DNA from: a virus | IMG/VR virus record: IMGVR_UViG_3300023196_003770 | Coordinates: 1 to 64,000 of that record | Reading direction: 5' to 3' (one strand) | Length of the DNA stretch: 64,000 nucleotides | Shown: piece by piece, positions 1 to 64,000 of the stretch | How positions within the stretch are numbered: the first letter of the stretch is position 1 | Layout of the letters: each line of letters opens with the position of its first letter | The notes under the pieces: generated by a model | What the model saw: only the letters and a program-made list of their open reading frames with translations | The model's database searches: none | What the model was told of the DNA's origin: nothing | Translations under genes and position numbers: made by a program

Positions 1-10
1 TGACACAAAA

Positions 11-82
11 CTGCTGGGGTAGGGATCGAACCTACGACCAGACGGTTAACAGCCGTCTGCACTGCCACTGTGCTACCCAGCA
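11..82 (-). tRNA. tRNA-Asn (GTT)
   Basis: On the minus strand this folds as a full cloverleaf. The acceptor TGCTGGG pairs with CCCAGCA, the D stem is GCAC/GTGC, and the anticodon stem GACGG/CCGTC carries loop CTGTTAA with anticodon GTT. The T arm GTAGG-TTCGATC-CCTAC is canonical. CCA is not encoded. It is the last RNA gene of a minus-strand tRNA stretch downstream of tRNA-Ala. Confidence 0.95.
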
Positions 83-680
83 ATATAAACCTCATAATAT
101 GAAATATATGTTTAATATATGACAAATATTGAAAATTTGTATATTTCAATTCCCCATTAACTCGCCCTACCAATTGGGCGACTCTGGAATATAAACCCAG
201 CATAACACACATCGCACGTATATTATACTGAGCTCATAAAAAATTGATAGATACGAGTTTCCTCAACATAGAAAAAAAGTGGACTTTTCTCGCTTAACGC
301 TTCTATCTGCGTTCTCTTTCCCGAGAAGGGGCTTTGTCACCATATGTTCATAGAAAGGAATGTCTACTCCCTACTGGCAAATCAGGTCGCTTCTGATTTT
401 CTTCAATCATCACGTTAAAGATAATTATATTTATATAAACCGACTTATAAGCTTTTTACACTTATTTTTCTCTATCAGCATTATACCCAATTATTAATAT
501 TAAAAAACGCACTGATAAATACTTACGGATCCTTTTATCCCATTGCCTTATCGGATCTTATACATTGATGAACGATCCATCGGATAGGATAGAAAACTTA
601 TTCATTTTTAAAGAACTATGGATCGGGTGAGATTTGCAATACAAATCTTAACTTTTCCATATACTTATATATAAGTAAAG
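83..680. other. 598-bp non-coding stretch with hairpins between two tRNAs
   Basis: No convincing coding region is seen between tRNA-Asn and tRNA-Ala. Several short perfect hairpins are visible: AACGC/GCGTT at 296-313, TTCTC/GAGAA at 312-327, a 7-bp stem AAATCAG/CTGATTT at 379-399, and AGATTTG/CAAATCT at 630-648. The first two share bases and exclude each other. Near 162-182 the minus strand reads CGCCC-AATTGGTA-GGGCG, which looks like a tRNA D arm, but no anticodon or T arm follows, so it may be a tRNA remnant. The stretch lies inside the presumed minus-strand tRNA transcript. It could be a processed spacer or an unrecognised structured RNA; it matches no family I recognise. Confidence 0.4.
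428..435 (-). promoter_or_regulatory. T4-type late promoter-like octamer
   Basis: The minus strand reads TATAAATA, identical to the T4 late promoter core, and is oriented toward tRNA-Asn. A gp55-like sigma gene at 52092-52931 makes such promoters possible. The region is very AT-rich, so chance occurrence is likely, and no other clear copy was seen upstream of structural genes. Confidence 0.2.
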
Positions 681-755
681 TGGACGTGGTGAGGGTCGAA
701 CTCACGAAACCTCCTGCGTGCAAAGCAGGCGCTCTCCCAACTGAGCTACACGCCC
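681..755 (-). tRNA. tRNA-Ala (TGC)
   Basis: Minus-strand cloverleaf. Acceptor GGGCGTG pairs with CACGTCC (one G-T pair), D arm GCTC-AGTTGGGA-GAGC, anticodon stem CCTGC/GCAGG with loop TTTGCAC and anticodon TGC, and T arm GTGAG-TTCGACC-CTCAC. Discriminator A; CCA is not encoded. A plus-strand HNH gene starts 18 bp upstream of its 5' end. Confidence 0.95.
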
Positions 756-773
756 TAGAAAGAAACTATCTAT

Positions 774-1322
774 ATGAACTATATTAGTGTATGTTGTCAA
801 GAGTGTAAACTATTTTTTAATGCACCGGCTGGTGAAGTTAAAAGAGGTAATGGTAAGTATTGTTCTCGTAATTGTTCCTCTGCCGCTGTATCAAGAAAAA
901 ATAGAGATCGTTATAATGAAATAAATCAACCAAATGTAGAATGTGCATATTGTCATATAATGTTCTACAAAAATGAAACAAAGAAAAAAATATCTAGATC
1001 CGGATTATATTTTTGTTGTCGTGAACATAAAGACTTAGCACAACGTATCGGATCTGGAATAGACGATATCAAACCTTCTCATTATACAACTTCACCAACC
1101 AACTATCGTGAACATTATTCACGAAATTCATCAATGACTTCTTGTTTGCGTTGCGGTTATAACAAATATCCATCAATATTACAGATACATCACATTGATA
1201 GAAATCGTAAGAACAACGTTATGGAAAATTTGATTGTTCTATGCCCAAACTGCCATGAGGAAGATCATTGGCAAAATAAAGATGGAAAGTATGGCAATAA
1301 AAACATACCTTCCATTAAATGA
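774..1322 (+). CDS. HNH homing endonuclease with N-terminal zinc fingers
   Basis: A 182-residue protein. The N-terminal half has two Cys-rich modules (CCQEC then KYCSRNC; ECAYC then FCCREH) of the kind used as DNA-binding fingers in phage homing endonucleases. The C-terminal third is an HNH domain: a Cys pair CLRCG, the core IHHIDRNRKNN, then LIVLCPNCHEEDH, giving the catalytic histidines and a second Cys pair. It is one of only two plus-strand genes here and sits just upstream of tRNA-Ala in the opposite direction, the usual layout of a free-standing mobile endonuclease. Its 3' end converges on a minus-strand peptide gene. The family call is firm; the target site is unknown. Confidence 0.85.
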   Translation: MNYISVCCQECKLFFNAPAGEVKRGNGKYCSRNCSSAAVSRKNRDRYNEINQPNVECAYCHIMFYKNETKKKISRSGLYFCCREHKDLAQRIGSGIDDIKPSHYTTSPTNYREHYSRNSSMTSCLRCGYNKYPSILQIHHIDRNRKNNVMENLIVLCPNCHEEDHWQNKDGKYGNKNIPSIK

Positions 1323-1325
1323 GTT

Positions 1326-1403
1326 TCAACCGATCAACATAGCAACGCTTACGGTTAGAAATAGAGCAGTTACGATGATAATGATCATTGTTCTATCTTG
1401 CAT
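1326..1403 (-). CDS. 25-residue hydrophobic membrane peptide
   Basis: A very short reading frame starting MQDRTM and continuing as one unbroken hydrophobic stretch (IIIIVTALFLTVSVAMLIG), long enough for one transmembrane helix. A strong Shine-Dalgarno GAGGAGG lies 7 nt before the ATG and overlaps the TGA of the upstream gene (1414-2262), so translation is probably coupled. No function is recognised. Small single-pass proteins are common in phages, where they act on host membranes or lysis, but nothing here shows that. Confidence 0.6.
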   Translation of the reverse strand: MQDRTMIIIIVTALFLTVSVAMLIG

Positions 1404-1413
1404 ATATACCTCC

Positions 1414-2262
1414 TCACTTCCCATTATCAGCCAAACGCTTAACACGAGCACCGCCTGGAATACGGGCATCGACGTTCAACCGCTTTACATTACGATATTG
1501 AACCCCACTTAAGCTTTGGAAAGCATTTTCTACTTCAGAAAAAAGATTTTTGGCATCTGCAACGTTTGTGATGCTACCAATACGATTACGATATGTTTCA
1601 AGCTTTGCAGTTAGATTGCTGACAGACATAGCAATATTCATAATCGCCTGGGTCTTTTCTGCACGCTTCTGAGCAACGTAATCGCCAACACTCTCTCCGT
1701 CAAGCGTAGCCTTTAGTTCTGCAACCTTACGCCTCTTAAGATTAAGCCATGCACGGTCATATTGGGACTTGAGACGGTTAAGAATAGCCACATATGCGCC
1801 ATTATTGCTCCAAGAATCGGTGGTTCCATACCGGAGCCAATCTGAAACTTTACGAGTAGCATAGGTTTGGCTATTAGGCGAATAAGTCAATGCCGACTTA
1901 TCCGTATCATCTAGCCGATAAGACAATGTAAGTGCATCAACCGGATATCTAATCATAGTTGTCTGATAGTTTGCATCCCAGAAGAAATAAAGCGGTGAGC
2001 ATGGAACCCCACACGTGTCAACAATGTGGTTAAATGTGATAGAACGTCTATACTGATCATCAACAATTTTATCGATCATTGTTGTACCATAATAATAGCG
2101 ACTATAACGAAGCTTATTGAGATAATCAATCTTATCCAGCGTTGTTTTTTCTGTAAAAATCTGGCTATTAAACAGATCTTCCAAATATTTGGAGGAATCG
2201 ATAGTAAGCGGGAGGTTATTCTTGTTTGTCTTCTTTGTGCTAGGCATCTTTTTTTTCTTCAC
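1414..2262 (-). CDS. hypothetical protein, 277-282 aa
   Basis: Not recognised. The N-terminus is Lys-rich, and the middle is rich in Tyr and aromatic residues (RYSRYYYG, PLYFFWDANYQTT). The last third has a helical Lys/Glu-rich stretch (LKRRKVAELKATLDGES, AQKRAEKTQ) that may form a coiled coil. The outermost start is a GTG at 2262 overlapping the stop of the preceding gene (GTGA). An ATG five codons later (2247, MPSTKK) is an equally good start. It ends in a TGA that forms part of the ribosome binding site of the following 25-residue peptide. It sits in a tight minus-strand run of four small genes (2806 to 1326). No signal peptide or catalytic motif is seen. Confidence 0.6.
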   Translation of the reverse strand: MKKKKMPSTKKTNKNNLPLTIDSSKYLEDLFNSQIFTEKTTLDKIDYLNKLRYSRYYYGTTMIDKIVDDQYRRSITFNHIVDTCGVPCSPLYFFWDANYQTTMIRYPVDALTLSYRLDDTDKSALTYSPNSQTYATRKVSDWLRYGTTDSWSNNGAYVAILNRLKSQYDRAWLNLKRRKVAELKATLDGESVGDYVAQKRAEKTQAIMNIAMSVSNLTAKLETYRNRIGSITNVADAKNLFSEVENAFQSLSGVQYRNVKRLNVDARIPGGARVKRLADNGK

Positions 2263-2654
2263 TTAACAGGGGAACAATAAGAACGGGGGCTAATGTTTGA
2301 AAAAAGCTTAAACCAACCAATCTTTTCTTTGCAAAGCACCTTGATTTGATAACAGTTTTGTAGTAAGCTTTTATTATTACTGTTTATGATAGTATTATAA
2401 GATGGGGGTCGAAGCAGAATAAACAGGGATCCCTTTTCTGACAATTGATCGTTGACATCTCCGAAGCCTTCAATCCATAGCTGATTTGTCTTACGATGAT
2501 ACTTTTTAAGAGCTGGCATAATGCCAAGCTTATTCTTGAACATACATATGTTTGCCCGCAACTGATAGACGCTACCAACCTTCCAGAAACGTTTGCCGCC
2601 TGGAATATGATCAACGTGGCTAATATCACCATATTTTGCCTTGGGCTTCACCAT
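2259..2654 (-). CDS. hypothetical basic protein, 131 aa
   Basis: Not recognised. The protein is basic and starts MVKPKAKYGDISHVDHIPGGKRFWKVG; the DHIPGGK segment faintly recalls small phage DNA-binding or HNH-like proteins, but no second catalytic half is present. Its ATG lies inside the stop region of the upstream 52-residue gene (TCATGGTGA), and its own TGA overlaps the GTG start of the downstream gene, so it lies in a translationally coupled string. The 3' part is AT-rich and its sequence looks less conserved than the first 80 residues. It could be a decayed gene. Confidence 0.5.
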   Translation of the reverse strand: MVKPKAKYGDISHVDHIPGGKRFWKVGSVYQLRANICMFKNKLGIMPALKKYHRKTNQLWIEGFGDVNDQLSEKGSLFILLRPPSYNTIINSNNKSLLQNCYQIKVLCKEKIGWFKLFSNISPRSYCSPVK

Positions 2655-2806
2655 GACCAGCTATCTTCGTTTCGATAAGCGTGCTTCTTCGTCTTATTAC
2701 GCCGGAAACGACGATCCCTCATAGGACCGCCCTTAAGATTAAGGATCATAAACTCCGTGATAGCGGATCGGCGCTTGGGTTCATTCTGCTTATGCTTATT
2801 GGACAT
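2648..2806 (-). CDS. small Arg/Lys-rich protein, 52 aa
   Basis: A short frame beginning MSNKHKQNEPKRRS and ending HAYRNEDSWSW. About a third of residues are Lys or Arg (MRDRRFRRNKTKKH), suggesting nucleic-acid or ribosome contact. The stop TGA overlaps the ATG of the next gene (ATGGTGA), which supports translation. No clear Shine-Dalgarno is seen. Not assigned to a family. Confidence 0.5.
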   Translation of the reverse strand: MSNKHKQNEPKRRSAITEFMILNLKGGPMRDRRFRRNKTKKHAYRNEDSWSW

Positions 2807-2850
2807 ATGATCATAATATCACGTCACGTCAAAGATATAAAGTATTTTTT

Positions 2851-2982
2851 TTAATCTTTAAAATCAAGCATCGCAACAATGCAAAATGGATAGATTAACC
2901 AAAATCCTGAGAAACGGATCCATTTTTGTTTTGATCTCAAAAGAAAATAACCTCCCCAAGCAAATGGAAAGGTTATAAACAT
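2851..2982 (-). CDS. small two-helix membrane protein, 43-52 aa
   Basis: The frame reads MFITFPFAWGGYFLL, a basic turn (RSKQKW), then FSGFWLIYPFCIVAML and a DFKD tail: two hydrophobic segments split by a basic loop, consistent with a small integral membrane protein. An in-frame GTG at 3009 would extend it by nine hydrophobic residues and start right behind the tRNA-Glu 3' end. Neither start has a good ribosome site. Function unknown; it could be a chance frame. Confidence 0.4.
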   Translation of the reverse strand: MFITFPFAWGGYFLLRSKQKWIRFSGFWLIYPFCIVAMLDFKD

Positions 2983-3013
2983 AAGAAATATTGATATAAG
3001 GTAAAGCACTTGA

Positions 3014-3088
3014 TAGCCCCAACGGGGTATGATCCCGTAGTCTCACGCCTTGAAAGGGCGGTGATTTAGCCAATTAATCTATGGAGCC
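3014..3088 (-). tRNA. tRNA-Glu (TTC)
   Basis: Minus-strand cloverleaf. Acceptor GGCTCCA/TGGGGCT includes two G-T pairs, the D arm is GATT...AATC, and the anticodon loop CTTTCAA with anticodon TTC sits on a CGCC/GGCG stem. T stem ACGGG/CCCGT is intact, but the loop is ATCATAC, lacking the usual TTC. The unusual T loop and wobble-rich acceptor may mean reduced function or a phage-specific variant. Confidence 0.8.
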
Positions 3089-3158
3089 AGATGATGATTA
3101 AATATAACAAGTAACCAACAATTTGTAAACTCATTTTTATTCAATCATCAAAAAACAA

Positions 3159-3809
3159 TCAGTCTGGCAAACTCCAGAATTGATTTAATGTTTCTCCGCA
3201 TTCTATAGGTGTCCAACCATTTCTGATATGTGTATTTCTACGGAAATATCTTGCACCCCAATGGTCTATACGTATACCGCAAGGATTGGACGGATTAGTT
3301 CTTAGTAACATACCGACGTGCTCATAAACTTGTCGGAAACCTTCACGTCTTGTAGACCATGGGATCGATACGGTTTCGGACCATCCCTTTGGTTCTCTAA
3401 AGTTGTGAGTTAAATGAGCAACCCATCTATGGTTGTCAGTTCTGTTTAGATTAAAAGATAAAGGCGCATAGGCTCTCATAATGCCTAAGTTAATTGTGCC
3501 GGTATTGCTTCTTGTTCTTAAAGCATGATATATCATCGTGCAATCATTTGTGCGGACTTGGAAGCCACTCTCGCTTATGCATATACGTGCAAGGGCTAAT
3601 TGGATATCTCTTGGTGCGGGTCGCTCCACCCGCACCGGACTTATAGCTGGGACTTCTAATGATGAGTCAGTTGATATATCATTAGACCGGTCTTCGCAGC
3701 TTACGTTATTTTGCAATATTGGCTCTGGTCTTACCGGCGTAGGCTCAGTTATATAACTGGCTCCGGTGAGAGCAAATAATGCTGTGAGCATTAATAGTAA
3801 TTTTCTCAT
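3159..3809 (-). CDS. secreted protein, possible cell-wall-active enzyme
   Basis: A 216-residue protein with a clear signal peptide (MRKLLLMLTALFALTG, then a polar Pro-rich linker of about 50 residues), so it should reach the periplasm or outside. The C-terminal domain begins IQLALARICISESGFQ; a Glu followed by SGF recalls the catalytic segment of lytic transglycosylase or lysozyme folds. Paired Cys residues (CISES, NDC, PCGIR, IECGE) fit disulphides. A strong Shine-Dalgarno AAGGAG precedes the ATG by 6 nt. It is the first gene after the LysRS terminator, so it probably has its own promoter or relies on readthrough. The enzyme assignment is a guess; secretion is well supported. Confidence 0.6.
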   Translation of the reverse strand: MRKLLLMLTALFALTGASYITEPTPVRPEPILQNNVSCEDRSNDISTDSSLEVPAISPVRVERPAPRDIQLALARICISESGFQVRTNDCTMIYHALRTRSNTGTINLGIMRAYAPLSFNLNRTDNHRWVAHLTHNFREPKGWSETVSIPWSTRREGFRQVYEHVGMLLRTNPSNPCGIRIDHWGARYFRRNTHIRNGWTPIECGETLNQFWSLPD

Positions 3810-3821
3810 AATTTTCTCCTT

Positions 3822-3860
3822 AAAAAAACAAAAAACAGGCTATTTTTTGGAATAGCCCGT
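3822..3860 (-). terminator. Rho-independent terminator after LysRS
   Basis: On the minus strand, ACGGGCTATT-CCAAAA-AATAGCCTGT forms a 10-bp stem (one G-T) directly followed by TTTTTGTTTTTTT. It lies 38 bp after the LysRS stop and just before the next gene's ribosome site. Confidence 0.85.
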
Positions 3861-3897
3861 TTGTTGCTATTTGTTGGTTACATATAAATATAGCCCA

Positions 3898-5211
3898 TCA
3901 ATCCGAATTTGACTTTAGTGTAGGGAAGAATACTACATCACGTAGATTAGGAACGCCACAGAGAAGCGAAACCATTCTATCAATTCCAAAGCCAGCACCA
4001 CTCTGAGGAGGAATGCCATGCTCCATGCATTCAAGGAAATCTTCCTCAATCATCATAGCTTCATCATCGCCATTGGCACGCTCCTGCATCTGTTGTTCCA
4101 ATAGCTGACGTTGTAGAACCGGGTCTGTAAGCTCCGTATAACACTTAACCACTTCCCAACCATCCACAATAAACTGCCATTGCTGTACCGTATTAGGATC
4201 GTTAGAGTGTCTTGCCGCCATAGGAGACATATGAGCAGGATAATTTGTAACAAAAATAGGATCAATAAGCTTTGGACGAACCGCAGTCTTAAACAACAGA
4301 TCCGCTTCCTTAGCACTCATATCATCCGGATAACGTCCAGTATGCTCATTAAACAACTTACGATATTCTACAATCGGTGCCTTATGCCAAGCTTCAAGCT
4401 TTTCCTTAATGTCCTGATTGTGAGCAAAGGTATTATGCAGCCTATAAATCAAATCTCTAAAAAGCTTCATATTGTCGCAATAATCCCAATACGAAGCATA
4501 CCATTCAAGAGAAGTAAATTCCTGCAAATGAGAAGGATCAATACCTTCATTACGGAACTGCTTGCCAATCTCAAATACACGATCAAAGCCAGCAGCAGTC
4601 ATACGCTTAAGATATGTCTCTGGTGCAATACGCAAATAGAAGTCTGCATCAAGAGCGTTATGATGCGTTACGAATGGACGAGCCTGAGCACCGCTTGCCT
4701 GTGGAGTTAGAACAGGAGTTTCTACTTCCATAAAGTTAGTTTCTTCAAAAAAACGACGGATAGAAGAAATCAATTCGCTACGAAAACGAAACAGCTTACG
4801 GCTTGCCGGATTAATAGCACATTCCAGCCACCGCTTACGTCGCATAAGCTCTGGGTCAGTCATGCCATGCCACTTATCAGGAAAGCCACCACAAGCCTTC
4901 TGGAGCCTCTTAAAGCCCTTGTTAACCAATACGGTGCGCTCACCCGTTGAAGACGTCCAAACCTCTCCTTGGATGCCTACAATGTCTCCGATACGAGGGA
5001 TAGAAGACCATTCCTTGAACTCCTCTTCATTCATCATCTTCTTATTGAAAGAAAATTGAACCTTTACATCGCTATTGTCTGAGATATGACCAAATGCAAC
5101 GCCGCCCATCTTACGATAAGACAATACTCTGCCAACAAGAGAAATAGGAACTCCGTCCTTGAGGTAAGTAATATCATATGCCAACTGATTATTTTCGGTA
5201 TTCCAAAACAT
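3898..5211 (-). CDS. lysS: class II lysyl-tRNA synthetase
   Basis: Charges tRNA-Lys with lysine using ATP. It has an N-terminal OB-fold anticodon-binding domain (about residues 20-115: ISLVGRVLSYR, VQFSFN, DIVGIQGEVW), so it is a true LysRS and not the truncated EpmA type. The class II catalytic domain follows: motif 1 around FFEETNFMEVETPVL, the LysRS-specific ARPFVTHHNALD and LRIAPETYLKR, motif 2 FEIGKQFRNEGID, and motif 3 GAGFGIDRM near residue 407. At 437 residues it is shorter than the E. coli enzyme (about 505) but complete. Where bacterial enzymes usually read EIANGFSEL, this reads EVVKCYTEL, changing the conserved Asn to Lys in the lysine pocket. It has hairpin terminators upstream and downstream, hence probably its own transcription unit. 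No tRNA-Lys is seen in the window. Confidence 0.93.
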   Translation of the reverse strand: MFWNTENNQLAYDITYLKDGVPISLVGRVLSYRKMGGVAFGHISDNSDVKVQFSFNKKMMNEEEFKEWSSIPRIGDIVGIQGEVWTSSTGERTVLVNKGFKRLQKACGGFPDKWHGMTDPELMRRKRWLECAINPASRKLFRFRSELISSIRRFFEETNFMEVETPVLTPQASGAQARPFVTHHNALDADFYLRIAPETYLKRMTAAGFDRVFEIGKQFRNEGIDPSHLQEFTSLEWYASYWDYCDNMKLFRDLIYRLHNTFAHNQDIKEKLEAWHKAPIVEYRKLFNEHTGRYPDDMSAKEADLLFKTAVRPKLIDPIFVTNYPAHMSPMAARHSNDPNTVQQWQFIVDGWEVVKCYTELTDPVLQRQLLEQQMQERANGDDEAMMIEEDFLECMEHGIPPQSGAGFGIDRMVSLLCGVPNLRDVVFFPTLKSNSD

Positions 5212-5228
5212 AATGTTCCTAAAACGTT

Positions 5229-5256
5229 AAAACCCTGCTATAAGCATAGCAGGGTT
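5229..5256 (-). terminator. terminator or attenuator hairpin before LysRS
   Basis: A perfect 10-bp stem AACCCTGCTA/TAGCAGGGTT with a 6-nt loop, followed on the minus strand by a short TTTT. It lies between the upstream protease-like gene and the LysRS start (18 bp before its ATG). It may end the upstream unit; its position inside the LysRS leader also allows an attenuator role. Confidence 0.6.
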
Positions 5257-5278
5257 AAGTTAGATTATAAACTGTTAA

Positions 5279-5719
5279 TCAAGCTCCCAAAAAATGACCA
5301 TTAGCATTAGAATACAATCGTTCAAAGTTATCAGGAAAAATCTTTCGGAAAAGATTAACGCTCCAACGGCACGCCTTATGTTCACTACGTCCCTTAAGAA
5401 CGTGCCCCCATTCATGCAAAAACGTAAGCACCGAAAGCTTACCATGAAGGGTAATCATATTATCAATTGGATTATAGTTTGATCGTCCACTACTTTCATT
5501 AAGCATAATGCTCGGATCAAAACAAATCTGCACATCAACATTGTAGATGCTACAAAGATCCTCATGTAGCCGTTGGAACTTTTCCATACGAGCGGGGATA
5601 ATGCCCTTCCAAGGATTAGACGTCTTAAATGCTTCGAGCGACCGAAGCGTCTCAGGCTTATAGTTTACATCAGAAATAACTTCTGCCAATGACCGAGGAT
5701 AATCAGCGCCGACAGTCAT
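5279..5719 (-). CDS. HExxH zinc metalloprotease-like protein
   Basis: A 146-residue protein. Its hallmark is HEWGH (in TFLHEWGHVLKG, about residue 102), the zinc-binding and catalytic motif of zincins, followed by SEHKACRWSVNLFRKIFP, where a third zinc ligand could lie. The layout (short domain, HExxH in the second half) resembles ImmA/IrrE-type phage metallopeptidases or small zincins of phages. A strong Shine-Dalgarno GGAGG precedes the ATG. The preceding 26-residue peptide overlaps its start. Substrate unknown; cytoplasmic (no signal peptide). Confidence 0.65.
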   Translation of the reverse strand: MTVGADYPRSLAEVISDVNYKPETLRSLEAFKTSNPWKGIIPARMEKFQRLHEDLCSIYNVDVQICFDPSIMLNESSGRSNYNPIDNMITLHGKLSVLTFLHEWGHVLKGRSEHKACRWSVNLFRKIFPDNFERLYSNANGHFLGA

Positions 5720-5783
5720 ACTTCACAACCTCCAAAACAATTCCGAAAAACGTAAACGAACCAAAAAGAATAAAAAATCCCAT
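5703..5783 (-). CDS. 26-residue hydrophobic peptide
   Basis: Reads MGFFILFGSFTFFGIVLEVV then KYDCRR: one likely transmembrane helix with a basic tail (inside by the positive-inside rule). Its ATG directly follows the TGA of the upstream gene (TGAATG), and its 3' end overlaps the start of the protease-like gene and contains that gene's ribosome site. Coupled translation is plausible. Function unknown. Confidence 0.45.
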   Translation of the reverse strand: MGFFILFGSFTFFGIVLEVVKYDCRR

Positions 5784-6251
5784 TCAATCACCGCTATCGA
5801 TATCAAAGGTGACGCCACAATCATTGCACTTGTAGCGATTATAGCAACGTCCAAGGTTAGCGAAATGGTGGTGATTATGATGCTGGCACGCAGTAAGCTG
5901 CCGATCACGGAATTCAACAAGTTCTGCGATAGCAGCCGCAGCCTGATCAAAACTGGGAACCTGCACAAAATGGTTCGAACCATGCATCGTAGCGTCAGAA
6001 ACGTGGACCGAAAGCTTAAGCCCGGCAAAACGCATAATTGCGCCGGTCTGATTAAAAAGAGGGCGGCACGAAAAGCTCCAATTAGGAACGTTAGACATTA
6101 CACGTTCGGCGGTAAATTGCGGCTGAAAATTTGAGTTATTCCAGGGCTGGGGATACCTACAAGGCAAAGAAATATCGCCAAGAGAATTAAGCTCTGCGAA
6201 AATTTCCGAAACAGCCGTAACGTATTCATTGATTGAGTTGATATTATTCAT
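5784..6251 (-). CDS. hypothetical protein with C-terminal zinc ribbon
   Basis: A 155-residue protein of unknown function. The C-terminus has a His-rich patch (CQHHNHHHFANLGRC) followed by YKCNDCGVTFDIDSGD, which together give two Cys/His pairs typical of a small zinc ribbon. The central part (about residues 60-125) has a mixed alpha/beta look with FDQAAAAIAELVEFRD as a probable helix. The stop abuts the start of the 26-residue membrane peptide. A zinc ribbon in a small phage protein could bind nucleic acid or host protein; nothing decides this. Confidence 0.6.
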   Translation of the reverse strand: MNNINSINEYVTAVSEIFAELNSLGDISLPCRYPQPWNNSNFQPQFTAERVMSNVPNWSFSCRPLFNQTGAIMRFAGLKLSVHVSDATMHGSNHFVQVPSFDQAAAAIAELVEFRDRQLTACQHHNHHHFANLGRCYNRYKCNDCGVTFDIDSGD

Positions 6252-6308
6252 GTTATTAGAATAACATAAATAATTTGATATTTCAAGGTATTAAATTTCT
6301 TAATGATA

Positions 6309-6887
6309 TCATTCAATTACATTAAATTTAATATTGGAAACATGATGTGTTCCACCTGCGTCACCTGTAAAAGAAGAGAAACAAATCATGACAGGCTCTT
6401 TTATTAAATGATAAAATGGAACATCATGGAAAGCATATGCTACTATAGGCATATCGTTTACATGAACAACTACAGCTTTAAGATCATGATTGTAGATAAC
6501 GTTAACTTCTTTTTCTTCACCATCATTGAAACGTTTACGGCAGGAAGCTTGTGCAACTTTTGTTCCTTCAAAATAAACAACTACCTCATTTCCGCTATTA
6601 TTTTCAAGATTTTTAAATGTATCTAATGAAACCGCAAAAAGTTCTCCGCCTTCTTCAGAGCAAAGCTTCATACGGATACCATCGCCACCTTCTCCATCGG
6701 CATCTGATATTCCCTCTGAATCTGTTATTTTTATCAGAAAAGAACAAACCCAAGAAGCTTCGAAAAATGACAATGGAGACAATAATGTAAATTCTCCATC
6801 TGAATGAAGACCAGAAGTTAGAACAACTCCATTTCCTTTTTTCCTTGCATCACCTGTGAGTTTAAGCTTTACGTCTTTTTGTGCCAT
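6309..6887 (-). CDS. L-type lectin-like (concanavalin fold) protein
   Basis: A 192-residue protein with the sequence pattern of a legume/L-type lectin jelly roll. It has an opening strand GNGVVLTSG, the FFEASWVCSFLIKI strand typical of these domains, an acidic loop (SDADGEGGDG), VVVYFEGTKV, VNVIYNHDLKAVVVHVNDM, and a closing MICFSSFTGDAGGTHHVSNIKF strand pair. There is no signal peptide. It stands alone outside the structural block and is divergently placed from the plus-strand gene at 6935. It may bind glycans on the virion or in the cell. The fold call is by pattern only. Confidence 0.55.
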   Translation of the reverse strand: MAQKDVKLKLTGDARKKGNGVVLTSGLHSDGEFTLLSPLSFFEASWVCSFLIKITDSEGISDADGEGGDGIRMKLCSEEGGELFAVSLDTFKNLENNSGNEVVVYFEGTKVAQASCRKRFNDGEEKEVNVIYNHDLKAVVVHVNDMPIVAYAFHDVPFYHLIKEPVMICFSSFTGDAGGTHHVSNIKFNVIE

Positions 6888-6934
6888 AAAATTTTAGAAA
6901 TATAATATTCTTTGTATTAAGTATATTGACTTAT

Positions 6935-7591
6935 ATGAAAATATTAAAACTAATAAACCAACATATTCCGATCTGGTCAATGCTTTGTGGAGATCATGCA
7001 TTGAAAGTAGTAGTTAACAATATTAATCCAAAACTGCTATCTGAACCCAATTTCCTTGATCCTTTAGAGAATAAATTAAGATTAGATATTTTTAGAGATC
7101 GTCGTGAATGGATATGGGCTTCAATGAAAGATAATGTAGCTTTTGCTCTGGTAGAAATTGACATTGAAGAACTAATGACATTCCACACATGTTTCTCAAA
7201 AGTTTCTTTTAAAGAATTTGTTGAAGAATATGCTAAAGCACATAAAAAGGGTAAAGGGTTTATTATAAAAAGACCGAGACACGGATCCGATTTAGAAAAA
7301 GGAAAAGAATCAGTTGAATATGTTTGCAAAGAACTTGCAACCAAAATAGAGGATGCATACTCCAAAATGACATTTGTATTAAAACCAAAAAATGTTCTTG
7401 ATCCTTATTTCACTAATGAAAAAAACATATACGTAGCCAGCAATCGTAGCTTAATAATGAAATGTAAAGACACTTCGAATATAAGAATAATGGATGCCAC
7501 TCATCGTTTAACTGCATATGCGGTTAGCAAAGCGAATAAAAAAAGCCCCCTCCCAAATAAACTTTATGCGTTCTATTGGGAAGAGGCTTGA
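6935..7591 (+). CDS. hypothetical protein, 218 aa
   Basis: One of two plus-strand genes. The outermost start is a TTG at 6926; the ATG at 6935 (MKILKLINQHIPIW) is more likely. Not recognised: mixed alpha/beta, soluble, Lys-rich, with DRREWIWASMKDN and a basic segment KGKGFIIKRPRHGSD. The last about 50 nt double as the tmRNA terminator read on the other strand, so the C-terminus (SKANKKSPLPNKLYAFYWEEA) is constrained by two functions. It ends 3 bp before the tmRNA 3' end. Opposite orientation hints at separate acquisition. Confidence 0.6.
   Translation: MKILKLINQHIPIWSMLCGDHALKVVVNNINPKLLSEPNFLDPLENKLRLDIFRDRREWIWASMKDNVAFALVEIDIEELMTFHTCFSKVSFKEFVEEYAKAHKKGKGFIIKRPRHGSDLEKGKESVEYVCKELATKIEDAYSKMTFVLKPKNVLDPYFTNEKNIYVASNRSLIMKCKDTSNIRIMDATHRLTAYAVSKANKKSPLPNKLYAFYWEEA
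7538..7589 (-). terminator. Rho-independent terminator of the tmRNA
   Basis: On the minus strand, just past the tmRNA 3' end, AAGCCTCTTCCCAA pairs with TTGGGAGGGGGCTT (minor mismatch) across a loop of about 24 nt and runs into TTTTTTT. It lies wholly within the 3' end of the convergent plus-strand gene. Confidence 0.8.
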
Positions 7592-7593
7592 AT

Positions 7594-7951
7594 TGGAGAT
7601 AGGCAGACTCGAACTGCCGTCCACAAGAGATCCAAATAATTTGTTGTATCACATAGCATAGCTCTTTTATAAATTACCCGCCATAAACTTAACCAAAGAG
7701 CAGATTGTATACGGCATGGTTTCAAAATTTAAGTCTTGGCAGTAGAAACTATCCCTACAAGACCGAGTTTGTTTAATATCAACCTAAAAGATCCTCAAAC
7801 GGCGTATCTTTTAAATTGCTAGCTGCGTTCAGGCTGCGAGAGCGTAAGAGTTATCGTTTGCACTTACTATTGTTTACGGTTTTAAACGGTCATAAACGCC
7901 CGTTGCTATGCAAATTATTCTTCCTTCCCGTGTCGAAACCAATTTATCCCC
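7594..7951 (-). ncRNA. ssrA: transfer-messenger RNA (tmRNA), one-piece
   Basis: A 358-nt tmRNA. The 5' end reads GGGGATAAATTGGTTTCGAC, the conserved tmRNA opening. The 3' end has a T arm (GGCAG-TTCGAGT-CTGCC) and TATCTCC, which pairs with the 5' GGGGATA to close the acceptor. The tag reading frame at 7829-7861 gives ANDNSYALAA then TGA. Its resume codon GCA is at nt 91, almost the same place as in E. coli (tag ANDENYALAA). tmRNA rescues stalled ribosomes with SmpB and tags the product for ClpXP-type proteases. No smpB is visible here, so host SmpB is presumably used. CCA is not encoded. It has its own downstream terminator. Confidence 0.95.
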
Positions 7952-8318
7952 TTTTCTTTTCCACATAAGGAAAGATACTGTAAGTAGTACCATGTTTTCT
8001 GAAAACCCATGTTCCTAAAACAGTGCCATAAACTACAGATTTACTTTTCAATATAGCAGCAAGACCACTTTGATTCATCCAGTATCTTGCTCCTGTTTCT
8101 GTGTTCTCCCAAAGTATTTTACCACCATAATACATGTTTATAAACTTTAAGTTAGCATCAAAACGAATATTCTCTCGCCAATCATATTTTTGTTCCCAAT
8201 TTGGTTTACGCATTTCATAATGAGTAATTTGGTGAGGAACACTTCCAATTGGAAGATTATTGGTTTTATCGGCTTCTTTTATAAAAGGAACCCTGTAATC
8301 TACTTTTTTTCTTGGCAT
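7944..8318 (-). CDS. hypothetical protein, 124 aa
   Basis: Not recognised. A basic, aromatic-rich small protein (MPRKKVDYRVPF, NWEQKYDWRENIRFD, MYYGGKILWENTETGARYWMNQ). The second half has LAAILKSKSVVYGTVLGTWVFRKHG and looks like a small beta-rich fold. No signal peptide and no Cys. Its TAA stop and last two codons (KKRG stop) overlap the first 8 nt of the tmRNA gene, including its acceptor stem, so mRNA and tmRNA may be one transcript cut at the tmRNA 5' end by RNase P. The start lacks a clear ribosome site. Confidence 0.6.
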   Translation of the reverse strand: MPRKKVDYRVPFIKEADKTNNLPIGSVPHQITHYEMRKPNWEQKYDWRENIRFDANLKFINMYYGGKILWENTETGARYWMNQSGLAAILKSKSVVYGTVLGTWVFRKHGTTYSIFPYVEKKRG

Positions 8319-8373
8319 AAAACTGCTAATACCATATCTGAGTTATCTACTTGGAATAAATAGCTAGCATATG

Positions 8374-8841
8374 TCATTCTAAAATATGGATTTTTTGCAG
8401 AGATATCCCACGGCGCTTCCACATATATCTACGCCACCGACGCATCAATCTACGTAGCCACCAAAAAGGACGACGCTGATATCCATCTTTCTTTTCATGA
8501 CAAGGAACACAAAGAGGCTGAACGTTATCTGACGTATTCGTACCTCCAGCGTTAATAGGCAAAATATGATCGAGCGTTAACTTATTCCGCCCTTTTACAT
8601 TACAAATGGCACAACGCCAGTTGCAATTCTTTAAAACTGTTAACCATTCACGAGTAGTAATACGTCCGGTATGATATCTCTTATTTCTCCTAGAACGATT
8701 ATTAGAACGTAGTCTTAGCCGTTCAGAATTCCAACATTCCCGGCATATATGTTCTGGAAATTGAGGGGCTGCCTCATGTTTACGTTTATCGCAAAAACAT
8801 AATTGACACGTATGTTCCGTTTTTCTAAACCAATAATACAT
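8374..8841 (-). CDS. HNH endonuclease
   Basis: A 155-residue protein. The N-terminal Cys-rich module (CQLCFC, HICREC) precedes a classical HNH domain: CAIC about residue 75, then LTLDHILPINAGGTNTSDNVQPLC with the catalytic His and Asn, then CVPCHEKK. A Trp/Arg-rich basic tail (WWLRRLMRRWRRYMWKRR) may grip DNA. The ATG overlaps the TGA of the upstream deaminase gene (TGATG). This HNH subtype (DHILP...N.Q.LC..CH) is typical of free-standing homing endonucleases and of McrA-type nucleases. Confidence 0.85.
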   Translation of the reverse strand: MYYWFRKTEHTCQLCFCDKRKHEAAPQFPEHICRECWNSERLRLRSNNRSRRNKRYHTGRITTREWLTVLKNCNWRCAICNVKGRNKLTLDHILPINAGGTNTSDNVQPLCVPCHEKKDGYQRRPFWWLRRLMRRWRRYMWKRRGISLQKIHILE

Positions 8842-9281
8842 CAGTAAACAATATCCGTAGTGTCAGCGTTAGGCTTAATTAGCATCTTACCATATTGTTG
8901 TTCATTAATTGTATAATACGCCTTGCGGATACCATAGCTATACAATGCATTTTCACAGATAGGACAAGGGCGTGCCATTCCAGGGCTACCATCAAGCTTC
9001 TTTCTACGGGCTACAAAAATCTTACAACCTCGCAGATTAACTTTTCCACGTGCCTTAAGAATTGCATCTTGTTCTGCATGAGTAGAAAGGCAGAAATCTC
9101 TACCTCTACCACGGGCAATGTCGGTATAATGCTCTACGAATGCATTTGTGTTGATCTTATTAAATCCAACTGAGATTACAGATCCACCTCGGATAATAAT
9201 AGCCGCCAAATGATAGTCTGCCGCATGATCATAACGATTGTCGGTGGCATATTGCATAGCAAGTCGCAAATATCTGTGCAT
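8841..9281 (-). CDS. cytidine/deoxycytidylate deaminase family enzyme
   Basis: A 146-residue zinc deaminase. HAE at residues 68-70 (STHAEQDAIL) gives the zinc His and proton-shuttling Glu, and PCPIC (Cys106, Cys109) gives the two Cys ligands. Length and the Glu-Gln-Asp-Ala-Ile context fit phage dCMP deaminases, which convert dCMP to dUMP for thymidylate supply; cytidine deaminase or another nucleotide substrate is possible. Cytoplasmic. It overlaps the downstream HNH gene by one base. The 60 bp upstream hold a sigma70-like promoter. Confidence 0.8.
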   Translation of the reverse strand: MHRYLRLAMQYATDNRYDHAADYHLAAIIIRGGSVISVGFNKINTNAFVEHYTDIARGRGRDFCLSTHAEQDAILKARGKVNLRGCKIFVARRKKLDGSPGMARPCPICENALYSYGIRKAYYTINEQQYGKMLIKPNADTTDIVY

Positions 9282-9288
9282 AACTGTT

Positions 9289-9317
9289 ATATTAACAGAA
9301 TATTATAATATTTTCAA
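9289..9317 (-). promoter_or_regulatory. sigma70-like promoter before the deaminase gene
   Basis: The minus strand carries TTGAAA (9312-9317), a 17-nt spacer and TAATAT (9289-9294). Spacing is ideal, but the -10 ends only 7 nt before the ATG, so the transcript would be nearly leaderless. The region is AT-rich; chance match possible. Confidence 0.25.
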
Positions 9318-9341
9318 CTAATATCAGAGGGAACGTTTTCT

Positions 9342-11078
9342 CTATTTTAAAACCCATTCCCATTGCTTCCAATAGCTATTTCGAAAATCTTGTGAGCCGC
9401 CGCCGTGTTTTTGAGCGTCATGCTTATTTTTGATGTCTTGTAAATTTGCGTATTCTTTAATTCCATCGGAAGTCATAACCGGAGGAAGATTAATATTGTT
9501 TTGTCCGAATTGATTTCCAGTTGGAGACATAGTTGTATTTGACTTACTCATACCGGCTAGCATTGCCATGGTTAACGCTTTATCATCCCATGCGTTAACA
9601 CCTGCTGCCTCATAGAGTGAGTTACCAATTGCTAAGGCTATAATCAAATCATCATTATAGCTTTTCATAGCCTGGGCTTTATTGTTCTTCCATACGAAGG
9701 TTTTAAATTCTTCTACGGTTCTGGATGAATATATTTTAAGACGCCGAGTTCTTATTACCGTTTCAAGCTTTGCAAGGATTTCATCACGGTTCTTTGGTCC
9801 GGTTGTAAACCCTGGAAGATCATTTACAATGTCTGCCGTAGTATAATTCATGTATGCATTACTACGATGAATACGTTCATAATAAATGTTTGGATATTGA
9901 GCCTTCTTAATATCGGTTGCTACTATAAGACCGAATGAGTTAAGTTCTGGGCATAGAAGGGCTTGGTTATATTTAAATCCCAAATCCATCATCAATTCTG
10001 ATAATCTTTCTGGAGGGCACTTGCCCTGATACTCACAAACCACTTCATCTGTATTTGTATCTATAACATGAAGGGTGGAATAGTCATCAGCATCGCCACG
10101 GGACACGTCTCCGGAGATAATATATTTATGCCCTGCTTCGGCATATTTCCAAATCCATACGTCGCCTCGATCTCCGTATGTAGCTACAGGAACTTTCATT
10201 TGACGTTCCATATCCTCAATAACGTCACCTGACAAGAAGTTTTCACCAGATGCGGCGAAAGAACATAATAGTTCTTGTGCTACGCCACGTTCACCTTTAG
10301 CTGGTAAAATCTCTGCTCTTTGAGCTTCATACCATGCTTGATCTCTTTCTGGATGAACTGTCCAAGGAAGTTCGATACGATAGAAATTATTTTGACCTTT
10401 TCCGGGCAAAGGTTTTCCTTCACCATCTTCACCATCTTTAGCTCCTACCCAGATTTTGTGGAAAAGGGTTCCTACACCTGAAGGAGAAGAGATTAGGATA
10501 GCATTACCACCGGTAGACAAGGTTGGCCAAAGACCTAACCATAAATCATCTATACCATCAACGTGAGCAGCTTCGTCGATGATTAACAAAGACAAAGCTT
10601 CTGAACGACCAGCATCCGTGCCGGTAGGAACAGCTTGAACCTTTGAGCCATTAGAGAACTCAAGGTATCTGACAGAACGTGCTTTAATCTGAGGCATGAC
10701 GAGCCATTTAGGAAGGCTATCATACATTCCGTTAACCTTCTTAATGAAGTTCTTTGCAACTTCAAGACGAGTAGCAATAACGAGAATATTTTTTTCACGT
10801 TGGAATAAAGCCATCCAAAGAGAATAAGCCGCAGAGAGGGTAGATAGACCTAACTGACGGCTTTTGTTTGTGATTACGAAACGATGTGATTGGAAAGCTT
10901 TCAGGCATTTATCCTGATATGGGAAGGTTTCAAAGGGAACTGGACCTTTAATTGGATGGGAGATTTTAACGTATTTAGAAATGAAATAGGATGCATCTGT
11001 GCCACAGCGCATGATTTCTTTCATTTGCGCTGCACGATTTGGAACGGTTCCTAATGTTAAATTCTTTTTAGCGGGCAT
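9342..11078 (-). CDS. terminase large subunit
   Basis: The DNA packaging motor and nuclease of the capsid portal, T4 gp17 type. The N-terminal ATPase has Walker A-like SRQLGLST (residues 73-80), Walker B LLIIDEAA (about 164-171) and coupling motif ISSPSG. The C-terminal RNase H-fold nuclease has GDVSRGDADD, ELNSFG and SYNDDLIIALAI, giving the acidic metal-binding triad. At 578 residues the length is normal. It overlaps the stop of the preceding gene by one base (TGATG-type). No neighbour is recognisable as the small subunit, although the 136-residue gene just upstream is in a position where it might be. Confidence 0.95.
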   Translation of the reverse strand: MPAKKNLTLGTVPNRAAQMKEIMRCGTDASYFISKYVKISHPIKGPVPFETFPYQDKCLKAFQSHRFVITNKSRQLGLSTLSAAYSLWMALFQREKNILVIATRLEVAKNFIKKVNGMYDSLPKWLVMPQIKARSVRYLEFSNGSKVQAVPTGTDAGRSEALSLLIIDEAAHVDGIDDLWLGLWPTLSTGGNAILISSPSGVGTLFHKIWVGAKDGEDGEGKPLPGKGQNNFYRIELPWTVHPERDQAWYEAQRAEILPAKGERGVAQELLCSFAASGENFLSGDVIEDMERQMKVPVATYGDRGDVWIWKYAEAGHKYIISGDVSRGDADDYSTLHVIDTNTDEVVCEYQGKCPPERLSELMMDLGFKYNQALLCPELNSFGLIVATDIKKAQYPNIYYERIHRSNAYMNYTTADIVNDLPGFTTGPKNRDEILAKLETVIRTRRLKIYSSRTVEEFKTFVWKNNKAQAMKSYNDDLIIALAIGNSLYEAAGVNAWDDKALTMAMLAGMSKSNTTMSPTGNQFGQNNINLPPVMTSDGIKEYANLQDIKNKHDAQKHGGGSQDFRNSYWKQWEWVLK

Positions 11079-11488
11079 CAGTCAACTTCTACAAGGCAAC
11101 CAAAACGATAGTATGCTTTACGATTACCAGTATAATTGTAATATGATATATATTCTATATCTTCTCCAACTGTTTCTTCTTCCAAGTTAAAGTTAGGAAC
11201 TTTTTGACCTGGGAATTCTTTAGCATAATTTTCTTTTACATTTTTAAGAGCGGCTTCAATCATAGAAATGGCTTCTTGTCTATAACGAACCATTAGCTCT
11301 CGCATCATTGTATCGGAACCAAAGTTAACAATTGTAAGGTAACGGATTTTAATTAAACCATCATCAAGTATATCAAATTTAATTGATTGGGTTTGATATA
11401 CCCTATTGTGATTGCTGCTATCTGCGCCAAAGCTTGTATTTAAGAGCCTTGATAGATTGATGAATTTTTGATAATCTTTAACAAGCAT
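11078..11488 (-). CDS. hypothetical protein upstream of terminase
   Basis: A 136-residue protein, not recognised. The first half has beta-type segments (YQTQSIKFDILDDGLIKIRYLTIVNFG), then a long helix (MMRELMVRYRQEAISMIEAALKNVKENYAKEF), then an acidic linker and a beta-rich tail (YISYYNYTGNRKAYYRFGCLVEVD). It is translationally coupled to the large terminase. The position could suit a small terminase subunit, but no helix-turn-helix is obvious. A structural role is equally possible. Confidence 0.6.
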   Translation of the reverse strand: MLVKDYQKFINLSRLLNTSFGADSSNHNRVYQTQSIKFDILDDGLIKIRYLTIVNFGSDTMMRELMVRYRQEAISMIEAALKNVKENYAKEFPGQKVPNFNLEEETVGEDIEYISYYNYTGNRKAYYRFGCLVEVD

Positions 11489-11518
11489 ATTTTGCCTCTT
11501 TTTCTAATTAGAGCCCTT

Positions 11519-11812
11519 TCACCGGAAACTTATTGGAGAACGAGCACTTATTCTTCTTATCTCTATATATTCGTCCCACTCTTCCCAATCCGGATCTGGA
11601 AGCTTTTCAGTTTCCCAATCTATACGCCGGTCATTTGTCCATCTACCATCACAATGAGAACAAACTCCTATCTTACGATAGGAGATGCTATCTTCTATTG
11701 TTTTCATGGGATAACAACAAAGCTTGCAGAACAAAGGAACTATATTGCTTTGGTCTATTGGCTTAACAACTATAATTTTACCGTTATGTAAACTTTCTAT
11801 CTTCTTTTCCAT
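11519..11812 (-). CDS. small zinc-ribbon protein, 97 aa
   Basis: Contains two Cys pairs, FCKLCCYPM and GVCSHCDGRW, 20 residues apart, the spacing of a zinc ribbon. The C-terminal part is acidic (LPDPDWEEWDEYIEIRR). No family is recognised. The gene lies between an M15 peptidase gene and the pre-terminase gene, with short spacers on both sides. It may act as a nucleic acid or protein adaptor. Confidence 0.6.
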   Translation of the reverse strand: MEKKIESLHNGKIIVVKPIDQSNIVPLFCKLCCYPMKTIEDSISYRKIGVCSHCDGRWTNDRRIDWETEKLPDPDWEEWDEYIEIRRISARSPISFR

Positions 11813-11822
11813 ATAGAAGATA

Positions 11823-12491
11823 TTATGAGAGCAAGTAAGTTAAAAGTCTTGAAACATTACTTTCCTTAAGTTGTTCATTAGGGGTCTGTAAGAATTTTTC
11901 TCCATCTGGAGTTATAGAAACGACGCTTATATGCCAATGCGGGGCGGCACCTTGAGTTTCATCTATCAGTTCATAAGTTGAATAGTTCTTTGTACCTATA
12001 TAATCAACCATTCTTTTTATGTTTTCGCCTGGATTTGTTCTAGTGCCATAGTCTAAAGCATTACCGTTTTGATGTTGTGATAATGGTCTATGTGAAATTA
12101 TATCCATGGAACTCTGAACTATATTACTTGGAACTCCACCAACTACCGGTATTTTATTTTCGTCCCATAACGTAACCAGCTCTCTAGCTATGTCTCCAGC
12201 GGTGTCACTACAGCTTTTACATTTTTCAGCGTAAAGATCAATTACATATTCAGAACCATAATTTTTCCATAAGTTAAGCATTGCTTTAACTTGACGTTCT
12301 GGAGGGCGTAACCCGCTTGTTATAATAGGTTCTGGAAGCTCCAACAATTCTGCAACCTTATCCATTAACATAGCAAACTTTTGCGTATTATTTGCTATGT
12401 TAAGATCACTATCTTTAAATGCAACAGGTGGGTCTTTCCAGGTATCGTAACTACCAAAATTAATCTTTTCTTCTTTAAGATATCTTTTCAT
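11823..12491 (-). CDS. M15-family peptidase (endolysin-like D-Ala-D-Ala carboxypeptidase)
   Basis: A 222-residue protein with the hallmarks of the zinc peptidase family M15, which cleaves peptidoglycan peptides. SGLRPPERQ about residue 59 is the usual substrate-side Arg region; SQHQNGNALD gives zinc ligands His140 and Asp147, and APHWHIS gives His185/His187 as third ligand. No signal peptide, so it would need a holin, or act as a virion-borne or late enzyme. It follows an HNH gene by 4 bp. It is a candidate endolysin, but there is no cell-wall-binding domain and no adjacent holin apart from small unassigned membrane peptides elsewhere. Confidence 0.8.
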   Translation of the reverse strand: MKRYLKEEKINFGSYDTWKDPPVAFKDSDLNIANNTQKFAMLMDKVAELLELPEPIITSGLRPPERQVKAMLNLWKNYGSEYVIDLYAEKCKSCSDTAGDIARELVTLWDENKIPVVGGVPSNIVQSSMDIISHRPLSQHQNGNALDYGTRTNPGENIKRMVDYIGTKNYSTYELIDETQGAAPHWHISVVSITPDGEKFLQTPNEQLKESNVSRLLTYLLS

Positions 12492-12495
12492 CCTA

Positions 12496-12825
12496 TTAAT
12501 TATGCCTTTTACCTCTAATAACCATGGGGTTTTCTTTAACTATCCAGAACTCTTTAGGCAATGGAGGCTCATCACCTTCTTTAAACCACATAAGGCGTCT
12601 ACCACCTGTACTCTTAAATACTCCGATAATGGTTATCTCGCCTACGTGTATAAGATCATGACACGAATGACATACCACGGCAAGATTATGATTGTCATTT
12701 GTGCAACGTGGATCACATTTCGGAATGATATGATGGAAATTAAGAGCGGCACTTTTATCAAAACCACATATCTCACATTTATCTTTTATTAACTTTTCTT
12801 GATTAGCTTTTCTTCTGTGTTTCAT
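12496..12825 (-). CDS. HNH endonuclease, small
   Basis: A short HNH protein of 109 residues from the ATG at 12825 (MKHRRKANQEK); a TTG 15 bp further up would add five residues. Cys pair CEICG, the core LNFHHIIPKCDPRCTNDNHNLAVVC and CHSCHDLIH make a complete HNH zinc-finger nuclease. The C-terminal tail (KSTGGRRLMWFKEGDEPPLP) is unassigned. It sits between a terminator-like hairpin and the M15 peptidase gene, suggesting an inserted free-standing endonuclease. Confidence 0.8.
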   Translation of the reverse strand: MKHRRKANQEKLIKDKCEICGFDKSAALNFHHIIPKCDPRCTNDNHNLAVVCHSCHDLIHVGEITIIGVFKSTGGRRLMWFKEGDEPPLPKEFWIVKENPMVIRGKRHN

Positions 12826-12830
12826 AAATG

Positions 12831-12861
12831 GAAAACCCAAGAGACATTATATCCCTTGGGT
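12831..12861 (-). terminator. terminator-like hairpin
   Basis: On the minus strand ACCCAAGGGA-TATAATG-TCTCTTGGGT forms a 10-bp stem (one G-T) followed by TTTTC. It lies between the 108-residue gene and the HNH gene. The T run is short, so efficiency is uncertain. Confidence 0.5.
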
Positions 12862-12887
12862 CTTGAATTATAACCTATATATCTTGT

Positions 12888-13214
12888 TCAGCGGTTTGTT
12901 TTAGTCTGTTGCTTCTGAATATTAAGAGCAATACGCTCGCAACCAAGAATGGTGCTTTGAAGAGAACTATCCGTATAAGCCTCGGTCATTAGAGAACCCA
13001 ATTCACGATGCATATCAAGATCAATATGCATACTAAGCTCATTTAGAATACGAGCGGCATGGGTCCAAGTTTCATCATTGTAACCCATGCATAGGGTTTC
13101 CTGATAAACTGCAATAAGCTCCAAAGCACGATCTGATGGACTTATCCTACGAACGTTATTGTTGCGGTTATGGTTGAAGTTTCGGTTTTTCTTGAAGTTG
13201 TTGTTTTTAATCAT
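12888..13214 (-). CDS. hypothetical protein with Asn-rich N-terminus, 108 aa
   Basis: The first 23 residues are almost only Asn, Lys, Arg, Phe and His (NNNFKKNRNFNHNRNNN), a disordered basic tail that could bind RNA or DNA. The remainder is helical (ALELIAVYQETL, HAARILNELSMHIDL, LQSTILGCERIALNIQKQQ). No family is recognised. It is followed by a terminator-like hairpin and preceded by the tail-tube-like gene after a 36-bp gap. Confidence 0.55.
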   Translation of the reverse strand: MIKNNNFKKNRNFNHNRNNNVRRISPSDRALELIAVYQETLCMGYNDETWTHAARILNELSMHIDLDMHRELGSLMTEAYTDSSLQSTILGCERIALNIQKQQTKTNR

Positions 13215-13250
13215 TATAAAAAATCTTGTTAGAGGTTAATGTTTATAGGT

Positions 13251-13871
13251 TCAGAATTCAATTCCATCAACGTTAATTGTTTGATACGATAACTCAACTG
13301 CGCCTTCGCTTGGCTCGGTTTTCTCATAAGCTGCACTTCCAAAGTCAATACCTTGAATGCGAGCACCACCAAATACCCATTCAGAACTAATGTTGCCCTT
13401 TTCATCAAGCCACTTAATAGAAACCTTAACTACATTCTTCTTACAGGCTTCAAATAACTGCTTATATGGATATAACTGATTTCCCTTATCCGCTGGCATG
13501 GTATAAAAATATACCATTACCGTGCTCTTCTCTTTAATAGATTGACTATTCTTGTGTTGAGCAAAAATAATCTTCGGCAACTCTACATTCTTAATCCGAA
13601 ATGCTTCTATACCTTCAAATTGAAGAACAAAACGATCTGCAAAAACTGGCGGTCCTTCATCTTCCTTTTCTTCCTCTTCTTCCTCTTCTTCAGATGAAGC
13701 CTTCTTGCTCGTCTTTTTCCTTAGCTTTTCAAGATCCGTTGGAGGTCTTGGTTGAGGTTCTTCTTGAACTTCTTCTTCTTCTTCATCAATTGGAGGAGGT
13801 GGAATGGTTACTGTTCTACCACGACTTCGTGGAGGTCGGATTTGTGTCTTCTTTGTATTAATCGTGCTCAT
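13251..13871 (-). CDS. tail-tube-like (gp19/Hcp-type) protein with acidic insert
   Basis: A 206-residue protein in two parts. Residues 1-75 are low-complexity: Pro-rich (PPPPIDEEEEEVQEE) then a run of Glu (SSEEEEEEEEKEDEG). The rest looks like a phage tail tube beta barrel: VLQFEGIEAFRIKNVELPKI, a central variable part, VVKVSIKWLDEKGNISSEWVFGGARI, and a closing VELSYQTINVDGIEF, matching the gp19/Hcp order of a 'deformation, W-strand, final pairing strand'. The assignment is by pattern, not certain. The ATG overlaps the stop of the Mre11-Rad50 gene (ATGA), odd company for a structural protein. Confidence 0.45.
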   Translation of the reverse strand: MSTINTKKTQIRPPRSRGRTVTIPPPPIDEEEEEVQEEPQPRPPTDLEKLRKKTSKKASSEEEEEEEEKEDEGPPVFADRFVLQFEGIEAFRIKNVELPKIIFAQHKNSQSIKEKSTVMVYFYTMPADKGNQLYPYKQLFEACKKNVVKVSIKWLDEKGNISSEWVFGGARIQGIDFGSAAYEKTEPSEGAVELSYQTINVDGIEF

Positions 13872-16800
13872 ACTTCTACTTTCGATTCTAACCCGTCGTT
13901 GTAAATATCTATAATTTTATCTGCTACTTCTTTAATTGGGTCTACGTGTGTTATAACGAGTATTGTGCGGAAATATGATTTGAACATGGTCAACAGATCC
14001 ATACATTTTATCATACTATCTTGATCAAGAGAACCAAATCCTTCATCGATTATGAAGATATCTGGTCGAGATAGACTGGATAGATTGATAAGAGCTACTC
14101 GTAGTGCAAGAGAACATATCATCTTTTCCATTCCAGATGCCAACTCAATAATCCGTCTTGAATGGCTATCTTCTATGTATACATCCATTACATTAGAAGA
14201 TATATCAGTTTCCAAACTAACTGTGAAATCAACTACACTATCCAATATCTTTGCCAATTCCATGTTAATCGCTGGCAATTGGGTTTTTAATACCATTGCA
14301 GGTATACCATTTTTGGAAAATGCTTGTTGAACCGTCTCATATATCTTAAGCTTTTCCAAGTCAGATTTACACTCAATACGATCTTTTGTTAAAAGCTTAA
14401 GTTTCTCATTCTTTCCGCCAAGAGTTATAAACAAATCTCTTTGTTCACGCTCACGGGCTTCAATATGTTCCACTATAACATCAAGCGTTAATTTTCTTTT
14501 CTCGTATTCCTTACGTTCATTAGAAGACAATAGATCGCCAAGCGTCTTTTTCTCTACTTCAAGCTTTTCCAAAGTAGACTTAACAATGGAAATCTCTTTC
14601 TCTCTAACATTCTTATCTGAAATTATTTTATTTAGTTTTGTCTCCAACTCATGTTCAAGACGTGAAGCCTTTTCATCAAGCTTAAGACTTTCTGCAATCT
14701 TCTCTTGAATTAAGAATTGTGCAACTCTATCAAGCTCTGAAATGCTCTCTTGTAGCTCATTAACTTTTTTCTCTTGTGTAGGCTTAAGCTTCTTATCGGC
14801 ATGACTATCCTTTATAAAACGACAGGTTGGAAAACTATCTCCACAAGGAACAGTTTCAAGACGCTTAATAGATTTATTTTGCTGTTCAAGAGTTTCTGTC
14901 TCTTTAACAAAAGACTGTTTAAGAGAAGATAGATCGTTTTTTACACGATCAAGCTTTTCAAGCTCTTCATGCAATACCTTGATGTCATACTTTGAACGGG
15001 TATGCCTTACATTATCCAATTCGTTTTTAATGTTGCGAACAGTATTGTCATGTTCATCTTCAAGGCGCAATAGATAAGTAAGAGTTTTTTCCTTTGCTTC
15101 AATATCGTTTTTAAGTTCATTAAAACGATTTAATGAAACGGTCTGCATTACATTTTGATGTTGCATCATCCAAAGACGTAGTTCGTCACGCTCTTGAAGA
15201 TTGCTTTGCTGCATCAAAGTAATATCAGAAATCTTCTTTTCAATCTCTTCTATCTCCTGATGACCACGCTTAAGCGCCGACGCCCAATCAAATCCAATAT
15301 ACTTCTTGGTCTTTTCCGTTAATACCGAATAATCGTCCTTTGCATATACGTTCAGCTTATCAAACAGTTCAAGGTCAAGGAAACGAGATAGAATAGCCTT
15401 TCTCTGTGTGGCACCCTCTTCAATGAACTTATTAATGCCACCCTGATTTGATAGAGCAGTCATAAGGAAATCCTGGGGCTGACCAACAAGCTTACGGATC
15501 TCTCTATCGGTTTCATCCCTGGAAATAGAATTCTTTTCTATTAGCGTTCCATCTTTCTCAATCTTATATAGATTTAGAGAAGTAACGGTCTTATCATCAT
15601 CCTTCTTTGTAGGCTTCTTTGGAAAATTGCGGACTGTCTCTCTCTTAACAATATAATCTTCTCCACCAACTGAGAACGTTAATTCCGCAGAACAATGCTT
15701 CTTGTTCTTGTTAATAATATGAGCGCCTTTAAGAGAACCACGATCTGTTGTGTTAAACAAAGCATACATGATAGCTGCGATAATAGAACTCTTACCAATC
15801 TTATTAGGTCCAAAAATACCAACAATGCCTTCAAGTTCAGAAAAGCTTACTTGATTGCCTTCTCCATAACGAAATATATTATCAAACTTAAGCTTCTTAA
15901 GACACCATGACACGTCACGAACGGCATTATCAATGTCTTCTTGATTGAGACGATTGAGATAACCACGAATGACCGTAGAAGCCTCTACAAGCTGTTCCTC
16001 ATTTAAGATATAGCTTTCCTTGTGCGCCTCCACAAACTCTCTGTAAAGCCGGATTAGAGCGTCAGGATCGTTACGTAGATTGTTCTTAAGAACTTGTTCG
16101 CCAGTTGTTTCAATAGTTTCCATCCGATTGATAAGGTCATACTTGAATACAACCTCGGAAGCACCCTTATGCTCCTTGAGTTCATTTAGTAGCTGACGAG
16201 CTTCAACCTGTTGAACAGGTTGATTGCTGATAATACGAAACCGACTGCCGGGAATATATGAACGCTCCCTACGATCCTTTTCTATAGATCGTAAAGTTGT
16301 ATTTACGGTGCCAGACCAATTAATCGATACGTATGGAGCACGGTTCTCATGCTCTACAAAATCAACGTCCCATTCCTTCTCATTCTTTATATCCCAAACA
16401 AGAAAACCCTTGGTTTCCGCTTCTCCAAAGTTCTGTTGAATTAATGAACCTGGATATCCAACCCATGGCTTAGCAACACCCTTCTTATCAAGACGATAAG
16501 CAAGAAACTGTTGCTTATGAATATCACCAAGCATTGTGAAATCCATTCCCCTAAAGAATGAAACATCACGCTCACCATGTTCCATCTTCCATTCGGTATC
16601 GGTCTTGCAACCGCTAATAGAACCGTGAAACAAAGCAATGTTTATCTTGCCTTGAATTGGCTTAATAGCTTTCCAACCATCTTCATCAAATGGCGAGAAT
16701 ACATGAAGTGCAAAACGATTGCTACCCTTAACCTCTCTTGGAAGAGAATAAGTTCCAGACTTCTTATAAAGATAAGCATCTGAATGATTAATAGCATCAT

Positions 16801-17098
16801 GAATTGGCGATATGATATCTTGACGATCACTGTTGGTTAGATTACCGTCATGATTTCCAAGAATTGTAATAGATGGAGCAATATCAGCCAGACTACGAAA
16901 CATCCATGAAAGCTTCTCAATAACCTCGGGCGTAATACCTTGGGTCTTTGTATGGAAAGTATCTCCCGTGTTAATGATAAGATCCGGCTTAACTCTTCGC
17001 CTGAGAGTATCAAATAACCTTTCAAAGCTTTCAGTATATTCATCATGACGGGCAATACCACGCCAATGAATATCACTTATTTGAACCACTTTAGTCAT
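13868..17098 (-). CDS. single-chain SbcD-SbcC (Mre11-Rad50; gp47-gp46) nuclease
   Basis: A 1076-residue protein joining both subunits of the recombination nuclease that T4 encodes as gp47 and gp46. Residues 1 to about 250 are the Mre11/SbcD phosphoesterase: QISDIHW, NTGDTFH, LGNHD, LFHGS and GDIHKQQF carry the metal ligands. From about 405 comes the Rad50/SbcC ATPase: Walker A GPNKIGKSS (430-438), Q-loop region, two long coiled coils around a possible zinc hook (Cys752 and Cys759, spaced C-x6-C), signature LASGMEKM and Walker B IFIIDEGFGSLD (about 1013). It resects DNA ends for recombination-dependent replication. There is no frameshift and no internal stop; the fusion is continuous. It is followed by the tail-tube-like gene and preceded 4 bp away by primase. 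Confidence 0.92.
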   Translation of the reverse strand: MTKVVQISDIHWRGIARHDEYTESFERLFDTLRRRVKPDLIINTGDTFHTKTQGITPEVIEKLSWMFRSLADIAPSITILGNHDGNLTNSDRQDIISPIHDAINHSDAYLYKKSGTYSLPREVKGSNRFALHVFSPFDEDGWKAIKPIQGKINIALFHGSISGCKTDTEWKMEHGERDVSFFRGMDFTMLGDIHKQQFLAYRLDKKGVAKPWVGYPGSLIQQNFGEAETKGFLVWDIKNEKEWDVDFVEHENRAPYVSINWSGTVNTTLRSIEKDRRERSYIPGSRFRIISNQPVQQVEARQLLNELKEHKGASEVVFKYDLINRMETIETTGEQVLKNNLRNDPDALIRLYREFVEAHKESYILNEEQLVEASTVIRGYLNRLNQEDIDNAVRDVSWCLKKLKFDNIFRYGEGNQVSFSELEGIVGIFGPNKIGKSSIIAAIMYALFNTTDRGSLKGAHIINKNKKHCSAELTFSVGGEDYIVKRETVRNFPKKPTKKDDDKTVTSLNLYKIEKDGTLIEKNSISRDETDREIRKLVGQPQDFLMTALSNQGGINKFIEEGATQRKAILSRFLDLELFDKLNVYAKDDYSVLTEKTKKYIGFDWASALKRGHQEIEEIEKKISDITLMQQSNLQERDELRLWMMQHQNVMQTVSLNRFNELKNDIEAKEKTLTYLLRLEDEHDNTVRNIKNELDNVRHTRSKYDIKVLHEELEKLDRVKNDLSSLKQSFVKETETLEQQNKSIKRLETVPCGDSFPTCRFIKDSHADKKLKPTQEKKVNELQESISELDRVAQFLIQEKIAESLKLDEKASRLEHELETKLNKIISDKNVREKEISIVKSTLEKLEVEKKTLGDLLSSNERKEYEKRKLTLDVIVEHIEAREREQRDLFITLGGKNEKLKLLTKDRIECKSDLEKLKIYETVQQAFSKNGIPAMVLKTQLPAINMELAKILDSVVDFTVSLETDISSNVMDVYIEDSHSRRIIELASGMEKMICSLALRVALINLSSLSRPDIFIIDEGFGSLDQDSMIKCMDLLTMFKSYFRTILVITHVDPIKEVADKIIDIYNDGLESKVEV

Positions 17099-17102
17099 TC
17101 TT

Positions 17103-18122
17103 TTATGCCTTTAGTATTTTTGATATCTTTGCCCTTAGCAAATAGTCCTTACTAAAAGGTGTAGCAGTTTCTAATAGGTAGTTAAACTGTGTTTGAGACA
17201 GCTCTCCAACGTCTTTATATGGCACAGGAATATCTAAGATATACACCGATATGTCATATTCACTTAACATATCCGCAATCTTTAGAACCTTATCTTTTGC
17301 GTCGGGATCTAATGCCAATATCACGGGCGTCTTATGCTTCGCTAACATAAGAAACAACTTATAATCTGTAGTTAAATCAGAACCTAAAAGACACGTGGCA
17401 TTTGAATTGCATTTAATCAAATCAAATGGACCCTCAACTATAGTCAATGGCTCGTTCCAATTAATATTAATCTCATTGAATATAATATCTTCCCTATGAA
17501 TATTAGGATTTAAATATTTGGGATTAACATCAGCATATGTTCTTCCAGTAAAATAATTTAAATCACCTTCGGAAGTAAATGATGGCATAATAACACGATT
17601 AACAAATGCCCGATCTTCTAACGCAATCCCAAACTTCCAATACCAAAGATGAGAAGGATCAAGGTCTTTAGTCTCCATTCCAAATCTATAAGCAATATAG
17701 TTAAGAGCCGCCCTATAACTGATCTCCATATTAATGTCATTGTTAGGCAATGCCAATAATTGAAATCCATTGGGAAGCTTAAACTCAACTTCAGTAACAA
17801 CCTTATTAACGTTATTGTTGTTGTTAACCTTAAGCTGATGCGTTCCTACAAAACGATTAAGATATTCTACGAAATATCCAGAATGAAATCTACGAATAAG
17901 ATCCGCAAGATTACGAGATTTATAATTGCAAACCCAGCATTTAACTAAATGACCGGTATCTGTTAGTTTAATAGCTAATTTCTTTTTATTATAAGAACCG
18001 CTTTTCTGAGATGAACATATAGGACAAACAAAATTTAAGTTTGCATTTTGACCAGAGCCGGTTATTTGGCAGGTACCAAATATTTTTTCAAGAAAATCTG
18101 CTAACTGTCCTTGTGTATACAT
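17103..18122 (-). CDS. DNA primase (DnaG/gp61-like)
   Basis: Synthesises RNA primers for lagging-strand replication. The ATG at 18122 (MYTQGQLADF) has a GAGGG ribosome site 6 nt upstream; a TTG two codons earlier is less likely. The N-terminal zinc finger has CPIC and CWVC (about residues 33-64). The toprim domain has IVEGPFDLIKC (catalytic Glu, about 223) and ALDPDAKDK (about 270). At 339 residues it matches T4 gp61 length. No helicase is in the window. A truncated copy of its first 17 codons lies 64 bp upstream (18186-18239). Confidence 0.85.
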   Translation of the reverse strand: MYTQGQLADFLEKIFGTCQITGSGQNANLNFVCPICSSQKSGSYNKKKLAIKLTDTGHLVKCWVCNYKSRNLADLIRRFHSGYFVEYLNRFVGTHQLKVNNNNNVNKVVTEVEFKLPNGFQLLALPNNDINMEISYRAALNYIAYRFGMETKDLDPSHLWYWKFGIALEDRAFVNRVIMPSFTSEGDLNYFTGRTYADVNPKYLNPNIHREDIIFNEININWNEPLTIVEGPFDLIKCNSNATCLLGSDLTTDYKLFLMLAKHKTPVILALDPDAKDKVLKIADMLSEYDISVYILDIPVPYKDVGELSQTQFNYLLETATPFSKDYLLRAKISKILKA

Positions 18123-18185
18123 GCCCAACCCTCATAACATATTCGTTTGCCGTTTATCAACCGTCCAACTTGTTGACGATTTAAT

Positions 18186-18239
18186 TTATGTTGAAAAGAT
18201 TTTAGTAATAAAATCTATCGCTTGACCTCTGGTATACAT
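18186..18239 (-). pseudogene. diverged 17-codon copy of the primase N-terminus
   Basis: Reads MYTRGQAIDFITKIFST then TAA; the primase starts MYTQGQLADFLEKIFGT. Eleven of 17 residues are identical, and many DNA differences fall in third codon positions. It begins at an ATG just after the stop of the methyltransferase gene. After its stop the similarity ends, and 60-odd bp of unrelated sequence lead into the true primase. It looks like the truncated 5' end of an older primase allele. Confidence 0.7.
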
Positions 18240-18240
18240 C

Positions 18241-18870
18241 TCACTTCTTCTTTCGAATTTTAACGTCTGTATTCCTTAGTATTTTTATCTGACCGGATCC
18301 ACTAGATCCAAAATTCTTGTTGCGATCCCAAACAAACCACGCATACTCAATACTATCAGTTCCCTTGCCATTAAATGACGGTCTATTAGGAAGAACATAG
18401 ATATCGGGAGTATATTGTCGGAGAAAATCTGACCGCTCACCACTACCCATGAAGTTAAGTCGTAATAACATACAAACATATTCTGGCTCCAACTTTATTG
18501 ATTTCTTTATAAACTCTAATGCTTTTGAAAATGGTGGGTTAGTGATAATAACATCATAATCTTTATTCAAAGGCGCATCCAAGAAGCTTTCTATATAAAC
18601 CCGGCTTGGGTCCACGGAAGCCTCTAAATCGGTTTTAAACCTATCCTGTAACTCAATAGCAGTCCAAGTAGGGGTTGTACCTAAACCAGCGTTCACAGCC
18701 CGTATAATAGCGCCGTCACCGGCTGCTGGCTCTAACCATCTTCCAACAGAACGAAGGGGATACGTATACGGAAGATTAACTTCTTCCAATAAACGATCAA
18801 CACACCAACTTGGGGTTGGATAATAATCGTTTGCTACACGCTTGTTAGAATTTTTTTTTGTTGCTGACAT
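18241..18870 (-). CDS. DNA N6-adenine methyltransferase
   Basis: A class I SAM-dependent DNA methyltransferase. ATG at 18870 (MSATKKNSNKRVAND) is preferred to a TTG 6 bp up. Motif I EPAAGDG binds SAM (about residue 47), and the catalytic DVIITNPPF (about 112) is the NPPF form used by adenine-N6 enzymes. It opens with YPTPSWCVDRLL, common in phage Dam-like enzymes. At 209 residues there is no separate target-recognition domain. It likely protects phage DNA from restriction or marks it for packaging or repair. It is coupled to the RuvC-like gene (TGATTATG). Confidence 0.8.
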   Translation of the reverse strand: MSATKKNSNKRVANDYYPTPSWCVDRLLEEVNLPYTYPLRSVGRWLEPAAGDGAIIRAVNAGLGTTPTWTAIELQDRFKTDLEASVDPSRVYIESFLDAPLNKDYDVIITNPPFSKALEFIKKSIKLEPEYVCMLLRLNFMGSGERSDFLRQYTPDIYVLPNRPSFNGKGTDSIEYAWFVWDRNKNFGSSGSGQIKILRNTDVKIRKKK

Positions 18871-18872
18871 AA

Positions 18873-19538
18873 TCAAGGATTTATTAACATTCCACCACGG
18901 CAGATAACCCAGCTATCACAAAGATCTTCATTAACTTTATCATATATCATCTGACCTTTAAACTGTCCGGATTTTGCCTCACGGATTATCCAAGGGAAAT
19001 TGGGATTTAAAGTTCTTACGTGCAAGAGAACCTTGTCCTTTGTAGATGAAGATTTATCTTTATAATCTATCTTAATGTTAAGTTTAGAGCGGGCAGAGCG
19101 AACATTAACCATAATAGGTTTAACGCCGAATAACTGATAAGCCATATAAGAAAGAATACCATTGAAACGCCCTAATGTCATTATTGTGTCAGCAGAGGAA
19201 AACCCTGGTGTAAACTTTTTGGCGGCTTCCTCAATGTATATGCGGCGAACTTTCCAAGATGGATCAATCCAATCTGAAGTAAAGTTATCTGCCTTCTCAT
19301 ATTCATCTTCAAACTTAACGAGTTTCTTATGAGTAAGCTTAATAAGCTCTCCAGTCTTACTATCTAATGCACATATGCCTACAACGGACGTTGAAATATC
19401 AAGTCCCAAATCTACTATTCTTTTTTCTCCTGTTGCTTCTCCAGAAGTAGGAAGCGAGCTCGGATTGGAAATATTACTGTCTCCGTCCAAAACTCGTATG
19501 TCGTCAATCTTCCCTTTTTTGTTAGACTTTCGCACCAT
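18873..19538 (-). CDS. RuvC-like Holliday junction resolvase
   Basis: A 221-residue RNase H-fold nuclease. DLGLDISTS (about residue 43) carries the first catalytic Asp, IYIEEAAKKF the second acidic residue, and DLCDSWVICRG near the C-terminus the final Asp cluster. This order fits RuvC or the phage resolvases that cut recombination and packaging branches. The first 41 codons overlap the TnsA-like gene by 124 bp in another frame and encode a low-complexity stretch, so a later start is possible, although no ATG, GTG or TTG with a good ribosome site is seen near the domain edge. Confidence 0.75.
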   Translation of the reverse strand: MVRKSNKKGKIDDIRVLDGDSNISNPSSLPTSGEATGEKRIVDLGLDISTSVVGICALDSKTGELIKLTHKKLVKFEDEYEKADNFTSDWIDPSWKVRRIYIEEAAKKFTPGFSSADTIMTLGRFNGILSYMAYQLFGVKPIMVNVRSARSKLNIKIDYKDKSSSTKDKVLLHVRTLNPNFPWIIREAKSGQFKGQMIYDKVNEDLCDSWVICRGGMLINP

Positions 19539-19903
19539 CTTCTTGCTGCCTCTGCTTTCTTAACTACCATAGTATTATTTAACGCAGAGTTTCGTTTGAC
19601 TTCTATAATCTTCTGAGAACCATTAACATAGTTAACAACAAAATCTGGTATATAAAATCTAACCCTACCAGACTTTGTATTAGCTATATACGCTATTTTA
19701 TACGGCTCATAATCATATGATGTAATATCTGGATCTTCATCAAAATGCTTACAGACATATAACTCCCAGGAAGAACGATATTGAATAGGATGAGGAGATT
19801 TTGGCGATATATGTGTGCCCGTAATATAGTGAGATTGTCTCTTGCCCTTACGGGTTCTCTTTCTACGTTTTGTCGGGGGTTTCTTAATAGTTGTTTTAGT
19901 CAT
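19415..19903 (-). CDS. TnsA-like nuclease / head-completion-type protein
   Basis: From ATG at 19903 (MTKTTIKKPP; a TTG six codons up is less likely) 162 residues. A basic N-terminal tail (TKRRKRTRKGKRQ) precedes a PD-(D/E)XK fold of TnsA type: YRSSWELYVCKHFD (first Glu), YIPDFVVNY (Asp) and IIEVKRN (Glu-x-Lys). In T4-like phages such proteins occur as head-completion nuclease gp4/gp50-like factors that trim DNA after packaging. It shares 124 bp out of frame with the RuvC-like gene. A 32-bp repeat (19925-19956) lies just upstream. Confidence 0.7.
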   Translation of the reverse strand: MTKTTIKKPPTKRRKRTRKGKRQSHYITGTHISPKSPHPIQYRSSWELYVCKHFDEDPDITSYDYEPYKIAYIANTKSGRVRFYIPDFVVNYVNGSQKIIEVKRNSALNNTMVVKKAEAARRWCESLTKKGRLTTYEFWTETVIFPIRARFLLLEKQQEKKE

Positions 19904-19924
19904 AATATCTATTAATAGCAATTA

Positions 19925-19956
19925 ATTGATAAGTGGAACGCTACCAATTAGAGAAG
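19925..19956 (-). repeat. 32-bp intergenic repeat, copy 1
   Basis: Identical over 32 bp to 52058-52089, in the same orientation, both upstream of a minus-strand gene. The inner 20 bp (minus strand TCTAATTGGTAGCGTTCCAC) also occur inside the gene at 44275-45864. It lies between the stop of the 786-residue structural gene and the TnsA-like gene, in a gap of 112 bp. Confidence 0.9.
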
Positions 19957-20015
19957 GCTATAGGGGTATTATAGATTAACAGAGACAATAAGACTTAAAT
20001 GTATGTGTGTATCGC

Positions 20016-22376
20016 TTAATAATCCATCTTCAAGCGAAAACAAAACTTATCGCCACTTCTCTTAAGGACCGGTTGAGCTATAGATGTTCTACCAATAACA
20101 TTTAGATTATCATCATGTAATAACACATTTGATATAAAGACGTATTTCTTATCATTTTCATTTGCAAAATCATCTATATCAATATTGCCATTTTGGAACT
20201 GAGCATAGCTGGAACTAATTTCCTGCATGGGTCTTGCATACCCATTTACCGATAAAACGTGAATATTCTGAATGCCCTGGAATTCACATTGAAACTGATT
20301 AAGACCAAAGAAATAAAGCTGTGGGACTTTAAGAAGGATTATACCTTCGTTATAAAATATATTGCCTATAGAAGACCATGTTGCATGTTCACCAGAAGCA
20401 TCAGCACGATATAGATTACCATAACCATCATCTTTAATGGTCATTGATATACTACCGCTTATAGAACCGCTTATGTTTGCATCTGTTAATACGAACGTTC
20501 CTGGTTTAATACATAAACCATAATACATATTACTGATATCAAAGAATACAACCTGATTACTTGTATTATCACGTGTTCTATCGAAGATTGCATAATCTGA
20601 AGCGGGTGTAACTCCACTCTTCCAGAAGTTATCTGGATTATTTGCTCCTTGTAAAGCTACTGATATTGAATTGTCTTGATCAGCAGATTGTAAAACCTGA
20701 CCTGGGAATGAACCAGTTATCATATCTCTTAAAGAGATTGCTCCTGGCACATAATTTCCTAAATCATCAACAAATTTACTTCCGCTTAAATTGCTTAATA
20801 AACCATAGTTTGGAAAGAACTTCCCATTATCATTTGGAAGTATCGAATATAATCTCTTTACATTTGAACCGGTTGAATATAATAAAGTATTTGCTTCTGT
20901 TGCTGTTGATAACGTTGTTGTGATAGTAGAAGCTGTTAAATTCATTAATCTCGGGTAACGTCCGGTAATAAAATCTCTTACGTAATTCTCGAGATTTATA
21001 TAGTGTCCACCACAACCAAAAGCCATTTTGATATCAAACGGGTCTATAGTTGTTCCATCCTTTGCAATCAAAGGAGTTGTTAATACGCCTCCGTCATCAT
21101 TTACTACTTGTCTATATGGACTTTCTTGTGTAAAGAAAGGCGGAAGATAAAACTTAAGATCACTTGTTATTGATTTTACACCAAAACTATCAAGAGCTTT
21201 AATTTCATCGGTATTGAGATATGAATTATATAACTTTAATTCATGAACTTCTGCTTTAAGAGGATAACTGAAAGCATATGATATAGGCGCATCTTGTGCT
21301 GTGCTATTTTTCAACTCTTCTATTCCATATTTCAATGATGGGTTTGTAGAAAAAAACCATGATGTTTCATTGGATGGACCAGCGTTAGTTCCTTGAAAAT
21401 AATTGCCAACGCACAAGATATCTTGATCAAGAGATGCTGAACCAACTGTTAAGCTATTTGTTATAGCAAAGTTACCTTTATTAATTGAATTAACAATAAA
21501 TGAACCGGAACCAAAATTATAATTTGGACCTCCCCAACGTATTGTTACATGATGCCATTTATTAACTTCTAATGCATTATCATTTGATAAGAACGTATAT
21601 GCAGATGATGTTAAGGCTAAGTCTGGAGCTATATCTGCGGCTCCTGAGAGCTGTAGCAATAATTTAAAACCACTAATCTTTCCATTGATATCTCGTGCCG
21701 ATCCTGAACATAAGCTTATAGCAAATGCGCTGGACATATGCATTAAAGTCCCAGGCTTGTATATAACTTCATTTGTATATACAGGCTTTGGCTTTATCCA
21801 AAAATCAAAAGAGAATGCATTGGAATAGCTATAATCTCTATAATTGCTATTCAAAGAGTTAAGTGGGTTTGGATATAATAAGACACTTCCAGTAGGGGTA
21901 TTGCTGGAAGAGAAAAAATTTAAACTATGGTAGTTTGTATAGTTGTAATGAGCAGTAGGATACGAAGTTCTGTAATACGGCATCAATGTATTGATCGTAA
22001 CAAGCTTACGCATCGTATTCGAATTAAATCGAAATGGAGGTTCAAATCTAATAATTTCTAAACGTTGATATTGTTTAGGAGATACCGGTGTTTCTTGAAC
22101 CCCCGTTAAATAAGCAACAATTTCCGGAACAATATTTGTAGACCCAGTTGATTTAGTTATCGCATTTAGACGTAATTGATTTAAATCATAATCATTGAAA
22201 TATGATTTACTATAGTAATTTAATGGATAAGGTTCTTTCTGAAATGTAGAACGTCTTGCAAAAAGATAAAGAGAACCAGTTACACCATCTGTTGAAGAAC
22301 TGACATAAGTTCTTCTTGGATTGGTTTCAATTGTAAACGTTTCGAAATCATCTGGTGTAACTCGTTGTATTGACAT
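20016..22376 (-). CDS. virion structural protein with LamG domain
   Basis: A 786-residue protein of the tail or baseplate region. Residues about 185-400 form a LamG/concanavalin-type domain: SFDFWIKPKP, VNKWHHVTIRWGGPN, a series of Gly/Ser-rich strands and AEVHELKLYNSYLNTDEIKAL, the standard closing of such domains. The C-terminal 90 residues (VFISNVLLHDDNLNVIG..., QPVLKRSGDKFCFRLKMDY) are similar to the end of the next gene. No signal peptide. LamG domains bind glycans, so it may be part of an adhesin. It is the last gene of the structural block. Confidence 0.75.
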   Translation of the reverse strand: MSIQRVTPDDFETFTIETNPRRTYVSSSTDGVTGSLYLFARRSTFQKEPYPLNYYSKSYFNDYDLNQLRLNAITKSTGSTNIVPEIVAYLTGVQETPVSPKQYQRLEIIRFEPPFRFNSNTMRKLVTINTLMPYYRTSYPTAHYNYTNYHSLNFFSSSNTPTGSVLLYPNPLNSLNSNYRDYSYSNAFSFDFWIKPKPVYTNEVIYKPGTLMHMSSAFAISLCSGSARDINGKISGFKLLLQLSGAADIAPDLALTSSAYTFLSNDNALEVNKWHHVTIRWGGPNYNFGSGSFIVNSINKGNFAITNSLTVGSASLDQDILCVGNYFQGTNAGPSNETSWFFSTNPSLKYGIEELKNSTAQDAPISYAFSYPLKAEVHELKLYNSYLNTDEIKALDSFGVKSITSDLKFYLPPFFTQESPYRQVVNDDGGVLTTPLIAKDGTTIDPFDIKMAFGCGGHYINLENYVRDFITGRYPRLMNLTASTITTTLSTATEANTLLYSTGSNVKRLYSILPNDNGKFFPNYGLLSNLSGSKFVDDLGNYVPGAISLRDMITGSFPGQVLQSADQDNSISVALQGANNPDNFWKSGVTPASDYAIFDRTRDNTSNQVVFFDISNMYYGLCIKPGTFVLTDANISGSISGSISMTIKDDGYGNLYRADASGEHATWSSIGNIFYNEGIILLKVPQLYFFGLNQFQCEFQGIQNIHVLSVNGYARPMQEISSSYAQFQNGNIDIDDFANENDKKYVFISNVLLHDDNLNVIGRTSIAQPVLKRSGDKFCFRLKMDY

Positions 22377-22398
22377 AACATACGTTCAATCTGAAATT

Positions 22399-23589
22399 TC
22401 AGAAATCAAGTCTTACTTTGAAGGTTAAATCTCTTTCAGAATCTTTAAGAACCGGTCTAGACACCTTAGCTACGCCCAATAGATTGTTGTTGTCATCGTA
22501 TAGACCAATAGAGGAAACAAATGTAAATGCTTCTTGTTCTAATTCTTGTCCTTCATCAATAACTACGATTCTATTGTTAGAATCTGTAAAGGTTGGATTC
22601 GAAGAATAATTGAATGAGTCTGGATTTGCACGACAGAAAAATATTGTGCTGTTAATGTTTGTTACGTTCTGAAATGTCATTGCAGTTTCATTCGAAGCTG
22701 TAAATCTTGTTGAACATAAATGATCAAGAAAATCATCTATAGAAGCAGATGCTCCAAACATACAAAGTGATGCCGACATATTTGGATTAATTCCGCTTGT
22801 ATATTCTACAGAACTGATGGCTCCGGAGATAAAAGTTCTTTGATCAAAACTTCTTGACATATCAAGAACCATGATGCCACGGTCAAGAAACAATAAACCA
22901 TATGGATTAGTTGTTACAGCAGAATCAACCAATACAGCAGCCTCGCCACCAACGGTATAATATTTGTTTGTGCTTGAATTGATATCGGTAAGAATAGAAG
23001 AACTGACGCCTGGAATAACAATATTATTTGTTACATCAGCCGGAGTAGGAACTAAAACACCATTGCCAGAAGCAGACATAAAAAATCTTATTGCGGTTGT
23101 TTCTCTTTTGACTTTATCACGTGCGAATAGTCTCTTGAAACATACGAAAACTGCTTCTTTGATTTCAATTGTATTGTTTGATGCTGGAGCTGTTGCTGTA
23201 AATGTTGCAGTTTCATCACCAAGAAGTTCACGTGCAAATAAACGATAGATATCTATTTTCTCTCTCATCATAACAGAGTTAGCTGGAAATATGTATTTGC
23301 CGTTTGTATCTATCGTAGGGGACCAAGCAGATACTATAGCTGAACTTGTAGCATAACCATATGTTATATCAAAAACTGGATTGGCAGTTTGTAAAGTAAA
23401 GTCTTGATCAAATACTGTTTGAAATAAAGAAGACGTTACTCCCGGTCCAAGACCTCCAGTTACGAACACTTGATATTCTCTTCTGGTTGCAGAAGAAGAA
23501 ACATCAGAACCAATGATATCAACCAATTGGTTTAAATAAGAAGTTGTTGACTTAATATCTTGATTGTCAAACGCTTGAAAAGTAGCCAT
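22399..23589 (-). CDS. virion structural protein (sheath/fibre-like), 396 aa
   Basis: A 396-residue structural-type protein rich in Ser, Thr and Asn. The second half has TFISGAISSVEYTSGINPNMS, IFFCRANPDSFNYSSNPTF and a closing segment FVSSIGLYDDNNNLLGVAKVSRPVLKDSE...KVRLDF, which aligns with the C-terminus of the 786-residue neighbour; both end in xVxLDF/Y. The central RIGVY-type strands and the conserved tail recall phage proteins of the neck or baseplate that carry an end-domain for attachment. No catalytic motif. Fits a virion protein by position; exact role unknown. Confidence 0.6.
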   Translation of the reverse strand: MATFQAFDNQDIKSTTSYLNQLVDIIGSDVSSSATRREYQVFVTGGLGPGVTSSLFQTVFDQDFTLQTANPVFDITYGYATSSAIVSAWSPTIDTNGKYIFPANSVMMREKIDIYRLFARELLGDETATFTATAPASNNTIEIKEAVFVCFKRLFARDKVKRETTAIRFFMSASGNGVLVPTPADVTNNIVIPGVSSSILTDINSSTNKYYTVGGEAAVLVDSAVTTNPYGLLFLDRGIMVLDMSRSFDQRTFISGAISSVEYTSGINPNMSASLCMFGASASIDDFLDHLCSTRFTASNETAMTFQNVTNINSTIFFCRANPDSFNYSSNPTFTDSNNRIVVIDEGQELEQEAFTFVSSIGLYDDNNNLLGVAKVSRPVLKDSERDLTFKVRLDF

Positions 23590-23604
23590 TATACCTTGTC
23601 CTTA

Positions 23605-24318
23605 TCAGGTTAATTTGTTGATCTGAACCAATATGTCTAATGTAGCTCCGGATTGTAATCCGGTAACTTTCATATACGTATTGATTGTGGTCTTAGTGCT
23701 GGTACCATTTACAGCGCCATATATTTGAAACTGAGATGTTGTGATAGAACGAGTTCTTAAAGTAAAGTTAAGAACTGAACCATTTGTGTCAGAAGACTTG
23801 CCAGCGGTAGATGCTATTAGATATGATGATGTTTGATTTTGAGACTCTGTATATTCCGGTGTTTCTTTATCTATATCTAAAAATTGTGAGTTGATTTGAA
23901 TCATATATGTAGCGTCTACTAACTCACTATTAACATTAAGCGGATCAGCAAATACTTGTTGGATTGATACGTTTGAAGTTTTTGCATTTGACGCACCAAT
24001 TTGAATATTCGTTAAATTACCAACAAGACTAATGCTTGGTAGGTATATTAGATTTGGATCAGAAACCGATATACAACGATATTTTTGCGCCAAAGAACCA
24101 TTTGTAAGTGCTTCAAAGATTGGTGTATTTTTTTCAATCTTTTCTTTACCTACTGTACGACCATATTTTTGAATGATGCCGTAATCGATTTCATCATCGC
24201 CAAGAGCAAATTTGCTAATTTTAAAGCTTTGATTGTTTTGTGAAAGAAATTTTCTTCCAGTATCGGTTAGAACAGCATCTAATATGATGTTATTTGTATC
24301 ACCTTGTAAAAATCCCAT
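23605..24318 (-). CDS. virion structural protein, 237 aa
   Basis: The ATG at 24318 has a GGAG site 7 nt upstream and is preferred to a TTG 12 bp earlier. The first 45 residues (ILDAVLTDTGRKFLSQ...SKFALGDDEIDYG) show the pattern T-(D/N)-x-G-R-(K/R) ... F-(A/S)-x-(G/S)-D found also at the start of the protein at 33111-34076. The rest is beta-rich (LYLPSISLVGNLTNIQIG, LNFTLRTRSITTSQFQIYG) and without Cys pairs. Likely a tail or baseplate protein with a shared attachment domain; role unknown. Confidence 0.6.
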   Translation of the reverse strand: MGFLQGDTNNIILDAVLTDTGRKFLSQNNQSFKISKFALGDDEIDYGIIQKYGRTVGKEKIEKNTPIFEALTNGSLAQKYRCISVSDPNLIYLPSISLVGNLTNIQIGASNAKTSNVSIQQVFADPLNVNSELVDATYMIQINSQFLDIDKETPEYTESQNQTSSYLIASTAGKSSDTNGSVLNFTLRTRSITTSQFQIYGAVNGTSTKTTINTYMKVTGLQSGATLDILVQINKLT

Positions 24319-24333
24319 ATGTATCTCCAAACC

Positions 24334-26265
24334 TTATTTTATTAAACTAAGCTTGTCGGTGGTTAAGCTTCCTATATTATTATTTATTGAAGTAGTTGAA
24401 TTTTTTGATATGTTATTTATTCCAGGCTTATTACTTTGATTTCTCGTATCTTGTAATGCAATATCAATAGTTTGTTCGCTTTGAAGGTCAATATTAATCA
24501 TTTGTAGTTTATAGATAGAATTTGAATCTGTCTTCAATAATTGTAAATCTGTCGGTGGGCTACCCTGACTCGTGACTTTTAAGTATTCCGGATTGAAGAT
24601 TATTTGTAACTTTTTAGAACCACTTGTTCTTATCGAGTCAACAAATGCATCTTTTTGTAAGAAAAAGTTTGGATATGCTTTTGGAGCGCCTTGCTTAGAT
24701 ATTGATCTTTTAATTAATTTATTTTGATTTCTATCAAAAGATATCTGTAATTGAACCGAATAATTTGAACTGTTTCCATGAGCATCTATAGAAGCCAGCG
24801 CATATATAGCGTTACTTTCCTTCGTAAACTCATCATCTCTATAGTATTTTATTGGTAATGCTGTGCCATTTGCGCTACGTAAATTATCAACTAAGACTTG
24901 ATCTATAAAATTTTCAGACATCTCTATTGCAGACAAAGGAGTTTGACTATCATTGAAATCATAAACTTTATATAATTGAAATGGTTCATTGACTCCATTT
25001 CTTTTGAATACTTGAACATATTTTATGTCACGTTGTGGATTCACTGGTAGATTCCATGATAAAAAGGGGATATTGTTTTGATAATCCCATGTGATATCAA
25101 AATCTACAGGTGGCGGCGGAGGAATATTTTCTTTGCACGTTATATAGACTTCAGGACTTCTTTGAGATGCCACCAGATAAGTTGTCATACCAAATTCAAT
25201 ACTATCGTCAGTAATGTTATAAGTTGGTATTTCTAATAAGAATACTGACTTGACTGTGTAGCCATATTGTGTTCCATATTTGACATTATAATCAATACAC
25301 TCAGAAACGTTAATAGATTCAACTATAACTGGAGGTTTAGTTATAGGTTGTCCGGTTGTTGGATATTCTGTTTTTTCTACGATGTAGCCAATTAGTTGAA
25401 AATCTGTTTTATATACTCCTGGTTGAACTTCTGTATTGTAGCTGATATAATTTGGCATATTCATTTGGTAATCAACAGCATCAATTATAGAGTTTGATCT
25501 CGCTACAATAGCATTTTCCTGCACTGTGTTTGCCAAAGGCAAAGTGGCATAGGTTTCATTACCATATATGTTGTCTGGTTGTTGAACCGAGGATCTTAGT
25601 AGAGTGGCAATTCTTTTATTATTGAAAGAAGCCTTAAGCTTAACGTTTCTAATTTGATTGATTATACTTTCAGTTATAGCCGCTTTGTTTTCATTGTTGA
25701 TATATTTAACACCATTTTTTTCCAAATCAATAAAAGATTCAGCTAAGAAGCTTGATTCAATTTGATTAGAAGTATTTGCATTTAATATTTTTACTATATC
25801 AAGTTGAGATAGACTATTAGTATCTATAGATTGTTGAACTATAATGGAGTTAATTGCTTTATTAATAGCATATAGAACTTTTCCATCTGCTCCATTATCT
25901 TTGAATAAGATGCTTGTAAAAAAATCTGATGATAGCGTTTCTTCATCCAATATTTTATCTAAGTTATTTTTTATTGATACGGTGCCAATCCAATCGGGTC
26001 TGTTTCCAAGTATTATTGGATTCCATTTGAGATTAACGTAACGTGGAACAAATCGTTCAATTTTTCTTTTTAACTGTTGTCTCAACGTAATGTTTTGATA
26101 ATTTTGAAGATCATTTTGTAGACGATTTGGGGTTGCATTAAGAGGATTTTCATTCTTATATTCATCAGGCAAATAAAAATTGTATACAAACGAAGCCTCT
26201 GGAATTTGTATTTCTCCGGGAGCATCTATGATTACAGCTTTGTTAGATGGATATGATTTCGTCAT
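24334..26265 (-). CDS. virion structural protein with FN3-like segment, 643 aa
   Basis: Unknown structural protein. After an N-terminal beta segment, residues 60-260 are mostly helical (ITLRQQLKRKIERF, EETLSSDFFTSILF, AINKAINSIIVQQS). From about 370, a Pro run (PPPPPVDFDITWD) leads into an FN3-like fold, WNLPVNPQRDIKYVQVFKRNG then FQLYKVYDFND, followed by a disordered Asn/Gln/Ser-rich tail (KNSTTSINNNIGS). FN3 modules are frequent in phage tail proteins. No enzyme motif is seen. It is tightly packed between structural neighbours. Confidence 0.6.
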   Translation of the reverse strand: MTKSYPSNKAVIIDAPGEIQIPEASFVYNFYLPDEYKNENPLNATPNRLQNDLQNYQNITLRQQLKRKIERFVPRYVNLKWNPIILGNRPDWIGTVSIKNNLDKILDEETLSSDFFTSILFKDNGADGKVLYAINKAINSIIVQQSIDTNSLSQLDIVKILNANTSNQIESSFLAESFIDLEKNGVKYINNENKAAITESIINQIRNVKLKASFNNKRIATLLRSSVQQPDNIYGNETYATLPLANTVQENAIVARSNSIIDAVDYQMNMPNYISYNTEVQPGVYKTDFQLIGYIVEKTEYPTTGQPITKPPVIVESINVSECIDYNVKYGTQYGYTVKSVFLLEIPTYNITDDSIEFGMTTYLVASQRSPEVYITCKENIPPPPPVDFDITWDYQNNIPFLSWNLPVNPQRDIKYVQVFKRNGVNEPFQLYKVYDFNDSQTPLSAIEMSENFIDQVLVDNLRSANGTALPIKYYRDDEFTKESNAIYALASIDAHGNSSNYSVQLQISFDRNQNKLIKRSISKQGAPKAYPNFFLQKDAFVDSIRTSGSKKLQIIFNPEYLKVTSQGSPPTDLQLLKTDSNSIYKLQMINIDLQSEQTIDIALQDTRNQSNKPGINNISKNSTTSINNNIGSLTTDKLSLIK

Positions 26266-26275
26266 GTAGTATCCT

Positions 26276-29200
26276 TCAGAATATCTTTTTTCTTGTGATA
26301 TTATTGTTCAAACCCTGTGTCACCAAAGCGTTCCGCAACGTTGATCTTAAACGTGACATACTATTGCCATTAGCGGTCTGCGTTATGGTTGGAACTATAG
26401 TTCCTTGTCTCGTATCTTCTGCGGTTTCTATCTGAACAAATATGTCCTTAAGAATAAACTCGGATGCCTTCCCATCAATAAGATAATATTTGTTATTTTG
26501 ACCTTCTTTTCTGTATATAATTTTATTTCCCAATGGTGTTAACAATGCATTGATGTCTGGATTTAGTAATTTTGTTTTTTCAATATCAATTTCCATTACA
26601 TACATTTGTATTGGCAAATAAAATATTCTGTCAAAGACTTTTGGATACAAAACACGACTAACAACTTCGCCTTGATTAAAAACCAAACTTCCATATGTGA
26701 ATATTCTATATAAGTCTTTTACATCATCAGCTATGTCCGTATTAGCTAATATTTGTGCTGTTGAACTTTGTCCAGAAGGAACAGATAGATTCAATTGCTT
26801 TATATAAGCATCTATTAAATTTCTTGCTTTTGGATTGAGAATACGAGATGGCGCCGTGGGGAAAACAAATGTATCTTCCGATGGTTTAACACCGGTTGTC
26901 ATACTCATATACAAACCAAACAAATAGCTATTTGTATGATTGACAATAAGCTCTTTAATTTGTTCTTCATTTAAGAAATTATATTTTGGATCTTTTTTAA
27001 GAGAATCATATGATACTTCTTTTGGATTGAAAGGTTCTTCAAAATCTGTAATCGATAATCTGTTAAGAACATCAATATATCTTTCGCCAACTTGAGGTTT
27101 TGTATCAATCAAATTCTTTTTTGTTGTAAAAAGGCTGGCATCAAAAATAAGCTTCGTTGGTTTAAATATCAAATTTGGATACTTGGCATTACGCACATAA
27201 ACGTTAACGTATATGATGTCTCCTTGACGATCTCTAAACGTTTTATCATTAACGTTTCTAATGCTTATTTTATCCGTCAGATACTTAGTAAACCCGGAAG
27301 GAAGACCAACCGTTAGTATCTTATAATTTCTTTTTATATCCGCTTCACCAAAGCCTGTTGTTGGTTTATAGTTTTCTAACATCTTTTCTAATGCAGAATA
27401 TTCTTCCGGAACTATAACGTCTGACACTATCATCTCAATATCTTTAATATTCGTATTTGAGTTAGTGCCGCCACCAGGATTTGACACAAATGTAAGTGGA
27501 ACATTTGTTTTTTGTTTTATGTCTTGAAATGTTTGTGCTGATATACGAAGCTGAGAAAGATTTTTAATTAAATTTAAGTTTGTTATTGGACTTGATTTCA
27601 AAAAAGCTTTTAATCCATCTTGAGTGAAGAATTGTTTTACTTGATTTAGTGAAAGATTTAAGTTGTCTCCAATAACTTTATATATTCCCAATATGTTGCT
27701 TATATCATCATATTCTTGTTGAATTTTTTTCTTATTATTTTCCAATGCAACAAAGTATACATTGTTACTTCTTTCGGTTTGCAAGTCTTCTTCTTTAGAA
27801 TCCGAAGTAAGAAGACCTATAGCCTTTTGTGTCATTCCAGTATTTGTTAAATCAATAGCTAAATTAACGACGTTGATAACTCCCGTTTTTGTTTCCGAAG
27901 AAACAGCCGCCGTGAAACTAACATTTACTGTTCCATCTGGTCCAGGTTGGTCACCTTGCTTATCTGCTTGAACTTGATAAGACCCTGATACTCTTGTTTC
28001 TGTTAGTTGTATTTTTCCAAAAACATCTTGACTTAAACTTCCCTTTATTTTTATGAATGAATACTTTTTGGCATATTGACAAAATATTTCATAAAGCATG
28101 AAAAGTTGTGTGCTGCAACTAAGAGAACTCAATCTTGTTCTTCCGGAATTGTCATTTAGTAAATGCACATTTGAACCGTTGACTTGTGCCGACTCAAAAA
28201 AAATGTTGACAAGCTTAATATATTGATATATTAAATTAATACTTCCAAATGGTCCTTGACCTAAAACAGCTTTTTGCAAAACGTTTGATATATCAGTGAT
28301 GCTTATAAATGTTGTAATCTCTTTGCCGCTATTAAATCCAGAAACATATGGATTGTCTGGAGATTCAGATTTTATTCCTTGTTGATATCTGGATGATATT
28401 GCATCGGCAGATTGTTTAAGTAAATTAAAAAGCTTAGAACCATCTACGGTACTTGTGTCTTCAGTAAAATCTGTCAGTATAGATTTATACAAAGAAGAAA
28501 GTTTTGAGACTGTATCTATCTCATTTCTTGCCAATATATTGAACAGACCTGTTTTTTGTTCTGGCAAGTTTCTTATAAGTCCAGCTAATATACAGAATTG
28601 AAAAAGCTCAACCTTTAAATCCGGATCTGAATTGGCAGCATTGAATATGCTCATTATTAAAGCTTGTTCGGTGGTTACTTCAAGAATTCCTGGGTCTGGT
28701 ACATTAAGTTCATTAATCTGTCTTGTGAGATCGTCAATTCTTTTTTGTAGAGCTTTGACAATAGGAGGGTTCTTGATTTCATCAATTGCTTTGTCAATCC
28801 CAGACTCAGTAGCCTGATATGCATTATCCCGGTCCCCCGACGAGTTTAGACCGCCTCCCTGGCGTGATACTTCGATCTCACCAGCCGGAATATTTTTTTG
28901 CTCTTCTGTCAACTGTTCTGTAGCTTCTTTCTTGTTTTGTTCCAGAGCCAGTTTCTTAAGATATTTTGCAGGATCTAATCTACTTGCAACCTCTTCTTCG
29001 GTTTCAGTAACTTTATCAAATGCAACATAAAAAGCTTGCAAGATTTTCTTTTGAAGATCAATCGGATTCAACAGTTTATCTATTGTTTGACCAGCAGTTG
29101 TGGTATCTTCAACGTTGAAAAGAGTAGTAATGATATCAGAAGCATTTTGAATTATTGAAGTGTAATTGCTTATATACGTCGTATAAGGTTCTGTATTCCA

Positions 29201-30628
29201 TTCTGTCCCAGAGGGTTTTATAATTTGTTCAGAATAATAAGAATCACCAGGAATCCAAACCAAATTTGAATTGTTGGGATCGTTGATATATTTTGTTTCA
29301 AAAGGCAATACATTGACATTTGATTGTCCTTGTAATGGAACATATGTTAACGACGATATTCCATTTCTATTTTGTGGCGCTTGTAGTATGTTATTTGAGA
29401 TATCTCCTAATATAGCTACAAATGGATTTCCGGAATTTGGTGCATTAAATTTTCTAAGTAATGTTTGATTTTTTGAATTTCCAAGTCCGCTTGAGATAAC
29501 GTATTCTTTGGCTAAAACATATGTAAGTAAATTAATTCTTGAATCTGTCTCTGTTGGTAATAAGCTTAAGAACTTGTTAAAAGTAGCAGGGTCAGATGCA
29601 TTAATAACAGCATTATTTTGAGGCTGAAAGTTTGATATATCAAAGTTATAACCAACTGTTTCTTGGCTAAGATCTAAATTGATAGGGCTCCTGTCGCCCA
29701 GCCGTGCCAAGTTTAATCTATCCAAAAATCCAAATGAATAGTTTTTAAGTCTTATATTGAAATCATATAAAAGTTGCAAAAATAGCTTTGTTTCAGAAAA
29801 TATTGAATATTGTTCTTCTGTATATTTCATGTTTTCAATGAAAAACTTCTTAAGAGAAGGAATATTCTTTTGATTAATTTTATAATTTTCTTCTGGTATT
29901 AATCTTATCTCAAGTGATTTCTTGATCGTATTGATATTATCTAATACGTTTTTATAAAAATTTAGGTTATTTTGAACGAGTTGAATTTCTCCAAGATAAT
30001 CATTGCGAACCGGTCCAAATACATTGTTTTGAGTATTAGCCGCTTTAACGTTTTTAATAACGCTTAATAATGTATCTTGTCTTAACTGTTTGGTCTGATA
30101 TTGAAACTTTAAAAACAAACCAGAATCCGTGTATTGTCTCTGTAGTATAGAATCTGCGTTCGCTGAATTAGTTAAAGCTTTCCACATTGGAGCTAAATCC
30201 AAAACAGAGATCAGTTCTGGACGCAAATCTTGTCCGGAGACACCTGCGCTCGCCGCAAATTGAAGTTGATTATCTGTTGACGTTAACGTCGCAACATTTA
30301 ATGAATCTTGAGATAGCTTGGCGCTTGTTTGTTCAAGAGGAGGAGAATAAGAAATGAGCGAGGGGACAGTCCTGCCGCCTTGTAACGGCTTTTGATTTAG
30401 TAATGTGTATAAGGTATTAGTATTAATTTTGCGAGCGTTATAGCTGACATTAGGAGGAGCAACAAAATTAAAGTTTTTTGTATTTGGTATACGATTTATT
30501 AAATTTGCAAATGTGATATCAACGGTTTCATTAACACCAGAAGCAATAGAATCACCAAGTGTTTCTTTTGCTGGATTGGTAACAATACCTGCATCGTTTC
30601 CAGTTGTTTTTCTTATATTGACTGACAT
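26276..30628 (-). CDS. large virion structural protein, 1450 aa
   Basis: The largest protein in the window. There is no recognised family. The N-terminal third is rich in Asn, Gln and Leu with many helices (LRQDTLLSVIKNVKAANTQ, NINTIKKSLEIRLIPEE). Around residues 560-640 a charged coiled-coil-like stretch appears (LKKLALEQNKKEATEQL, IEVSRQGGG, IDDLTRQINEL). The C-terminal third has mixed alpha/beta segments such as IFVQIETAED. It lacks the long uninterrupted helix expected of a tape measure. Probably a scaffold of the baseplate or a fibre base, by position. Confidence 0.55.
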   Translation of the reverse strand: MSVNIRKTTGNDAGIVTNPAKETLGDSIASGVNETVDITFANLINRIPNTKNFNFVAPPNVSYNARKINTNTLYTLLNQKPLQGGRTVPSLISYSPPLEQTSAKLSQDSLNVATLTSTDNQLQFAASAGVSGQDLRPELISVLDLAPMWKALTNSANADSILQRQYTDSGLFLKFQYQTKQLRQDTLLSVIKNVKAANTQNNVFGPVRNDYLGEIQLVQNNLNFYKNVLDNINTIKKSLEIRLIPEENYKINQKNIPSLKKFFIENMKYTEEQYSIFSETKLFLQLLYDFNIRLKNYSFGFLDRLNLARLGDRSPINLDLSQETVGYNFDISNFQPQNNAVINASDPATFNKFLSLLPTETDSRINLLTYVLAKEYVISSGLGNSKNQTLLRKFNAPNSGNPFVAILGDISNNILQAPQNRNGISSLTYVPLQGQSNVNVLPFETKYINDPNNSNLVWIPGDSYYSEQIIKPSGTEWNTEPYTTYISNYTSIIQNASDIITTLFNVEDTTTAGQTIDKLLNPIDLQKKILQAFYVAFDKVTETEEEVASRLDPAKYLKKLALEQNKKEATEQLTEEQKNIPAGEIEVSRQGGGLNSSGDRDNAYQATESGIDKAIDEIKNPPIVKALQKRIDDLTRQINELNVPDPGILEVTTEQALIMSIFNAANSDPDLKVELFQFCILAGLIRNLPEQKTGLFNILARNEIDTVSKLSSLYKSILTDFTEDTSTVDGSKLFNLLKQSADAISSRYQQGIKSESPDNPYVSGFNSGKEITTFISITDISNVLQKAVLGQGPFGSINLIYQYIKLVNIFFESAQVNGSNVHLLNDNSGRTRLSSLSCSTQLFMLYEIFCQYAKKYSFIKIKGSLSQDVFGKIQLTETRVSGSYQVQADKQGDQPGPDGTVNVSFTAAVSSETKTGVINVVNLAIDLTNTGMTQKAIGLLTSDSKEEDLQTERSNNVYFVALENNKKKIQQEYDDISNILGIYKVIGDNLNLSLNQVKQFFTQDGLKAFLKSSPITNLNLIKNLSQLRISAQTFQDIKQKTNVPLTFVSNPGGGTNSNTNIKDIEMIVSDVIVPEEYSALEKMLENYKPTTGFGEADIKRNYKILTVGLPSGFTKYLTDKISIRNVNDKTFRDRQGDIIYVNVYVRNAKYPNLIFKPTKLIFDASLFTTKKNLIDTKPQVGERYIDVLNRLSITDFEEPFNPKEVSYDSLKKDPKYNFLNEEQIKELIVNHTNSYLFGLYMSMTTGVKPSEDTFVFPTAPSRILNPKARNLIDAYIKQLNLSVPSGQSSTAQILANTDIADDVKDLYRIFTYGSLVFNQGEVVSRVLYPKVFDRIFYLPIQMYVMEIDIEKTKLLNPDINALLTPLGNKIIYRKEGQNNKYYLIDGKASEFILKDIFVQIETAEDTRQGTIVPTITQTANGNSMSRLRSTLRNALVTQGLNNNITRKKIF

Positions 30629-30646
30629 AGGCTTTTATAAGTAGTA

Positions 30647-33103
30647 TTATATGACAATTCTATTTGTTTGTGATGGTGTTCCTTGTATATCATTGTAATA
30701 AACTGGAGTTATAAAGTATGTGGCCGGTCCCTTTTCGTTATTGTTTAGCTGATCTAGATACGTATATTTGCCTGTAGAGTTCATACTGTGAGCTGCTCCA
30801 ACAATTGTTTTAAGTCCAGACATATCACGAGTTATTATAAAATAGTCAATTTTTTTATGATTTCCGGATACGCTCCATTCTATTAAGCAACCCCTGTTTC
30901 TAATGAAGTTAACAACAGAGTTGATAATTTTAGGAAGGTCTTCAAGCACCGATATTGACGTTTCTTTTATATCAATTACCGGACCAAATTCAAATGATGG
31001 TAACGTTTGAGGATAGCTTCTTATGATAGATGTGTCGCTATATAAAGTGCCATTTCTAAAAGTTACCGGCTGGCTCCATTCATATGGATAATATTCATAA
31101 CTTTTTAAAAGATTTGAGTTTTTTCTACTTTCCTTAACCGTCTTTGAAACAGTTCTGTGGATAGTAGGATACAAAGTTTCCGGATCCCTTAAAAGAGTTG
31201 TAATTGTATACTTGTATTCTATCCCAGGAACTAATGGTTTTATGCCTTTTGATGTCCCTTGCTTTCTATCAGAAAAATTAACATCAGTTATAACGCCAAA
31301 ATCTTCAATCTCATTAGAATATTTATTAAGTCTTATAACCTTATAAGCAAATAAATTTTGTAATTTTTGTTTGTTGTTAATTATTTCTTGACCATATTCT
31401 GCTAATAGATTTTGATCAGTAAAAAGTTTCTTAAGATCCTCTGCTTGGTTACTGTTGATGCTATAGGAAACAGTAAACGTTACGTCAGGGATACCATTGC
31501 CATACGTAGTGTTTTGTATGTTTGTTATATTGGCGGTTGCTATATTCTTATCAATTGGTCTAAACTCAATAGTCAATAACTGAGGAGCCATCTGTTCGAT
31601 GCCGTCTAAATATATAATCCCAATCTTGTATTCATAAACGTTATATTTTTTAACATTCGTATCCACCAATCTCATAGGCAAAATACTGTTAGATTGAACA
31701 CGAATTATGTTTGAAATGCGAGCGAATTTTTCTTGATTAACAGTCTTATTTCTTCTATAAAAACAAATAGCTACAGCTTCAACTGGAACATCGGTCGCTT
31801 TAATAATTAACGAATCAACATCGGTAGAATAATCTAAGACACAGAAGCTTCTTCTGTTGGTGATTTTTCTTGAAAGAGCCCGACTGTGATTTGGTATTAG
31901 AATAGTGCTAAACACAGAAGATAAAGATTTATTTTCATCATATGGAATAAATCTATAAATGATATCATTATTTGTTTGCACCGCATCTCTGAAAGTATAT
32001 GGATCCATTCCAGAGGTCAAAGGGATATCAGCAATTTTAACATAATTAGCTGCGGTATCATTAGCCTGTGAAAACAAGGTTCTACGATAAACGGAAATTC
32101 CTTTTGCGACTGGATCTAATTGTTCTACCATTATAGTAGTTCCTGATGAACCAGGATTATTTTTCTTATTAATTCTTGGAGGTATAGTGATGAATAAAGT
32201 ATTGACATTTGTGTTATGGGATACGAATACCTCAAATCTTTGAAGTCTTATTTGATTGTTATCAAACAACTCAAATATTAATTTGAAATCTGATTTTCCA
32301 AATATACTAACGGGGATTATGATTTTATCTGAAACGTTAATTGTTTCTGTTGCAACTTTTTTAATGGTTGTTACAAATGTGTCTTTTGGTAAACTTTCTT
32401 GTGTTTTGATTGTAGTTTTAGAAAGTGCTGAAGATATGATATTTTTAACTCTTGAGTTTTGAGAGAACAATGAGGTTTGAGTAAAATTTAAAAGCGGTTT
32501 AACGCCAGCAAAAGTTTTTGCCAATGGAACAATAGCATTAGTTCCGCCAATATACAAACTCGCCGGATCAATCTTCTGTGTATATCTAAGATTATTTAGT
32601 TGCTTTCTTATATTGAACTTACTTGGAGCAATGTTCTGTAATAAGTTGGCATTGATATTAAGATTATTAGTATTTGTATTTTGATTTAGCGCATTCATTG
32701 CGCCAACATTTTCACTAACAAACACACGTGTATATAGATCGTTATTTTTAACATCACTAACAGAATAATATTTGCGGATATCTCGTCTTACGGAAAAAGC
32801 ATAATTGTTTCTGGCATAAGATAAATTTTGATATATATTGACTTGCTGCAATATGTTATCAACCATCGTTTCTGCCGATGATCCTTTTATGATTTGAGGT
32901 TTTCTATTGTTGTTTCCAAGTTCTGTAGAAATGCTTATCGTTAACGATGTTGCCTTTAAAGCATCTGCCAACTTAGGATTAAAGGAATACGTTAAACGAT
33001 ATATAGCTAAACCACTTATAACTTTATTAAGAACTGGATTTACTGTATCTTGTTTTATTATTGCGGATTGCGGAGATTGCTTGCTTAAAACCGGTAATAC
33101 CAT
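30647..33103 (-). CDS. virion structural protein with FN3-like domains, 818 aa
   Basis: An elongated beta-rich protein. Several FN3-like units are visible: around 310-420 (VEQLDPVAKGISVYRRTL, DIPLTSGMDPYTFRDAV), 430-540 (DSLIIKATDVPVEAVAICFYRRN, YNVYEYKIGIIYLDGIEQ), 550-680 (VTFTVSYSIN, PGIEYKYTITTLLRD) and the C-terminal LIEWSVSGNHKKIDYFIITRD with AYFITPVYYND-like ending. These are in line with a fibre or baseplate rod. The protein shows no signal peptide and no catalytic motif. It may cooperate with the 1450-residue neighbour, which it abuts. Confidence 0.6.
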   Translation of the reverse strand: MVLPVLSKQSPQSAIIKQDTVNPVLNKVISGLAIYRLTYSFNPKLADALKATSLTISISTELGNNNRKPQIIKGSSAETMVDNILQQVNIYQNLSYARNNYAFSVRRDIRKYYSVSDVKNNDLYTRVFVSENVGAMNALNQNTNTNNLNINANLLQNIAPSKFNIRKQLNNLRYTQKIDPASLYIGGTNAIVPLAKTFAGVKPLLNFTQTSLFSQNSRVKNIISSALSKTTIKTQESLPKDTFVTTIKKVATETINVSDKIIIPVSIFGKSDFKLIFELFDNNQIRLQRFEVFVSHNTNVNTLFITIPPRINKKNNPGSSGTTIMVEQLDPVAKGISVYRRTLFSQANDTAANYVKIADIPLTSGMDPYTFRDAVQTNNDIIYRFIPYDENKSLSSVFSTILIPNHSRALSRKITNRRSFCVLDYSTDVDSLIIKATDVPVEAVAICFYRRNKTVNQEKFARISNIIRVQSNSILPMRLVDTNVKKYNVYEYKIGIIYLDGIEQMAPQLLTIEFRPIDKNIATANITNIQNTTYGNGIPDVTFTVSYSINSNQAEDLKKLFTDQNLLAEYGQEIINNKQKLQNLFAYKVIRLNKYSNEIEDFGVITDVNFSDRKQGTSKGIKPLVPGIEYKYTITTLLRDPETLYPTIHRTVSKTVKESRKNSNLLKSYEYYPYEWSQPVTFRNGTLYSDTSIIRSYPQTLPSFEFGPVIDIKETSISVLEDLPKIINSVVNFIRNRGCLIEWSVSGNHKKIDYFIITRDMSGLKTIVGAAHSMNSTGKYTYLDQLNNNEKGPATYFITPVYYNDIQGTPSQTNRIVI

Positions 33104-33110
33104 ATTAATC

Positions 33111-34076
33111 CTATAGCTCCCAAACCAAAGTAAACATATTGACGAAAGTTGGGGTATTGTTGCTGTCTATAAATACTTTACCAACGAAAAATACATGATG
33201 GGCATTTCCGTTTCGGTCTGGAGGAAATATGCCATAGTCAACAACATCAAGCTTCTTCATCCCATCTGAATATACTTCAAAGAATTGACATAACAAGTTA
33301 TTTTGACGTGAGGTTTCCGTAAAATCAATATCGTAGCTATAACCAGTCTGTTGAGATGCGCTCAGTTCCGTAGCTAAATCTTGATAAGAAACATATGGAG
33401 CTTGATTTAAGTTTTTATATGATCCAATCACTAAAGAATTTGTTTTGCCAATTCTTGGCTTGTTAATTGGTGGCAGATATTGAAAGTTTGGTACGTGGGA
33501 AAGTCTCTTGTCAAAGAATATACTTTCTACTTTATCAATATCAATTTCCTGTATGCCAGCAGATGATATTGGATTGGTATCATTAATCTTATATGTTAAT
33601 TGTTTTTTGTCGAGAATGAATTCATTAAAGTTTATGTCTAACGGATCTGGGCTGGCTAATATTGAAAGCTTCTTAAAGTTTTCTAAAGATGAACTTAGCA
33701 GAGTTGTTGCTAATGAGGCAAACTGTGATCCACTTATAAACGGTGCTTCAAATCTTGTTGAACCGGTAAGAACAGGAAATACTTTTCCAGCTCTTACTCT
33801 ATAGCCGCTATTACCATCAACAAAGTTAGCTAAGAGATTGCCACTATCATCTGTTTCAAATACAATGACATCTTGCGGCAGATTACCGGCTTCAAATGTC
33901 AATCTTGAGGTGAAGTCTGGTCCGCCTGATACAAGCGTGTCTAAAGCGTATATGGCGCTTGCATCACTGAAAGATACGTATTCTACATTCATCTTTCCTG
34001 TGGCAGCTTGGCGTCTGCCTTCATTGGTGATGATGGTATCTAAAACCCTGCTGCGATTGTCAAGTATACCAGCCAT
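33111..34076 (-). CDS. virion structural protein, 321 aa
   Basis: The ATG at 34076 follows a GAGGA site by 7 nt; a TTG two codons up is less likely. The N-terminus (ILDNRSRVLDTIITNEGRRQAATGKMNVEYVSFSD) is a variant of the domain starting the 237-residue protein at 23605. Later segments (PLDINFNEFILDKKQLTYKINDTN; LCQFFEVYSDGMKKLDVVDYGIFP; HHVFFVGKVFID) are beta-rich. No enzyme motif. The shared N-terminal domain suggests docking to a common virion partner. Confidence 0.6.
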   Translation of the reverse strand: MAGILDNRSRVLDTIITNEGRRQAATGKMNVEYVSFSDASAIYALDTLVSGGPDFTSRLTFEAGNLPQDVIVFETDDSGNLLANFVDGNSGYRVRAGKVFPVLTGSTRFEAPFISGSQFASLATTLLSSSLENFKKLSILASPDPLDINFNEFILDKKQLTYKINDTNPISSAGIQEIDIDKVESIFFDKRLSHVPNFQYLPPINKPRIGKTNSLVIGSYKNLNQAPYVSYQDLATELSASQQTGYSYDIDFTETSRQNNLLCQFFEVYSDGMKKLDVVDYGIFPPDRNGNAHHVFFVGKVFIDSNNTPTFVNMFTLVWEL

Positions 34077-34078
34077 TT

Positions 34079-37069
34079 TCAATCCTCATTTGGTCTATCA
34101 AAGAATGGTTGACCACTCCGATATTCTAAATCATAAATACCGCTATCATAAGGATTATAACTTGGATTTGTTGCAGTTACGTAATCTATAGTATCTGCAT
34201 ATATTGCAGTGCCGCTTACAAACTCAACACTAACTGGTCCATCAACAGTTCTCTTGAGAAACTGTTTTGGAAAGTTATATGGGTTTTCACCTTGTATTTG
34301 GATATATTTTGTAAAAATTCTTTGCTCCAACATATCTCGAAACTGTCCATATTTTCCTCGGCGCCAAATTGCAGAAGTTGGCGTGTTTATGCCGCTATAT
34401 AGTCCATATTTCCAGCCACGTATTTGCGGATTATATAGATTAAATTGAGGAATATCAACATGACCATATAAATCATATGGACTCCAATCAAGAAAGCTTG
34501 GTGTTTTACCTTTGCGCCCTACATTCAAAACTCCACCATATTGCCATTCAGTTAAATCTAACGAGAAACCATCTCCATAACCAAAAAAAGCCTTACTATA
34601 ATCATAGTTTGTTGGTTTTATAAAAGAACCTACTGGTTTATTAATCTTAACAAGAGGAGTAACAGTATATTGATCAATAAAATCAAATTTTGAATTTAGT
34701 GTTGTACTTCCGGATACATCTGCCAAACGACATATGAGCACGGTGTCATAAGTAATTGGAGGCATCATAATTGGGGTGTCATATATGTTTTCGTTAAAAT
34801 CATGAGTGGTGACGCCGCCTACAGTCATTGTAAATGGTGGTATTGAGATGTTGCTGACGTTAGATATTAATGTTCTTTCTATAGAACCAGCATAATAACT
34901 TCTAAAAGAGTTATTTCTATTTGTTGATGTATATACAACATTTTTAGAACCAGAACCATATGTTTGACTTGAATATATTACGTTTCCTAGTCCAGACGAT
35001 CCAGATAATCTATTTGGATAATCCAAGTCACCTCCATTTGTTCTTAAACTTACCCAATTGTTACCATCATCAGAACTAATTTGTATTTCCCCGTCATCTC
35101 CAACAATTACCCAATCATATGCCTCTAAGCCCTGATTTGAATTAAGGGAATACATTTTCTTAACATCTACAAAAGTGCCGTCATAGCTATTGGCTGGCGT
35201 TTTTTTAAGCCAATTTCCGCTCGAAACACCACCGTTTGTGTTTTTTAATATAGTCCCATTAGCACCAACGCATATTACAGTTCTGTTGCTTGCTAATCCG
35301 AGCGCACCGCTAATATGAGAATACGCTATTGAATATAATGGAGGAACATCGTCCTGGTCTGCCCAAATATTTACAAGATTAACATGACTATACGTATTTG
35401 TTGTAGCACTACCATTTGAACCAAATGATCGAGCAATATAACCAGAACCAGTCGGTGATAGGGTAGTGCAATCCAATCCACAAACCCAACTATAAGGGAA
35501 TGTCCCGGTTCTATCATCCCATTTTCCGCACGTAGTAGAAAACCATATAGTATCTGGTCGATCAGCTTGCCCAGCAGTATTTACTGTAAATGTATTTGCT
35601 TCGCAGCTTGCATATGCAGAAGCACCATCGTTTCCTCCGACACCTATTAACGCCCTCGTGTTTCTTGTAATGCCAAATTCATCATATGTATCTACCTTGC
35701 CAACAACAAATATTTGCTGAATTGTGGCAGTTATATTCTGCCCAGCAGGATTTTTAGTAGAAAAAGAATATAGATCAATATCAATTGGAGTAGTGCCGCC
35801 CGCACCCATGTTAGATTCTTGATCTAAGTTAACTAATTCCCAGTCGTCTCTTGAGGGAACTTTATTCTGCCATCTACTGGATTTAGTTCGAACCAATTTC
35901 CCTCTTCTGTTTCCGTTTGTATCAATAGCTTCTACAATTAATAACCATTGCAAATGACTGCCATCTGTATTAATAAGTGCTGAATTATATGCTATAGGCA
36001 TCGCATCACGAATAGAGCCAGTTGCATTTGTATATGACGGTATTATGCCTTGCCCGGCGCTATATATAGTCGGCGGCCAATTATCTATTTGCAATGGCAA
36101 GTTAAATGCATTTGGGTCCACGGCGCTCGCCAAGGCATGAATCGAAGAAATAGTGTTCCACGTATGGGACAGCCCAGTTGAGCTTGTTAATATTGTTCCA
36201 TTTTCTCCAAAAGCAACATAAGCTGGATTTACAGACCCAGAATAGTTGCTCAGGTATACTTTTTGTAATGGATTATAAGATTTTGTATATACGTGCTTAT
36301 GTGATATATTAGATGGTAAACTGGTTTTCGAACCAAGACCCACCCATATCTGAGAATATTGAGCATATCTTTTAAATGTTCCATCTCCATATGCATAAAA
36401 CAAAGAGCCTAATTTATTTGTTTGAAATGGAGGACTATAAAAACTACTACTATATATATCAGTTTCTATGCTCTCATTATCTAATGAAGTTCCTAGATAC
36501 TTTTGCAGATTCTTGAACTTGGATTGAAAAGGATATTGATATAACCAATCTGGGTTTGTAAAAGAATTAATTGGGACTGTCAATATATTATTGTTTAATG
36601 CATTTGGAACAGGAATATTTGTTCCTTGTGCTGTTAAAAATATGTGTGCGCTAGCTTCTATCAACGATGTTCTATTAAGAACTGGTGATGCATTTAAACT
36701 GGAAGAAAATACTTGTTTCCAACTTGAAGTAGTCTGCAAATAAGGCAACATCTGTTGATTAATATTTGCAATTCCTATAGGAGAAGGCGTAATAGAATTA
36801 TATATAATTTCATTATCACTAAATAATTTTATATTTCTATTTTGAGTTTTGGAAGGAATATAAGAGCCAGAGATATACCCAAATGCATCTGATCTAGAGA
36901 TATCCTTTGCAAAAAAGGAAGAAGATATTAATCCAGTTGTTTTTAAAGCTATTGTGCTACGAGTTGCGGCATATTCATTCTTAAAAATAGAGCCATAAAT
37001 ATACCGGTCAGTATATGATCCAGAATATGTTGCGTAAGTTTCAATTTCAAATTGATCAAAGATAGGCAT
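34079..37069 (-). CDS. tail fibre/spike-like protein with BNR/YCF48-type propeller repeats
   Basis: A 996-residue protein. Between about residues 280 and 700, repeats of the type 'A-FGENGTILTSSTG', 'CVGANGTILKNTNGG' and 'IVGDDGEIQISSDDGNNW' recur: the Asp-box/YCF48 signature of beta-propellers such as sialidase-like and photosystem assembly folds. The ends are outside this fold (MPIFDQFEIETYATYSGSYTDRYIYG; C-terminal YNPYDSGIYDLEYRSGQPF). In phages such propellers are found in receptor-binding spikes. There is no catalytic assignment. It is coupled to the downstream gene by TGAAAATG. Confidence 0.65.
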   Translation of the reverse strand: MPIFDQFEIETYATYSGSYTDRYIYGSIFKNEYAATRSTIALKTTGLISSSFFAKDISRSDAFGYISGSYIPSKTQNRNIKLFSDNEIIYNSITPSPIGIANINQQMLPYLQTTSSWKQVFSSSLNASPVLNRTSLIEASAHIFLTAQGTNIPVPNALNNNILTVPINSFTNPDWLYQYPFQSKFKNLQKYLGTSLDNESIETDIYSSSFYSPPFQTNKLGSLFYAYGDGTFKRYAQYSQIWVGLGSKTSLPSNISHKHVYTKSYNPLQKVYLSNYSGSVNPAYVAFGENGTILTSSTGLSHTWNTISSIHALASAVDPNAFNLPLQIDNWPPTIYSAGQGIIPSYTNATGSIRDAMPIAYNSALINTDGSHLQWLLIVEAIDTNGNRRGKLVRTKSSRWQNKVPSRDDWELVNLDQESNMGAGGTTPIDIDLYSFSTKNPAGQNITATIQQIFVVGKVDTYDEFGITRNTRALIGVGGNDGASAYASCEANTFTVNTAGQADRPDTIWFSTTCGKWDDRTGTFPYSWVCGLDCTTLSPTGSGYIARSFGSNGSATTNTYSHVNLVNIWADQDDVPPLYSIAYSHISGALGLASNRTVICVGANGTILKNTNGGVSSGNWLKKTPANSYDGTFVDVKKMYSLNSNQGLEAYDWVIVGDDGEIQISSDDGNNWVSLRTNGGDLDYPNRLSGSSGLGNVIYSSQTYGSGSKNVVYTSTNRNNSFRSYYAGSIERTLISNVSNISIPPFTMTVGGVTTHDFNENIYDTPIMMPPITYDTVLICRLADVSGSTTLNSKFDFIDQYTVTPLVKINKPVGSFIKPTNYDYSKAFFGYGDGFSLDLTEWQYGGVLNVGRKGKTPSFLDWSPYDLYGHVDIPQFNLYNPQIRGWKYGLYSGINTPTSAIWRRGKYGQFRDMLEQRIFTKYIQIQGENPYNFPKQFLKRTVDGPVSVEFVSGTAIYADTIDYVTATNPSYNPYDSGIYDLEYRSGQPFFDRPNED

Positions 37070-37070
37070 A

Positions 37071-39872
37071 TTATTCTATGACCTCGTGTATAGTTTCTGA
37101 TGATAGAAGTTGATTTGTTCCGTCATTATATTCTTTATTTGCTCTTATATAAGAACCGTAAAGAACTAATTTAGCTGGAAGGTTTTCTGATACGGTTTCA
37201 TGTATTGTAAAGGTGCTCTCGACACCAGCGGCAGAAGTATTGATATAAGCTACTGGAAATTGAGATACTGGCATTTGAAACCCTAATATTAGTTTATCTT
37301 TTGGATTAAGAATATATGGATTTATTTTAAGCTTTTCTGCTGGCCATTGTCTGTCGATACTTGATATAGCAGTTAGTTGCGGCTGAAGGTTATATGAAGC
37401 AAACAGATCATTTGTTAACCCACGTGTTGTTGGTTGTAACATTGAAAGTCCATTTCGGTATCCATCATAGCCAAAAATTTGTTTTCTAGTGGTTCCAGCA
37501 AGATTATTATAATATTGTAACAAATTAATGCCAATTTGATTTGGTCCTAAAGTTGGGGATCCCATACTCATGGAAAAAACCGGTCTTACGTTAACATATT
37601 GCACGCCCAAATAATTTGTTACTTGACTTCGAACTACAAAGTCATTTGAAGTAATTGGTAAAAGATCTTGAAGATTTGAAGTTAGAAATCCTAAATCTTT
37701 AAGTGGAGTAAGGCTGGCAACAGAGAATAATTGAGAAAATCCAACTATATCTCTTACTGTATCGACACGTGTAGTTACATTTAAATCAAAATCATCTTTT
37801 GTAAGAGAATAATCAATTGGTACTGACGCACTAACTGGCGTGCTCCCAACGTCATTGAATGTAAAATTATAATTAAAGTTCTGATTATAACGTTGATTTA
37901 ATATAAAAAACGTAGCGCATGAAGCTGAAATAGGTTTTACTGTTGAAATGACAGTCGGATCAATATCGGACAATTCATAACTTAAATTACCCATTTGCAA
38001 CACTGCCTTTTCCAAAACAAAAGGTTCAGTTATGTAGTTTGATATATCTAAAGTTTGAGATCCGGTTGCATGAAATTTTGGATGAAATGGAAAACCAAAA
38101 CCATTTCCAGTATATGCAATATTCGATACGTCACCTTTTGTTACGGCGATGGGCAATAACGAGTTTGGATATCCAATTGGATAATATCCGTAATAATCTT
38201 CCAAGGTTGTTATAACATTTAATGGCAATCCAACTCCGATTGGTTCCCAAACGTTTGTTTGAAAGTTATAGTAAGCCATTGGAGAGCTGTATGTAGTTTC
38301 GAAACCGTTTCCTAACATGCCGGTGTTAACAGACAACTCTGTATTTGTTGCAACCGGTATAGGTATTTCAATCTTATTTTTGCTCCAAAGTGGAGAACTA
38401 AATCCTTCACCAACATGAGCAATTGCGCTACCAGTTGCAAAAAAAGGATTTTGAACTACGGCTCCCTTAGCATCAGCAGCAAACTGCTGTTGATCATGGA
38501 ATGGTTGCATCTCCTGACCTGGAGAGAAATGAACCCATTCCTGGTTGTCTCCAACCCCTTTAACAATAGAACCAGTAACTAACATACCATCTCTGTTAAA
38601 GGTGGTCATGTATTCTCCAGCATCTACTGGATATGGATCATTGTCAAGGTCGATAGAGGTTCCGGCTATCACACGTCGTTTCTTATTCCATGGAACTTGA
38701 GAATAATATAGCTCTGCAATTTCTGTAACGGTTAATACTCTATCAAATACTGACATTTCTCCAATAGAACCGGTTAAGTCTGCATTAAAACTATACAAAA
38801 ATCCTGTTCCAAGTCCTAATTCTACTGGAGTACCAGTATTGTATCCGTTAAATCCGCCGCCCTGAGATGTTATTGCATTAGGATTAACGTATTCTCCATT
38901 CACATACACTTTAATAGAATTAATGTCAAATACCGGATCAGTATATGTGCCTCCTCCATTGTAGGTAAAAGCAAAATGATACCAGTTTCCAACTAAATCT
39001 GAAACTGGATCTGTATCTAACTGAATGGAGTCTGCCGAATAACTAGTACTTATAAATGCGACTTGAAATTTAAGTTCTCCAGCCCCATCTTCAACTGCTG
39101 CGGCGTAATAATCAACATTCTCTACGTTCCATGGATTTGCTCTGCAAGGTCCAGTTACTAGAACATGAGAGTTGATTGTATTCTGATTTGAGCTGCTATA
39201 ATAAAACCATCCAGCTACAGTAAAGTTATCAAATTTTCCTTTTGGATACGGTCCAGTAAAATTGGAAAACTCAAATAAAGATTTGTTAGAATCTAAATTT
39301 TGTGCTAGCAACGGATAAGTTGAAGTGACAAGGTTTACCGGATCTCCCTCTAAAGTTGCATATGCACTAAAACTTGGTTTAAAATCGTATGATTTATTTG
39401 GTTGTATATATGGAAATTCAATATTTGTAGTTATTCCTTGGCTTGGAGTTGCTTTATCAATATCTACATTATAAGCTTTGCCATTATGTGGAAAAGATTG
39501 ACTAACGCCAATAAAATTAAAATTAGTTAAAGGATCGTCAGCCAGATTAAAATCTAAATATGGGAATGTTCCTTCTTTAAGAGAACCAGATATTTCCGAT
39601 TCAAAAGTAATATTACCTGCCGCTGAACCGGTTGGTCCTAATCTTTGCATGGTCCAATAGCCAACCATATTATCTTGCCATGAAGTTCCATTTGAACGAT
39701 GACCGAATACAACCGTCTGAACGTCGTTATAACCTACTTTATAGTTACCAGTACGTCCGTCCAGGGAGAAGCGCACGTTGGTTGGATAAGAGCCTGTAAG
39801 AGCATCCTGACCACGTAATTGTAGCTTTGGAGAAATAACTCTTATTCTTGTCCTTTTCTCTTGCCTGCTCAT
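37071..39872 (-). CDS. virion structural protein with LamG domain, 933 aa
   Basis: Residues about 210-400 form a LamG/concanavalin-like domain: DNFTVAGWFYYSSSN, GNWYHFAFTYNGGGTYTD, INSIKVYVNGEYV, and the characteristic close GSIGEMSVFDRVLTVTEIAELYY. It is preceded by a beta-rich N-terminal region (LQLRGQDALTGSYPTNVRFSLDG), which includes a WTMQRLG strand. The rest is low-complexity beta-rich with many Tyr, Asn and Gly. Possibly a tail fibre subunit for surface glycans. The start overlaps the stop of the next gene by 4 bp (ATGA). Confidence 0.7.
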   Translation of the reverse strand: MSRQEKRTRIRVISPKLQLRGQDALTGSYPTNVRFSLDGRTGNYKVGYNDVQTVVFGHRSNGTSWQDNMVGYWTMQRLGPTGSAAGNITFESEISGSLKEGTFPYLDFNLADDPLTNFNFIGVSQSFPHNGKAYNVDIDKATPSQGITTNIEFPYIQPNKSYDFKPSFSAYATLEGDPVNLVTSTYPLLAQNLDSNKSLFEFSNFTGPYPKGKFDNFTVAGWFYYSSSNQNTINSHVLVTGPCRANPWNVENVDYYAAAVEDGAGELKFQVAFISTSYSADSIQLDTDPVSDLVGNWYHFAFTYNGGGTYTDPVFDINSIKVYVNGEYVNPNAITSQGGGFNGYNTGTPVELGLGTGFLYSFNADLTGSIGEMSVFDRVLTVTEIAELYYSQVPWNKKRRVIAGTSIDLDNDPYPVDAGEYMTTFNRDGMLVTGSIVKGVGDNQEWVHFSPGQEMQPFHDQQQFAADAKGAVVQNPFFATGSAIAHVGEGFSSPLWSKNKIEIPIPVATNTELSVNTGMLGNGFETTYSSPMAYYNFQTNVWEPIGVGLPLNVITTLEDYYGYYPIGYPNSLLPIAVTKGDVSNIAYTGNGFGFPFHPKFHATGSQTLDISNYITEPFVLEKAVLQMGNLSYELSDIDPTVISTVKPISASCATFFILNQRYNQNFNYNFTFNDVGSTPVSASVPIDYSLTKDDFDLNVTTRVDTVRDIVGFSQLFSVASLTPLKDLGFLTSNLQDLLPITSNDFVVRSQVTNYLGVQYVNVRPVFSMSMGSPTLGPNQIGINLLQYYNNLAGTTRKQIFGYDGYRNGLSMLQPTTRGLTNDLFASYNLQPQLTAISSIDRQWPAEKLKINPYILNPKDKLILGFQMPVSQFPVAYINTSAAGVESTFTIHETVSENLPAKLVLYGSYIRANKEYNDGTNQLLSSETIHEVIE

Positions 39873-40801
39873 GAACCTCTACTCCATCCAGCATATGCTA
39901 TGCTATCAGTTCCATAACGACCTTGTTCTGGTCCATATACAGAATATCCAGCAGTAGCCGATTTTTGAGTATACGTTTCTCTTATGTCCTCGTCTAAATT
40001 GATATCTAATAACTCAAGACGACTCAAGAAAGTTTGATTAGAAACAGTATTTGAATTAATACTCAGTTGCTTAACTATTTCTTCGTTTTCTGTATCGTCA
40101 AATGGGTTGCCCAATCTTTGAACGAATTTAACATAACCTTCTATTATAATATCGTCTTCAATTGCACCGGCTCCAATATATTGCTGTCCACCATCAAAAA
40201 ATGGTGCCGCCGTCAATGGTTGCTCATATTGTATGAATTGCAATACACGATTATTAGATTGCACAGCGTCTGAAGTTGGATTGCCATCTTCAAGATTTCC
40301 TTTTGGACGATGAATTGGAAAGGCACCTTCGATATATGATGTTTCTGCCCTGAATGGAATAGTAAGAGGCTCCATAATAGCTTCTTGTCCCTGTTGCGGA
40401 CCATCATTGAAATATATTGGATAAGGATAATCGTTATTGCTTGTTATATATTGAATAGGGTTGAAAGGAATAGTATTATCATAATATTCCGTAGTGTTTT
40501 CATATTCTGTCCACGTTCGAGCTTCTCCATATGGAATAAACTCTTGAGGACGATGCAATAGATTTCCTGCCCAAAGCTTTGGTTGAGTAGAACCATATAC
40601 GTGAACAGGACGCCTCATTTCAACGCCTTGTCTCAACTTGTCAAAAGCCGAGGTATCCATCCCAGAACCCGATTGGGTATAAATGGCTATAACGTCTTCT
40701 GGCATTGAACCTATACGAAGCACTGGTGAAGAAATTGATGTGGAGTCATTATACGGAAAAAATTCCGTACCACTTAACCCTTGCGTTTCATTTAAAGACA
40801 T
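39869..40801 (-). CDS. virion structural protein, 310 aa
   Basis: Unknown. Opens MSLNETQGLSGTEFFPYNDSTSISSP, has an acidic overall composition with many Tyr, Pro and Gln, and a patterned central part (MRRPVHVYGSTQPKLWAGNLLHRPQEFIPYGEARTWTEYE). The end, GYSVYGPEQGRYGTDSIAYAGWSRGS, looks like an extended surface strand. It lies between a gpI/LamG protein and a LamG protein and overlaps the next ATG by 4 bp, so it probably helps assemble a shared structure. No enzyme motif. Confidence 0.55.
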   Translation of the reverse strand: MSLNETQGLSGTEFFPYNDSTSISSPVLRIGSMPEDVIAIYTQSGSGMDTSAFDKLRQGVEMRRPVHVYGSTQPKLWAGNLLHRPQEFIPYGEARTWTEYENTTEYYDNTIPFNPIQYITSNNDYPYPIYFNDGPQQGQEAIMEPLTIPFRAETSYIEGAFPIHRPKGNLEDGNPTSDAVQSNNRVLQFIQYEQPLTAAPFFDGGQQYIGAGAIEDDIIIEGYVKFVQRLGNPFDDTENEEIVKQLSINSNTVSNQTFLSRLELLDINLDEDIRETYTQKSATAGYSVYGPEQGRYGTDSIAYAGWSRGS

Positions 40802-40843
40802 ATGTCACCTGGTCATAGTATAGATATATTGCAGATCAAAATT

Positions 40844-43800
40844 TTAATATTTAGCAAAAGTTGCCACAAACATTTGTAATAATATTCTATCTCTAAGTCC
40901 GGTGCGATTGCTATCTCCAAGATATAACTCACTAAATAGATATTCAAACTTTGGACGTTCTAACATATGGCTTTCAATAACAAAGTTAGTTCCAAAAAAC
41001 TTTGTCTTTTTAGGAATTAGTTGAGAAACAAATGTTCCTATATTATTGTCAAACCACTTATAAAACTCAAAGAATTGTTTTAAGTTTAGTTTGTCAGTTA
41101 ATCTATTGAAATAAACGTTTCTTAAATTTTCAAGACCAGGATAATCTGGTGAAAATACCAACTCTGGAGCGCCAAGTATATTGTCAAGTTCATCCAACGT
41201 TGCAAATATGTTCACTATATCTTGATTCAATGATTCAACTACGCTGAAGTCTATCGTAAACTTTGTGCTATCAGTAGGTTGTTCATTTCTTGGTATTTCA
41301 TATACAGGAGCGACTTGTGCCCACGGTGTAGACTGAACGTTCTCGTATTGCTCAAATGAACGGATTCGAACTTTGTTTGTAGTGCTTGCTTCATCAAATT
41401 TTGGAGATATAAAGCTGTAATGATATCTTTCCGGGTCAATAACTTGACGACTTATCGGAAATAACGTTCCAGATAGATGTAAGTTATTTTGTGAAAAGTC
41501 AAATATATTGATCTCTCCGCTTACGTTAGATTGAGTAACGATCTGATCTGTATTTGCATCAATACGTAGCCGCTCCCAAGAACTGCTTTTGTTTGTTATA
41601 AAATTGAAATTTGTAAGAGGATCTTGAACGCCTATAGATTTAAAGTTTCTAACGTGTTCAGGATATTCTTCCTCGGTTATATTTTTGCTCCAAAACCTTA
41701 TTTGAGAAACATCGCCTTTAAAACTTGTTTCTCTTGCTATAGCTGGTGCAATAGCAGGATCATTTAGAAATTTGCTTATACTTGTATTGATAGAACTGGA
41801 ACCAATAACAAAGAAAGAACCACTACTGTTTGTTGTAGCAGATTTCTCATTCCATATATTAATACCGCCACCATCGGTGTCATTAAACCAAGAACTTGTT
41901 ACGTAATTGTCATATATTTCGCCATATATGTTTTTGACAACCCTCAAGAAATAAGAACTTGATATTACAGAATTAAGTCCATCATCATTTCTTTGTTTTC
42001 CAAAAGAAATATACCATTTATCTCCGTCAAATATATCTACACCAGACATATAAAGTCTCATGTATGGAGCAGCTACATTGTCATTTGGACGAACAAAAAG
42101 GGTAATAGAACTCGTTGTGGTAGAGGTAAAGTCTAAGCTTCCGGAATAGGCTATTAGATTTGCTATTAATCCGCCGCTGGCAGCTAAACTGCTTCCTGTA
42201 GTTATAAATCTAACTAAGCTTTGATTTGGATCATAGGTTAGATTGGTTGGAAATTTGTATGTTGCTTCATAAGTCCATGAACCTGAAGTAAAAAGACCGT
42301 CGTTAGCAGTTCCAGTAATTTCTGGATATCCAGGTTCTATTCTGCTTGCTGAAAGATACGGGCTTGTTATAAGACCGCCAGAAACAAAATTTAAAACCGA
42401 TGCTATTTCGTTACGTTTATCTCTTACGAAACCAAGATTTTGTTTTGTAGGTCCACCATATTCTCTTATGCGGAAATTTTGATCTGGATCAATACCAGTT
42501 GATCTAATGAATGTTTTTACAGCGTGAACTGTTCCTTTTGAAGTAACTATTTCTCTTAAGTTAATCAATATTCTGCGCCATATTTGGTTCTGTATGTATT
42601 GCAAAGAATATTGATTAACCCCTGGTGTATCTTGGATATTTTGAGCATTTATAAATTGAGCTACGCTGGCACCAGTAAACATAGGAGGTAATTCAATACC
42701 TTGATTTCTTGCTAATTGCTGCAAAAACTGATCAGGCACAGTATCAATATTATTATAATCAACAAATTGATTATCGGCAAACGATTGCGTATATAGCTTT
42801 ATTTCATCAAAAAATTTAGCCCAAGTATACAGGAACAAAAGAAATACTTGTGTATCTCCTAATCTTGTTGAACGTGGATCAGTTCCGGAAGTTAAAGAAT
42901 TGACAATCTCTCCTTCTTCCGTCTCTAAAGCACTTTCAACTTGACCTTCTAACAAATAATGTCTTGGAATTAACTTGGTTATAATGTTTGGATTCTCATT
43001 GTCATATATACTTGCGCTTGTATATAATGAAGTTCTATAGTTGTAAACTTGTATTTGATTTCCAAATAGGATAGGGCACAATTCTAATTGTTCATATGTA
43101 ACCGGAGATGGACCAGCTATGGAAGAAGTTGGCACCTGTCTAACATATGAACTGCGATCACCACTTAAGTTTCCATGTAAGCTATTTGAAGATGCATCAA
43201 TAACAATTGGCGCATTACTTCCAGATGGTTCATTAAACTTATAATATAGCTTTAAGTTTGAATCTGCAAATATTGACTTTTGATAATTGTTATATATATC
43301 TTCTTTAGAACGAACTGAATGCCATATTCTTAAATCATCTAAAGCGCCGGACAAAGTGTTTGTTGGGGTATAACCGACTGTAGATAAGTCGCTGCCAGAA
43401 CCAATATATAAATTGCTTGTAGTGTCTATTGTTTCAAATTCAACAGACATAGAACTTGAAGCATAATATCGTCCATTCAAATATGCATATATGCCATTAT
43501 ATCCTGGCGTTCTGTCCCAAACCCAAGCTATGTGGTTCCATTGTCCTTTTGTCAAAGAAACGCTTATTTGTTCATAAGCAGAGCCTGAAGATATATAAAA
43601 AGTGTTTGTTGTTGATGTGGTAGAGACTGTCGAGTTTAGTCCACTTAAAAATCCAAAAGAACCACTATGTTTGTCTAATACGACTTGATCGCTATTTGCT
43701 TGACTTGGAACATATAACCAATACTCAATCGTCATAGGATTAAGTTTTGGATTGATTATATTTTTACCATCAGTAGTTTTTGATAAATTAACATATGCAG

Positions 43801-44275
43801 CGCCCGCTTGATCTACTACTGTTACATAAGTTCCATAAGCTATAGATGATGGTGCTACTGTTCCTGAGAAAAACAAATATCCTTTGTTCTTAGGATAATT
43901 GTCATATATATATTTTTCGTGTCCGGTTAGCTTATCAAGATATATTTCAGTCTCTTTTTGCGTCCCATCAAAAGGAAAGCCATTTTGTATCTTATCAAAA
44001 GCAACATTGACTTTTACTTGTGCAGAGTTGAAAAAAGTGTGATTGGAAAAATCTGACCAATCAACGTTTAACTGTTGAGTTGAACGTAAACCAGTTTCCG
44101 GATCATTATAACGAAATGAAGATGTATTATCGATGCTGGTGTCCGATATTACTTTTGCTTCATATAAATTGAAGCTTACACTTTCATGAGCTTGATCTTG
44201 AATGTTTCTTACTATTATTGGTCTAAAAAGAGCTGGTGAATTTCTTTGTAGATTTCTTGTGTTGTTAATAGGCAT
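40844..44275 (-). CDS. baseplate/tail protein: gpI-like core with two LamG domains
   Basis: A 1143-residue protein. Two LamG domains are visible: about 165-360 (TIEYWLYVPSQANSDQ, GQWNHIAWVWDRTPG, GALDDLRIWHSVRSKEDIY) and about 690-880 (GSWTYEATYKFPTN, WYISFGKQRNDDG, DVSQIRFWSKNITEEEYPEH). Between them, residues about 480-620 match the pattern of tail protein I-like baseplate proteins (FLQQLARNQGIELPPMF, IWRRILINLREIVTSKG, VKTFIRSTGID). It is probably a fibre-attachment protein of the baseplate wedge, with LamG parts for surface glycans. Its ATG shares one base with the stop of the upstream gene (TAATG). Confidence 0.65.
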   Translation of the reverse strand: MPINNTRNLQRNSPALFRPIIVRNIQDQAHESVSFNLYEAKVISDTSIDNTSSFRYNDPETGLRSTQQLNVDWSDFSNHTFFNSAQVKVNVAFDKIQNGFPFDGTQKETEIYLDKLTGHEKYIYDNYPKNKGYLFFSGTVAPSSIAYGTYVTVVDQAGAAYVNLSKTTDGKNIINPKLNPMTIEYWLYVPSQANSDQVVLDKHSGSFGFLSGLNSTVSTTSTTNTFYISSGSAYEQISVSLTKGQWNHIAWVWDRTPGYNGIYAYLNGRYYASSSMSVEFETIDTTSNLYIGSGSDLSTVGYTPTNTLSGALDDLRIWHSVRSKEDIYNNYQKSIFADSNLKLYYKFNEPSGSNAPIVIDASSNSLHGNLSGDRSSYVRQVPTSSIAGPSPVTYEQLELCPILFGNQIQVYNYRTSLYTSASIYDNENPNIITKLIPRHYLLEGQVESALETEEGEIVNSLTSGTDPRSTRLGDTQVFLLFLYTWAKFFDEIKLYTQSFADNQFVDYNNIDTVPDQFLQQLARNQGIELPPMFTGASVAQFINAQNIQDTPGVNQYSLQYIQNQIWRRILINLREIVTSKGTVHAVKTFIRSTGIDPDQNFRIREYGGPTKQNLGFVRDKRNEIASVLNFVSGGLITSPYLSASRIEPGYPEITGTANDGLFTSGSWTYEATYKFPTNLTYDPNQSLVRFITTGSSLAASGGLIANLIAYSGSLDFTSTTTSSITLFVRPNDNVAAPYMRLYMSGVDIFDGDKWYISFGKQRNDDGLNSVISSSYFLRVVKNIYGEIYDNYVTSSWFNDTDGGGINIWNEKSATTNSSGSFFVIGSSSINTSISKFLNDPAIAPAIARETSFKGDVSQIRFWSKNITEEEYPEHVRNFKSIGVQDPLTNFNFITNKSSSWERLRIDANTDQIVTQSNVSGEINIFDFSQNNLHLSGTLFPISRQVIDPERYHYSFISPKFDEASTTNKVRIRSFEQYENVQSTPWAQVAPVYEIPRNEQPTDSTKFTIDFSVVESLNQDIVNIFATLDELDNILGAPELVFSPDYPGLENLRNVYFNRLTDKLNLKQFFEFYKWFDNNIGTFVSQLIPKKTKFFGTNFVIESHMLERPKFEYLFSELYLGDSNRTGLRDRILLQMFVATFAKY

Positions 44276-45864
44276 TATGGCATCACCTTAAATCGGAATC
44301 CGTTATTGCTAATCAAAAATTCCTTGCCACCATAAGTAATCATCAACTCAATTTCATAAACTTCTCCTTGTGCGAAGTCTTGCATCCAAATATCAAAATA
44401 CATTCCCTCGGCATCATATGAACAAAGAGTAGCTGAATTGTCAAATGGAATAATAACCTTACGTGAATAAGCATTAATTAATCTCCATTTTATATTATCT
44501 AAGATAACGCTCTTTGGTTGAAGAGCTAATCTACTTGCAGATTGTTCCGTATTGTAATCTAACACAAAGATACGTAATCTTGCCTGCTCAGAGGCTTTGT
44601 ATTGTTGTTTAAGATTGGTTATGTTGACTACCCAGTTCTCCTCTTCAACGTTGCTTGGCGAGCCTTGTGGGAGCTTGTAGAGGGTCTTACCGGATGCATA
44701 CGTAAGAGTACCATCTAAACTGGTCCATGCATATCTAAACTCTTGACTTGTAGATCCGGTTAGGAAATTTTTTAGAGCCGTATTCTCTACAGTATTGAAG
44801 TTAACACTAGCTGAATATATACCGGTCTGTGGAACGCTACCAATTAGATACTGACTACCTAGGAAACTCTGAGTTATAGCATAAAGACTGCGAGTTAAAT
44901 GATTGATACTTGCACTATGCGATATGGAGAAGCTGGAAGTTGTATATGTGATATATTTTGCGCCATATAGATTTAGTAATAGGCTATTGGCTCCGGTAAT
45001 CTCTGTGCTACCAGAGAAGAAGCTTTGATAACCACCATTAATACGATTATAAGCAAACAAGCTTTGAGATACGTTAAAAAGAGTGTTCCCTAAATCATCT
45101 CCTATTTGATCATTATATTTGATAATAAGTTGTGGATGAAGGTCAGGATTTTTGGCTTGTTTAGAGCCAAATCTTTTTACGAAACGTGTTATGTTATCAT
45201 TTTCTTGTGCATCGATGAATGATAATCTCCAGCCATAATTTGGGATTTGACCTGCTATAGCCGCACTAACAAGAGTAGTAACATCTATATATAGATTTTC
45301 ATCGCCACGAGCAAACTGCTGAGTTACTGTCAAATCTTGCGATCCACCACCGAGATTACCAGAAACTATTATATCAATATTTGGCGCACTAAGGGAACCG
45401 CTTTGTGCTGCTCCTTCCAATGTCCAAGCGATTGGAGTACCGGTTATAATAGAAGCAGTAAGAAAGTTTGCTGTATCTAAATCACGGAATGCCACGACAT
45501 CAAAGCCCCTACCTTCATCCCAGCTTTTAGAGAGCGCCATAAGCCTTATAGAGAAGTTTGAAGGGGTAGTTTGACCACCATATACATCCTTCAAATTAAG
45601 AAAGGCTTTAAAGCTCGTGTCGTCAATATTGAGAAATGATGCAGTTATTTGTTGTAAAGGTTCATAATCAAATTGAAGAAGAAAACGACTTAATTCAATT
45701 ACGCCACTTACTATAGTTGAACCACTATATACAGTAGTTTCATCATAAAGTTTGAATAGATCCAACGTTCCAGCTTGTCCTACGTTAGACGTAGTAGAAG
45801 GAGAACCTGCAATTATTTTATTTGTGATATATGTATCTTTGCTTGCTGATAATAATCTATACAT
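44275..45864 (-). CDS. virion structural protein, DNRLRE-like N-terminus, 529 aa
   Basis: The ATG at 45864 has AGGTGAT upstream; a TTG five codons earlier is less likely. The first 150 residues (MYRLLSASKDTYITNKIIAGS, NVGQAGTLDLFKLYDE, ELSRFLLQFD, SIRLMALSKSWDEG) follow the pattern of DNRLRE-type beta-sandwiches found in surface proteins. The C-terminal 100 residues end in a beta sheet (IKWRLINAYSRKVIIPFD; YEIELMITYGGKEFLI). The 20-nt core of the intergenic repeat is embedded in this gene at 44829-44848, encoding LIGSVP. Probably a fibre or baseplate part. Confidence 0.55.
   Translation of the reverse strand: MYRLLSASKDTYITNKIIAGSPSTTSNVGQAGTLDLFKLYDETTVYSGSTIVSGVIELSRFLLQFDYEPLQQITASFLNIDDTSFKAFLNLKDVYGGQTTPSNFSIRLMALSKSWDEGRGFDVVAFRDLDTANFLTASIITGTPIAWTLEGAAQSGSLSAPNIDIIVSGNLGGGSQDLTVTQQFARGDENLYIDVTTLVSAAIAGQIPNYGWRLSFIDAQENDNITRFVKRFGSKQAKNPDLHPQLIIKYNDQIGDDLGNTLFNVSQSLFAYNRINGGYQSFFSGSTEITGANSLLLNLYGAKYITYTTSSFSISHSASINHLTRSLYAITQSFLGSQYLIGSVPQTGIYSASVNFNTVENTALKNFLTGSTSQEFRYAWTSLDGTLTYASGKTLYKLPQGSPSNVEEENWVVNITNLKQQYKASEQARLRIFVLDYNTEQSASRLALQPKSVILDNIKWRLINAYSRKVIIPFDNSATLCSYDAEGMYFDIWMQDFAQGEVYEIELMITYGGKEFLISNNGFRFKVMP
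44829..44848 (-). repeat. 20-bp copy of repeat core inside a coding gene
   Basis: Minus strand TCTAATTGGTAGCGTTCCAC, identical to the core of the 32-bp repeats at 19925-19956 and 52058-52089. Here it is translated as part of QYLIGSVPQTG. In the intergenic copies the same frame would read SLIGSVPLIN without an upstream start. Confidence 0.85.
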
Positions 45865-45875
45865 AATATCACCTA

Positions 45876-47717
45876 TCAAACGGCTGTGCCGACAATATCA
45901 TAATCGGAATATTTTAGTTCAAACATTGAACCTGGAGGTCCAAACACAATACCACGACTGGTATTGGCTCTAATATCAAACTGTTGATCGGAATACAGTC
46001 TTCCATCCAAAACGTTATAAACGTTGCCGACTTCTAAGTTGGTTACAGAAGCAACTCCTTCTGTGTTGAATATAATATTTTGTATGTCATTTATTACAAT
46101 TGGTTGATTGATTTCAAAGTTTTTAATGTTAAAGTAGTTTTTTATTTTATTTAAGGTATTGCGAAGAACCAATTCTCTATTTTGCGTTGGGTCTATGACA
46201 ATGGTATATTTTACCGTAACGTTAATTACTCTGGCATCTAAGATGTCTATAGCATCACTTATAAGACGATATTCGTTTAGATATTTGGCTAAGTTTTTCT
46301 TAAGAGTATCTGGAGCCACAATCAACTGATTATCTTGGTTTCTACAAATAATAAAAAGTTCAGAAGACATTGGGTTATTTGGATTTGGTTCTATAGCAGC
46401 TCTGAATACACGACCAAAATTTGATGGAAGCGTATAAACACGAGCTAGCAAATCTTCTTTAGAGACAATACGATTTTGCATTCCTTGGAATGCAGGTATC
46501 TTACTCTTTAGTTCACTCGTAGTTGGAGGATCTTCCCCACCAGAAGCATCTTTAAGATTTATAACGTCAATTGAATTTCTTACGTAAGCGGCTACAGTTG
46601 GATTTGGATTTTGCGGGAAAAATATATTAAGAGTAGATAATGCAGTAATTGTTTCCGCATCAACATTATGCTCTAAGCCGCCGCCAACTCGATATGTGAT
46701 GTTTAATGTTGTATTTTCTGATATTACTCCAAAGGTCGTTGTCTGCAATAAGTTCCCAGGATTTAAATTAAATCTGGCAAATGTTTTCTTGCCATAAAGA
46801 GGCAGAGAGTATTCGCTTGGATCTGGGATTATATCATCATTAATGGTGTTTGCAGATCCGCCTCCAAATATCAATGTTGTTGTTCTTGTTTGAAGTGCAG
46901 TGTTTTTTGTAAAACGATATGGAGCCGGAATTGGAACAATGTTTTCCGGAACAAGCTTGTTATCATAACTTAGATTTGTAACTCTTTTATATATCGTATC
47001 CTGAGTTAAGGATTCAACTTCATAGTATTCATTACCCAGCACGTCTGAAACGCTTATAATTTCAGTAACATTTGGGTTTGTCAATGCAATATTTCTATAT
47101 GGAATGAAAGTCCCAACTGTAAATGATTCAGTAGCTCTTTTACCAGATATACATATTCCATTAAGACTAAGAATATAATTTTGTGGAATGTTATTTGCAT
47201 TAGTAGTGCCAACCACTACGGATGCGGCGAATGAATTATCAGCACGACGAGAAGAGAAATCTAGATTTTCTGTTAATTCAAACTCAATACCGCTTGTTGA
47301 TCTTACAATCGTGCCTTCTTTTATTATTGGCAATGATGTAATGTCTGGATTTCCAGTATTTGTTCCATCAGTAGGAACTCTTATATAAAAAGTAACACTA
47401 ACAACAGCAGGTGCAGCACCTACAATTGGAACTCCTGCCTTTCTTAAATGTCTCTCTATATTGTTTGGTTCAACAGAGGACTCTGGAAATGATTCATGAA
47501 ATTGATGATCCAAATAATAACTTTGAACGTCACCAACATACGCAGCCATATCTAAAAGCAATCCGCCTAAACTGGCTTCGGAAAAATCTCTGATATTATT
47601 AGGAAAGTAACTTCTGGCGTAGTCTAATAAATCATTACGTAACGCATCAAAATCTTTATTAAGATACCGGCGCTGTCTTACTTGTTTTAAAGCATTTTTT
47701 TTATTATCTTCAGCCAT
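45876..47717 (-). CDS. baseplate wedge protein (T4 gp6 / baseplate J family)
   Basis: A 613-residue protein. The N-terminus LNKDFDALRNDLLDYARSYFPN followed by NIRDFSEASLGGLLLDMAAYVGDVQSYYLDHQFHESF is a strong signature of T4 gp6-like wedge proteins. The C-terminal region (RIVSKEDLLARVYTLPSNFGRVFRA, LNEYRLISDAIDILDARVINVTVKYTIV) corresponds to the J-type ring-forming part. gp6 forms the inner ring linking wedges of the baseplate. It is followed by the DNRLRE-like gene and preceded by gp25, the usual order in T4-like phages. The stop overlaps the next gene's ribosome site region. Confidence 0.85.
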   Translation of the reverse strand: MAEDNKKNALKQVRQRRYLNKDFDALRNDLLDYARSYFPNNIRDFSEASLGGLLLDMAAYVGDVQSYYLDHQFHESFPESSVEPNNIERHLRKAGVPIVGAAPAVVSVTFYIRVPTDGTNTGNPDITSLPIIKEGTIVRSTSGIEFELTENLDFSSRRADNSFAASVVVGTTNANNIPQNYILSLNGICISGKRATESFTVGTFIPYRNIALTNPNVTEIISVSDVLGNEYYEVESLTQDTIYKRVTNLSYDNKLVPENIVPIPAPYRFTKNTALQTRTTTLIFGGGSANTINDDIIPDPSEYSLPLYGKKTFARFNLNPGNLLQTTTFGVISENTTLNITYRVGGGLEHNVDAETITALSTLNIFFPQNPNPTVAAYVRNSIDVINLKDASGGEDPPTTSELKSKIPAFQGMQNRIVSKEDLLARVYTLPSNFGRVFRAAIEPNPNNPMSSELFIICRNQDNQLIVAPDTLKKNLAKYLNEYRLISDAIDILDARVINVTVKYTIVIDPTQNRELVLRNTLNKIKNYFNIKNFEINQPIVINDIQNIIFNTEGVASVTNLEVGNVYNVLDGRLYSDQQFDIRANTSRGIVFGPPGSMFELKYSDYDIVGTAV

Positions 47718-47724
47718 ATTAATA

Positions 47725-48192
47725 TCACGCTATAAATAAACTTATTTCTAACAATTGCTCCGGAAAAGTGGAGACTTTATACGCAAGTATGATGTATATA
47801 ATACCAGTATATACATTTTGCGTTTTTTCAACTTTGGATTCATACCCTAATAAGTTAACAAATGGCATAAATTTTCCAACAGTTGTCTTAATTCTACGCA
47901 TCGCCTCCTGATCAAAGTTATCTTTATTACTATAATCAGTTAAAAGAGGACGAAGATTAGCTCCAAAATCATACATTGCTAATCTTTCTCCATGATTAGT
48001 TAGGATGATATTTCTTAAATTATCGCTCATTTGTTCAAGAAGACTATAATTCATCTTGAATATCGATACAGAATTTCCTTCATCTAATTCTAATGGAGTT
48101 TTGATACCAAATGGTGTGGGAGCAACTGACGCAACTATACTACGTTCAATTGAATTCTGTATTCCAACATCTTTAAAAGATAATCTCGCCAT
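47725..48192 (-). CDS. baseplate wedge subunit gp25-like
   Basis: A 155-residue protein of the GpW/gp25 family: MARLSFKDVGIQNSIERSI, SIFKMNYSLLEQMSDNLRNIILTNHGERLAMYDFGANLRPLL with the diagnostic N-x-R-x-I-L-T-x-x-G-E-R-x-x-x-x-x-F-G-x-x-L, then MRRIKTTVGKFMPFVNLL. gp25 sits at the sheath-baseplate interface and starts sheath assembly. It is directly upstream of the gp6-like gene, typical of contractile systems. Length is normal. Confidence 0.9.
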   Translation of the reverse strand: MARLSFKDVGIQNSIERSIVASVAPTPFGIKTPLELDEGNSVSIFKMNYSLLEQMSDNLRNIILTNHGERLAMYDFGANLRPLLTDYSNKDNFDQEAMRRIKTTVGKFMPFVNLLGYESKVEKTQNVYTGIIYIILAYKVSTFPEQLLEISLFIA

Positions 48193-48212
48193 ACTGGATT
48201 AAATATATGTCT

Positions 48213-48476
48213 TCATGGAATCCCAGGAGTATATGGAGCTATTCCTGGCGCTGTTACCACAACAACTCCGGTCCCTGCTCCTGTAAATGCTCCAGGTGTC
48301 ACCAAAAACGTTTTCAATATTGTTAGCTCATTAACAACGTAAGCCGCAACTGCTTCAGATATGGCGGTTGATATCGTGTCTATCTGTGCATTCCCGGTTC
48401 CCGTATTACCTTCAGCTTTACCAAGTTCAGATTGCAATATTGATTTAATTGTATTTTTCATTGCTGCTTTTGACAT
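48213..48476 (-). CDS. small tail/baseplate-region protein, 87 aa
   Basis: The second of two in-frame ATGs (48476, MSKAAMKNT) fits the GGAG site 7 nt upstream. The protein has an amphipathic helical first half (NTIKSILQSELGKAEG, ISTAISEAVAAYVVNELTILKTFLV) and a Gly/Pro/Val-rich tail (GAFTGAGTGVVVVTAPG). Not recognised as a family with certainty; small proteins with this layout sit between hub and wedge genes in several phages. Coupled to the spike gene by overlapping stop and start (AATGA). Confidence 0.5.
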   Translation of the reverse strand: MSKAAMKNTIKSILQSELGKAEGNTGTGNAQIDTISTAISEAVAAYVVNELTILKTFLVTPGAFTGAGTGVVVVTAPGIAPYTPGIP

Positions 48477-48478
48477 AA

Positions 48479-50191
48479 TCATTCTCCATATATTTTTGTA
48501 GATTTGACCGTATTGTTATACGTATTTTTAATTTTATCATCAGCCTCTGTTATAGTTTGATCTAAGTTAGAAAACTGCACCTGATCTCTTAATGCATTGT
48601 TAGCCAAAGCATAAAGTGATGGTATGTTTGAATATGGAACCCCAATTGCAGTTTGAAAAGCAGTTTCTAAAGTTTCTTCAAGAGTTTTTATGTGATCTCT
48701 TAAAGAATTGATTTGATCTTGTAACGTTTCTATCGTTTGTTTATATACGGAGTATCTAACATATGGCTGCGATAAATCTCCTGCTCTTCCAAGATATATT
48801 TCGTTTGCCTCAACTTGAAGCTTGCCTTGTTTATTAAGATATATGTAAGCCAAGTTTCCGTCCGGAACTGTTGGTAACGTATCTGGATCTGCTGATATAC
48901 TATTAGAGTTAAACTTTCCTTCACGAATTATAAGAACAGTCCCAGGAATATTTTCGCTGGCAGCAGTTTGCGGTTCCCTGCGAGCAATTATACGTATATG
49001 ATCTGCCTTATTAACAACATAACTTCTACCTAATGTTCCATTCTCAACCGGTTGCTCATTTGCAAGACATTCTGGAGGATAAGATATCCCTCGAGTTCCG
49101 TTAAAAACTAAACCATAATTTTCATCAACACGACTTTGTTGAACAACATATACTCTCGCAGCATCAAATATTGGATTAGGATTTCCTTCATTAGTATTGG
49201 CTATAGATTCACGTGAGTTTCTAAAAGGATTTTTATCTGTTTCTTTATAACCACGTATATTATCAATTATTAATGGCGCATTTGAAGAAGGACCGGAAGG
49301 ATTGCCAACATATGATTTGGGATCATTTCCAGTTTCTGGCAGATATCTACCTCGTCCAACTACGATATCAATTGCGGCTGCTTGTCTTGGAGCTCCACCA
49401 AGTTTTATAGTGTCAACAGGATTTTCGTTAATCGCACCATCAATTGGTCCATTCCGATCTTCGCCTAACATTATCAATGCATTGTTGGCTCCTTGTAATA
49501 CTAACTCTTGAGGGCGTTTCTTCCATCTTGGAACCGGTTCGGGCGTAACAAATGCAGTTGCACGGGCTTCATTGAATATGGCATCATAAGGATTTTCTGC
49601 CATGTTTCTTTCATTGACTGGCAATGTCGCAGTATCTATACTATTGCCACCATTTTGAAAAGTTTCAGGACCGTTGCCTGCATTTCTGTTAGTTATCTCC
49701 CTTGTGGTATATGTGCCTTCGTTAATAGTAGGATCATATCTTCTGTCATGATGAGTGTAGTTTGGATCCTCATAAGTTCCATATCCGGATACTCTGGACA
49801 TCCAATAACCAACCTTTGTTCCCAATCCTTGCATGTCTTCATATATGACATATACCTGTTCTCCAGGCATAACAGGTAACATGAAATGAGAAGAATAAAA
49901 TGGGAATAATATTGTATTAGAATTTGAACCGTTGCCATCATTAGATGACACCATTCTAGCAATAATACAATTAACAGACATAACATCAAGCAACTCCGCA
50001 TTGTTAATGGTTGCGGTTAATGCTTCTTTGTATTCTTCAGTTATAAGAGATAAATCGGTTATAACATCTACAACAACAGCTCTTTGTAATGTTGGAGTTT
50101 GACCGGAAGTTAATGTTTGCGCTGTTAACGCAGCATTAATACCTGCTGCACCCATCAAACTACGGGATATATTTGTTCCGGCTCTGGGCAT
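48479..50191 (-). CDS. baseplate hub/spike protein with OB-fold (gp5-type)
   Basis: A 570-residue protein placed immediately before gp25. Residues 60-160 (CIIARMVSSND...ILFPFYSSHFMLPVMPGEQVYVIYED, GTKVGYWMSRV) fit the OB-type N-terminal domain of contractile tail spikes, where a 'P-G-E-x-V-x-V' strand is common. Then comes a long Asn/Pro/Gly-rich region with repeated ENP and GNP motifs, and a C-terminal helix (YKQTIETLQDQINSLRDHIKTLEETLETA) suggesting a trimeric coiled coil. No lysozyme domain is visible. It is probably the puncturing hub. The exact homolog class is inferred from position and pattern. Confidence 0.6.
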   Translation of the reverse strand: MPRAGTNISRSLMGAAGINAALTAQTLTSGQTPTLQRAVVVDVITDLSLITEEYKEALTATINNAELLDVMSVNCIIARMVSSNDGNGSNSNTILFPFYSSHFMLPVMPGEQVYVIYEDMQGLGTKVGYWMSRVSGYGTYEDPNYTHHDRRYDPTINEGTYTTREITNRNAGNGPETFQNGGNSIDTATLPVNERNMAENPYDAIFNEARATAFVTPEPVPRWKKRPQELVLQGANNALIMLGEDRNGPIDGAINENPVDTIKLGGAPRQAAAIDIVVGRGRYLPETGNDPKSYVGNPSGPSSNAPLIIDNIRGYKETDKNPFRNSRESIANTNEGNPNPIFDAARVYVVQQSRVDENYGLVFNGTRGISYPPECLANEQPVENGTLGRSYVVNKADHIRIIARREPQTAASENIPGTVLIIREGKFNSNSISADPDTLPTVPDGNLAYIYLNKQGKLQVEANEIYLGRAGDLSQPYVRYSVYKQTIETLQDQINSLRDHIKTLEETLETAFQTAIGVPYSNIPSLYALANNALRDQVQFSNLDQTITEADDKIKNTYNNTVKSTKIYGE

Positions 50192-50238
50192 ATTCTATAG
50201 ATATAAGCTAAAACAATTTTTGAATTATGGCTTCTTTA

Positions 50239-51531
50239 TTATACGCCGTATTTGGCTATTCCAAGCAACTGATTAACAGGAGCAAATGCTCCAGTAAACT
50301 TGTATAGCTTTCCATTGTATTTAAAAGCTATGCCTTCCATGGAACTTGTAACGTTATCAATGCTACCAAGTTGGGTTAACTCTCTTTCCATTACTTCTTT
50401 AGCTTCAGCAGTTCCTGCCGATTTAATCTTTTCTATCGCCTGCGTGACACTTTGCTTAAGTCTCTGTATTTCTTGATTTGGGTTTATTACAAGATAGCTT
50501 TCAACAGCTTTTAATATCTCAATCGCAAACCCCTTTACAATATCTCTTACCGGCTCAACTAACATCTTATAAAATGCTACGTTTTGCCTTATAAGCTCAA
50601 GAACTTTTGGTGCATCTTCTTTTTGCAATAACCCTTCAGCAACTAAATCTTTTATTACAGGTTTTTTACTGGTAATGTTGGTATCAAAATCAGAAACCAA
50701 TCCGGCAATATAGCTTTTCGTATCATCGTCTGCAACAACGTCTTTTAGCTTATGTGTAAGAACATACTCTTCAACCATATCTCCTAATGAGTTGTCATTG
50801 CTCATATTATTCTTATTCATAATTTCGTTTAAAGAAGCTAATGCGTGTTCAAGCGGTTCATTGTTTGAAAGCTTTTGTAATGAAACCATTACCGGTCCCA
50901 GGACTTTCCAACCGGTATCTTTAATAGCCGTCTGCATACGATTAACAGAGGCAATCAATTTGGCAAAGTTGGCGCTGGCATCTATAGCTAATGGTTCGCC
51001 ATTCTCGTCATACACTGTGCCACTCTCATGAAACACAACAGCGTCTTGATCATAATTTATGACATTCGGATTTATTGTTCCAACTATTTCTGCTGAATAC
51101 CAAATCTTACCATTATTGAATATAGCTTCACGATCCTCCGGGGAGAGCACCGCAACACCGGCAGATAATACCTTATAAGCTTTACCAAATGCACGGGCTA
51201 CTAAAGGTTTATCCGCCCAACGACTTTCAATATCGTCAGCTCCCATTCCATTTGTTTTAATATGAGCAGTATTACGAGCAAATCTCAATCCTTCATTTGG
51301 ATTGAATGTAAAAAACACATTCTGACCATCAAGCTTTTCAGAAGAACTTTCAAGCTTGCCCTTACTGGCTTGATGAAATATTGCTTTTAATTCTCCAAAA
51401 GTTAAATCGGAATCTTCATATAAATGAGACATATGCCCACCAAGACCACCTTCTTGCATTTGTTCCATTATGGCGGGTAACAAAACAGTCTTAATGTTAG
51501 CAATAACTTTTTGTCTTTTTACTGAGCTCAT
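50239..51531 (-). CDS. ligase-type nucleotidyltransferase
   Basis: A 430-residue protein with signs of the covalent nucleotidyltransferase superfamily (DNA/RNA ligases, capping enzymes). Motif I is EKLDGQN with Lys66 as presumed nucleotidyl acceptor, a motif Ia-like FARN follows, then WYSAEIVG (motif III-like), EGIAFKY (motif IV, about residue 399) and YKFTG (motif V-like). Between motifs III and IV lies an unusually long helical insertion of about 230 residues, so it is not a standard DNA ligase. It could ligate RNA or modify another target. It lies between late sigma and baseplate genes. No zinc finger or BRCT is seen. Confidence 0.6.
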   Translation of the reverse strand: MSSVKRQKVIANIKTVLLPAIMEQMQEGGLGGHMSHLYEDSDLTFGELKAIFHQASKGKLESSSEKLDGQNVFFTFNPNEGLRFARNTAHIKTNGMGADDIESRWADKPLVARAFGKAYKVLSAGVAVLSPEDREAIFNNGKIWYSAEIVGTINPNVINYDQDAVVFHESGTVYDENGEPLAIDASANFAKLIASVNRMQTAIKDTGWKVLGPVMVSLQKLSNNEPLEHALASLNEIMNKNNMSNDNSLGDMVEEYVLTHKLKDVVADDDTKSYIAGLVSDFDTNITSKKPVIKDLVAEGLLQKEDAPKVLELIRQNVAFYKMLVEPVRDIVKGFAIEILKAVESYLVINPNQEIQRLKQSVTQAIEKIKSAGTAEAKEVMERELTQLGSIDNVTSSMEGIAFKYNGKLYKFTGAFAPVNQLLGIAKYGV

Positions 51532-52010
51532 TGTTTCATACCTGTTGTTTTTTGAATTTTGTCATATATGTCTTCTTCAGACATCATATCATCTAAGTCT
51601 TCTTCGCTTGCCTTAGATACCAATTCAGTTAACTTAAGTATTTGATCATTTGCCTTACTCATACGTTCCATGTAACGAGATAAGTTTTGACCATGAATAG
51701 CGTGCTCATTAGGGTTCGCATGGACATAACCATAAAGGTCTATCCACATGATGTAGGCATTCTTACGGTCTTGCACCGAGTTCTCATAGATTTGCTTCCA
51801 GAGCGCCTTCTGCTTATCTTCTACAGATGATATCTGATTAAGAAGAGAAGAAAAATCATGGAGCTGTTGATTAATCTTATTGTCCAATTCATCTATATTT
51901 GGACGACGAAATCCAACCTCTAATCCAGTTGTGTCAGGTTCTTCTGGAGGAGTAGATAGCTCAAATGATGGAGCGGCGGGTTGATAAACAGGTATATTTT
52001 TCTTTGCCAT
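51528..52010 (-). CDS. hypothetical helical protein, 160 aa
   Basis: ATG at 52010 (MAKKNIPVYQPAAPSFEL) with AGGGA close upstream; a GTG nine codons earlier is unlikely. Residues 50-140 are strongly helical with charged residues (IDELDNKINQQLHDFSSLLNQI, VEDKQKALWKQIYENSVQDRKNAYI, RMSKANDQILKLTELVSKA), pointing to a coiled coil. The first 45 residues are Pro-rich and disordered. Coupled to the ligase-like gene. A 32-bp repeat (52058-52089) lies 48 bp before it. Function unknown. Confidence 0.6.
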   Translation of the reverse strand: MAKKNIPVYQPAAPSFELSTPPEEPDTTGLEVGFRRPNIDELDNKINQQLHDFSSLLNQISSVEDKQKALWKQIYENSVQDRKNAYIMWIDLYGYVHANPNEHAIHGQNLSRYMERMSKANDQILKLTELVSKASEEDLDDMMSEEDIYDKIQKTTGMKQ

Positions 52011-52057
52011 ATCCCTAAATATATAAAGGTATACCACTTATTTCTATAATCAAATAT

Positions 52058-52089
52058 ATTGATAAGTGGAACGCTACCAATTAGAGAAG
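52058..52089 (-). repeat. 32-bp intergenic repeat, copy 2
   Basis: Identical to copy 1 at 19925-19956; the flanks are unrelated. It lies directly downstream of the sigma factor stop (2 bp away) and upstream of the 160-residue gene. Confidence 0.9.
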
Positions 52090-52091
52090 CT

Positions 52092-52931
52092 CTATATACT
52101 AAACTCGTCGCTGTTCTTTACATCACGATAATGTCTCTTAAGAGAACTCAATACAATTGATAGCTGTTTAGAACTAAGAGTTGTGAGTTCCCTTACATAG
52201 AGTAATATCGCCCTCTTACTTAAAAGATCAACGTCTTCAAGATTACTAATAAGAACTTTAATAGCATTAACTACCATTTTTTCATTATCTGTCTTAGTCT
52301 TGTCCTCTATAGCAGCAACAAGCTTAATCAGATAATCGTGAGTATTGACTATAGTATAAAGTTCTTCAAATCCAGGTTGAAACTGTTGCGTCTCAATCTG
52401 TTCAACGTCTTCCTTAGATAAATTATCACGATCATCTATTGAGATATAATTCTGAACACGTTTGATGTTCTGTTTACTCTTAATAGTTAACCAGTTTTTA
52501 GCTACAACGTTGAAATAAGAAAATGCTTTACTACCCTTTTCAGCGTTAAACTTCTCTACAGCAGAATATAGGAACTGTAAACACTCATGCTTAAGGTCTT
52601 GCTTACTCTCATATATTACTGAAAAGCCATAGACGTTTATCAGATTTTCTACAAGGCTATCAAAGGCAGGAAGTATCTCCTTTACGTAAACCTTTTTCTT
52701 TTTTTCCGTATCGGCTTCCTGCTGATAGATTATAATTTGTTCTTGTGTTTTTTCTGTAAAATAATTGATAAGGGTAGGTTGATCGCCTTTACGTTTAATC
52801 TTCCTTCTGCCTTTTTTTTCTAAAATACCAATTGGAGGTATGGAATCGGTACGTGGAGCTACCGTTAATAAGTCACCAATATCATTAATTTCTGCTGATA
52901 TATCAACGGTTGAAGTCTTGCGTATTCTCAT
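52092..52931 (-). CDS. late transcription sigma factor (gp55-like)
   Basis: A 279-residue protein resembling T4 gp55 and related sigma factors. The centre (residues about 110-165: HECLQFLYSAVEKFNAEKGSKAFSYFNVVAKNWLTIKSKQNIKR) matches the sigma region 2 pattern, where AFSYF...A.N contacts the -10 element and the core clamp. The C-terminal helices (IKVLISNLEDVDLLSKRAILLYVREL) may serve as region 4-like or core contact. The N-terminus is Lys-rich. It would direct host RNA polymerase to late phage promoters, likely needed for the baseplate genes just downstream. Confidence 0.75.
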   Translation of the reverse strand: MRIRKTSTVDISAEINDIGDLLTVAPRTDSIPPIGILEKKGRRKIKRKGDQPTLINYFTEKTQEQIIIYQQEADTEKKKKVYVKEILPAFDSLVENLINVYGFSVIYESKQDLKHECLQFLYSAVEKFNAEKGSKAFSYFNVVAKNWLTIKSKQNIKRVQNYISIDDRDNLSKEDVEQIETQQFQPGFEELYTIVNTHDYLIKLVAAIEDKTKTDNEKMVVNAIKVLISNLEDVDLLSKRAILLYVRELTTLSSKQLSIVLSSLKRHYRDVKNSDEFSI

Positions 52932-53310
52932 CTAACATTTCTCCTCGGAGTATACGCTCTCTCATTATTCTCTCTTGCAATTCACGAATATTAGGTTCTT
53001 CTTCAACAACCATGTTATATTTTTGTTTGCTACGATCAACAAATTTAAGAGCCACACGATTAACAGCCATTTTATTTTTCTTAATCTCTGCCATGGCTTC
53101 ATGAACAACCATTTGAACTTCTTTGCTATCAAAGAATAATTTCATTTCTAAAATTTTATCTAATGCCTGTTCGGTATCCTCTAATGCCTCTACAGCATCA
53201 GAAAAATCATCTTCAATAATCATGATAATCCGTGCAAAACGAATTAGATAAAATAATGATGAAATTAGTAGAAATAATAATACCAGAGTTATTAATCCAA
53301 ATATAATCAT
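52903..53310 (-). CDS. membrane-anchored coiled-coil protein, 135 aa
   Basis: An N-terminal transmembrane segment (MIIFGLITLVLLFLLISSLFYLIRF) is followed by a long charged helix (DDFSDAVEALEDTEQALDKILEM, KNKMAVNRVALKFVDRS, RELQERIMRERILRGEM). It overlaps the sigma gene by 29 bp at its 3' end and the glycosyltransferase gene by 4 bp at its start (ATGA). No family is recognised. Similar membrane-anchored helical proteins of phages could be spanins, antiholins or membrane tethers; nothing decides. Confidence 0.65.
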   Translation of the reverse strand: MIIFGLITLVLLFLLISSLFYLIRFARIIMIIEDDFSDAVEALEDTEQALDKILEMKLFFDSKEVQMVVHEAMAEIKKNKMAVNRVALKFVDRSKQKYNMVVEEEPNIRELQERIMRERILRGEMLDENTQDFNR

Positions 53311-54485
53311 CCTAATACTTCCTTAAGTGCTTCTGTGTATTGAGCAGCTACTGCCTCATAAGAATATTCCTTCTTAAGAGTTGCAGCTAAATCTTTAGCC
53401 CATTGTTGAGGCATCTGTGGGCTTTCTACAAACTTCTTTACACGATGCTTGAAATCGTCTTCTTTAACATTTGCCCACTTGGCTTTTTCCATCCAAATCT
53501 GATTATCAACTCGGGTTTGATGAATTTGCTCTAAACGATAGTCAAGCTTTACATACTTTCCTTTACCAAGGAACTCTGTATGGGCACTCCAGCCCGTAGC
53601 AATAACTGGAAGACCAGAAGCTGCTGCTTCAAGGATTGGAAGACCAAAACCTTCACCACGAGTTGGAGCAACAAGAGCCTTAATCTTTGGATGCCTATAA
53701 AGAGCAGCTACTTCATTATCACTCATATCTCCATGAAGAAGATAGAACTTTGGAAACTCTGCGCCTTTCTTAATCTCCATCGTAAGTTGCGCCAATAGAT
53801 TTGTAGTTCTAAGACGATCAACTACTGTATGACGCCCAGTATTTGTCTTTATTACAACGCCAACGTCTGGATTATCTTTGAACTGTTCTGCTAACCACTT
53901 AACCGTATAAAATATATTCTTACGATCATTTTCTGGATTATTACCAGTTATCTGTCCAAATACAAGAAAGTTAAAATCTGTCTTGAGTTCTAAATCAATT
54001 TCTGATAGCTCAGGTGTAGCTACAGCATCAATAAATGCTTCTGGAATAACAACAACCTTGGTCTTTACTTCGCCGCTATTTGCAAATACTTCCTTAACAA
54101 ACTCTGAAGGAACAATTATAAGATCCATGCGATTAATAGCTGATATCCATGCAGGATTACATACGTCGCCTTCAACACCTGCCGTTATTCCAACGTTATA
54201 GTCTGCAAGAAAAGGGTTCCATTCATTTGGTAACTGTAGCTGTAAAGAAACGTCATATTTATCTCTCTTGCCAGCAGCTTGCAATAAACGACCAATCAAT
54301 CCATCTTGAGCATATGCATCAACGTGCCAAGGAGTAGCGCCCCATGGAAGAGGCTCTGTAACAATATCAATATTTCCAGTCTTATCTGCCAAATCAAATA
54401 GCCAACGAGCTATCTGACGAGCATGAACTCCATAACCGCTAGCCGTTAATACTGGACCACGAAGAATTACTGTTTTCTTTGTCAT
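53307..54485 (-). CDS. GT-B glycosyltransferase (family 4-like)
   Basis: The ATG at 54485 (MTKKTVILRGPVLTASGYG) follows AAGGGAT; a further-upstream start in the same frame is not favoured. 392 residues. The N-terminal domain has GPVLTASGYGVHARQIARWL, a glycine-loop start common to GT4-like enzymes and similar to the SPSGVGVQARF of the neighbouring gene. The C-terminal domain has FLVFGQITGNNPENDRKN, then APTRGEGFGLPILEAAASGLPVIATGWSAHTEF, the E-x7-E nucleotide-sugar binding motif. It transfers a sugar from a nucleotide donor in the cytoplasm. Target is probably phage DNA, virion protein or host glycan. Confidence 0.85.
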   Translation of the reverse strand: MTKKTVILRGPVLTASGYGVHARQIARWLFDLADKTGNIDIVTEPLPWGATPWHVDAYAQDGLIGRLLQAAGKRDKYDVSLQLQLPNEWNPFLADYNVGITAGVEGDVCNPAWISAINRMDLIIVPSEFVKEVFANSGEVKTKVVVIPEAFIDAVATPELSEIDLELKTDFNFLVFGQITGNNPENDRKNIFYTVKWLAEQFKDNPDVGVVIKTNTGRHTVVDRLRTTNLLAQLTMEIKKGAEFPKFYLLHGDMSDNEVAALYRHPKIKALVAPTRGEGFGLPILEAAASGLPVIATGWSAHTEFLGKGKYVKLDYRLEQIHQTRVDNQIWMEKAKWANVKEDDFKHRVKKFVESPQMPQQWAKDLAATLKKEYSYEAVAAQYTEALKEVLG

Positions 54486-54499
54486 TGCTATATCCCTTA

Positions 54500-56104
54500 T
54501 CACTTAATATTGATCAACTTGTTAGCAGGAGCTGGATTAATACCGGTAAGCTTCCAACGCTTAAGAGCACCGGTTTCTTTCCTTGTCTTATAATCTTCTA
54601 CACACTTTAACATCGTATCATGCCAGCTTTGAACCATATTTTCATACTTGAACTCATGGTCAAGATATTCAGCAGCCTTCTCTCTAAACTCTGCCTTCTT
54701 CTCAGGCGTCCAACCATATACTTCCATAAAAGCATCTGCCACTTGACGTTCCGTGCAATAGTCTTCAAAGATATAAGGAACCATTTGTGAACCAACCAAT
54801 GAACGCTTTGCTGGTTCAATAGCAACGCCGTATTGATAACCATTGCGATAATCTTCTGCTTGACGTGTTTCGCCACCGGTCTTAAGAGCAATGATTGGCT
54901 TGCCAACCTGTAATGAAATAAGAGTAGAAAGACCAAACCCTTCATTCTTAGCTATGTTAACACAAACGTCTGCAAGGTTATGCATAACATTCATTTGTTC
55001 AAATTGAAGACGATCATTTGAGAACCAAACGTTATCGTTTAATCCAAGCATATCAGACACGGCAAGAAGATTTGGACCTTCCATATCATTTGGATCTGTA
55101 TGCATGATTAGTACTGCATTACGGTGTCCTTCTTTCTTCTCAAGGTCATCAAGAAAGGTCTTCCAACCAAGAAGAACATCGTTTGGCATTTTGCGTGTAG
55201 CATTACGATTAATCCAAAGAGCCTTAAACCAGTCAGCTTTTGCGCCAAAGTTCTGTTGCTTAAGATGATTAATTTGTTCTTCTGGAAGAGGGTTATAAAC
55301 CTGCTTTGGGAATGTATGGGGAATGTAGTTAGTCTTCTCTGGGAAATGAGGTTTAACCATTTCAAACGTTTTATATGAAAGGCAATTGATTAGATCGGTG
55401 CTTTCATACCATGGGAAGTTAAATGCTGGATATGGATCATTATCCCAAACGTGCCAATAGACGATTGGGCATACTTGATGGATTTCATCTTCCATTTCCC
55501 AAAGCCACGTAAACTGACGAGGATCTGTAAACAAGAAAATTGCGTCTGGTTGTTCTGTAATAAGAAGCTGACGAATGAGTTCCTTGCTTCCAAAGCCGTC
55601 TACAGGCTTTACAATGAAGTCAGGATTGACAGCTATCGTATCATACTTTGCGTGCTTCATAGCGCCGCCTAAGCAGCGGAATGACCATTGACCGGTCTTG
55701 ATAAGACCATCAATCAGGAAACGTGCTTGGACGCCTACACCCGAGGGAGCTACATAACTTATATTATTTCTAATATAACCAGACTATATCATCATATGAT
55801 TATCATATGCTGGGCGCTGTCGGATCATTACCATAAGCTTTTAAGCTTTTAGGTTAACCGTAGTCGTTGAACCTTTCTCACCGTTTCCGGACAGAGACTT
55901 GGCTGCTGATTGTCCAATCATCATATTTTTTAAACATTCACGTTTGTCGTTTCCAACTGCGTTGTAGTATATGATACTTAAGGAGTTTCCAGCAATTCAC
56001 CCAGTTTTACATCCACTAACTCAACTCAATGGATGATCACTTAACGTGATTACTTTATATTTCTTTTTGAAATTGAATGCGGTCAAGAAATCATTATCAC
56101 TCAT
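54500..56104 (-). CDS. GT-B glycosyltransferase gene split by a group I intron
   Basis: Exon 1 is 56029-56104 and exon 2 is 54500-55749; the join gives 441 residues. Exon 1 encodes 25 residues from MSDNDFLTAFNFKKKYKVIT to LSDHP plus the first base of the next codon, and exon 2 continues SPSGVGVQARFLIDGLIKTG, restoring the Gly-rich nucleotide-sugar loop in frame. The rest of the protein has the two-domain GT-B build with NEGFGLSTLISLQVGKPIIALKTGGE as donor-binding region. Without splicing, exon 1 stops at TGA two codons into the intron. A Shine-Dalgarno AAAGGAT precedes exon 1. A second, truncated copy of exon 1 lies upstream at 56998-57063. Confidence 0.85.
55750..56028 (-). ncRNA. group I self-splicing intron, 279 nt
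   Basis: All four conserved group I elements occur in order on the minus strand: P AATTGCTGGAAA (55986-55997), Q AATCAGCAGCCAAG (55898-55911), R GGTTCAACGACTA (55861-55873) and S GATGATATAGTCT (55781-55793). P1 is CATCCATTGA/TTAGTGGATG, with the splice-site U pairing G as expected; exon 1 ends in that U and the intron ends in G. A 3-bp P10 (GAG with exon 2 CTC) is possible. No ORF lies inside. Splicing restores the reading frame, which is independent support for the boundaries. Confidence 0.9.
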
Positions 56105-56969
56105 GTATAAAATCCTTTATTTTTTTTAGCATATCTTCTTTATTTTTTTGCATTTCATAAGCCCATACTATCATGATAGAATAACCTGCTTCTTTTATTA
56201 TGTTTTTTCTTTTTTCATCTGATAACCATATATCTTCAGCAGTTTTGTTTTTTACTTTATGAAAGTAATTTGCCGGATATAACTTTGGGTTTGCGTGCCA
56301 ATAATCGCCATGATATTCAATTATCTTATTTGAGTCTGGTAAAAGTATATCTGCAAAATATTTTACTTCTTTTATTGGTAGTTTTACTTCCAATTCTGCT
56401 GTTGAATTAATGCTTTGAACATAATCAAAAAGCTCTTGTTGTGGCTTTGATATTTTTCTGCGTTGAGCCAACATATATGCATTAGTGACTCCATATTTTT
56501 TACTCAAAGACGTTTTCTGTTTATCTTTTTGAGCTTTTGTAAGGCAGCGCCCAAACATGGGATTATTAGTTCCGGAAAATAAAACTTTCATATATTCTTT
56601 TTTACATTCCGAGCTGCATACTCTATGCTTTGCGGTTTTTTTATATCTCGGCGGATAATACATCTCAGTATCACAACAAAAACATTTAGCTACAAAACCA
56701 GATTTATCATTAGTATGAGATGTCCATTTGCTATAGGCTCCAATTAGAACATAGTGTTTTGAAGCACATGAACGATTACAAAAATTTCCTTTTTTATATC
56801 TAATACGTTCAAAGCTTTTTTTACAACATAGACAAGTTCTTGTTTCTAATATATTTTTATTACTTTTTTCTCTTCTGTTTTTACGATGTTTTACGAGACA
56901 GGCACGAGAACAAGTCTTTTTTTGAGGATTTCCTTCAAATTCTTTACGGCAGATATTACATGTATTCAT
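56097..56969 (-). CDS. EDxHD/Vsr-like homing endonuclease with zinc fingers and NUMOD
   Basis: A 290-residue free-standing homing endonuclease. N-terminal zinc finger pairs (CNICRKEF, KKTCSRAC; CLCCKKSF, FCNRSC; CFCCDTEM, CSSEC) are followed by a NUMOD3-type segment (GTNNPMFGRCLTKAQKDKQKTSLS, about residue 140) that binds DNA. The catalytic domain resembles Vsr/EDxHD nucleases such as I-Bth0305I: LPDSNKIIEYHGDYWHANP about residue 215, then IWLSDEKRKNIIKEAGYSIMIVWAYE. It ends 7 bp inside the start of glycosyltransferase exon 1 and 68 bp from the intron. It is flanked on both sides by copies of the glycosyltransferase 5' end, which points to its insertion there. Confidence 0.85.
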   Translation of the reverse strand: MNTCNICRKEFEGNPQKKTCSRACLVKHRKNRREKSNKNILETRTCLCCKKSFERIRYKKGNFCNRSCASKHYVLIGAYSKWTSHTNDKSGFVAKCFCCDTEMYYPPRYKKTAKHRVCSSECKKEYMKVLFSGTNNPMFGRCLTKAQKDKQKTSLSKKYGVTNAYMLAQRRKISKPQQELFDYVQSINSTAELEVKLPIKEVKYFADILLPDSNKIIEYHGDYWHANPKLYPANYFHKVKNKTAEDIWLSDEKRKNIIKEAGYSIMIVWAYEMQKNKEDMLKKIKDFIHE

Positions 56970-56997
56970 ACACGATAAATATATGTGGAGTAAGAGT

Positions 56998-57063
56998 TCA
57001 CGTGATTACCTTATACTTCTTCTTAAAATTAAAAGGGGTGAGAAATGTGTTCTCTTCTGACAT
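56998..57063 (-). pseudogene. truncated second copy of glycosyltransferase exon 1
   Basis: The frame reads MSEENTFLTP-FNFKKKYKVIT then TGA. The real exon 1 has FLTAFNFKKKYKVIT followed by LSDHP. The match covers about 20 codons; differences are mostly synonymous third positions (TTT/TTC, AAG/AAA), so the copies diverged separately under selection. The sequence similarity stops at the ACGT of the last shared codons. A good TAGGAG site precedes the ATG. It now acts, at most, as a 21-residue leader peptide just before the endonuclease gene. Confidence 0.8.
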
Positions 57064-57128
57064 TACTATCTCCTACTATGATGATGATATTTTCACTAAT
57101 AATGACGCATATGTTTAGAATTACAATA

Positions 57129-58112
57129 TCAAAGATTTAATGCTCTATCATAATCTGCGTCATACATCATATGTGCTAAATCTTTAAATGTGGTCTTCGG
57201 TTTCCAGCCCAATATTCTTTGAGCTTTGGCACTATCACCAAGTAATATTGGAACCTCATGGGGACGATATAAACGTGCATCAATCTTAAGATGCTCTTCA
57301 ATATTTAAACCGGCGTGTTCAAATACAACTTCAAGAAATTCTTTAACCGTATGCGTCTCGCCAGTTGATATAACAAAATCATCACCTTTTGGTTGCTGAA
57401 GCATTAACCACATTGCCTCAACATAATCTCCAGCAAATCCCCAATCTCTCTTTGCTTCAAGATTTCCAAGATACAACGTTTCCTGTTTCCCAAGCTTTAT
57501 ATTAGCTGCTGCAAGAGTAATCTTGCGAGTAACGAACGTCTCACCTCTTACTGGACTTTCGTGATTAAAAAGAATGCCCGAAGAGATATGAAGCCCATAA
57601 CCTTCACGATAGTTGCGGCAAAGATTATGTGCATATAATTTAGCAGCCGCATAAGGTGAAGCCGGTGTCATGCGAGTTTCTTCATTTTGAGGAACTTGTA
57701 TATTGTCACCATACATCTCTGATGATGATGCTTGATAGAACTTAGCTTCTGGACAGATTAGCCTATAAGCCTCTAGAAGCTTCAATACGCCGCCACCTAC
57801 TACGTCCAGGGTTTCCTCTGGAACCTCGAAAGAAACCCGCACGTGGCTCTGTGCAGCCAGGTTATATATCTCGTCTGGTTTATACTTGGCGAGAAGAGAA
57901 TAGATGGAACTTGAATCGGTCATATTTCCATATTCAAGTTTAAAATTTGGATGACTGAATATGTTAATATCATCAAGACGATCTGTTGTTATAAGAGAAG
58001 TTCGCCGCTTCATTCCTATAACACGATAACCTTTATCAAGAAGAAACTTTGCTAAATAAGAGCCATCCTGACCTGTTACGCCAGTTATAAACGCAGTCTT
58101 TTGTGTTGACAT
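57129..58112 (-). CDS. gmd: GDP-mannose 4,6-dehydratase
   Basis: Converts GDP-D-mannose to GDP-4-keto-6-deoxymannose. It is a 327-residue extended short-chain dehydrogenase: FITGVTGQDGSYLAKFLLDKGY binds NADP at the start, MKRRTS recalls the Gmd-specific YGVKRRSS loop, LAAQSHVRVSFE and QASSSEMYG are catalytic-site segments, and SPYAAAKLYAH supplies the YxxxK pair. The closing part has REVPILLGDSAKAQRILGWKPKT. The stop lies 66 bp from the truncated exon copy; its start overlaps by one base with the stop of the GDP-fucose synthase gene (TAATG). Together with that enzyme it makes GDP-L-fucose. Confidence 0.9.
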   Translation of the reverse strand: MSTQKTAFITGVTGQDGSYLAKFLLDKGYRVIGMKRRTSLITTDRLDDINIFSHPNFKLEYGNMTDSSSIYSLLAKYKPDEIYNLAAQSHVRVSFEVPEETLDVVGGGVLKLLEAYRLICPEAKFYQASSSEMYGDNIQVPQNEETRMTPASPYAAAKLYAHNLCRNYREGYGLHISSGILFNHESPVRGETFVTRKITLAAANIKLGKQETLYLGNLEAKRDWGFAGDYVEAMWLMLQQPKGDDFVISTGETHTVKEFLEVVFEHAGLNIEEHLKIDARLYRPHEVPILLGDSAKAQRILGWKPKTTFKDLAHMMYDADYDRALNL

Positions 58113-59086
58113 TATACTCCTCTTACATTTGGATATGCCACTTTAAACCAATCACAGGTCTTCTTTAAAGCAATATCAAATGGAGTATAGTCTTCTAGCC
58201 GCCAACTAGTTTTTTCTAATAATCTTTTATTTGAAGATGGTTTTCGAAACTGTCCAGATGGCTTATCTGTATTAAAAACAAGATCCCCCTCATATTCTAA
58301 ATATTCTAAGAGTTTCTTGGCAACTGAACCTATTGAGTGTTCTTCTGTATTGCCAATATTAAGAGGTTGATCTTCGTTATATTCTTCTGAAACCTTAACG
58401 AGAATACGGGCTATATCACCAGCATATGTAAACTCTCTTAATGGACGACCATCTCCCCATATTTCTACCGTAGGTTTATTATTAAGTTTAGCTTCCCATA
58501 TCTTTCTCATTAGAGCTGGGATAACGTGCCCATCCTCTAAATGGAAGTTATCATATTCTCCAAATAGATTATTTGGAATGACAGTGATATAGTTCACCCC
58601 ATACTGCTTACGATAAGCCCTTGTTTGAACGTCTAGCATCCTTTTAGCGTAAGCATAGCCAAAGTTGCTATCGTGCGGTGGTCCCATGTGAAGCTGGTCT
58701 TCTGTAAGCGGATAGGAGACATATGGAGCATCTGGATAAACACAGGTTGATAATACGGAAACTACTTTAGGAACAGAATATTTCAAACATGCATATAAAA
58801 CGTTTGTATTAATGGCAATATTTTCGTCATAAAAACTACCAACAAAATCTGTATTTGCTTTAACACCGCCGACTCGTGCAGCTAAGTGAAAGACGCATTT
58901 AATTTTGCTATATAATCCTTGTCCATCAGCCGCTTCATGCAATTGAAAATATCTTTCAGTTTCTTCTTTATATAAGAAATTCACTTCTTTTCTTGTAGGG
59001 GAAATGACTTGAGCGTTTGAATTGCTAAGATGGGAAATTAAAGCTTGTCCGACCAAACCAGCGCCCCCGGTAATTAAAATAGTCAT
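58112..59086 (-). CDS. fcl: GDP-L-fucose synthase
   Basis: An epimerase-reductase that turns GDP-4-keto-6-deoxymannose into GDP-L-fucose. ILITGGAGLVGQALISHL gives the NADP Rossmann motif, and FHLAARVGGVKANT, SVLSTCVYPD, NFGYAYAKRMLDVQ (YxxxK) and TVIPNNLFGEYDNFH match Fcl/WcaG active-site segments. WGDGRPLREFTYAGDIA is the conserved substrate-binding region. 324 residues is close to the usual length. It follows the pathway order and is coupled to gmd. The upstream small ORF ends 2 bp before its start. Confidence 0.9.
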   Translation of the reverse strand: MTILITGGAGLVGQALISHLSNSNAQVISPTRKEVNFLYKEETERYFQLHEAADGQGLYSKIKCVFHLAARVGGVKANTDFVGSFYDENIAINTNVLYACLKYSVPKVVSVLSTCVYPDAPYVSYPLTEDQLHMGPPHDSNFGYAYAKRMLDVQTRAYRKQYGVNYITVIPNNLFGEYDNFHLEDGHVIPALMRKIWEAKLNNKPTVEIWGDGRPLREFTYAGDIARILVKVSEEYNEDQPLNIGNTEEHSIGSVAKKLLEYLEYEGDLVFNTDKPSGQFRKPSSNKRLLEKTSWRLEDYTPFDIALKKTCDWFKVAYPNVRGV

Positions 59087-59088
59087 AA

Positions 59089-59214
59089 TTATTCCAAGAT
59101 GATGAAAGCGAAATGTTTTTTCTCAGTGGTATCAATTCCTGTTTCTTTAACTTTATAATTGTTTTCTATCCAACGATAAACATTATAATTAATTGCCCAT
59201 ATGCCAAAAGTCAT
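59089..59214 (-). CDS. small hypothetical protein, 41 aa
   Basis: Begins MTFGIWAINYNVYRWIENNYKVKETG and ends HFAFIILE. A strong Shine-Dalgarno GGAGG with a 7-nt spacer precedes the ATG, and the TAA stops 2 bp before the GDP-fucose synthase start, so it is likely translated in the same run. The protein has no known motif; an aromatic-rich N-terminal half could be membrane-peripheral. Function unknown. Confidence 0.5.
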   Translation of the reverse strand: MTFGIWAINYNVYRWIENNYKVKETGIDTTEKKHFAFIILE

Positions 59215-59236
59215 GTTAATACCTCCTGTAATCCTC

Positions 59237-59620
59237 TCATATTGAATTCAAGTAAGTTTGATAGTCCCTGATATAATCATTCGGATCATATTCTTCCGAA
59301 GATAATGCTAGTAGTGTAGTATTTTTTTCTAGAAATGTTAAAGTAGTCCAGGTCATTCGTTTTTCAAACACATACATTCCTTCTTTAAGGATAAAACTCT
59401 GTGTTTCTTTGCCGTCAAACAAATCGATTTTTATTCCGCCTGATAAACAAAATAATACTTGATCTGTTGCTTTATGGGCATGTTGTCCTCTAACATCATT
59501 AATTGGGACATCTTTAACATAAAACATTCTTTTAGGGACAAAAGTAAGATTGTGAAAATCAAAAGGAAACAATGCTCCTCTTGCATCACGATTACTTTTT
59601 AGTTCAGATAATATATTCAT
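59237..59620 (-). CDS. FdtA/WxcM-like sugar 3,4-ketoisomerase
   Basis: A 127-residue cupin of the FdtA/QdtA type, which isomerises dTDP-4-keto-6-deoxyglucose to the 3-keto form. Recognisable segments are RGALFPFDFHNLTFVPKRMFYVKDVP, then DVRGQHAHKATDQVLFCLSGGIKIDL, where the two His sit in the active pocket. The full-length single domain matches the family. It overlaps the aminotransferase gene by 17 bp, the typical fdtA-fdtB pairing. Substrate choice is by family only; the dTDP-glucose precursor enzymes are not in this window. Confidence 0.8.
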   Translation of the reverse strand: MNILSELKSNRDARGALFPFDFHNLTFVPKRMFYVKDVPINDVRGQHAHKATDQVLFCLSGGIKIDLFDGKETQSFILKEGMYVFEKRMTWTTLTFLEKNTTLLALSSEEYDPNDYIRDYQTYLNSI

Positions 59621-60647
59621 TGTTTCTAACTGAGAAAAGAAATTCTTCTACTCTCTGTATATCTGATTCACTTAAAAATGGATGACAAGGTATCGATATA
59701 ATTTTATCGGACACTCTCACTCCAGTTATGTTAGCATTTATACCATGCAGAGCCGGAATATCTGTGATATGGTTTTGATAATGAATCATATGAGGAATTT
59801 CTCGCTCATTCATTTCTTTTATAACCGATGCTCTGTCTTCAAACATTGATGTAAACAAATGATAAACAGACTTTGTGTTAACTTTGTATCCTTGAATTAT
59901 TTTCTTGTATCTAGAAGCTATTTCTACTCTACGATCATTTAAGGATTCAAAATGATTTAGCTTTGCCAACACAACAGACGACTGAAACTCGTCCATTCTG
60001 CTATTGATTCCAACAAATTCTATGTTGCCTTTGTTCTGACCATAGAATCTGAACTTTTTATAAAACTCAGACTGTTCTTTATCGTTCAAACATATCATCC
60101 CACCATCGCCCATGGAACCAAGAGGCTTTGTTGGATAAAAACTGAAAACAGAATAGTCTCCGACCTTACCAGAGCCAGAGCCAGTTGATTGAGCGCAATC
60201 TTCTATTAAGATATGATTGTTATCTTTACAGTATCTTTTGATACTCTCAATGTCGCAGTTGTTTCCAAATAAATGAACCGGTATAACTATTCCATTTTTA
60301 ACTTCCGGAAGTTTACTTGGATCAATTGTCATTGATGCATCAACATCTACATAATGAATATTGTCCGTAAGATTTCGACACGCCACAGATGTTGGATATG
60401 CTCCAAAGTTTGGCAGTATTACTGGCATACCAGGCTTAATTAAAGTTTTTACTAACATCATTATGGCATCAGTGCAATTTTTAACACCAACACCATAAGA
60501 CATTCCTATTCTTTTCGAAAACTCGAATTCTAGTCTTTCAAGCTGCGGTCCTAAAAGGTAAAACCCGGCTTCATACACTTTAGCTAATTCAGAATTAATT
60601 TGTTCCTTATATAGCTCATTTTCAGTTTTGAGATCCGTAAATTTCAT
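59604..60647 (-). CDS. DegT/DnrJ/EryC1-family sugar aminotransferase (FdtB-like)
   Basis: A PLP enzyme that aminates 3-keto-6-deoxy sugar nucleotides. 347 residues. VKNCTDAIMMLVK is the cofactor phosphate region, VIPVHLFGNNCDIESIKRYCKDNNHILIEDCAQSTG contains the conserved Asp for the PLP ring, and SFYPTKPLGSMGDGGMI holds the catalytic Lys. Next comes FRFYGQNKGNIEFVGINSRMDEFQSSVVLAKL, a family signature. Together with FdtA it makes dTDP-3-amino-3,6-dideoxy sugar (Fuc3N or Qui3N). Overlaps the exostosin-like gene by 4 bp (ATGA). Confidence 0.85.
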   Translation of the reverse strand: MKFTDLKTENELYKEQINSELAKVYEAGFYLLGPQLERLEFEFSKRIGMSYGVGVKNCTDAIMMLVKTLIKPGMPVILPNFGAYPTSVACRNLTDNIHYVDVDASMTIDPSKLPEVKNGIVIPVHLFGNNCDIESIKRYCKDNNHILIEDCAQSTGSGSGKVGDYSVFSFYPTKPLGSMGDGGMICLNDKEQSEFYKKFRFYGQNKGNIEFVGINSRMDEFQSSVVLAKLNHFESLNDRRVEIASRYKKIIQGYKVNTKSVYHLFTSMFEDRASVIKEMNEREIPHMIHYQNHITDIPALHGINANITGVRVSDKIISIPCHPFLSESDIQRVEEFLFSVRNNEYII

Positions 60648-61549
60648 AGTGCTTCTTTCAAATAGAGATCTAAATTTTTAATTAAACCATATGGCGAAAA
60701 ATATTCGTCATAAAGCTTTTTATTTGAGTAACATACTTCTATGACATTATGAGTACTCAAGTAATGTTCTATTATTTCATGGAGAAATGAAATTTGATTA
60801 GCCTCTATCACTATAGAATGTTTGCGCCAGTCAACAGATTTTTCTAACGGCAGCTTTAAATCAGAATTGATTATAATTGGTATTCTTCCTAAAGCCAATG
60901 TTTCGTATAAGCGATAAGAAAAATTTCCATTCCCTCTTATACAGATTCCAAACAATCCACTTAATAGATTTTCAACAAACTGTTTACGTGCTACATTTTT
61001 ATCTGAAACTTCTGGCGCCCAAAACCCATTACGATATAAAAAGTTTCTGCAAAGATGAAAATTTTCTTCTAAAGCTTTAAAGATATGATATCTGTGTGGT
61101 TCATTAAAATTTCCACAAAAGCTAATGGCAGAAAGTTTTAAGGCTTTTACGGTAGGTTCAACAAAATCAAATTCTTCACAGAAAGCTGGCATTATAATTT
61201 CATTCTGTTTAATTGTGCTTTTATAAGCTGATGTTCTAAACAAAAAGACTTTATCATTCGGAATGATAATCTCTCCATCATAATCATCATTATAAAAAGC
61301 TATGATAATTTTATCATTTGAAATTGCTTCTTTAAATGTTTTTGTTTGTAAATCCTTATGCCCATTTGACCATTTATAAGGAATCATAACAAAGTCCGCA
61401 GCTTGAATATCTGTTAATTCTAGAAGCTCCGCTCGGTGACGTAAGAAAGATATATACTCGGGCTTATCTTCAATCCGATCATGTGTCCAAAAATTTTCAG
61501 ATTTTGCAACCGGATCTCTGTCTTCAAGATTGTAATATATATTATGCAT
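60644..61549 (-). CDS. exostosin-family glycosyltransferase
   Basis: ATG at 61549 (MHNIYYNLEDRD) with GTGAG 8 nt upstream is preferred; a GTG four codons up is possible. 301 residues of GT47/exostosin type: DFVMIPYKWSNG (N-terminal donor domain edge), LSAISFCGNFNEPHRYHIFKAL, and near the end FGICIRGNGNFSYRLYETLALGRIPIIINSD, the hallmark of the C-terminal exostosin motif. The family polymerises or caps glycan chains. It lies in a run of modifying enzymes. Acceptor unknown. Confidence 0.7.
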   Translation of the reverse strand: MHNIYYNLEDRDPVAKSENFWTHDRIEDKPEYISFLRHRAELLELTDIQAADFVMIPYKWSNGHKDLQTKTFKEAISNDKIIIAFYNDDYDGEIIIPNDKVFLFRTSAYKSTIKQNEIIMPAFCEEFDFVEPTVKALKLSAISFCGNFNEPHRYHIFKALEENFHLCRNFLYRNGFWAPEVSDKNVARKQFVENLLSGLFGICIRGNGNFSYRLYETLALGRIPIIINSDLKLPLEKSVDWRKHSIVIEANQISFLHEIIEHYLSTHNVIEVCYSNKKLYDEYFSPYGLIKNLDLYLKEAL

Positions 61550-61550
61550 A

Positions 61551-62156
61551 TCACAGCTCACGTTCTAAAAGAAAACTATAGTAATCATTCGTCCACGAAT
61601 GTTGTTGTTTTATTTTAAAGCCATTAGAACTCAATAGTCTTTTAAAGCTAGAGATCGCTAAAACTAATTGATATGTTTTCCCAAAATAAGGAGAATCAAT
61701 TAAATTTAATTCATGATTTTTTCGAATACATTGACGATGTAATATTACTTTTGATGTTGCTTTTTTTAAAACTCTATCTAAAACTTGTTCACCATTTTCC
61801 AGAACATCAATAAATGCATTCATAAGAACTGTATCATACTCTTTCACGAATTCAAAATCAGAATCTTTAGCATCAAAAGCCACATATGATAGTTCTGGGT
61901 GCATAACCATTGAAACGTTTTTTATAGTACCTTCAAGGTCTGCACCAACATATTTAAAATTATTTACTAACAAGCTGGCTTCCGCAGAACAACAACCTAA
62001 ATCGATCATTTTTTTAGGCTGTGCAATGTCTATTAGATTTTTTAATATGCCAACATGATCTGAACTCAAAAGCTTAGGAAATAAAATGCCTCGGGCACCA
62101 TCTAACATTCTTGCATAAGAATCTTCGTTGGTCCAACATGATTTATCACTTTGCAT
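61551..62156 (-). CDS. class I SAM-dependent methyltransferase
   Basis: A 201-residue protein with a Rossmann-like methyltransferase core. MIDLGCCSAEASLLV is motif I for SAM, KYVGADLEGTI gives the acidic residue of motif II, YDTVLMNAFIDVLENGEQVLDRVLKKA motif IV/V and KVILHRQCIRK motif VI. Presumably methylates a sugar or glycan in this cluster, or a nucleotide sugar. It overlaps the next GT gene by 11 bp. The target is inferred only from neighbours. Confidence 0.7.
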   Translation of the reverse strand: MQSDKSCWTNEDSYARMLDGARGILFPKLLSSDHVGILKNLIDIAQPKKMIDLGCCSAEASLLVNNFKYVGADLEGTIKNVSMVMHPELSYVAFDAKDSDFEFVKEYDTVLMNAFIDVLENGEQVLDRVLKKATSKVILHRQCIRKNHELNLIDSPYFGKTYQLVLAISSFKRLLSSNGFKIKQQHSWTNDYYSFLLEREL

Positions 62157-63045
62157 TATATTCCTCTAATTCGTCCATAAATCTTTTTTGCAAGATATCG
62201 ATATTCTTTTTTATAGTATCTGGATGTTCAAGGTTAAATTTTTTAGTAAAAGCTTCTCCACGGACTTGAGGCTTGAACTCATGAACTCCAAGAAATTTCT
62301 TTTCTACTTCAAAGCGTTCATAGTCATTCTTTGCATTAACCCATTGCATATAAACGTTTTCAAAGTAGTTATCTAAGCAATTTTCTCTACTAACCTTTGC
62401 TTTATAATATTCTATTTTATTTGCAACTTGCTTTGGAAAAACATAGGAGTAATGATACATCTGAATTCCATGATCATAATACAATGTATCGCTATCTAAA
62501 TGTTTTTTAGGAAGAGGAGTTATACCTGATGGTGGATTAATAGTTGGTGGTCTATGAGTTAGCCACGTGGCACCTGGATAATATTTGAAGACTCTTAAGA
62601 AGTTATCTTTCTTCTCTTCAAATCCTCCTATAACACGATTTAAACCACCATAGAAACTGGCGCTACGTATTCCTACGCTTGTATATTTTTCCTTCTCCAA
62701 TAAAGAATAAAGCTTTAATATGTCTTCGCCTTTAAAAACTTCATCAGAATCTAGATTCCATATATAATCAATGTCCGAATCAATGTTTTTCATGTAAGCT
62801 TTACATTGATCGTCTTTTTCTTCAAATTGCCCATGAACAATTTTTATTTTCTTTTCTGGATCTGGAAAGTTATGAATGATATCGTTTGTTTTATCGGTTG
62901 AAGTACAACGACCTTTTTGTTGCCAAAACTTAACCGGTCCTTCTGCAATTAAAATTTGTTTAGCATATGGATATACAGATTCCAATGCTTCATGCAAAAC
63001 ATAATCACCTTCAAATACAATCATACCAAATGCAACTTTAAGCAT
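62146..63045 (-). CDS. GT-A glycosyltransferase (family 2-like)
   Basis: A 299-residue protein starting MLKVAFGMIVFEGDYVLHEALESVYPYAKQILIAEG, the standard GT2-type opening, with IWNLDSDEVFKGED as the DxD metal and nucleotide-sugar motif about residue 95. The later part (FYGGLNRVIGGFEE, PGATWLTHRPPTI, DTLYYDHGIQMYHYSYVF) is typical of the acceptor side in similar phage and bacterial enzymes. Cytoplasmic; no membrane helix. It overlaps the methyltransferase gene by 11 bp. Confidence 0.75.
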   Translation of the reverse strand: MLKVAFGMIVFEGDYVLHEALESVYPYAKQILIAEGPVKFWQQKGRCTSTDKTNDIIHNFPDPEKKIKIVHGQFEEKDDQCKAYMKNIDSDIDYIWNLDSDEVFKGEDILKLYSLLEKEKYTSVGIRSASFYGGLNRVIGGFEEKKDNFLRVFKYYPGATWLTHRPPTINPPSGITPLPKKHLDSDTLYYDHGIQMYHYSYVFPKQVANKIEYYKAKVSRENCLDNYFENVYMQWVNAKNDYERFEVEKKFLGVHEFKPQVRGEAFTKKFNLEHPDTIKKNIDILQKRFMDELEEYNAK

Positions 63046-63046
63046 A

Positions 63047-63985
63047 TCACTTTTTCTCCTGACGTTTTTTTACTAGTAATGCCATATCTTTTGTGAGGTC
63101 AAAATATTGATCATAAAGTTGCTTGATATATTCTGACGTTTTTTCTGGCACGCCCCAGATCCACTCATTTCTATATGATGAACGATACGTATTATTTTGT
63201 AAATCTGGAACAAAATGAGCAAAATGAAAGAAATATAAATCCTGTTCTCTTCCTTCCCAAACTAGCTTACTATCTTTGTATCTATGAAATGTTACATTCC
63301 AAGGCGCCAGATGCCCGACCAACTTATCAATAATACAAATTTTATCTTTTCCAAATATTAATGGAAATAGCTCTAAATATTTTTGGTCCCCACATTTTCC
63401 ATATTCATTAGCATATGGATTATTTGGATAGAGTAACAAATCTTTCCATAATTTTGCACAAGAATTTCCGTTAAAATCGTTCTTAAAGTAAACAATCCCA
63501 ACGTTATATTCTCCAACAGATGGTATGTATGTAATTCTGTGTCTTACAATTCCGATGCTTCTGTTTGCTATCTCTTCATAGATGCCCGATAGATCACGAT
63601 AGAAACACAAATCAGAATCAGCATACATTATATGCTCTAGACGAAGTATGTCCAAACAGTACCAGCAAAGATAGGGCGCTAGCGCCCAGCAATATTGAAC
63701 GTATCTTGGGTCTTTATTTTGATTAGATGCATTTGAAATAGCCTCTTGTGAAGCTGGCATACTTTCTTTGCAATATTTTAAGAAAAAGTCTGCGTTCTCA
63801 ACTTCTTCTAATGATAAAGCTATGAGTCTAGAATCATTCAGTCCGTTGACAATATTTTCAGCTGTTTTATCTAAGCAAAGGACGTATAAAGAAAAAGGAT
63901 TATTTTGTGTTTTCTTAAGAGACTCAAAAAGACACAATAACTTGATTATGTAATCTTTGTCTGATATGGCACAAAGATTTTTCAT
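63047..63985 (-). CDS. GT-A glycosyltransferase (family 8-like)
   Basis: A 312-residue sugar transferase. MKNLCAISDKDYIIKLLCLFESLKKTQ at the start, then ILRLEHIMYADSDLCFYRDL with DSD as the metal-binding DxD motif (about 125), and VGEYNVGIVYFKND and CGDQKYLELFP are conserved acceptor-side segments for GT8-like proteins. A good AAGGAT site lies 6 nt before ATG. It is the rightmost gene; the cluster may continue beyond the window. Confidence 0.75.
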   Translation of the reverse strand: MKNLCAISDKDYIIKLLCLFESLKKTQNNPFSLYVLCLDKTAENIVNGLNDSRLIALSLEEVENADFFLKYCKESMPASQEAISNASNQNKDPRYVQYCWALAPYLCWYCLDILRLEHIMYADSDLCFYRDLSGIYEEIANRSIGIVRHRITYIPSVGEYNVGIVYFKNDFNGNSCAKLWKDLLLYPNNPYANEYGKCGDQKYLELFPLIFGKDKICIIDKLVGHLAPWNVTFHRYKDSKLVWEGREQDLYFFHFAHFVPDLQNNTYRSSYRNEWIWGVPEKTSEYIKQLYDQYFDLTKDMALLVKKRQEKK

Positions 63986-64000
63986 TTTAATCCTTCTATG

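Follow-up and report, generated by a model that had tools for sequence, protein, structure and literature searches.

Genes for tmRNA (ssrA) have been described in mycobacteriophages Bxz1, Catera, Wildcat and others and in Bacillus phage G (PMC4131195), and 402/18,146 phage genomes, about 2 percent, carry one (PMC9004378). Given that figure, the initial annotation of the locus described here was fair in calling phage tmRNAs uncommon. Methylophage Melnitz likewise has ssrA without evidence of integration; its tmRNA consists of two pieces in permuted order and comes with a glutamine riboswitch (PMC9004378). Huge phages encode a ribosome-rescue RNA together with SmpB (PMC7162821). In Carsonella, the gene that enters the tmRNA is smpB itself, and maturation should yield a non-stop message; this was the only earlier case of a gene running into a tmRNA known to the authors of that work (PMC4131195).

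We analyzed the first 64 kb (the window) of an IMG/VR record of 89,093 bases, for which a complete one-piece ssrA with the frame ANDNSYALAA-stop and a resume codon at nt 91 had been annotated. The sequence confirmed this description, as did ARAGORN, which predicted a complete one-piece tmRNA of 358 nt, and Rfam RF00023. The covariance search proposed with the annotation gave a significant full-length match, from 7951 to 7591 over model positions 1-374/374, at 111 bits (E 1.6e-42; gathering score, 47 bits), and thus two independent detectors agree. The match to the one-piece model is collinear, which excludes a two-piece permuted order and sets this tmRNA apart from that of Melnitz; both phages lack signs of integration. 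In contrast to the tmRNAs of Bxz1, Catera, Wildcat and phage G, it has a proteobacterial-type tag, contains the stop codon of its neighbor and has no blastn match in any annotated phage record. The features of the locus are as follows (L numbers denote loci of this analysis).

7594-7951, minus strand: one-piece tmRNA (ssrA), ending at A73; same locus in L003, L004, L005, L007, L008 and L009
7944-8318, minus strand: 124-aa gene; its TAA stop (7944-7946) coincides with tmRNA nt 6-8
7945-7951, minus strand: 5' strand of the acceptor helix P1, GGGGAUA; G3 pairs with U70
7872-7904, minus strand: PK1, both stems
7829-7861, minus strand: tag reading frame, nt 91-123, GCA AAC GAT AAC TCT TAC GCT CTC GCA GCC TGA, encoding ANDNSYALAA and stop
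7771-7812, minus strand: PK2, both stems
7733-7763, minus strand: PK3 region, first stem only
7661-7715, minus strand: PK4, both stems
7602-7618, minus strand: T arm GGCAG-UUCGAGU-CUGCC with canonical loop; T stem 100 percent paired in relatives
7594-7601, minus strand: 3' strand of P1, UAUCUCC, and discriminator A73

For pseudoknot folding, another check proposed, both stems were located for PK1, PK2 and PK4 and the first stem for PK3; three parts of P2 were also located. The acceptor has 7 bp (GGGGAUA/UAUCUCC), and the elbow is canonical, with the T loop UUCGAGU and GG in the D-loop. G3-U70 and A73 are identity elements for alanyl-tRNA synthetase; the window tmRNA has alanine identity predicted from both, and G3-U70 is retained by sequence in 7/7 tmRNAs. 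The 3' end does not encode CCA, and AATT stands in its place. Equivalents of A86 and U85, whose roles in tmRNA have been described (PMC2481249), lie 4 and 5 nt upstream of the resume codon in all seven.

The relatives, gathered by terminase similarity, are independent viral contigs whose terminase identities are 72-92 percent. Six of them (L003, L004, L005, L007, L008 and L009) retain the order terminase, dCMP deaminase, HNH, 124-aa gene and tmRNA. On a MAFFT alignment of the seven tmRNAs, the structure derived from the window had 88.3 percent of cells paired, compared with 39-48 percent when partners were slid. Both sides had changed in 35/78 pairs, compared with 8-13 in the slid controls and 16.7 on average in shuffles, indicating that the tmRNA is maintained; taking the structure from the window makes the slid control somewhat favorable, though the double changes fall in the other sequences. 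MAFFT displaces the 5' ends of L007 and L008 by one column, and their acceptors were judged by eye: GGGCCGG/CCGGUCC and GGGCCAG/CUGGUCC, respectively, are fully paired and keep G3-U70. The tag frame is intact in 7/7 tmRNAs; ARAGORN misread the L008 tag and missed the L004 and L009 tmRNAs.

Two relatives with 89 percent terminase identity, L006 and L010, have no tmRNA at this site, where the 124-aa gene is followed directly by the convergent gene and the gap runs almost exactly from the first base of the tmRNA to its discriminator. No tmRNA was found elsewhere in these contigs, both of which are short. Given that the more distant L007 and L008 carry the tmRNA, loss in L006 and L010 is the simpler reading, and the clean absence indicates that the gene is dispensable in some settings. 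The convergent gene of the window (6926-7591, plus strand; 221 aa, function not assigned) ends 3 nt from the 3' end of the tmRNA; its homologues lie in the same place in L005 and apparently beside the empty site in L006 and L010. In both tmRNA-less phages, the terminase is followed directly by a gene for 294 aa that may encode a homing endonuclease (L006, 5685-6569; L010, 4935-5819).

The record encodes a terminase, a primase, an SbcC-like protein, a dCMP deaminase and HNH proteins, which indicates a large tailed phage and upholds the earlier placement of the gene in a phage; on this gene content, we assign the tmRNA to an uncultured tailed phage. The nearest annotated record, Microcystis phage Mel-JY01 (39 percent terminase identity), has no tmRNA above the cut-off. 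The proteobacterial-type tag suggests, as far as a tag can, a proteobacterial host. SmpB (PF01668), described previously as not visible in the window, has no match in the whole 89-kb record or in eight relatives, all nine being possibly incomplete records, and this distinguishes the locus from those of the huge phages. Given that SmpB was found in 0/9 records, the phage tmRNA most likely relies on host SmpB. Other genes of the window include a class II lysyl-tRNA synthetase-like protein (3898-5211, minus strand; PF00152, E 4e-76) with an OB anticodon domain, whose best matches in annotated phages are about 37 percent identical, and a 1076-aa protein (13868-17098, minus strand) in which a metallophosphoesterase-like N terminus is joined to an SbcC-like part and at least 80 percent of which is covered in only one annotated phage record, Mel-JY01. 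Group I introns were found at 55760-56053 (minus strand) of the window and in L009 (17880-18076) and L010 (13461-13659), the latter two interrupting a tRNA-Asn gene.

As in Carsonella, an upstream gene runs into the tmRNA, an overlap that the initial annotation had not noted. The end of the 124-aa gene reads ...AAA AGG GGA TAA, and its stop falls at tmRNA nt 6-8 in 5/5 close relatives (the window, L003, L004, L005 and L009); L004 and L009 use TGA as the stop, with G7-C66 in place of the A7-U66 pair. In a set of 121 tmRNAs whose 5' end could be located, a few of them one gene seen in two loci, these five alone have the overlap (0/116 others); in L009, one extra G precedes nt 1 and shifts the computed overlap value to 9. 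RNase P generates the 5' end of tmRNA. Cleavage at nt 1 should therefore deprive the 124-aa message of its stop codon and, judged from the sequence, render it non-stop. The protein completes its conserved domain ahead of the overlap, and the extension amounts to about six residues. The protein is predicted to form a beta-barrel; structure comparison gave weak matches to OB/cold-shock-like proteins (Z ≤4.4, Foldseek E ≥0.08) and matches to uncharacterized phage proteins. It had no significant match in Pfam or PHROG. We considered the protein as a substitute for SmpB, which Pfam, PHROG and structure matches do not support, and the absence of SmpB among the matches rules out nothing. Unlike in Carsonella, where the overlapped gene is smpB itself, the gene here encodes an uncharacterized 124-aa phage protein.

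The tag of the window carries just two substitutions relative to that of E. coli, E4N and N5S, in agreement with the earlier remark that it is nearly the E. coli one. It keeps AAND..Y and ALAA, inside the SspB and ClpX modules of the tmRNA tag (PMC8512704). The claim that the tag would send products to host proteases holds for its ClpXP-type character; the action on products is a prediction. The relatives have ANDSSYALAA (L003, L004, L005 and L007), ANDSTYALAA (L008) and ANDSSYSSYALAA (L009). The last arises from a 9-nt in-frame addition in the L009 tmRNA (12518-12881) and is laid out like an engineered degron, AANDENY-SENY-ALAA, whose degradation by ClpXP is no worse than that of the normal tag (PMC8512704). 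Among the matches listed, 80 AND..YALAA frames were on viral contigs, 32 from bacterial isolates and 48 from metagenomes. Position 4 was E or D in 32/32 of the listed isolate matches and S, N, T or Q in 26/48 of the listed metagenomic viral matches; given that phages, proviruses and common descent are mixed together in the metagenomic set and that the scan lists at least 80 matches, this difference in the acidic residue is an observation and not a rate. In Pseudomonadota genomes, position 4 was acidic in 56/59 tags and non-acidic in 3/59. An own copy may, as the initial annotation suggested, answer a need for more ribosome rescue or for a tag variant. We rejected ANDNSYALAA as a phage-only tag, since 3/59 Pseudomonadota matches carry it; the tag of the phage therefore need not differ from that of its host. 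Some tmRNAs with AND..YALAA tags appear to be two-piece and circularly permuted: in L061, L090 and L109, a CCA-ending acceptor 3' end immediately precedes the 5' half. L155, within a bacterial MAG yet resembling a phage gene, and the large phages behind L042, L054, L059 and L089 perhaps also have permuted two-piece tmRNAs.

Two siblings depart from the canonical elbow. In the L004 and L009 tmRNAs, the D-loop has UAG in place of UGG and the T loops read UGCGAAU and GGCAGUA, a rewiring by coupled changes (A18/G55 and G54/G58). Between L003 and L004, nt 51 to 200 are identical, whereas similarity falls to ~70 percent over the first 50 nt and roughly the last 55 nt; the flanking DNA is mostly 82-100 percent alike. 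Psi55 has been termed universally conserved (PMC4810234). We took a census of the elbow in 252 distinct tRNAs from the loci of this analysis, with two bacterial tRNAs as the comparison. Positions 54 and 58 changed jointly in 10 tRNAs (A54/U58, n=9; G54/G58, n=1), while 54 changed alone in three and 58 alone in none; 4/4 tRNAs with G55 have AG instead of the D-loop GG, and one tRNA with U56 has GA in the D-loop, which is A19. The tRNA-Glu of the window (3012-3089, minus strand) is A54/U58. Further tRNAs with noncanonical elbows lie in L009 (14884-14960), L008 (18200-18274 and 15488-15562), L163, L167, L170 and L137, and the tRNA-Met of L177, L179 and L181 also has a noncanonical coupled elbow. 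Several of the variant tRNAs are homologous to each other, and the events are thus fewer than the cases. A literature search returned no paper on coupled elbow changes, which is weak evidence of novelty.

We considered whether the tmRNA is a working phage gene at all. ssrA is a common integration site (PMC4383910), and many IMG/VR matches to ANDENYALAA resemble host ssrA beside proviruses; however, a piece of host chromosome, whether prophage edge or contamination, is highly improbable given the synteny from terminase to tmRNA in independent viral contigs, the unencoded CCA and the clean empty site in L006 and L010. The loss in those two phages could also be taken to indicate a decaying or inert copy retained by chance, as could the lower Rfam scores (98 and 76 bits) that accompany the elbow changes in L004 and L009. 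We regard decay as unlikely, since the helix changes are compensatory, the tag frame is intact and G3-U70 invariant throughout, and the elbow positions change in a coupled rather than random fashion, which argues against simple decay.

The purpose of the tmRNA could also differ from general rescue. Its main role might be regulatory, with maturation cutting the 124-aa message and the tag removing or limiting the protein, as with ArfA. The stop inside the tmRNA in every close relative and in no other tmRNA examined, together with the precedents of Carsonella smpB/ssrA (PMC4131195) and arfA (PMC10107115), points in this direction, but the 124-aa gene survives with its own stop in the tmRNA-less L006 and L010 and ends 13-18 nt ahead of the tmRNA in L007 and L008, and we find such a main role rather doubtful. 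Given where the gene ends in L007 and L008, tight packing could have frozen the overlap in place by accident. Alternatively, the phage tmRNA may replace host tmRNA destroyed in infection, as proposed for phage tRNAs. The coupled rewiring of the elbow in tmRNA and tRNAs of the siblings would fit this idea, as would the existence of an RNase that cuts the T loop, CdiA-CT E479 (PMC9086364), and the escape of phage tRNAs via anticodon-loop change (PMC10264068); against it, the elbow of the window tmRNA is canonical and no host nuclease is known here. Replacement seems likewise rather doubtful.

The sequence, the covarying structure, the conserved locus and the overlap are, very probably, best explained by a working phage one-piece tmRNA that uses host SmpB and makes the 124-aa message non-stop; a functional ssrA acting with host SmpB is the most likely reading of the sequence. 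The expression, charging, rescue, tagging and feedback that we infer would proceed as follows. Signals for a promoter of its own were as numerous as in shuffles, none above chance; the tmRNA would most likely be cotranscribed with the upstream genes of the packaging side. Cleavage by RNase P at nt 1 would leave a stopless 124-aa message, the product of which would be a trans-translation substrate. The phage tmRNA would borrow host SmpB, alanyl-tRNA synthetase, EF-Tu, RNase P, 3' processing and CCA-adding enzymes, enter ribosomes stalled on broken messages during infection and add (A)ANDNSYALAA, and the tagged products would pass to ClpXP-type proteases. A more speculative extension, and on balance an improbable one, is that the tmRNA is wired into the upstream gene while the clade diversifies its elbow and tag (as in L009, ANDSSYSSYALAA) along with its tRNAs, escaping host enzymes that recognize or cut the elbow.

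In summary, phage tmRNAs are already known and the window adds another, ordinary in kind but unusual in arrangement. The overlap, the frequent lack of an acidic fourth tag residue among the metagenomic viral matches listed and the rewired elbow of two siblings go beyond what was known. Why phages carry tmRNA is an unsettled question, and this clade provides comparisons at one locus: with and without tmRNA, canonical versus rewired elbow, and normal versus lengthened tag. The stop overlap offers a direct test of whether a phage controls a neighboring gene through tmRNA maturation, and the coupled changes in the tmRNA and tRNAs would extend phage tRNA evasion of RNA-targeting defenses from the anticodon loop to the elbow.

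Follow-up and report, generated by a model that had tools for sequence, protein, structure and literature searches.

A short open reading frame (ORF) lies directly before the primase gene of the window (the whole 64,000-nt stretch of viral DNA analysed), and its translation resembles the start of the primase. Which of the two gene starts is the native one, and how did a second come to lie beside it? The features at this locus are as follows, with coordinates relative to the window.

18241-18867, minus strand: DNA methyltransferase (methylase) gene (phrog_799), upstream of primase
18186-18239, minus strand: orphan stub ORF of 17 codons, MYTRGQAIDFITKIFST* (ATG at 18239, TAA at 18188-18186)
18239-18195, minus strand: native primase 5' end, i.e. 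the first 15 stub codons, as judged by comparison with relatives
18101-18194, minus strand: most likely a homing endonuclease gene remnant, in the +1 frame relative to the stub
18129-18133, minus strand: GAGGG, candidate primase ribosome-binding site (read from the sequence; function presumed)
17103-18122, minus strand: intact primase gene (phrog_47), 339 aa
17937-18122, minus strand: replacement primase 5' end (codons 1-62), delimited by a drop in identity to relatives

The stub ATG at 18239 lies immediately behind the methylase gene, and the primase begins at its own ATG (18122) and opens with MYTQGQLADFLEKIFGT. The resemblance between the two starts, reported in the first-pass annotation, was confirmed: 11/17 aa and 32/51 nt are identical, and the pair is the sole tblastx self-match over approximately 2.4 kb (E-value: 0.001). 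Close primase relatives were fetched and five of these (L002, L003, L004, L005 and L025/L047) were compared. In each of the five, the methylase stop codon is followed at once by an intact primase opening with the stub sequence, MYTRGQAI(D/E)FI(E/T)K(V/I)FG..., which continues into a complete primase; in the endonuclease-free relatives L002, L003, L004, L005 and L025 the site is uninterrupted. Because five relatives start an intact primase with the stub sequence, the resemblance is not due to chance, and because they do so after the same methylase, the stub can be identified as the native start of the gene, the 5' end now on the working primase being foreign. The stub had been described as a diverged copy of the true gene's start, a description that was correct with respect to the resemblance but reversed the roles. 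At the corresponding place, nucleotide identity of the stub to the five relatives is 77-91%. The closest comparison, with L003, gives 15/15 identical residues and 4 nt differences, all of them synonymous, which argues that the stub is native and stayed under coding constraint until recently.

Residues 63-339 of the primase are 77-89% identical to those of the relatives, and residues 1-62 are 43-48% identical. Among the relatives themselves the two parts are about equally conserved (74-86% for residues 1-62 and 76-89% for residues 63-339). At the nucleotide level, identity to the relatives is 54-60% across 18122-17937 and recovers at the CWVCNYKSRNL codons. These values mark the primase gene as chimeric, one of its ends deriving from a diverged allele, and the N-terminal replacement suggested previously corresponds to primase residues 1-62. 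When the donor primase 5' allele was searched for, the closest match was no more than 44%, and no primase relative was found in the bacterial and archaeal genomes scanned. The putative zinc ribbon of the primase comprises a CxxC pair at 33/36, within the replaced part, and a second at 62/65; as both pairs are retained, the enzyme is probably functional.

The stub might alternatively be a functional upstream ORF or leader peptide that regulates primase translation, since it keeps its native start context (GAAAGAAGAAGTGAGATG) and is probably still translated. We consider this highly improbable, because the same codons are the start of primase itself in the five relatives. A conserved leader peptide in related phages, which the first-pass annotation had named as evidence that would speak against its reading, was found in 0/5 relatives, none of which has a separate leader ORF. 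Furthermore, among the approximately 75 primase loci scanned, L057 alone has another stub, and there it is fused to an endonuclease.

The 66-nt spacer between stub and primase has no counterpart in the relatives. Its +1 frame, QHKLNRQQVGRLINGKRICYEGWACIHKDS, most likely encodes the final repeat of a homing endonuclease, stop codon included: HKLNRQQVGRLINGKRICYEGW at 18190-18125 is followed by ACIHKDS and by a TAG stop codon at 18103-18101, which falls within primase codons 7-8. A tblastn comparison tied this remnant to repeats in a GIY-YIG endonuclease located between a RuvC-like gene and a methylase in L021/L024. A repeat HMM was built from seven endonuclease C-terminal repeats of relatives, chosen by eye and with the remnant left out; in a six-frame search of the window, the remnant ranked first (23.0 bits, E-value: 9.7e-6; runner-up, 11.7 bits), and 0/20,000 shuffles reached its score. 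Both the remnant (E-value: 0.016) and the L021 repeat match phrog_925 (HTH DNA-binding), and the remnant matches the HTH/NUMOD type of phage endonuclease repeat, a terminal DNA-binding repeat. The tail peptides (31 aa and 23 aa) had no match in Pfam, a result that is weak evidence either way for queries this short, and the tail had none in phage genomes searched with tblastn.

Confidence in the motif alone as a sign of an endonuclease is lowered by a scan for NGKRxxYKGW, in which most matches belonged to a phage family of approximately 200 aa that does not resemble endonucleases. In this family the motif usually has 80-100 residues after it, compared with 7 in the remnant, and 7/7 complete proteins with the motif at most 15 aa from the stop codon carry endonuclease-type motifs on visual inspection (an eighth protein, truncated where its contig ends, is outside the seven). 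Members of the family (most of L202-L281) have two HTH repeats of the endonuclease-terminal type and no recognised nuclease domain. The earlier statement that no endonuclease remains between stub and gene therefore holds for the catalytic domain, none of which is left at the primase site, but not for the terminal repeat and stop codon, which are still in the spacer.

The GAGGG sequence sits shortly 5' of the primase ATG and is encoded by Glu-Gly codons of the endonuclease tail. It is likely to be the primase ribosome-binding site, and because these codons supply it, the tail piece was possibly kept for this function. The spacer could also be read as a translational bypass element like that of T4 gene 60, in which a hybrid primase would arise when ribosomes leave the stub at codon 15 (AAA ATC TTT) and land on codon 15 of primase (AAA ATA TTT). 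Although the codons on both sides are similar and in the same register, a hop is not required, because primase brings a start codon of its own along with a site resembling a ribosome-binding site, and we regard bypassing as extremely improbable. A search of Rfam identified neither a known RNA nor a group I intron at the primase.

A fuller arrangement is found in L057, taken from a 206-kb viral contig, in which a single ORF joins a primase N-terminus (MSSKFFTQGQAITFIEKVFDKGRLSNGG...IRTDNF; primase HMM, E-value: 6e-16) in frame with a GIY-YIG endonuclease (Pfam GIY-YIG, E-value: 2.7e-6; C-terminus ...ITEYKGWRYR*). A complete primase, which starts differently (MSHYTEGQFISFIQRSFGDG), comes next, its ATG overlapping the endonuclease stop codon. 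Over its first 30 residues this primase is most like L066 (19/27); beyond them, L064 and L066 are similarly close to it. The comparison of related primase loci called for at the outset thus revealed one with an endonuclease, of the GIY-YIG type, between stub and primase. The L057 endonuclease may itself be degenerate or decaying because the GIY half-motif is missing (the Pfam match begins at profile position 9). An intact endonuclease ahead of this very primase allele was found in no phage.

We think it very probable that the primase site records an episode of homing by end replacement, with the endonuclease later deleted or its tail alone captured. In such a pathway, a donor phage would have carried a free-standing homing endonuclease, probably GIY-YIG, directly upstream of and overlapping a diverged primase start. 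A putative cut near codon 15 of an endonuclease-free primase gene would have been repaired from the donor, importing endonuclease sequence together with the donor primase 5' end, and the imported stretch would have been resolved in the conserved CWVCNYKSRNL codons (62-72). The repair would have made primase complete again, with an altered start that presumably resists cutting, and left the first 15 codons of the recipient as a stub. The endonuclease would afterwards have been deleted, or just its tail captured, such that about 30 codons and the stop codon remain; this tail may have been retained as the carrier of the ribosome-binding site from which primase would be expressed (GAGGG). The displaced native end (stub, 18239-18195) would then persist on the far side of the former endonuclease. 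The scar of a lost homing endonuclease, a suggestion that gains from both the tail in the spacer and the stub-endonuclease-primase arrangement of L057, and the N-terminal replacement, originally offered as alternatives, look like one event. The possible degeneracy of the L057 endonuclease and the presence of the repeat in the approximately 200-aa family count against this interpretation, as do the negative searches for the donor allele and for an intact endonuclease ahead of this primase allele, and the choice by eye of the seven repeats behind the HMM.

The first-pass annotation also proposed that the process is recurrent in this genome, citing a glycosyltransferase gene with a similar architecture. 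Endonuclease loci elsewhere in the genome include the following:

57001-57063, minus strand: glycosyltransferase orphan stub, MSEENTFLTPFNFKKKYKVIT (tblastx E-value: 1e-6 against the gene start at 56104-56045)
56097-56969, minus strand: endonuclease gene between glycosyltransferase stub and gene, with homing/HNH endonuclease PHROG matches
55760-56053, minus strand: group I intron in glycosyltransferase (Rfam RF00028, 85.3 bits, E-value: 2.7e-20)
G000 69835-71255 (L019 5835-7255), outside the window: third locus, with 5'-end duplication around an endonuclease
774-1322, plus strand; 8374-8841, minus strand; 12496-12840, minus strand: three HNH endonuclease genes

The glycosyltransferase locus (window 55760-57063, minus strand) has the order 5' stub, endonuclease, gene start, group I intron, and so shares the stub-endonuclease-gene architecture; the intron is predicted to start no more than about 10 nt from where the duplicated 5' end stops. 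At the third locus, 54 bp from the start of the neighbouring gene (MTKYQLPLFEDPTLLPTG) recur unchanged on the flank of an antisense GIY-YIG/NUMOD3 endonuclease (G000 69979-71160). These two 5'-end duplications around endonucleases bear out the proposed recurrence. A hairpin resembling a terminator comes after the 54-bp stub. Around the three HNH genes, no convincing duplication of flanking gene ends was found. In L021 (2047-2972) and L054 (2160-2954), the 3' end of a RuvC-like gene is duplicated beyond a GIY-YIG endonuclease, and in L054 the displaced 3' end and the endonuclease form one continuous reading frame. Stub-endonuclease fusions at other genes, with the GIY motif intact, are present in L028, L043, L141 and L180, the cases in L028, L043 and L141 resting on short, position-specific matches.

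These loci bear on a further alternative, that of one-step illegitimate recombination with a phage whose endonuclease abutted its primase, the tail having hitch-hiked and the endonuclease neither having cut nor ever having been complete in this lineage. The left junction lies inside the endonuclease frame (here near its 3' end, in L057 near its 5' end), and such junctions are expected if one side was joined without homology. Chance joining does not, however, predict recurrent end duplication around endonucleases at unrelated genes, and the intact GIY motifs in L028, L043, L141 and L180 also speak against it; we consider one-step recombination unlikely.

The frequency of such duplications was surveyed in 65 non-redundant, independently fetched endonuclease loci chosen without regard to duplication, with p values determined against cross-locus pairs. 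Flanking duplication was detected at 6/65 loci at p ≤ 0.001 (0.1 expected) and at 13/65 at p 0.05 (2.6 expected). The controls were primase genes (0/75 at a score of at least 44), neighbouring genes (5/72 at a score of at least 44 and 2/72 at a score of at least 54) and the approximately 200-aa motif family that does not resemble endonucleases (0/52 at p ≤ 0.01). Because the neighbouring-gene control gave some high scores, survey cases scoring below about 60 are not trusted individually.

If read as homing by end replacement, the primase site resembles yeast WHO elements in mechanism. Yeast WHO elements home into FBA1 and replace its 3' end, the old end becoming a fragment, without splicing (PMC7282813). 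As in the primase case, the endonuclease travels with a replacement target-gene end to give a chimeric gene, the displaced native end is left as a fragment, no splicing is involved and the endonuclease can later decay (PMC7282813). In contrast, WHO replaces the 3' end of a nuclear gene and uses an HO/intein-type nuclease (PMC7282813), whereas the primase case involves a 5' end, a GIY-YIG-type tail and a phage, with cleavage and resistance being putative. Since its tail is an HTH/NUMOD-type repeat and the L057 and L021 endonucleases are GIY-YIG, and not of the HO/VDE intein family, the primase site would work like WHO without being a member. Mobile ORFs of fungal mitochondria carry foreign C-terminal ends for atp6, atp9, cox2 and nad3 (PMC3630166). 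In these ORFs, similarly, an endonuclease (GIY-YIG in atp9) is inserted along with a foreign gene end, in some cases continuing the host-gene reading frame, and the native end is displaced, but they differ from the primase case in affecting carboxy-terminal ends in mitochondrial DNA and in that the endonuclease is still present (PMC3630166).

Among phages, the T4-type Seg/Mob free-standing endonucleases are described, in the portion of a review that was consulted, as adjoining or lying within replication genes, with some T4-type insertions splitting essential genes (mobA/gene 60 and mobE/nrdA) (PMC2988022). The position next to or within a replication gene is similar to that at primase, but that portion mentions no stub or duplicated gene end for Seg/Mob (PMC2988022). 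In collaborative homing, as outlined in the accessible part of its description, an endonuclease lies beside the first exon of a gene bearing a group I intron (PMC10448857). The glycosyltransferase locus resembles this layout; the primase differs in being without an intron, and a duplicated exon is not described in that part (PMC10448857). The open-access passages searched contained no report of gene ends being duplicated on either side of phage endonucleases, and a prior description may exist.

In our judgement it is about as likely as not that end replacement accounts for many "free-standing" phage homing endonucleases, which would insert within the first or last codons of genes and bring a substitute gene end. 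On this view they would often be translated as fusions with the host-gene stub, with the substitute start at or near the endonuclease stop codon, such that an essential gene would be invaded and mended at once without an intron or intein. If homing by end replacement did occur at the primase, an odd orphan peptide can be attributed to a selfish gene that left its trace there. Selfish genes could then swap the ends of essential phage genes (primase, RuvC-like resolvase, structural) without splicing. The signature, a duplicated gene end beyond an endonuclease or a bare stub, is searchable and would predict insertion sites, cut sites and resistant alleles. Gene calls could also be corrected, since a captured gene start can appear as a short ORF ahead of an endonuclease or as an N-terminal extension of the endonuclease itself. 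Elsewhere in the window, this phage carries a tmRNA gene (7591-7951, minus strand; RF00023, E-value: 1.6e-42) and tRNAs at 11-82 and 681-755.

Follow-up and report, generated by a model that had tools for sequence, protein, structure and literature searches.

The glycosyltransferase (GT) gene on the minus strand of the window, the 64,000-nucleotide stretch of DNA analyzed here, very probably contains a composite homing unit, in which collaborative homing was combined with exon replacement. The initial annotation had described a phage glycosyltransferase gene split by a group I intron. The intron itself was borne out by a match to the Rfam model RF00028, by about 87 exact empty sites and by seven other contigs that carry the same intron at this site, although its 3′ boundary had been placed 3 nt off. 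Two features had been overlooked, namely a homing endonuclease gene (HEG) directly upstream and a displaced second copy of the 5′ exon. The association of an ORF-less intron with a HEG outside it and a replaced 5′ exon had gone unnoticed and is more unusual than the intron.

The 3′ exon of the GT gene (54500-55752, minus strand) has 96% amino acid identity to the intronless locus L001, and the predicted spliced protein is 442 aa long. In agreement with the annotated gene identity, the protein matched Pfam PF00534 (Glycos_transf_1, GT-B glycosyltransferase) at 27.5 bits, above the gathering cut-off of 26.4. The intact ORF and a dN/dS of about 0.05 ruled out a pseudogene. The insertion point lies in a conserved motif, [SA]D[HM]xxxSGV[GA], as had been noted, and a glycosyltransferase does appear to be an unusual intron host; a full-text literature search gave no described case, which is weak evidence. 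The gene lies within a sugar gene cluster (53307-60647, minus strand) that includes a second glycosyltransferase, two nucleotide-sugar epimerase/dehydratase-type genes (PHROG 540) and an aminotransferase-like ORF, the last called from sequence alone. The window also carries a phage-borne tmRNA gene (7591-7951, minus strand) with the tag ANDNSYALAA, genes for tRNA-Asn, tRNA-Ala and tRNA-Glu, and a 279-aa ORF (52092-52931, minus strand) that by eye resembles a phage late sigma factor and had no PHROG match.

The upstream endonuclease gene and the two 5′ exons

The HEG (56097-56969, minus strand; 290 aa) ends in an overlap with the ATG of the 5′ exon in use. Its protein has a Cys-rich N-terminal part and a C-terminal nuclease domain with a predicted Vsr fold (residues about 171-290). 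A phmmer comparison with PDB sequences gave only chance matches, so a fold comparison was needed to classify the protein. The AlphaFold2 model, whose quality was good for the C-terminal domain only (mean pLDDT 73), matched Vsr (1cw0) with a Z of 12.1 and I-Bth0305I (3r3p) with a Z of 11.6. The sequence match to Vsr was weak (E 0.023), and the NCBIfam vsr model gave 19 bits, far under its cut-off of 98. Residues D207, E218 and H225 were invariant among seven homologs. By the modelled fold of its catalytic domain, this putative nuclease is a Vsr-like homing endonuclease, and its dN/dS against L008 was 0.21. Matches to OspA were rejected as low-complexity. Assignment to the HNH family was also rejected; it rests on the PHROG name 'HNH endonuclease' alone, for residues 1-186 (the N-terminal two thirds), and the catalytic domain is Vsr-like. 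The F-CphI type, with its Endo VII motif (PMC6083498), was set aside because the fold match is to Vsr.

The alignments indicate that the 5′ exon in use (56029-56104, minus strand; MSDNDFLTAFNFKKKYKVITLSDHP plus 1 nt) is a foreign replacement copy. This copy (MSDNDFLTAFNF...) is identical to copy 2 of L008 at 72 of 76 nt, whereas comparison with the resident alleles gave only 56-60 identities in 81-82 aligned columns. An SD-like AAAGGA for this exon sits within the 3′ end of the HEG. The remnant of the original 5′ exon (56998-57063, minus strand; MSEENTFLTPFNFKKKYKVIT followed by a TGA stop) lies upstream of the HEG and retains its own ATG and Shine-Dalgarno sequence (TAGGAGATAGTAATG). Between this displaced exon and the HEG is a linker (56970-57000, minus strand; TGAACTCTTACTCCACATATATTTATC...), the left end of the inserted unit, in which 26 of 30 ungapped positions are conserved with L008. 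The first part of the linker resembles inverted GVGVQ codons of the 3′ exon (TGAACTCYTACTCC against TGAACACCTACTCC in several empty alleles, 14/16). This match lies at the same place in three linkers (window, L008 and L162) and was equalled in 1 of 120 shuffles, which is moderate evidence that the linker may contain an inverted GVGVQ copy.

Displaced exons were found upstream of the HEG in the window, L008, L162 and L163. That of L008 differs from that of the window but ends at the same codon, and those of L162 and L163 extend 5-6 nt past the intron site, which places the left boundary at the presumed cut site. We also considered a functional role for the displaced exon, as a leader or regulator that acts on the HEG by translational coupling; it would then have been retained for that role and not be a fossil or a homology arm. 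The retained Shine-Dalgarno sequence and ATG are compatible with such a role, as is the in-frame stop (TGA) with which it ends a short distance ahead of the HEG in the window, L008 and L162. We nevertheless regard it as rather unlikely, because the displaced exon matches the recipient's own 5′ exon, represented by the 5′ end of intronless L001, at 59 of 61 nt, as displacement predicts, and because L189 has no displaced exon upstream of its HEG. The case of L189 also indicates that the arrangement can do without the exon remnant.

Joint movement and distribution among relatives

Between the window and L008, nucleotide identity was 95% in the intron, 95% in the in-use 5′ exon, 88.5% in the HEG and 73% in the displaced exon. 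Within the 3′ exon, the first approximately 16 nt (55737-55752) agree with the element donor (15/16 against L008), and the remainder is resident (79% over 1,237 nt). The dS between the two loci was 0.37 for the HEG and 1.63 for the GT. In the GT tree, intron-bearing rows were scattered among empty ones, the window grouped with intronless L001 (96/94), and the starred branches forced six intron changes for six intron-bearing rows. In the HEG tree, the window paired with L008 (99/99). The contrasts in identity and dS and the conflict between the trees indicate that the HEG, the replacement 5′ exon and the intron were transferred jointly as a unit. The dS contrast and the tree led us to reject vertical descent of this unit.

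A search for relatives with the 3′ exon protein returned 79 loci, and a later search added more. About 87 homologous loci read through the intron site without an intron. Eight of the intronless loci from the first search were 90-95% identical over nearly the whole GT protein, and the closest intronless GTs were up to 96% identical to that of the window. The intron occurs at the same codon in eight contigs (window, L008, L011, L162, L163, L175, L189 and L196), and RF00028 matched in each of them except L175, which starts inside the intron. In the five loci examined closely, predicted splicing gives DHPLAP or DHPLCT ahead of SGVG; the splice points of L189 (DHPLSS) and L196 (DHPLST) were read by eye. 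A HEG or its remains lay immediately upstream in all seven testable intron-bearing contigs, with decay to a C-terminal fragment in L011 and an interrupted gene in L196, and upstream of 0 of the approximately 87 empty alleles in the main comparison set. The same HEG lineage was also present directly upstream of four intronless GTs (L185, L190, L191 and L193, the last apparently damaged), indicating that the nuclease is tied to the GT gene with or without the intron.

These four loci would fit a different reading, that the intron is a plain ORF-less one and the HEG an unrelated, free-standing gene with intronless homing that adjoins it by chance. We consider chance adjacency improbable, since it accounts neither for the 7/7 against 0 of about 87 distribution nor for the common history that the HEG, the foreign 5′ exon and the intron have in the window and L008. 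We give slightly less weight still to HEG turnover, in which the intron's own HEG was purged and a free-standing HEG arrived later. Phage introns often carry HEGs, and this alternative was raised for ICP1 (PMC10448857). However, the introns measured in five loci were 276-286 nt long with no HEG trace, and turnover is also at variance with the same HEG lineage adjoining the same gene with and without the intron.

An intron-pattern search of the genome contigs gave 67 introns, among which no GT or HEG match was seen. In L196 (1533-2687 and 3898-5631), intein-like sequence lies inside the same GT, after NISC, with apparently another in the gene just upstream, and three kinds of splicing/homing element are clustered at this GT locus. 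The viral record of L005, which has an empty GT site, carries another group I intron (L182, 1470-1666, minus strand; 66.9 bits) near an HNH-like ORF and an isocitrate lyase-like ORF.

Splice sites of the group I intron

The Rfam check proposed in the initial annotation was run with cmscan. RF00028 matched the minus strand at 85.3 bits (E 2.7e-20; cut-off 50), the covariance model was covered over its whole length (positions 1-253 of 253), and this was the sole RF00028 match within the 89-kb viral record (89,093 bases) that holds the window. The internal guide sequence (56010-56022, minus strand) consists of GAGUUA (56017-56022) and GUGGAUG (56010-56016) and pairs contiguously with the ligated exon ends CAUCCAU and UAGCUC. 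In P1, CAUCCAU at the end of the 5′ exon pairs with GUGGAUG over 7 bp, with the diagnostic U·G pair at the 5′ splice site that had already been recognized; in P10, UAGCUC at the start of the 3′ exon pairs with GAGUUA over 6 bp. Comparable P1 and P10 were found in 0 of 20,000 intron shuffles. With the guide sequence placed in this way, the intron spans 55753-56028 (minus strand; 276 nt) rather than 55750-56028 as annotated, with a first base U just past the P1 U·G pair and the true 3′ splice site after the last base, G55753.

The U·G pair in P1, the terminal G and P10, as in group I introns, are all present in the window. All three frames are closed in the 276 nt, so the intron lacks the internal HEG of mobile introns. 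The P1/P10 architecture is repeated in four further loci (L008, L011, L162 and L163); L162 and L163 carry CCG in place of CCA in the exon and GCGGAU in place of GUGGAUG in the guide, a compensating change. On these sequence features, the intron at 55753-56028 is real and complete. The predicted spliced RNA junction is CAUCCAU joined to UAGCUCCC, and splicing at 55753 is predicted to yield SDHPLAPSGVG, identical to intronless relatives. A simple intron at 55750-56028, ligating to SDHPSPSGVG, would keep the terminal G and the reading frame, as the initial annotation had found, but is most improbable, since its DHPSPSG falls one residue short of the DHPLAPSG of close intronless relatives, the 6-bp P10 is forfeited, and L008, L011, L162 and L163 are all predicted to splice at the equivalent of 55753.

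The proposed homing cycle and known systems

An ORF-less intron with a HEG outside but adjoining the intron-bearing gene, as seen here, is the layout of collaborative homing. In the composite unit, the endonuclease would cut alleles that lack the intron, at the site of intron insertion or close to it, a position taken from the boundaries only. Donor-templated repair would then copy the HEG, the replacement 5′ exon and the intron, but no more than about 16 nt of the 3′ exon. The intron would split the target and protect the donor, and splicing would restore the protein. In the four HEG-bearing GTs without an intron, protection must have another basis. A free-standing HEG risks being left behind because the cut site is away from its own gene (PMC2988022). 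Beyond the HEG, homology would be provided by the displaced exon, which could act as a left homology arm whenever the unit moves again and so keep a HEG outside the intron from being left behind.

The window and L008 have a common junction and their own displaced exons, which fits crossovers inside the displaced exon. The common junction may alternatively reflect a repeated microhomology event, which the data do not firmly separate from crossovers. T4 'one-sided' repair with microhomology junctions is a plausible origin of the unit. We propose tentatively, with a little less than even confidence, that the unit is self-renewing, in that the exon displaced by each recipient takes the role of left homology arm when the unit is next transferred; the evidence for this step comes from short sequences and from two related loci with one common junction. 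If so, an outside upstream endonuclease would be inherited as reliably as one inside the intron and, together with the HEG-bearing intronless relatives, would suggest a stepwise route to collaborative homing, the origin of such pairs being stated to be unclear (PMC10448857). In this one gene family, several states occur side by side: the gene is empty, has a HEG but no intron, has both, has both plus a displaced exon, or has an intron beside a decayed HEG. The locus may be a fossil form of how two-part mobile elements can move together.

Each ingredient of this arrangement is known: ORF-less introns occur with a HEG outside them, splicing elements of phages with Vsr-like HEGs, and replacement gene ends with endonuclease genes of fungal mitochondria (PMC3630166); the whole combination was not found in a literature search of limited scope. 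Collaborative homing, in which an outside HEG targets the intron site, was shown for F-CphI and the psbA intron of cyanophage S-PM2 (Zeng 2009, as described in PMC6083498) and proposed for terL of ICP1 (PMC10448857). As in S-PM2 psbA, T3/T7-like phages and ICP1 terL, an ORF-less group I intron here has an adjacent HEG outside, and as in ICP1 terL the HEG is next to the N-terminal exon (PMC10448857). Unlike F-CphI (Endo VII motif) and the ICP1 HEG (T5orf172), the nuclease here has a predicted Vsr fold (PMC6083498, PMC10448857). In contrast to both systems, the gene is a glycosyltransferase and the displaced resident 5′ exon survives; the available descriptions of S-PM2 and ICP1 (PMC6083498, PMC10448857) do not report a displaced exon. 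The locus resembles T4 td/I-TevI in RNA class, splice-site rules and short exon co-conversion, but differs in that the HEG is outside the intron.

The predicted Vsr-fold nuclease domain relates the HEG to I-Bth0305I and the EDxHD homing endonucleases. Vsr-like HEGs in L082, L083 and L084 overlap apparent split-intein halves at terminase-like and other phage genes ('fractured genes'), and HEG relatives in L083 and Aeromonas phage Aes508 are at split-intein genes. Unlike in those fractured genes, no split intein halves flank the HEG here. A 5′ exon copy that ends in a stop lies on one side and a group I intron on the other, RNA splicing would rejoin the gene, and the 5′ part is duplicated. A foreign gene end beside the HEG, with the native end displaced, is the arrangement of an mORF with a replacement terminus. 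In the fungal mitochondrial mORFs (Glomus atp6, atp9, cox2 and nad3; Allomyces atp6), as described in PMC3630166, an endonuclease gene likewise brings a foreign gene end and the native one is displaced nearby. Those mORFs involve the C-terminal end and LAGLIDADG or GIY-YIG enzymes, whereas the unit described here involves the N-terminal end, a Vsr-like enzyme, a group I intron and a phage. The locus also presents a phage gene with its 5′ end replaced by a homing unit, as known from fungal mitochondria (PMC3630166).

Follow-up and report, generated by a model that had tools for sequence, protein, structure and literature searches.

A probable homing cassette joining an endonuclease gene, a replacement gene start and a group I intron in a phage glycosyltransferase gene

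Introduction

Among the closest described arrangements is collaborative homing, the pairing of a free-standing homing endonuclease with a separate intron, as in cyanophage S-PM2 with F-CphI and the intron of psbA (Zeng et al., 2009; PMC6083498; reviewed in PMC3984707). A further pair, T3 gene 5.3 and I-TslI of phage phiI, is summarized in later accounts (Bonocora and Shub, 2009; cited in PMC10448857 and PMC3984707). It has recently been described as unclear how such an enzyme and an intron separate from it acquire a common target (PMC10448857). Intronless homing is carried out by the seg genes of phage T4, including segF at gene 56 (PMC2988022). In fungal mitochondria, mobile ORFs with foreign C-termini are found in atp6 of Allomyces and in atp6, atp9, cox2 and nad3 of Glomus; for Glomus atp6, where the resident end persists as a remnant beside the diverged replacement, identities of 64% against 91% are given (PMC3630166). 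Among the enzymes, I-Bth0305I (Taylor et al., 2011) is described in PMC3943268 as combining a Vsr-like catalytic fold and an extended DNA-binding region with a target of nearly 60 bp. Finally, an engineered home-and-rescue drive, as outlined in PMC7968924, offers a conceptual parallel.

The DNA analyzed here, referred to as the window, is the whole stretch of 64,000 nt that covers positions 1-64,000 of IMGVR_UViG_3300023196_003770, an 89 kb virus record of a phage. On its minus strand, the start of a glycosyltransferase (GT) gene is interrupted by a homing endonuclease gene (HEG), which is followed by a second, diverged start of the same gene and a group I intron. The comparisons described below support a variant of collaborative homing in which the start of a gene is invaded and a substitute for it is delivered.

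Results

Anatomy of the interrupted gene

A first-pass annotation of the letters alone had listed a stub, an endonuclease, a second gene start and an intron lacking an ORF in this order on the minus strand, and every one of these elements was recovered where it had been placed (Table 1). The break in the resident start comes directly behind ...GTAATCACG, 16 nt upstream of the intron site, and the HEG follows codon 21 of the resident reading frame, so that the target gene itself is interrupted. At the other end of the HEG, the ATG of the replacement exon overlaps the HEG stop by 8 nt (ATGAGTGA). A GT paralogue lies in tandem next door (53307-54503). Elsewhere in the window, positions 7594-7951 (minus strand) hold the phage's own tmRNA (tag ANDNSYALAA) together with tRNAs for Asn, Ala and Glu.

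Table 1. Features of the interrupted GT gene in the window, in the order of transcription
Feature	Position	Strand	Remarks
Shine-Dalgarno AGGAG before the stub (resident start)	57070..57074	-	Sequence; same in all empty relatives
Stub, 5' end of the resident GT gene, MSEENTFLTPFNFKKKYKVIT then in-frame TGA right at the junction	57063-56998	-	
Leader from stub stop to HEG; left end of the mobile unit	56970..56997	-	92% to L009 over 26 nt
HEG (290 aa) with a Cys-rich and NUMOD-like region at the N-terminus and a Vsr/EDxHD-like nuclease domain at the C-terminus	56097..56969	-	
Replacement exon 1, MSDNDFLTAFNFKKKYKVITLSDHP	56029..56104	-	4/76 differences to L009
Intron guide GTGGATG	56010..56016	-	From sequence and fold: base-pairs with CATCCAT at the end of exon 1 (56035-56029), giving U.G at the splice site
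Group I intron, 276 nt, ORF-less	55753..56028	-	Rfam RF00028, 85.3 bits
Exon 2 of the GT gene	54500..55752	-	

Empty alleles and the origin of the stub

Scans with exon 2 and with the peptide FNFKKKYKVIT were used to find alleles of the GT gene that lack the insertion. Eight close relatives (L002-L006, L008, L024 and L025) are of the kind that the first-pass annotation had proposed to look for: their MSEEN-type gene is intact, stub, HEG and intron are all lacking, and MSEENTFLT..FNFKKKYKVITLSDHPLAPSGVG reads through unbroken. The leader in front of the HEG is absent from these empty relatives, and no member of this endonuclease family was found at the locus in the empty-allele records examined. 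The stub of the window is 95-97% identical to the intact gene starts of L002, L003, L005 and L024, and the intergenic spacer upstream of it is 92% identical to that of L003/L024, which identifies the stub as the resident start in its native place. A search of the phage collection returned no near relative of the GT, the best match being 37%.

Among GT loci with a readable 5' end, the arrangement was not seen without an endonuclease. All intron alleles of this kind carry the HEG or a remnant of it, as the link between layout and endonuclease had predicted, the exception being L045, whose upstream DNA lies off the contig. Between two of the empty alleles, L024 and L003, no differences are found in ~360 nt upstream of the GT gene, whereas 14 of ~120 positions differ between roughly codons 10 and 38, a patch that lies exactly around the inferred homing site. 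It could be a scar left by conversion, or one of the two could be a resistant allele with an altered site.

A second carrier and transfer as one block

The same layout and junction recur in L009 (IMGVR 3300035670_008805), an independent contig from a diverged phage, and together with the single uninterrupted gene of the eight relatives this removes chance alignment as an explanation of the two gene starts. Only these two carriers, the window and L009, have this exact junction; L009 was also the sole match in an exact scan for the intron core, and no HEG was found in the genome contigs scanned for it. Synonymous divergence (dS) between the window and L009 amounts to 1.42 and 0.83 in the two upstream genes and to 1.63 in exon 2, but is no more than 0.36 for the HEG and 0.29 for the replacement exon. 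The introns are ~96% and the HEGs 84% identical. Per site, the two carriers differ by about 20-21% across the stub, its last 9 nt excluded, by 11.6% across the HEG, by 5% across the replacement exon and by 4% across the intron; the opening 16 nt of exon 2 stand at 6%, and the remainder of this exon is back at 21%. The right change-point of divergence has a support interval of 55755-55733, with the intron ending at 55753, and divergence steps from 4.5% before to 20.6% after it, a contrast that none of 500 shuffles equalled (0/500).

Both block ends thus match element ends, namely the 3' end of the stub on one side and the 3' end of the intron plus 16 nt on the other. The first ~16 nt of exon 2 (55752-55737) are L009-like and represent a co-conversion tract: in the first 14 aligned nt, 1/14 differ from L009 and 4/14 from L024, and past this tract exon 2 is identical to L024 for ~90 nt. 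The stub of the window, in turn, is 97% identical to the empties of its own clade. The low dS of the block, the step at the intron end and the match of the stub to its own empties indicate that HEG, replacement exon and intron moved as one unit, which would have turned the recipient's own start into a stub. This pattern is that of homing with a short co-conversion tract, as read from the alignments, in which the recipient keeps its own, shortened start. One block, shared boundaries and co-occurrence in carriers mark the HEG and the intron as inherited together into empty alleles.

The first-pass proposal that one of the two 5' ends came from a diverged phage is borne out for the intron-side copy, which is foreign and travels with HEG and intron; the stub is resident. 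Likewise, the empties and the block transfer support the proposal that the endonuclease invades a gene start with its own replacement N-terminus and leaves the old one as a stub. The earlier reading needs correcting in that the moving unit includes the intron and that the layout arose at least twice, with different truncation points. The HEG may have a history partly separate from that of the replacement exon and intron, in view of its 11.6% divergence against ~4.5% for the latter two, although HEG and exon have similar dS values. Beside the same locus, L002 and L009 carry an extra ~1.9-2.8 kb of DNA with a shared gene between the GDP-mannose dehydratase and GT genes; this DNA is missing from the window and L003/L024 and marks another exchange hotspot.

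Replacement exon, intron and predicted splicing

Relative to all resident starts, replacement exon 1 is at synonymous saturation. The first-pass statement that the two 5' ends differ mainly at synonymous positions is accurate for the shared FNFKKKYKVIT part, where all differences are synonymous, but it fails for the first eight codons, in which amino-acid changes and a length change occur. Strong selection for recoding of the replacement exon was considered and rejected: identical codons make up about half of those shared, and other lineages also have AGY serine codons at the insertion point, so that the divergence is in keeping with a foreign origin that involved no special recoding.

Splice sites were placed at 56029/56028 and 55753/55752 (CATCCAT|TGAG...TTATG|TAGCTCCC). 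The predicted joining of CATCCAT to TAGCTCCC restores ...SDHPLAPSGVG..., exactly as the gene reads in intronless relatives, within a frame that stays open for 442 codons; the intron is predicted to splice at these junctions, which rebuild the frame. It shows the features of a group I intron, with a covariance-model match, a P1 with U.G at the 5' splice site and a terminal G, and RF00028 scores range from 84 to 101 bits across the window, L009, L029, L033 and L035. Most residents have the Leu codon CTT at this position and hence C rather than U at the splice position; with no U.G pair available there, the intron needs its own exon-1 end. The guide of the L029 intron similarly fits its own replacement exon (CATCCGT) and mismatches its own stub (CATCCAT). 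The use of the L029 stub as an alternative 5' splice site, with a long intron enclosing the HEG, was rejected on account of this mismatch and of the window stub, which lacks the site.

The endonuclease

In the structural model of the HEG product, the C-terminal catalytic domain reaches a pLDDT of ~90. Foldseek searches with this model returned Vsr (1cw0) with a probability of 0.99 (E 0.05), a modest match, as no E was below 0.001; the EDxHD enzyme I-Bth0305I (3r3p) followed more weakly (probability 0.57, TMt 0.61), and a PDB sequence search found no relative. The candidate catalytic residues D207, E218 and H225 are invariant among the HEG relatives compared, and the candidates H220/D222 are kept in the window, L009 and L083-L086 and replaced by M/N in L029/L033. 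Between the two carriers, dN/dS of the HEG is ~0.22, which indicates that its reading frame is maintained by purifying selection. Other EDxHD-like HEGs (L083-L088) are flanked by no convincing duplicated gene start. Additional EDxHD-like C-terminal domains occur elsewhere in related phages, in the records of L029 (G012:1094-1354), L038 (G016:107896-108231) and L008 (G006:99064-99435).

Recurrence in diverged GT lineages

A check of GT loci for an intact junction identified four more interrupted alleles (L029, L033, L035 and L045). The GT of L029/L033 is ~60% identical to that of the window and thus belongs to a diverged lineage, in which the order of elements is the same: a stub (MSEQQKIDNDLIAKPSKKHKILILSDHPFC-stop), a HEG 45% identical to that of the window, a replacement start (MLIDSTGLVQPMLPQKKHKILMLSDHPLT) that overlaps the HEG by 56 nt, and a group I intron of 101 bits in the same codon, with intact predicted spliced frames. 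The introns of L029/L035 are 73-74% identical to the window intron. In L029/L033 the stub ends 5 nt past the intron site, compared with 16 nt before it in the window, so that the truncation (+5 vs -16 nt) is independent of that in the window. L029 and L033 differ at 6 sites over ~1.4 kb, from the stub to near the intron end, versus ~28 sites in ~170 nt of exon 2 right after the intron; this contrast across the intron end is a signature of conversion, as expected of different tracts.

The HEG of L029/L033 has EFMGN in place of the EYHGD motif, so that the catalytic-site His is absent, with the rest of the frame conserved; this replacement makes activity doubtful, and the endonuclease of these alleles may be inactive. 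A strong hairpin in L029 (4625-4670; TACTCCCA...TGGGAGTA; z -1.7) would cover the ribosome site of the HEG, in a manner reminiscent of T4, where translation of HEGs is damped. L035 retains the replacement start and the intron with a HEG reduced to approximately its C-terminal 65 codons and is therefore regarded as a decayed element. In L045 the intron is present and the upstream side lies off the contig.

Discussion

The proposed homing cycle

The best explanation of these observations, and a probable one, is a homing cassette that replaces the start of the GT gene by moving HEG, exon 1 and intron together. The enzyme would cut the uninterrupted GT gene close to the intron site, a position suggested by the two independent truncation points, both of which fall within 16 nt of that site (-16 and +5). 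With the carrier as template, repair would then copy in HEG, exon 1 and intron; at the right end, where exon 2 would supply the homology, the tract of exon 2 copied along with them would be very short. On the left, the start of the recipient's gene would be kept in shortened form as the stub. Since the stub remains in its native position it can serve as a left homology arm and is more than a leftover. The replacement start, with its start codon overlapping the HEG end, and splicing of the intron would rebuild a full-length GT, and the new allele should resist the enzyme, with its site split by the intron and exon 1 altered. The first stub probably formed through a non-homologous join between the broken left end and DNA upstream of the HEG of a donor phage, a HEG that in this first event would have been sitting just in front of the GT gene; in later events, left homology would be supplied by the stub.

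Alternative explanations

Under ordinary phage mosaicism, homologous recombination with a diverged phage would have moved the block, with the HEG as a passenger and no current endonuclease action. The GT locus is indeed mosaic by general recombination too, and short recombinant patches occur in the clade even between empty alleles; this explanation is nevertheless unlikely, as both block ends coincide with element ends, the stub-making junction is non-homologous and arose twice, each time no more than 16 nt away from the intron site, and purifying selection acts on the HEG. The higher divergence of the HEG between carriers (11.6%, against ~4.5% for replacement exon and intron) would suit two separate mobile units, with the intron arriving alone, by reverse splicing or through a past HEG of its own, and the HEG and replacement start independently. 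Against such a history, which we consider quite improbable, stand the co-occurrence of the HEG (or its remnant) and the intron in all readable carriers, their joint absence from the empties, and the match of the intron guide to the replacement exon (CATCCAT in the window, CATCCGT in L029), whereas the L029 stub is mismatched to the guide and residents of the CTT type have no U at the splice site.

Vertical inheritance of an old insertion that was lost in relatives, with stub and copy diverging in place, would account for the junction common to the window and L009. The synonymous divergence of the block, however, is 2-5 times below that of genes on both sides, and the 97% identity of the window stub to its own empty relatives is equally at odds with divergence in place, which leaves this history highly improbable. 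GT paralogues do stand in tandem here, and the stub might accordingly be taken for a tandem paralogue remnant, or else for an assembly artefact. In empty relatives, however, this start occurs exactly once, among the same neighboring genes, the adjacent paralogue differs in its N-terminus, and the layout is found in independent contigs from different metagenomes, so that the chance of either is close to negligible. On the evidence of single-copy empties, independent contigs and dS, tandem paralogy, artefact and vertical inheritance were rejected. The homing cassette therefore remains the preferred reading.

Implications

The locus makes visible, at the level of sequence, an intermediate in the pairing of a free-standing endonuclease with a separate intron: by joining on one side only, a stub is left behind while endonuclease, replacement exon and intron become tied into a transferable block, and this happened at least twice within one gene family. 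It suggests that the enzyme need not sit in an intron or between genes and can invade an ORF if it brings the missing gene end. With empty, carrier and decayed alleles of one gene at hand, the cycle is testable. The chances are about even that these loci represent a recurrent class of phage elements resembling a natural home-and-rescue drive, in which the endonuclease severs a gene in its 5' coding end, the same cassette brings a changed start and a protecting intron, and the resident start becomes stub and homology arm; such elements could be an origin of collaborative-homing pairs.

Comparison with known systems

No phage element with a replacement 5' exon and a stub was found in the literature searched, most subscription papers being outside its scope. 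The T4 seg genes share with this locus a free-standing HEG beside an allele that differs from the target, and the co-conversion of flanks; in contrast to the window, the genes involved are intact, with no stub, replacement exon or intron. The target span of I-Bth0305I as given in PMC3943268 is similar to the length of the replacement exon, although the match of the window enzyme to this protein is weak and structural only, with no PDB sequence match. T3 gene 5.3 and I-TslI likewise place a HEG beside an intron-bearing gene, and in the T3/phiI case the cleavage site is described as the intron insertion site; a duplicated or replaced gene terminus, present here, does not figure in the accounts of PMC10448857 and PMC3984707.

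The fungal mitochondrial ORFs also have a HEG that invades a coding region and brings a diverged gene end, by which a hybrid gene is formed and the resident end stays as a remnant. There the 3' end is replaced, so no new start codon is needed, and the present locus is the mirror image at the 5' end. The fungal units encode LAGLIDADG or GIY-YIG enzymes, have no intron and reside in mitochondria, compared with a Vsr/EDxHD-like enzyme and an intron in a phage. As in F-CphI/psbA, a free-standing enzyme is paired with an ORF-less intron, HEG and intron are inherited together, and the intron would protect the carrier allele. F-CphI has an Endo VII motif, unlike the Vsr/EDxHD-like enzyme of the window, and it adjoins a psbA gene that is left unbroken, whereas here the HEG lies inside the coding start and is accompanied by a foreign replacement exon and a stub.
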